From Fibrobacterota bacterium (GTDB lineage: Bacteria > Fibrobacterota > Chitinivibrionia > Chitinivibrionales > FEN-1185), in the NCBI GenBank assembly GCA_003165595.1, contig PLWQ01000001.1, forward strand, positions 1 to 7,589: a stretch of DNA of 7,589 nt, read 5' to 3'. The notes under the pieces were generated by a model that did not search any database, was not told the origin of the DNA, and was given only the letters and a program-made list of their open reading frames with translations. Shown here one piece after another: positions 1 through 7,589 of the stretch. The position numbers were made by a program, and so were the translations under genes. The first letter of the stretch is position 1. Each line of letters starts with the position of its first letter.

Positions 1-173
1 GGCGGACCGGCAACGAGGCCGCACGGCCGAGCACGCAGGGAGAGCGGCCCCGCAAACCGGGGCAACGCCCAAGGGATTCCTATTCCAGTGCGGCGGGGCG
101 TCCAGCTCTTGGCCTAAGAATTGAGAACCTTGAATCTTATAGTATTCATTGCCTCCGGACAAGCAAAATACTG
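1..173. other. GC-rich upstream segment with short hairpins, no gene assigned
   Basis: The first 115 bases are very GC-rich and contain short stem-loops: GGCC-GCAC-GGCC at 17-28 and GCCCCG-CAAAC-CGGGGC at 47-63. All three forward frames are open to the left edge. They stop at TAA 115-117, TGA 122-124 and well downstream in the third, so the tail of an upstream gene cannot be excluded. None of the short peptides looks like a known protein end. I compared the segment by eye with RNase P, SRP and tmRNA 3' ends and saw none of their conserved blocks. It may be a structured intergenic repeat like the one at 2673-2898. Confidence 0.35.
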
Positions 174-201
174 TTGACGAATTTCCAGTCGGATGTATAT
201 T
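174..201 (+). promoter_or_regulatory. Sigma-70-type promoter for the phosphatase gene
   Basis: TTGACG (174-179) and TATATT (196-201) are separated by 16 bases, a near-consensus sigma-70 pair. Transcription would begin near 208. That leaves a leader of about 80 bases before the start codon at 289 and rules out the in-frame ATGs at 193 and 202. The leader can fold a small GGCGCC/GGTGCC hairpin (229-234 with 241-246, including one G-T pair). Confidence 0.6.
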
Positions 202-288
202 ATGAAGGAGCATCGTCCCTCGTTCATCGGCGCCGCATCCGGTGCCGCAAAAACCCGCGCTCTTCGCTGGAAAAAGAGAAACCCTACC

Positions 289-2640
289 ATGGCAAAGAAA
301 GCAACAAAGAAGCCCGCCGTTGACAAAAAGTCAAAAGCGGCCGTGTCGGAAGCCGAAGCGGTCCAGGACCAGAAGTCGGCCGAAGATGCACTGCACTACC
401 GGCTTGAGTTCGAAAAATTCATCACCTCCATATCCACCAATTTCATAAACCTTGCGCCGGAGCAGATCGACAACGGCATCACCGTAGCCCTCGGACTGCT
501 GGGCGAATTCACCAAGACCGACAGAAGCTACGTGCTCCTGTTCGACAAGGCGGGCGAGAACCTCGAACGTACCCACGAATGGTGCGCCATCGGCATCGAG
601 TCCCTCAGCGAGCAGTACCGCAGCGTCAACGCGTCGGCGTTCCCCTGGCTCGTTGGAAAACTGCACAAGCAGCAGACGGTCCATTTCACCGACGTCGAAT
701 CGCTGCCGCCCGAAGCAAAGGCCGAGAAGAAGGCGTTCAAGGAACAGAAGGTTCGCTCTCTCATCAACGTGCCGGTGGTATCCGGCGGATCGCTCCGCGG
801 CATCATCGGCCTGGAGTCGGTGCTCGCCGAAAAACCCTGGACCCGCGACACGGGCACCCTGCTCAAGATGGCCGGTGAAATTTTCTCCAGCGCCCTCGAA
901 CGCAAGCGCGTGGAAGAGGAACTCGCCTACGAGCGCGACCTGCTGCACACCCTCATGGACAACCTGCCCGATACCATTTACTTCAAGGACACGCAGAGCA
1001 GGTTTACCCGCATCAACAAGGCGCAGGCAAAGACCCTCGGCATCCAGAACCCCGCCGCCGCGATCAGCAAGACCGATTTCGACTTTTTCGTGCACGACCA
1101 CGCCCGCATCGCCTTTGCCGAAGAGCAGGAAATCATGAAGACCGGACGGGCGCTCATTAACAAAATAGAAAAAGTGGGCCGCCCCGACGGCAACTTCACC
1201 TGGTTCACCGCCACCAAAGTCCCCATATTCGACAAGAACAACAACATCGTCGGCACCGTGGGCGTGTCGCGCGACATCACCAAGATGAAGCAGTTCGAAG
1301 ACGAGCTGCAAAAAGCGAAAAACGAACTGGAAATCCGCGTCGCGGAGCGCACCGCGGATCTCAAGAAGGCAAACGAGCGCCTCGAAACGAGGATATCGCA
1401 GCTCGATTTCCTCAATTCAACGTCGTTCGAAATCGCGCAGCTCATCCAGATAGACGAGCTCCTGCCCGCCATCCTCCGGACGTTCGCCTCCCGGTTCCCG
1501 CATTCTCAGGCGAGCATCTGCAAGGCAAAGAAGGGCGCGTTCAAATGCGTCAATGCCACCGGCGACCTCAACACCGATGCAGGACGCGAAGCGTCGGAGC
1601 AGGCGCTCTCCATTTTCTTGCGCACCGAACTCCAGCGCACCATTATCGTTGAGAACTGGTCGCAGGACCCGCGCCTCGTCCAGTACAACTGGCCCAATCT
1701 CGAAGACCTGCCCTGCTATGCCGCGATTCCCCTTTTGGCCGACAACAAATGCCTCGCGGTGGTGCAGATCTTCACCACGCCGGAATACCTCGAACTTTAC
1801 GAACAGGAACAAACCGTGCTCACCACGCTGGCGGCCCACGCCGCCACGTGCCTGAGTAACGCCATCCACTACCAGGAACTCGGTGAAAAGGCGAGGCTCG
1901 ACGGAGAACTCGACGCGGCGCGGAGCATCCAGCGCCGGTTTACGCCCCAGTACAAACCGCAAATCCCGCACGTCAATGTCAAGGGTGTGTACTATCCCGC
2001 CTACGAGGTGGGCGGCGACTATCTCGACTATTTCAAGACCGACGCGGGCGACTGGGTCGTGGTGATCGCCGACGTGTGCGGCAAGGGCATTCCCGCCGCG
2101 CTGCTCATGACCATGCTGCGGTCAACGTTCCGCGTGGAGGGCCGCGACGAGACATCGGCCAAGCAGCTGCTGTGCGCCGTAAACGATTTCATGACCCTCA
2201 ATCTCGACGACCGCTCGTTCGTCACCGCGCTGTGCCTCATCATCAAGGCCGACGGAAGCTCCATGAGCTATGCCCGCGCCGGCCATCCTATGCTGCTTCG
2301 GCTCAGCTCCACCGGTGAGCCTCCCCTGCCGGTCATCACCAACGGTTTGGCCCTGGGGCTCGTGTCCGACGCCGCGAAATTCAAAGCCATGATGGACGAG
2401 GTGAACGTCGACCTCAAAAAAGGCGACCGGTTCCTCATCTATACCGACGGCTTGATAGATGCGGCAAATCCGGAGCGCAATTCCTACGGCATCCAGCGCG
2501 TCAACGATGTGCTTGCCCGCGACCGGGACTCCGACGCCGACGGCATGATCGCCGTACTCATGGACGATATCAAGAAATTCACCCGCGGCGCGGCATACCA
2601 TGATGATTTGACGATTCTGGCGCTTCAAGTGACAGAATAG
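289..2640 (+). CDS. GAF-PAS-GAF sensor with C-terminal SpoIIE/RsbU-type PP2C serine phosphatase
   Basis: This 783-residue cytoplasmic signalling phosphatase has a Lys-rich N-terminus (MAKKATKKPAV), GAF 1 at about 34-210, and a PAS domain at about 219-333 ending in GVSRDIT (325-331). A coiled-coil linker follows at about 332-375 with the ERTADLKKANERL pattern. GAF 2 is at about 376-525, a switch helix with IQRRFTP at 547-553, and a PPM/PP2C SpoIIE domain runs to the end. The metal-site motifs are intact: GGDY (575-578), DVCGKG (595-600), AGHP (664-667), YTDG (718-721) and the DD pair (772-773). The family dephosphorylates Ser/Thr on STAS-type anti-sigma antagonists; the partner here is unknown and not encoded nearby. 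The start at 289 is preferred because the reading frame's earlier ATGs lie inside the promoter. A weak AAGAG site lies about 9 bases upstream of 289. No transmembrane segment is seen. Codons are strongly GC-rich, unlike the genes to the right. Confidence 0.93.
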   Translation: MAKKATKKPAVDKKSKAAVSEAEAVQDQKSAEDALHYRLEFEKFITSISTNFINLAPEQIDNGITVALGLLGEFTKTDRSYVLLFDKAGENLERTHEWCAIGIESLSEQYRSVNASAFPWLVGKLHKQQTVHFTDVESLPPEAKAEKKAFKEQKVRSLINVPVVSGGSLRGIIGLESVLAEKPWTRDTGTLLKMAGEIFSSALERKRVEEELAYERDLLHTLMDNLPDTIYFKDTQSRFTRINKAQAKTLGIQNPAAAISKTDFDFFVHDHARIAFAEEQEIMKTGRALINKIEKVGRPDGNFTWFTATKVPIFDKNNNIVGTVGVSRDITKMKQFEDELQKAKNELEIRVAERTADLKKANERLETRISQLDFLNSTSFEIAQLIQIDELLPAILRTFASRFPHSQASICKAKKGAFKCVNATGDLNTDAGREASEQALSIFLRTELQRTIIVENWSQDPRLVQYNWPNLEDLPCYAAIPLLADNKCLAVVQIFTTPEYLELYEQEQTVLTTLAAHAATCLSNAIHYQELGEKARLDGELDAARSIQRRFTPQYKPQIPHVNVKGVYYPAYEVGGDYLDYFKTDAGDWVVVIADVCGKGIPAALLMTMLRSTFRVEGRDETSAKQLLCAVNDFMTLNLDDRSFVTALCLIIKADGSSMSYARAGHPMLLRLSSTGEPPLPVITNGLALGLVSDAAKFKAMMDEVNVDLKKGDRFLIYTDGLIDAANPERNSYGIQRVNDVLARDRDSDADGMIAVLMDDIKKFTRGAAYHDDLTILALQVTE

Positions 2641-2672
2641 CAGTTCCAATTTTCCTAGAACACAGTGCTGGT

Positions 2673-2696
2673 GGGGAAACCCTAGCGGGTTTCCCC
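2673..2696. repeat. Perfect stem-loop 1 of the post-phosphatase cluster
   Basis: GGGGAAACCC (2673-2682) pairs with GGGTTTCCCC (2687-2696) around a TAGC loop, a perfect 10-bp stem. It lies 33 bases after the phosphatase stop and could block or end transcription. No T-run follows, so it is not a standard intrinsic terminator. Confidence 0.75.
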
Positions 2697-2699
2697 TGG

Positions 2700-2737
2700 C
2701 CCCCAGCTTCCGGCGCTTCGCGCCGGTGATCTGGGGG
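2700..2737. repeat. Two-tier stem-loop 2
   Basis: The inner stem CCGGCGC (2710-2716) pairs with GCGCCGG (2720-2726) across a TTC loop. The outer stem CCCCCAG (2700-2706) pairs with CTGGGGG (2731-2737). A small internal loop (2707-2709 and 2727-2730) separates the tiers. The form resembles REP-type palindromes. Confidence 0.75.
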
Positions 2738-2750
2738 CACACCCCTTCCA

Positions 2751-2804
2751 GCGGAAACGTGCGCCAGCCGCCTCGCTTGCGCGATGCGAGCGTCACGTTT
2801 CCGC
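2751..2804. repeat. Stem-loop 3 with 11-bp outer stem
   Basis: GCGGAAACGTG (2751-2761) is perfectly complementary to CACGTTTCCGC (2794-2804). Inside it, CTCGC (2772-2776) pairs with GCGAG (2786-2790), or alternatively TCGC (2773-2776) pairs with GCGA (2781-2784). Confidence 0.7.
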
Positions 2805-2816
2805 AACGCCTTCCCA

Positions 2817-2861
2817 GAAGCACGCCGCTTCGCGGCAGCAAAAATGCAACCGGCGTGCTTC
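2817..2861. repeat. Stem-loop 4 with two competing folds
   Basis: GAAGCACGCCG (2817-2827) is perfectly complementary to CGGCGTGCTTC (2851-2861). A competing inner hairpin, GCCGC-TTC-GCGGC (2824-2836), uses part of the same arm. The arm is therefore shared between two mutually exclusive pairings. Confidence 0.7.
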
Positions 2862-2864
2862 GAC

Positions 2865-2898
2865 GCACTTCGATAAACTCAGTGCAGGTGCTCAGCAC
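2865..2898. repeat. CTTCGATAAACTCAG-type repeat with two small hairpins
   Basis: GCACT (2865-2869) pairs with AGTGC (2881-2885), and GTGC-TCA-GCAC forms a second hairpin at 2888-2898. The stretch CTTCGATAAACTCAG closely resembles a short dispersed motif (CTTCGACAAGCTCAG) that I recall from many bacterial genomes. It closes the stem-loop cluster. Confidence 0.5.
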
Positions 2899-2901
2899 AG
2901 G

Positions 2902-2984
2902 CCTTTGCGGTGATTCTTTTCCTACCAATGACCCAATCTGTTCTGTTTTTGCTGTCAGCCTTCAACTCTTCTTTGTATCTCTGC
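2902..2984. repeat. Copy A of the 121-bp repeat, 5'-truncated
   Basis: This segment aligns base for base with 4615-4697, with few mismatches. It includes the shared core ACCAATGACCCAATCTG at 2924-2940. The first 28 bases of the unit are missing. The similarity may extend to 2990 with a one-base deletion, but there it merges with the dyad repeat. It sits upstream of the ATPase gene, and the other two copies follow the XRE gene. Open frames through it are judged spurious. Confidence 0.85.
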
Positions 2985-3046
2985 AATCTTACAAGACTGT
3001 TGTAAATTTGCAATGCAATCTTACAAGACTGTTGTAAATTTGCATT
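2983..3046. promoter_or_regulatory. Two tandem 32-bp dyads, probable operator
   Basis: Units 2983-3014 and 3015-3046 differ at one base (position 31 of the unit). Each contains a palindrome of the form GCAA-N2-TTACAA-N5-TTGTAA-N2-TTGC, at 2983-3011 and 3015-3043, with all ten base pairs perfect. The centres (2997 and 3029) are 32 bp apart, close to three helical turns, so two dimers would sit on the same face. They lie just upstream of the -35 box, at about -83 and -51 from the predicted start site. That position suits an activator or an upstream-bound repressor. The binder is unknown; the XRE protein encoded at 4301-4582 is a candidate. Confidence 0.7.
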
Positions 3047-3073
3047 GACGTTTTTCGGCGGAAATCGTATCTT
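3045..3073 (+). promoter_or_regulatory. Sigma-70-type promoter giving a leaderless transcript
   Basis: TTGACG (3045-3050) and TATCTT (3068-3073) are separated by an optimal 17 bases. The ATG begins at 3080, only 7 bases after the -10 box, so the predicted transcript start coincides with the start codon. No ribosome binding site is possible in so short a leader, and none is seen upstream. Confidence 0.7.
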
Positions 3074-3079
3074 ATCACC

Positions 3080-4261
3080 ATGAGTGCCAAACACTACCCC
3101 CGCCTCCTTTCCGTCCCCGACCGCTCGTTTTTTCTTTTCGGACCGCGCGGAGTGGGGAAAAGCACATGGCTGCGCGATGCATTGCCGCAGGCACAGGTTT
3201 TCGACCTGCTGGAATATTCATTGCACCTGGAGCTGGAACAGGATCATGGTAGGCTTGAGGCAATGGCCGGCGACCGGCCGGAGGGGTCATGGATCGTTTT
3301 GGATGAAATCCAGAAAATACCCGCCCTTCTGGACGAGATTCACCGGCTTATTGAAAAGCGGAAATGGCGCTTTGCATTGTGCGGGTCGTCCGCAAGAAAA
3401 CTCCGCAGAAGCGGGACAAACCTTCTCGGAGGCCGGGCATTGACAAGGGAAATGGAATCGTTTTCCCAGCACGAGCTCGGCAGAGATTTCAATGCCGGTT
3501 TTTCCCTTGAATGGGGCCTTCTGCCCATGGTGCAGGGCGACCAAAAAAACGCTGCGGATATTCTCAACTCCTATGTAAACACCTATATCAAGGAAGAAAT
3601 CAAGGAGGAAGGCATTGTTTGAAGCCTCCCCCCTTTCCTGCGGTTTCTGAATATTGCCGGTCTGCTGAACGCCCAAATCGTCAACGCGCAGAACATTGCC
3701 AGGGAAGCAAGCGTTCCCCGCAGCAATGTCGATGTTTATTTCTCAATCCTGCAAGATACTTTGCTTGGGCATTTTCTGCCTTCCTACAGGCCGCAGGCGA
3801 AAGTCCGGGAGCAGACACATCCGAAATTCTACTGGTTCGATTCAGGGGTCGCCCGCGCGGCAGCCGGACTTTTATATGAGCCTGTGGACAGGGTGTGGAA
3901 AGGCCTCTCACTCGAAACACAGATCTTCCATGAATTACGGGTTCATAATCAAAGCAAAAATCTGAATCGTGGGATATATTATTATCGTACCGCATCGGGC
4001 GTTGAAATCGATTTCATCATAGAAACAAAAAAACGCCAGCAATCATCGCTGCCGCATGTTATCTGCCTTGAAGTCAAACTTTCGGAAAAATGGGACAGAG
4101 GCTGGGAAAGGCCCATGCGAAGCCTTGCGGAAGAAAAAAAGGTGAAGATTGAAAGAATGATAGGGATATATTCCGGCAGCCGGTCATACCATTTCGAGGA
4201 TTGCGATGTTCTTCCAATAGAATCCTTTTTAAACCAGCTGCATTCAGGACAGATATTTTAA
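3080..4261 (+). pseudogene. AAA ATPase with DUF4143 C-terminal domain, interrupted by an in-frame TGA
   Basis: One frame of 393 codons encodes an ATPase of the AAA_14/DUF4143 family, usual length about 380-400. Walker A is GPRGVGKST (21-29) and Walker B is IVLDEIQ (72-78). A sensor-like CGSSARKL lies at 101-108, followed by GRALTREME. The DUF4143 part contains a winged-helix-like stretch (NIAREASVPRSNVDVYFSILQDTLLG) and a PD-(D/E)XK-like region with GVEIDF (307-312) and LEVK (330-333). TGA at 3620-3622 (codon 181) splits the gene without a frameshift: KEEGIV, stop, SLPPFLRFLN. In this family that position usually reads as V-R-N/S-L-P, so CGA to TGA is the simplest explanation. Alternatives are a sequencing error, readthrough, or two separately made halves; the only early starts for the second half are weak non-ATG codons. 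The cellular role of the family is poorly known. Confidence 0.85.
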
Positions 4262-4300
4262 TCCGGGAGTCCTTGCCTGAGGAACAAATTTCAGACACCA

Positions 4301-4582
4301 ATGAAAACTCTTAAATCTCACCTCAAAGAATCTCTGAAGGACCGGGATTTTCGGAAATATTTCGATGAAGAAAAAGAGCTTATTCAAGTATCTCTTCAGC
4401 TTCATAAAGCCCGGGAAAATGCGGGACTGAGCCAAAAGGAAATAGCCGAAACGGCTCATATAACCCAGCAGCAGGTTTCCAAAGTTGAAAACGCAACAAA
4501 CTGCAACATCCTGACATATCTCAAGGTCAGCCACGCCATCGGAATGAAATTTGGAGTAAGCCGTCAGAGAAAAGTTGCCTGA
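4301..4582 (+). CDS. XRE-family helix-turn-helix protein, HigA-like orphan antitoxin
   Basis: The 93-residue protein has an N-terminal segment typical of HigA-type antitoxins (SLKDRDFRKYFDEEKELIQV, 11-30), followed by an XRE helix-turn-helix. The first helix is about SQKEIAET (44-51) and the recognition helix is QQQVSKVEN (56-64). Such proteins bind operators as dimers and often neutralise a RelE/HigB toxin. No toxin gene is found on either side. The 39-base gap to the ATPase gene and shared strand suggest co-transcription with it. A GAGGA at 4279-4283 is rather far (17 bases) from the ATG, so initiation may be weak. It could regulate the dyads at 2983-3043; that link is inference. Confidence 0.8.
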   Translation: MKTLKSHLKESLKDRDFRKYFDEEKELIQVSLQLHKARENAGLSQKEIAETAHITQQQVSKVENATNCNILTYLKVSHAIGMKFGVSRQRKVA

Positions 4583-4586
4583 TTTT

Positions 4587-4707
4587 TTCTTTGCGCTTCT
4601 TTGCGGTTTTTGCGCCTTTGCGGTGAATCTTTTCTTACCAATGACCCAATCTGTTCTGTTTTTGCTGTCAGCCTTCAACTTTCCTTTGTTTCTCCGCGAA
4701 TCTTCTC
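4587..4707. repeat. Copy B of the 121-bp tandem repeat
   Basis: This complete unit starts five bases after the XRE stop codon. It opens with CTTTGCG micro-repeats, continues with the core ACCAATGACCCAATCTG and ends in CCGCGAATCTTCTC. It is directly followed by copy C; the two differ at about seven of 121 positions by my alignment. CTTTGCG-type intergenic repeats are known from many unrelated genomes. Confidence 0.85.
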
Positions 4708-4828
4708 TTCTTTGCGCTTCTTTGCGTCTTTTGCGTCTTTGCGGTGATTCTTTTCCTACCAATGACCCAATCTGTTCTGTTTTTGCCGTCAGCCTTCAAC
4801 TCTCCTTTGTTTCTCCGCGAATCTTCTC
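4708..4828. repeat. Copy C of the 121-bp tandem repeat
   Basis: This is the second tandem unit, exactly in phase with copy B (period 121). It is slightly closer to the truncated copy A at 2902-2984 in the GGTGATTCTTTTCCTACC stretch. CACAGG follows immediately at 4829-4834, and the same hexamer immediately precedes copy A at 2896-2901. Confidence 0.85.
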
Positions 4829-5024
4829 CACAGGATATAAAACTTGCTTTTGGCATAAGGAATACCTAGTTTTTGGAGAGTTGCGGTATACGACTGCCAG
4901 AACGAGGATAGGATGATAGGGGGTATTGCGGTGTCCTTCAGACGGCATATTGAATATCCCGTTTAGCATTATATTGGATATACTGCCTGCATAAATATTT
5001 TTATGTCGCTTGATGTCTAATACC
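4829..5024. other. AT-rich intergenic stretch with weak dyads, no gene seen
   Basis: No convincing gene is present on either strand. An imperfect dyad pairs GGCA and ATATCC (4944-4947, 4954-4959) with GGATAT and TGCC (4976-4981, 4984-4987). A small hairpin CATAAA-TATT-TTTATG lies at 4990-5005. A TATACT at 4979-4984 lacks a -35 box at proper spacing. The stretch separates the repeat-flanked ATPase/XRE module from the inverted-repeat unit. Confidence 0.5.
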
Positions 5025-5042
5025 TGTTCTTTTGCAAGGCGA
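5025..5042 (+). repeat. Left 18-bp inverted repeat
   Basis: TGTTCTTTTGCAAGGCGA is the exact reverse complement of 7459-7476. The match continues outward with one mismatch and then two more matching bases. A perfect 18-bp match is unlikely by chance in a window of this size. Confidence 0.8.
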
Positions 5043-5045
5043 GAA

Positions 5046-5064
5046 ATCGCCCATCCTGGGCGAT
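5046..5064. repeat. Perfect stem-loop just inside the left inverted repeat
   Basis: ATCGCCCA (5046-5053) pairs with TGGGCGAT (5057-5064) around a TCC loop. It lies three bases inside the left inverted repeat and mirrors the hairpin near the right end. Confidence 0.75.
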
Positions 5065-5077
5065 GGATTAATGCAAA

Positions 5078-5275
5078 ATGAAAAGAGAATAATGCAAAGG
5101 CAAATTAAGACGGCACTCTGGCAGGCGTAAATGGCAGGCATTGTGCAGGGAAATACGATTTAGCAAAAATGAATTTGAACGATTAAAATTGATAGCCGCC
5201 GCCGAAGAATTAAAAGTATACTACAAACATGGCGCACATCAGAATAGCTGCTATCATTATTTGATTATTCCTTAA
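5078..5275 (+). pseudogene. Possible remnant of a small charged protein, interrupted by TAA
   Basis: One frame runs from ATG 5078 to TAA 5273-5275 with a single early stop (TAA 5090-5092) after MKRE. The remainder reads as a plausible protein: a basic stretch (KLRRHSGRRKW), then FSKNEFERLKLIAAAEELKV, then a tail ending CYHYLIIP. The middle loosely recalls ribbon-helix-helix or MobC-like sequences, but this is too weak to name a family. The frame ends 29 bases before the next gene. It may equally be chance open sequence, or start downstream of the stop at a non-ATG codon. The rest of 5043-5304 shows no clear promoter. Confidence 0.3.
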
Positions 5276-5304
5276 TGCCGAGGTTTTTACTAGAAAGGAA
5301 TCTT

Positions 5305-5784
5305 ATGGGTAAACTTACAACTGCACAAATTACTGAGTACTTTCAGATTCACCTGCCCTATCGCAACCAAGTTCTTCTTGCTCACAAAAAGATTTCCACA
5401 CCGGGACCTTATACTGGTGATCAAACGATCCTTAGGGCTTGTTTTGAAGCATCTCTTATCACTGGAAGAATGTACCTGAATGTTCTTGGTATTTCAAAGG
5501 ACAAGCACGATAATTTAGTTAAAAAGCAATTTCAAACCGACGATGTAAGCGCCGAAGATTTAGGCGGTAGCCTTGTCGACGTAGCTAAAATTCCCAAAGC
5601 CGATAACGATCTTTTTGTCGGTTTTCTCAAAATGGTTGACAAAGGGGCAGCTCATCTTACCCTTCCTATGAAGCATCCGTGGGAAAGTACGCACGACGCA
5701 ATCGACCTCATTGTCGCCTACTTGAAAGAATATGTATATAAACCAACAGGAAATACTTTCACAGAACAGCAGACTAGTCTATGA
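5305..5784 (+). CDS. Hypothetical protein of 159 residues, family not recognised
   Basis: The protein is soluble, without signal peptide or transmembrane segment, and probably mostly helical. Notable stretches are EYFQIHLPYRNQVLLAHKK (11-29), TILRACFEASLITGRMYLNVLGI, and a C-terminal half with DLFVGFLKMVDKGAAHLTLPMKHPW followed by a helix DAIDLIVAYLKEYVYKP. I do not recognise the family. The HLPYR opening vaguely recalls hypothetical proteins carried in integron cassettes, from memory only. The start at 5305 is chosen over ATG 5275 because GAAAGGAA (5293-5300) gives a well-spaced ribosome binding site, five bases before the ATG. The gene overlaps a tiny frame by ATGA and precedes the ankyrin gene by 45 bases, so the two are probably co-transcribed. 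Confidence 0.8.
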   Translation: MGKLTTAQITEYFQIHLPYRNQVLLAHKKISTPGPYTGDQTILRACFEASLITGRMYLNVLGISKDKHDNLVKKQFQTDDVSAEDLGGSLVDVAKIPKADNDLFVGFLKMVDKGAAHLTLPMKHPWESTHDAIDLIVAYLKEYVYKPTGNTFTEQQTSL

Positions 5785-5819
5785 AAATAGATTCCTATTT
5801 TACACAAGAAGTCTTTTAA
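5781..5819 (+). CDS. Possible 12-residue leader or coupling peptide
   Basis: ATG at 5781 overlaps the preceding stop as ATGA and reads MKIDSYFTQEVF before TAA 5817-5819. The next start codon is 10 bases further on, and the AAGG serving that gene overlaps this stop. It could couple translation of the two genes. It may also be chance; there is no other support. Confidence 0.2.
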   Translation: MKIDSYFTQEVF

Positions 5820-5829
5820 GGTTTCCCAT

Positions 5830-7305
5830 ATGTTTCGATTGTTTCTCATTTTATTAATGACAATTGTACCACTTTATTCCCAACAGCATACTTCCGCCAT
5901 TGTTGCTGTAAGTGATCTTGTCGGGCAGGGTATCGCTCAAAGCGAAGTAAAAACCGTGTCTGAACAACTTCGAGCTGAAATCCTCAAGACCGGCTATTTC
6001 CGCATTATGGAGAGAACCCAAATGCAGGAAATCCTCAAGGAGCAAGGTTTCCAGCAAACCGGATGTACTGCCGATTCTTGCGCAATTGAAGTTGGCCAAT
6101 TGTTAGGCGTAAATAACATTATTGTCGGTTCGCTAGGAACTGCGGGTAGCTATACAGCCATCACACTAAGGATTCTTGATGTTCAGACCGGAGAAGTCAC
6201 TATTACTGAAACGGTGAATTCTAAAGGTGGTATAGACAATATGATTGAGAGCGGGATTCACCAAGCGGCCGTAAAACTAATCTCTGGTTTCTTGAAAACA
6301 ATAAGTGCCGCTATTATTGAAGCCGCGAAAACTGGAAATATCAAAGAAGTTGAGAGGCTTTTACAGCGCGGCGCGGATGTGAACTCAAGTGACACCGTTG
6401 GCGACACTCCCCTCCGTGAAGCCGCTGGAAATGGTTACACGAAATTAGTGGATTTTCTTTTAAGCAAAGGTGCAAATGTGAACGCACCTGATAGCTCTGG
6501 CTGGACACCCTTTAATCATGCAGTCTATAAATGTCATAAAGACATTGTTAAGGAATTAATAGAGAAAGGAGCCTGGGTGTCTATGAAGGATTGGTTCGGG
6601 AATACAGCTCTTTCATGGGCAGCTGAAGGCTGTGATACTGGAATGGTACGGCTTCTTTTAAAAGCTGGAGCTGAGGTAAACGCTGAGAACCATATAGGCG
6701 ATACTCCTCTTAATAAAGCAATTAACTATGGCGGTAGCTTCGATGTAATAAAGCTTTTGTTATCAAAAGGCGCAGACATGAATTCTTTAGATTTTCAGGG
6801 AAATACTCCTTTGCATAGTGCCGTCATGAGAGAGCGCGAAGATGTAGTGAAACTCTTGTTGGCGAAAGGCACTGTTCTAAATAAAACAGATTATCTTGGA
6901 ATGACGCCTTTGGACCTCGCATACGGAAATCCCCATAGAGGAATTGAAAAGATTCTGCAAAAGGCAGGAGCGAAAGAAGGAACGTTCTGGGAAAAGCAAC
7001 TTGGCCTTCTGTTTAGCGAAGTAGGACAACTACAGTGCGATTCTATTACTTGTGGCATTCTTAAAACACAATGGCCTGTGGCACGCATCAATGAAATCGT
7101 AACAAAGAACCCCGAAAAAGCAAATTTCTTGGTGCCCGATGGGGATTATGATAAGTTTTCCCATATTGAGGAAATAATCCGCATATATTGCCCTGTTGAT
7201 TCTCAGGGTAACGTTGACGTTTCTAGAAGGAGATTGCAAGATATAAATTCTGCTTTTTTTGAATGGAAAACCAAAACCGGCGCGATATGCCCATCCATGC
7301 GCTAG
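5830..7305 (+). CDS. Secreted CsgG-like domain fused to ankyrin repeats
   Basis: The 491-residue protein opens with a signal peptide (hydrophobic 4-14, likely cleavage after S17, no lipobox Cys), so it should be periplasmic or exported. Residues 22-155 match the CsgG/LpoB-like pattern: IVAVSDLVGQGI, then RAEILKTGYFRIMERTQMQEIL, then a Cys pair in GCTADSCAIEVGQLLGV (C79, C84). The pattern ends with LDVQTGEV. Residues 158-382 hold about seven ankyrin repeats (GDTPLREAAGNG, LLSKGANVN, GNTPLHSAV, GMTPLDLA). The C-terminal 110 residues are unrecognised and carry four Cys (403, 408, 454, 487). AAGG (5818-5821) lies eight bases before the ATG. The family role is outer-membrane or cell-envelope associated; ankyrin repeats bind proteins. 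The target here is unknown. A+T-rich codons contrast with the phosphatase gene. Confidence 0.88.
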   Translation: MFRLFLILLMTIVPLYSQQHTSAIVAVSDLVGQGIAQSEVKTVSEQLRAEILKTGYFRIMERTQMQEILKEQGFQQTGCTADSCAIEVGQLLGVNNIIVGSLGTAGSYTAITLRILDVQTGEVTITETVNSKGGIDNMIESGIHQAAVKLISGFLKTISAAIIEAAKTGNIKEVERLLQRGADVNSSDTVGDTPLREAAGNGYTKLVDFLLSKGANVNAPDSSGWTPFNHAVYKCHKDIVKELIEKGAWVSMKDWFGNTALSWAAEGCDTGMVRLLLKAGAEVNAENHIGDTPLNKAINYGGSFDVIKLLLSKGADMNSLDFQGNTPLHSAVMREREDVVKLLLAKGTVLNKTDYLGMTPLDLAYGNPHRGIEKILQKAGAKEGTFWEKQLGLLFSEVGQLQCDSITCGILKTQWPVARINEIVTKNPEKANFLVPDGDYDKFSHIEEIIRIYCPVDSQGNVDVSRRRLQDINSAFFEWKTKTGAICPSMR

Positions 7306-7320
7306 AGACAATTGTGCGCC

Positions 7321-7395
7321 ATGAAAACCGAGAAATATAAAGACAAAAGCGGCGGCGGCGGCGAAGACAAATTCAATACTGAACCAGTAAACTAA
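7321..7395 (+). CDS. Possible 24-residue charged peptide with four glycines in a row
   Basis: ATG 7321 to TAA 7393-7395 reads MKTEKYKDK, then SGGGG, then EDKFNTEPVN. It starts 15 bases after the ankyrin gene on the same strand. No good ribosome binding site is visible. The GGC run could be a simple repeat rather than coding sequence, so this is listed only as a possibility. Confidence 0.2.
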   Translation: MKTEKYKDKSGGGGEDKFNTEPVN

Positions 7396-7425
7396 ATAGA
7401 ATTATTCAAGACCAAACCAAAGACA

Positions 7426-7456
7426 AGCAGCGTCGCGCTTCCTGCACGCCGCTGCT
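7426..7456. repeat. Stem-loop just inside the right inverted repeat
   Basis: AGCAGCG (7426-7432) pairs with CGCTGCT (7450-7456), extended by two more pairs after one mismatch. It ends two bases before the right inverted repeat, mirroring the arrangement at the left end. It could also weaken read-through transcription, but no T-run follows. Confidence 0.65.
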
Positions 7457-7458
7457 AA

Positions 7459-7476
7459 TCGCCTTGCAAAAGAACA
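7459..7476 (-). repeat. Right 18-bp inverted repeat
   Basis: TCGCCTTGCAAAAGAACA is the exact reverse complement of 5025-5042. It lies between the hairpin at 7426-7456 and the long stem-loop at 7493-7551. Confidence 0.8.
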
Positions 7477-7478
7477 AG

Positions 7479-7577
7479 TCGCTAAATCATGACCGGGCGC
7501 GGTTGGCTTGAGGAAAAATACAATCAGATCAAGCCAACCTATTGCGCCCGGCATATTAGCTTCACCGTTAGGAGCGA
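7479..7577. repeat. Long bulged stem-loop with GTTAGGA box, attC-like
   Basis: CCGGGCGC (7493-7500) and GGTTGGCTTGA (7501-7511) pair with TCAAGCCAACC (7529-7539) and GCGCCCGG (7544-7551). The TATT at 7540-7543 is left as a bulge on one arm, and the loop is 17 bases. TCGCT (7479-7483) can pair with AGCGA (7573-7577). GTTAGGA (7567-7573) resembles the attC core GTTRRRY except for the last base, and a start codon follows within 12 bases. The partner box expected on the left (RYYYAAC) is not clear: CGCTAAA lacks the final AAC. Large imperfect stems with unpaired bases are typical of attC but also of other repeats. Confidence 0.4.
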
Positions 7578-7584
7578 AATAAAA

Positions 7585-7589
7585 ATGAC
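7585..7589 (+). CDS. Probable start of the next gene, cut by the window edge
   Basis: ATG at 7585-7587 follows AGGAG (7570-7574) with a 10-base gap, a reasonable ribosome binding site and start. Only the first codon and two bases are visible, so nothing can be said of the product. The ribosome site overlaps the GTTAGGA box, as often happens where a cassette gene follows a recombination site. Confidence 0.35.

Follow-up and report, generated by a model that had tools for sequence, protein, structure and literature searches.

Two genes in a genome assigned to the phylum Fibrobacterota are enclosed by an 18-bp sequence (5025-5042) and its exact reverse complement (7459-7476), which raises the question of what kind of unit the repeat delimits. 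The stretch of DNA analysed here, called the window throughout, is 7,589 nucleotides long and constitutes the entire contig C40 of a 5.39-Mb genome (98% complete, 42 contigs). An earlier note on this DNA proposed a non-autonomous cargo element with transposon-like ends, mobilised in trans. Comparison with the remainder of the genome leads to another kind of unit: the two genes very probably occupy the first gene cassette of a chromosomal integron in which the integrase gene, intI, has been reduced to a stump (Table 1). That the unit is a gene cassette is near certain.

Table 1. Features in and around the cassette, numbered by position in the window.
Feature	Position	Strand	Remarks
intI stump	4816..4941	-	about 42 N-terminal codons, rest missing
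attI	4940..5026	+	crossover G5026/T5027; homology to the C39 attI
5' arm	5026..5042	+	first bases of the cassette; acts as R' box in the circle and extends over 17 bp; complements 7459-7475 exactly
Integron gene cassette	5027..7567	+	2541 bp, two genes; bounded by attI and its own attC
Hairpin A	5046..5064	+	8-bp stem, TCC loop; folds
Hairpin C	5113..5146	+	consensus fold
Gene 1	5305..5784	+	159 aa, orphan
Gene 2	5830..7305	+	491 aa; CsgG/LpoB-like domain and ankyrin repeats (Pfam)
Hairpin B	7426..7456	+	folds
3' arm	7459..7475	+	R'' box AAAGAAC (7469-7475) with outward extension to 17 bp
attC	7469..7573	+	from R'' to the R' box of the following cassette
Next cassette, start	7568..7589	+	ATG at 7585

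The inverted repeat

The repeat described in the earlier note is real. At 18 bp it surpasses every other exact inverted repeat of the window and everything found in 60 dinucleotide shuffles (maximum 16, mean 12.4), and 20 of 21 positions match when it is extended outward. A search of the whole genome for the 18-mer, one of the checks proposed in that note, found exact copies at the two ends of the unit only. Matches with one to three mismatches were about as frequent as those to a reversed-pattern control, and a one-mismatch copy on contig C33, with no partner repeat nearby, was set aside as chance. The inner hairpins A and B were confirmed, and a third, hairpin C, which had previously been missed, was found between hairpin A and gene 1. 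Likewise, no recombinase is encoded within the unit, and the lack of a target duplication, also remarked upon before, is as in an integron gene cassette.

An integron gene cassette at attI

Several stretches of the window were found again on contig C39, where they stand in integron order. Positions 4828-4940 resemble the start of the C39 intI, 4940-5028 resemble the stretch ahead of a row of small genes on that contig, and 5026-5089 together with 7425-7501 resemble both ends of a short gene-free unit inside the row. C39 carries an integron with IntI, attI and attC cassettes, and its IntI scores 446.6 bits against TIGR02249, for which the cut-off is 265. A second intact IntI above this cut-off, with its own attI and attC, is encoded on contig C9. 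Intact recombinases are thus present on two contigs other than that of the unit.

The intI stump of the window is 65% identical to the C39 IntI over 43 amino acids (tblastn, E 8e-12) and its DNA is 80% identical to the start of the C39 gene; a Pfam search of its translation, which is too short for this purpose, matched nothing. An intact intI beside attI is lacking at the window locus, which is therefore not a complete integron. The window attI and that ahead of the C39 array are 87% identical over 4940-5028. The four attI sites in this genome share their sequence as far as CTGTT and differ beyond it, so the crossover is fixed at G5026|T5027, and the cassette is joined to attI at the G|TT expected of an attI/attC insertion.

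Between the cassettes on C39 lie attC sites that have AAC...GTT edges and a core in common, AATCATGAC...GCATATTA, and the window attC has the same core. It displays the R''-L''-L'-R' plan with AAC and GTT at its edges, and its L arms, as read from the sequence, pair GCTAA(A)T(C)ATG(A)CC with GCTAATATGCC. Three bases, within the two or three expected, remain unpaired (extrahelical), all on a single L arm, and in known attC sites unpaired bases are restricted to one arm (PMC2727003). The site scores 53 bits (E 3e-10) on attC model R1, a score that is not independent since the site is one of the five members of the model. The true borders of the unit are G5026|T5027 and G7567|T7568, so that the mobile unit ends after the attC hairpin, 91 bp beyond the right repeat, and not at 7476 as had been assumed. 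The repeats are the pairing arm, R' and R'', of an attC site, and their TG and CA termini resemble transposon ends by coincidence. T5025 belongs to attI, and A7476 is the attC base next to R'' on its outer side; these two bases pair by chance; the biological arm is accordingly 17 bp, 5026-5042 with 7459-7475, over which the R' and R'' of the cassette are fully complementary.

Several features were counted against this assignment, among them R boxes that depart from the consensus, the broken neighbouring intI and the shortness of the window attC. The R boxes, GTTCTTT and AAAGAAC, agree with the heptamer consensus GTTRRRY/RYYYAAC at GTT and AAC only. From AAC to GTT the site measures 97 nt, and most others in the genome are longer; its G-to-T spacing is shorter than the 6-8 nt that are usual for attC sites in the literature. 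The strictly conserved part of the R boxes is itself limited to GTT/AAC (PMC2727003), so the heptamer consensus alone is not defining.

The cassette was very probably inserted at attI, at G5026|T5027, by an IntI that used the bottom strand of attC in folded form, in keeping with the known recombination of this strand with double-stranded attI (PMC2727003). The two repeats represent the first bases of the cassette (R') and the start of attC (R''), which become neighbours in the excised circle alone, and the IntI of C39 or C9 may have moved the cassette in trans. The notion of cargo mobilised in trans thus survives in the form of an integron gene cassette, while the transposon ends and the right boundary that accompanied it do not.

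Surroundings of the cassette

A 121-bp repeat is present in three copies in the window (2874-2994, 4587-4707 and 4708-4828). The copies flank an AAA_14/DUF4143 ATPase gene (3080-4261) and a small HTH gene downstream of it (4301-4582). The ATPase gene is divided into two reading frames, split near 3620-3760, and represents either a broken gene or an assembly error. The repeat adjoins the broken end of the intI stump, and insertion or recombination at the repeat may therefore have cut intI. On C39 a PIN-domain toxin and a HicB/CopG-like antitoxin are encoded as a pair between intI and attI (L017 12115-12775), a gap that is normally empty.

The 23 bp from G7567 to the end of the window recur at the end of contig C42, directly behind another attI. 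Both contigs stop after these 23 bp, as expected if one cassette occupies two places, and the next cassette apparently sits on both C40 and C42. The attI-like site lies in the last 75 bases of C42, and intI was not found in the 18 kb upstream of it. Lone attC-like sites are scattered on C23, C1, C24, C41, C34, C37, C19 and C29, several of them at contig ends, which indicates that the cassette arrays are larger than assembled. Neither a circle nor an empty site of the window cassette was seen, which also counts against the cassette assignment.

Cargo

Searches of Pfam, NCBIfam, the phylum, GTDB contigs, plasmids and phages gave no relatives of gene 1, and its predicted structure (mean pLDDT 37) is uninformative; a lack of known relatives is common among cassette genes. 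The N-terminus of the gene 2 product is hydrophobic as judged by eye, and the protein is probably exported. Cassettes carrying two genes are known (PMC12444791).

A noncoding frame with and without genes

Apart from a block of about 2.2 kb that holds its genes, the window cassette is colinear with the third cassette on C39, which has no ORF, at an identity of about 68-70%. The search for further units with the same ends, suggested in the earlier note, thus revealed one that carries zero genes. The frame common to the two cassettes consists of the arms and three hairpins. Between the two cassettes, arm positions 4, 14 and 17 are different, in every case through changes on both sides that preserve pairing. 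The chance of three such double compensatory changes is about 5e-5 by a simple count that leaves out the bulge and takes the changes in the second arm to be random. Hairpin A is present in both cassettes but is longer by one whole pair in one of them, hairpin B has kept its outer stem, and hairpin C differs by one double change and three G-U changes.

Could the frame be a structured noncoding RNA, its arm under selection for an RNA stem rather than for recombination, and of which the window version has gained two genes? Its consensus fold lies further below column shuffles on the top strand (z -11) than on the bottom strand (z -7), the gene-free cassette itself folds better as RNA than its shuffles (z -3.4), and the G-U changes in hairpin C, which pair on the top strand only, speak weakly for RNA. 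Cassettes encoding regulatory RNA are also known, as exemplified by sRNA-Xcc1 (PMC6557892, PMC12444791). However, the z-scores of the consensus derive from two sequences only, an Rfam scan of the window gave no match at gathering scores, and with arms 2.4 kb apart the RNA stem in the window would have to enclose two genes. We consider this explanation rather unlikely.

In 167 genomes of the phylum, the body of C39 cassette 3, used as a DNA query, matched only itself and the window, barring three weak matches that on inspection seem to be due to chance similarity of A-rich sequence. The same 167 genomes gave no clear third copy when searched with a covariance model of the 5' frame; the two known copies stood above background and the best other match had an E of 0.0016. 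The DNA pattern of the frame ends was absent from the GTDB and viral contigs searched. An A-rich stretch of about 36 bp in C39 cassette 3 aligns weakly to window positions 5155-5189 and 7383-7424, that is, at both edges of the gene block, as though this were where the genes came in, in sequence that is of low complexity.

The long arm in circle and array

The 17-bp arm of the window cassette contrasts with arms of 9, 10 and 8 bp in the other measured cassettes of the genome. In C39 cassette 3 the arm is also 17, with one bulged base and an uninterrupted run of 8. Cassettes of a sister species in the same genus have arms of 7 to 11 bp, a range from which two spans with uncertain borders, of 3 and 4 bp, are excluded, and the R'/R'' pairing in most known cassettes is 9-11 nt (PMC2727003).

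The length of the arm would matter differently in the two states of a cassette. On excision a cassette closes into a circle, its last G joined to its first TT, and its own R' then faces the R'' at the start of attC. In an array the neighbour is another cassette, so that the arm can pair over 3 bp only, and attC is predicted to fold more weakly. The computed folding energy of the window attC is -46.1 kcal/mol in the circle (17-bp arm) versus -30.8 kcal/mol in the array (3 bp), and the gap between the states, 15 kcal/mol here and 13 in C39 cassette 3, is 3 to 7 kcal/mol in three other cassettes. This difference in pairing would predict easy insertion and poor excision. We therefore put forward, tentatively and as somewhat less than an even prospect, that the long arm gives attC added stability in the circle, which it lacks in the array, and so favours capture over loss. 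The extended proposal that the frame, with its 17-bp R stem and conserved hairpins, is a one-way carrier that occurs both empty and loaded with two genes is doubtful.

Long matched arms may also be kept by copying, through template switching between inverted repeats, without any selection. Quasi-palindrome correction can yield compensated changes in inverted repeats, and would produce changes identical to those seen between the two cassettes. But the arms of the window cassette meet only in the circle and are otherwise separated by 2.4 kb, and hairpin C varies through G-U changes rather than through copying, which makes this origin of the arms improbable.

Discussion

A MITE-like, non-autonomous transposon with 18-bp terminal inverted repeats and a transposase acting in trans would explain a long exact repeat around cargo without an internal recombinase, but is hardly credible here, since attI homology ends at G5026, the unit extends 91 bp past the right repeat to G7567, the right repeat runs directly into attC, further copies of the 18-mer are absent from the genome and no target-site duplication is visible in the sequence; the repeats do not form both borders of the unit. 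A long inverted repeat around cargo can hence be an attC arm, and a search for transposon ends would misread such repeats.

Integron biology has yet to explain how genes gain attC sites and so turn into cassettes. Empty and loaded cassettes built on one noncoding frame in one genome make the question approachable and, should the one-way carrier proposal be true, may offer a glimpse of gene entry into cassettes. The long arm, which pairs only with itself, suggests a simple and testable route to a cassette that is easily captured and hard to lose.

The integron cassette is a known kind of unit; what sets this one apart is an arm that is unusually long and apparently maintained, together with a matched empty relative. 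It shares with the gene cassettes of chromosomal integrons the insertion at attI, the R''-L''-L'-R' plan of attC with unpaired bases on one arm, the GTT crossover, the recombinase-free unit, further cassettes in the array and an IntI in the genome. It differs from usual cassettes in pairing R' and R'' over 17 bp instead of 9-11 (PMC2727003), in R boxes off consensus past GTT/AAC, and in a conserved noncoding frame with three hairpins common to a two-gene and an ORF-less cassette. The gene-free C39 cassette 3, with its conserved fold, recalls ORF-less and regulatory-RNA cassettes such as the promoter cassettes of Treponema and sRNA-Xcc1 of Xanthomonas; unlike these, its frame also surrounds two genes in the window. 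The persistence of cassettes next to a broken intI is likewise familiar from the many Xanthomonas integrons with inactivated intI (PMC12444791), whereas the present genome retains two intact IntI genes elsewhere.
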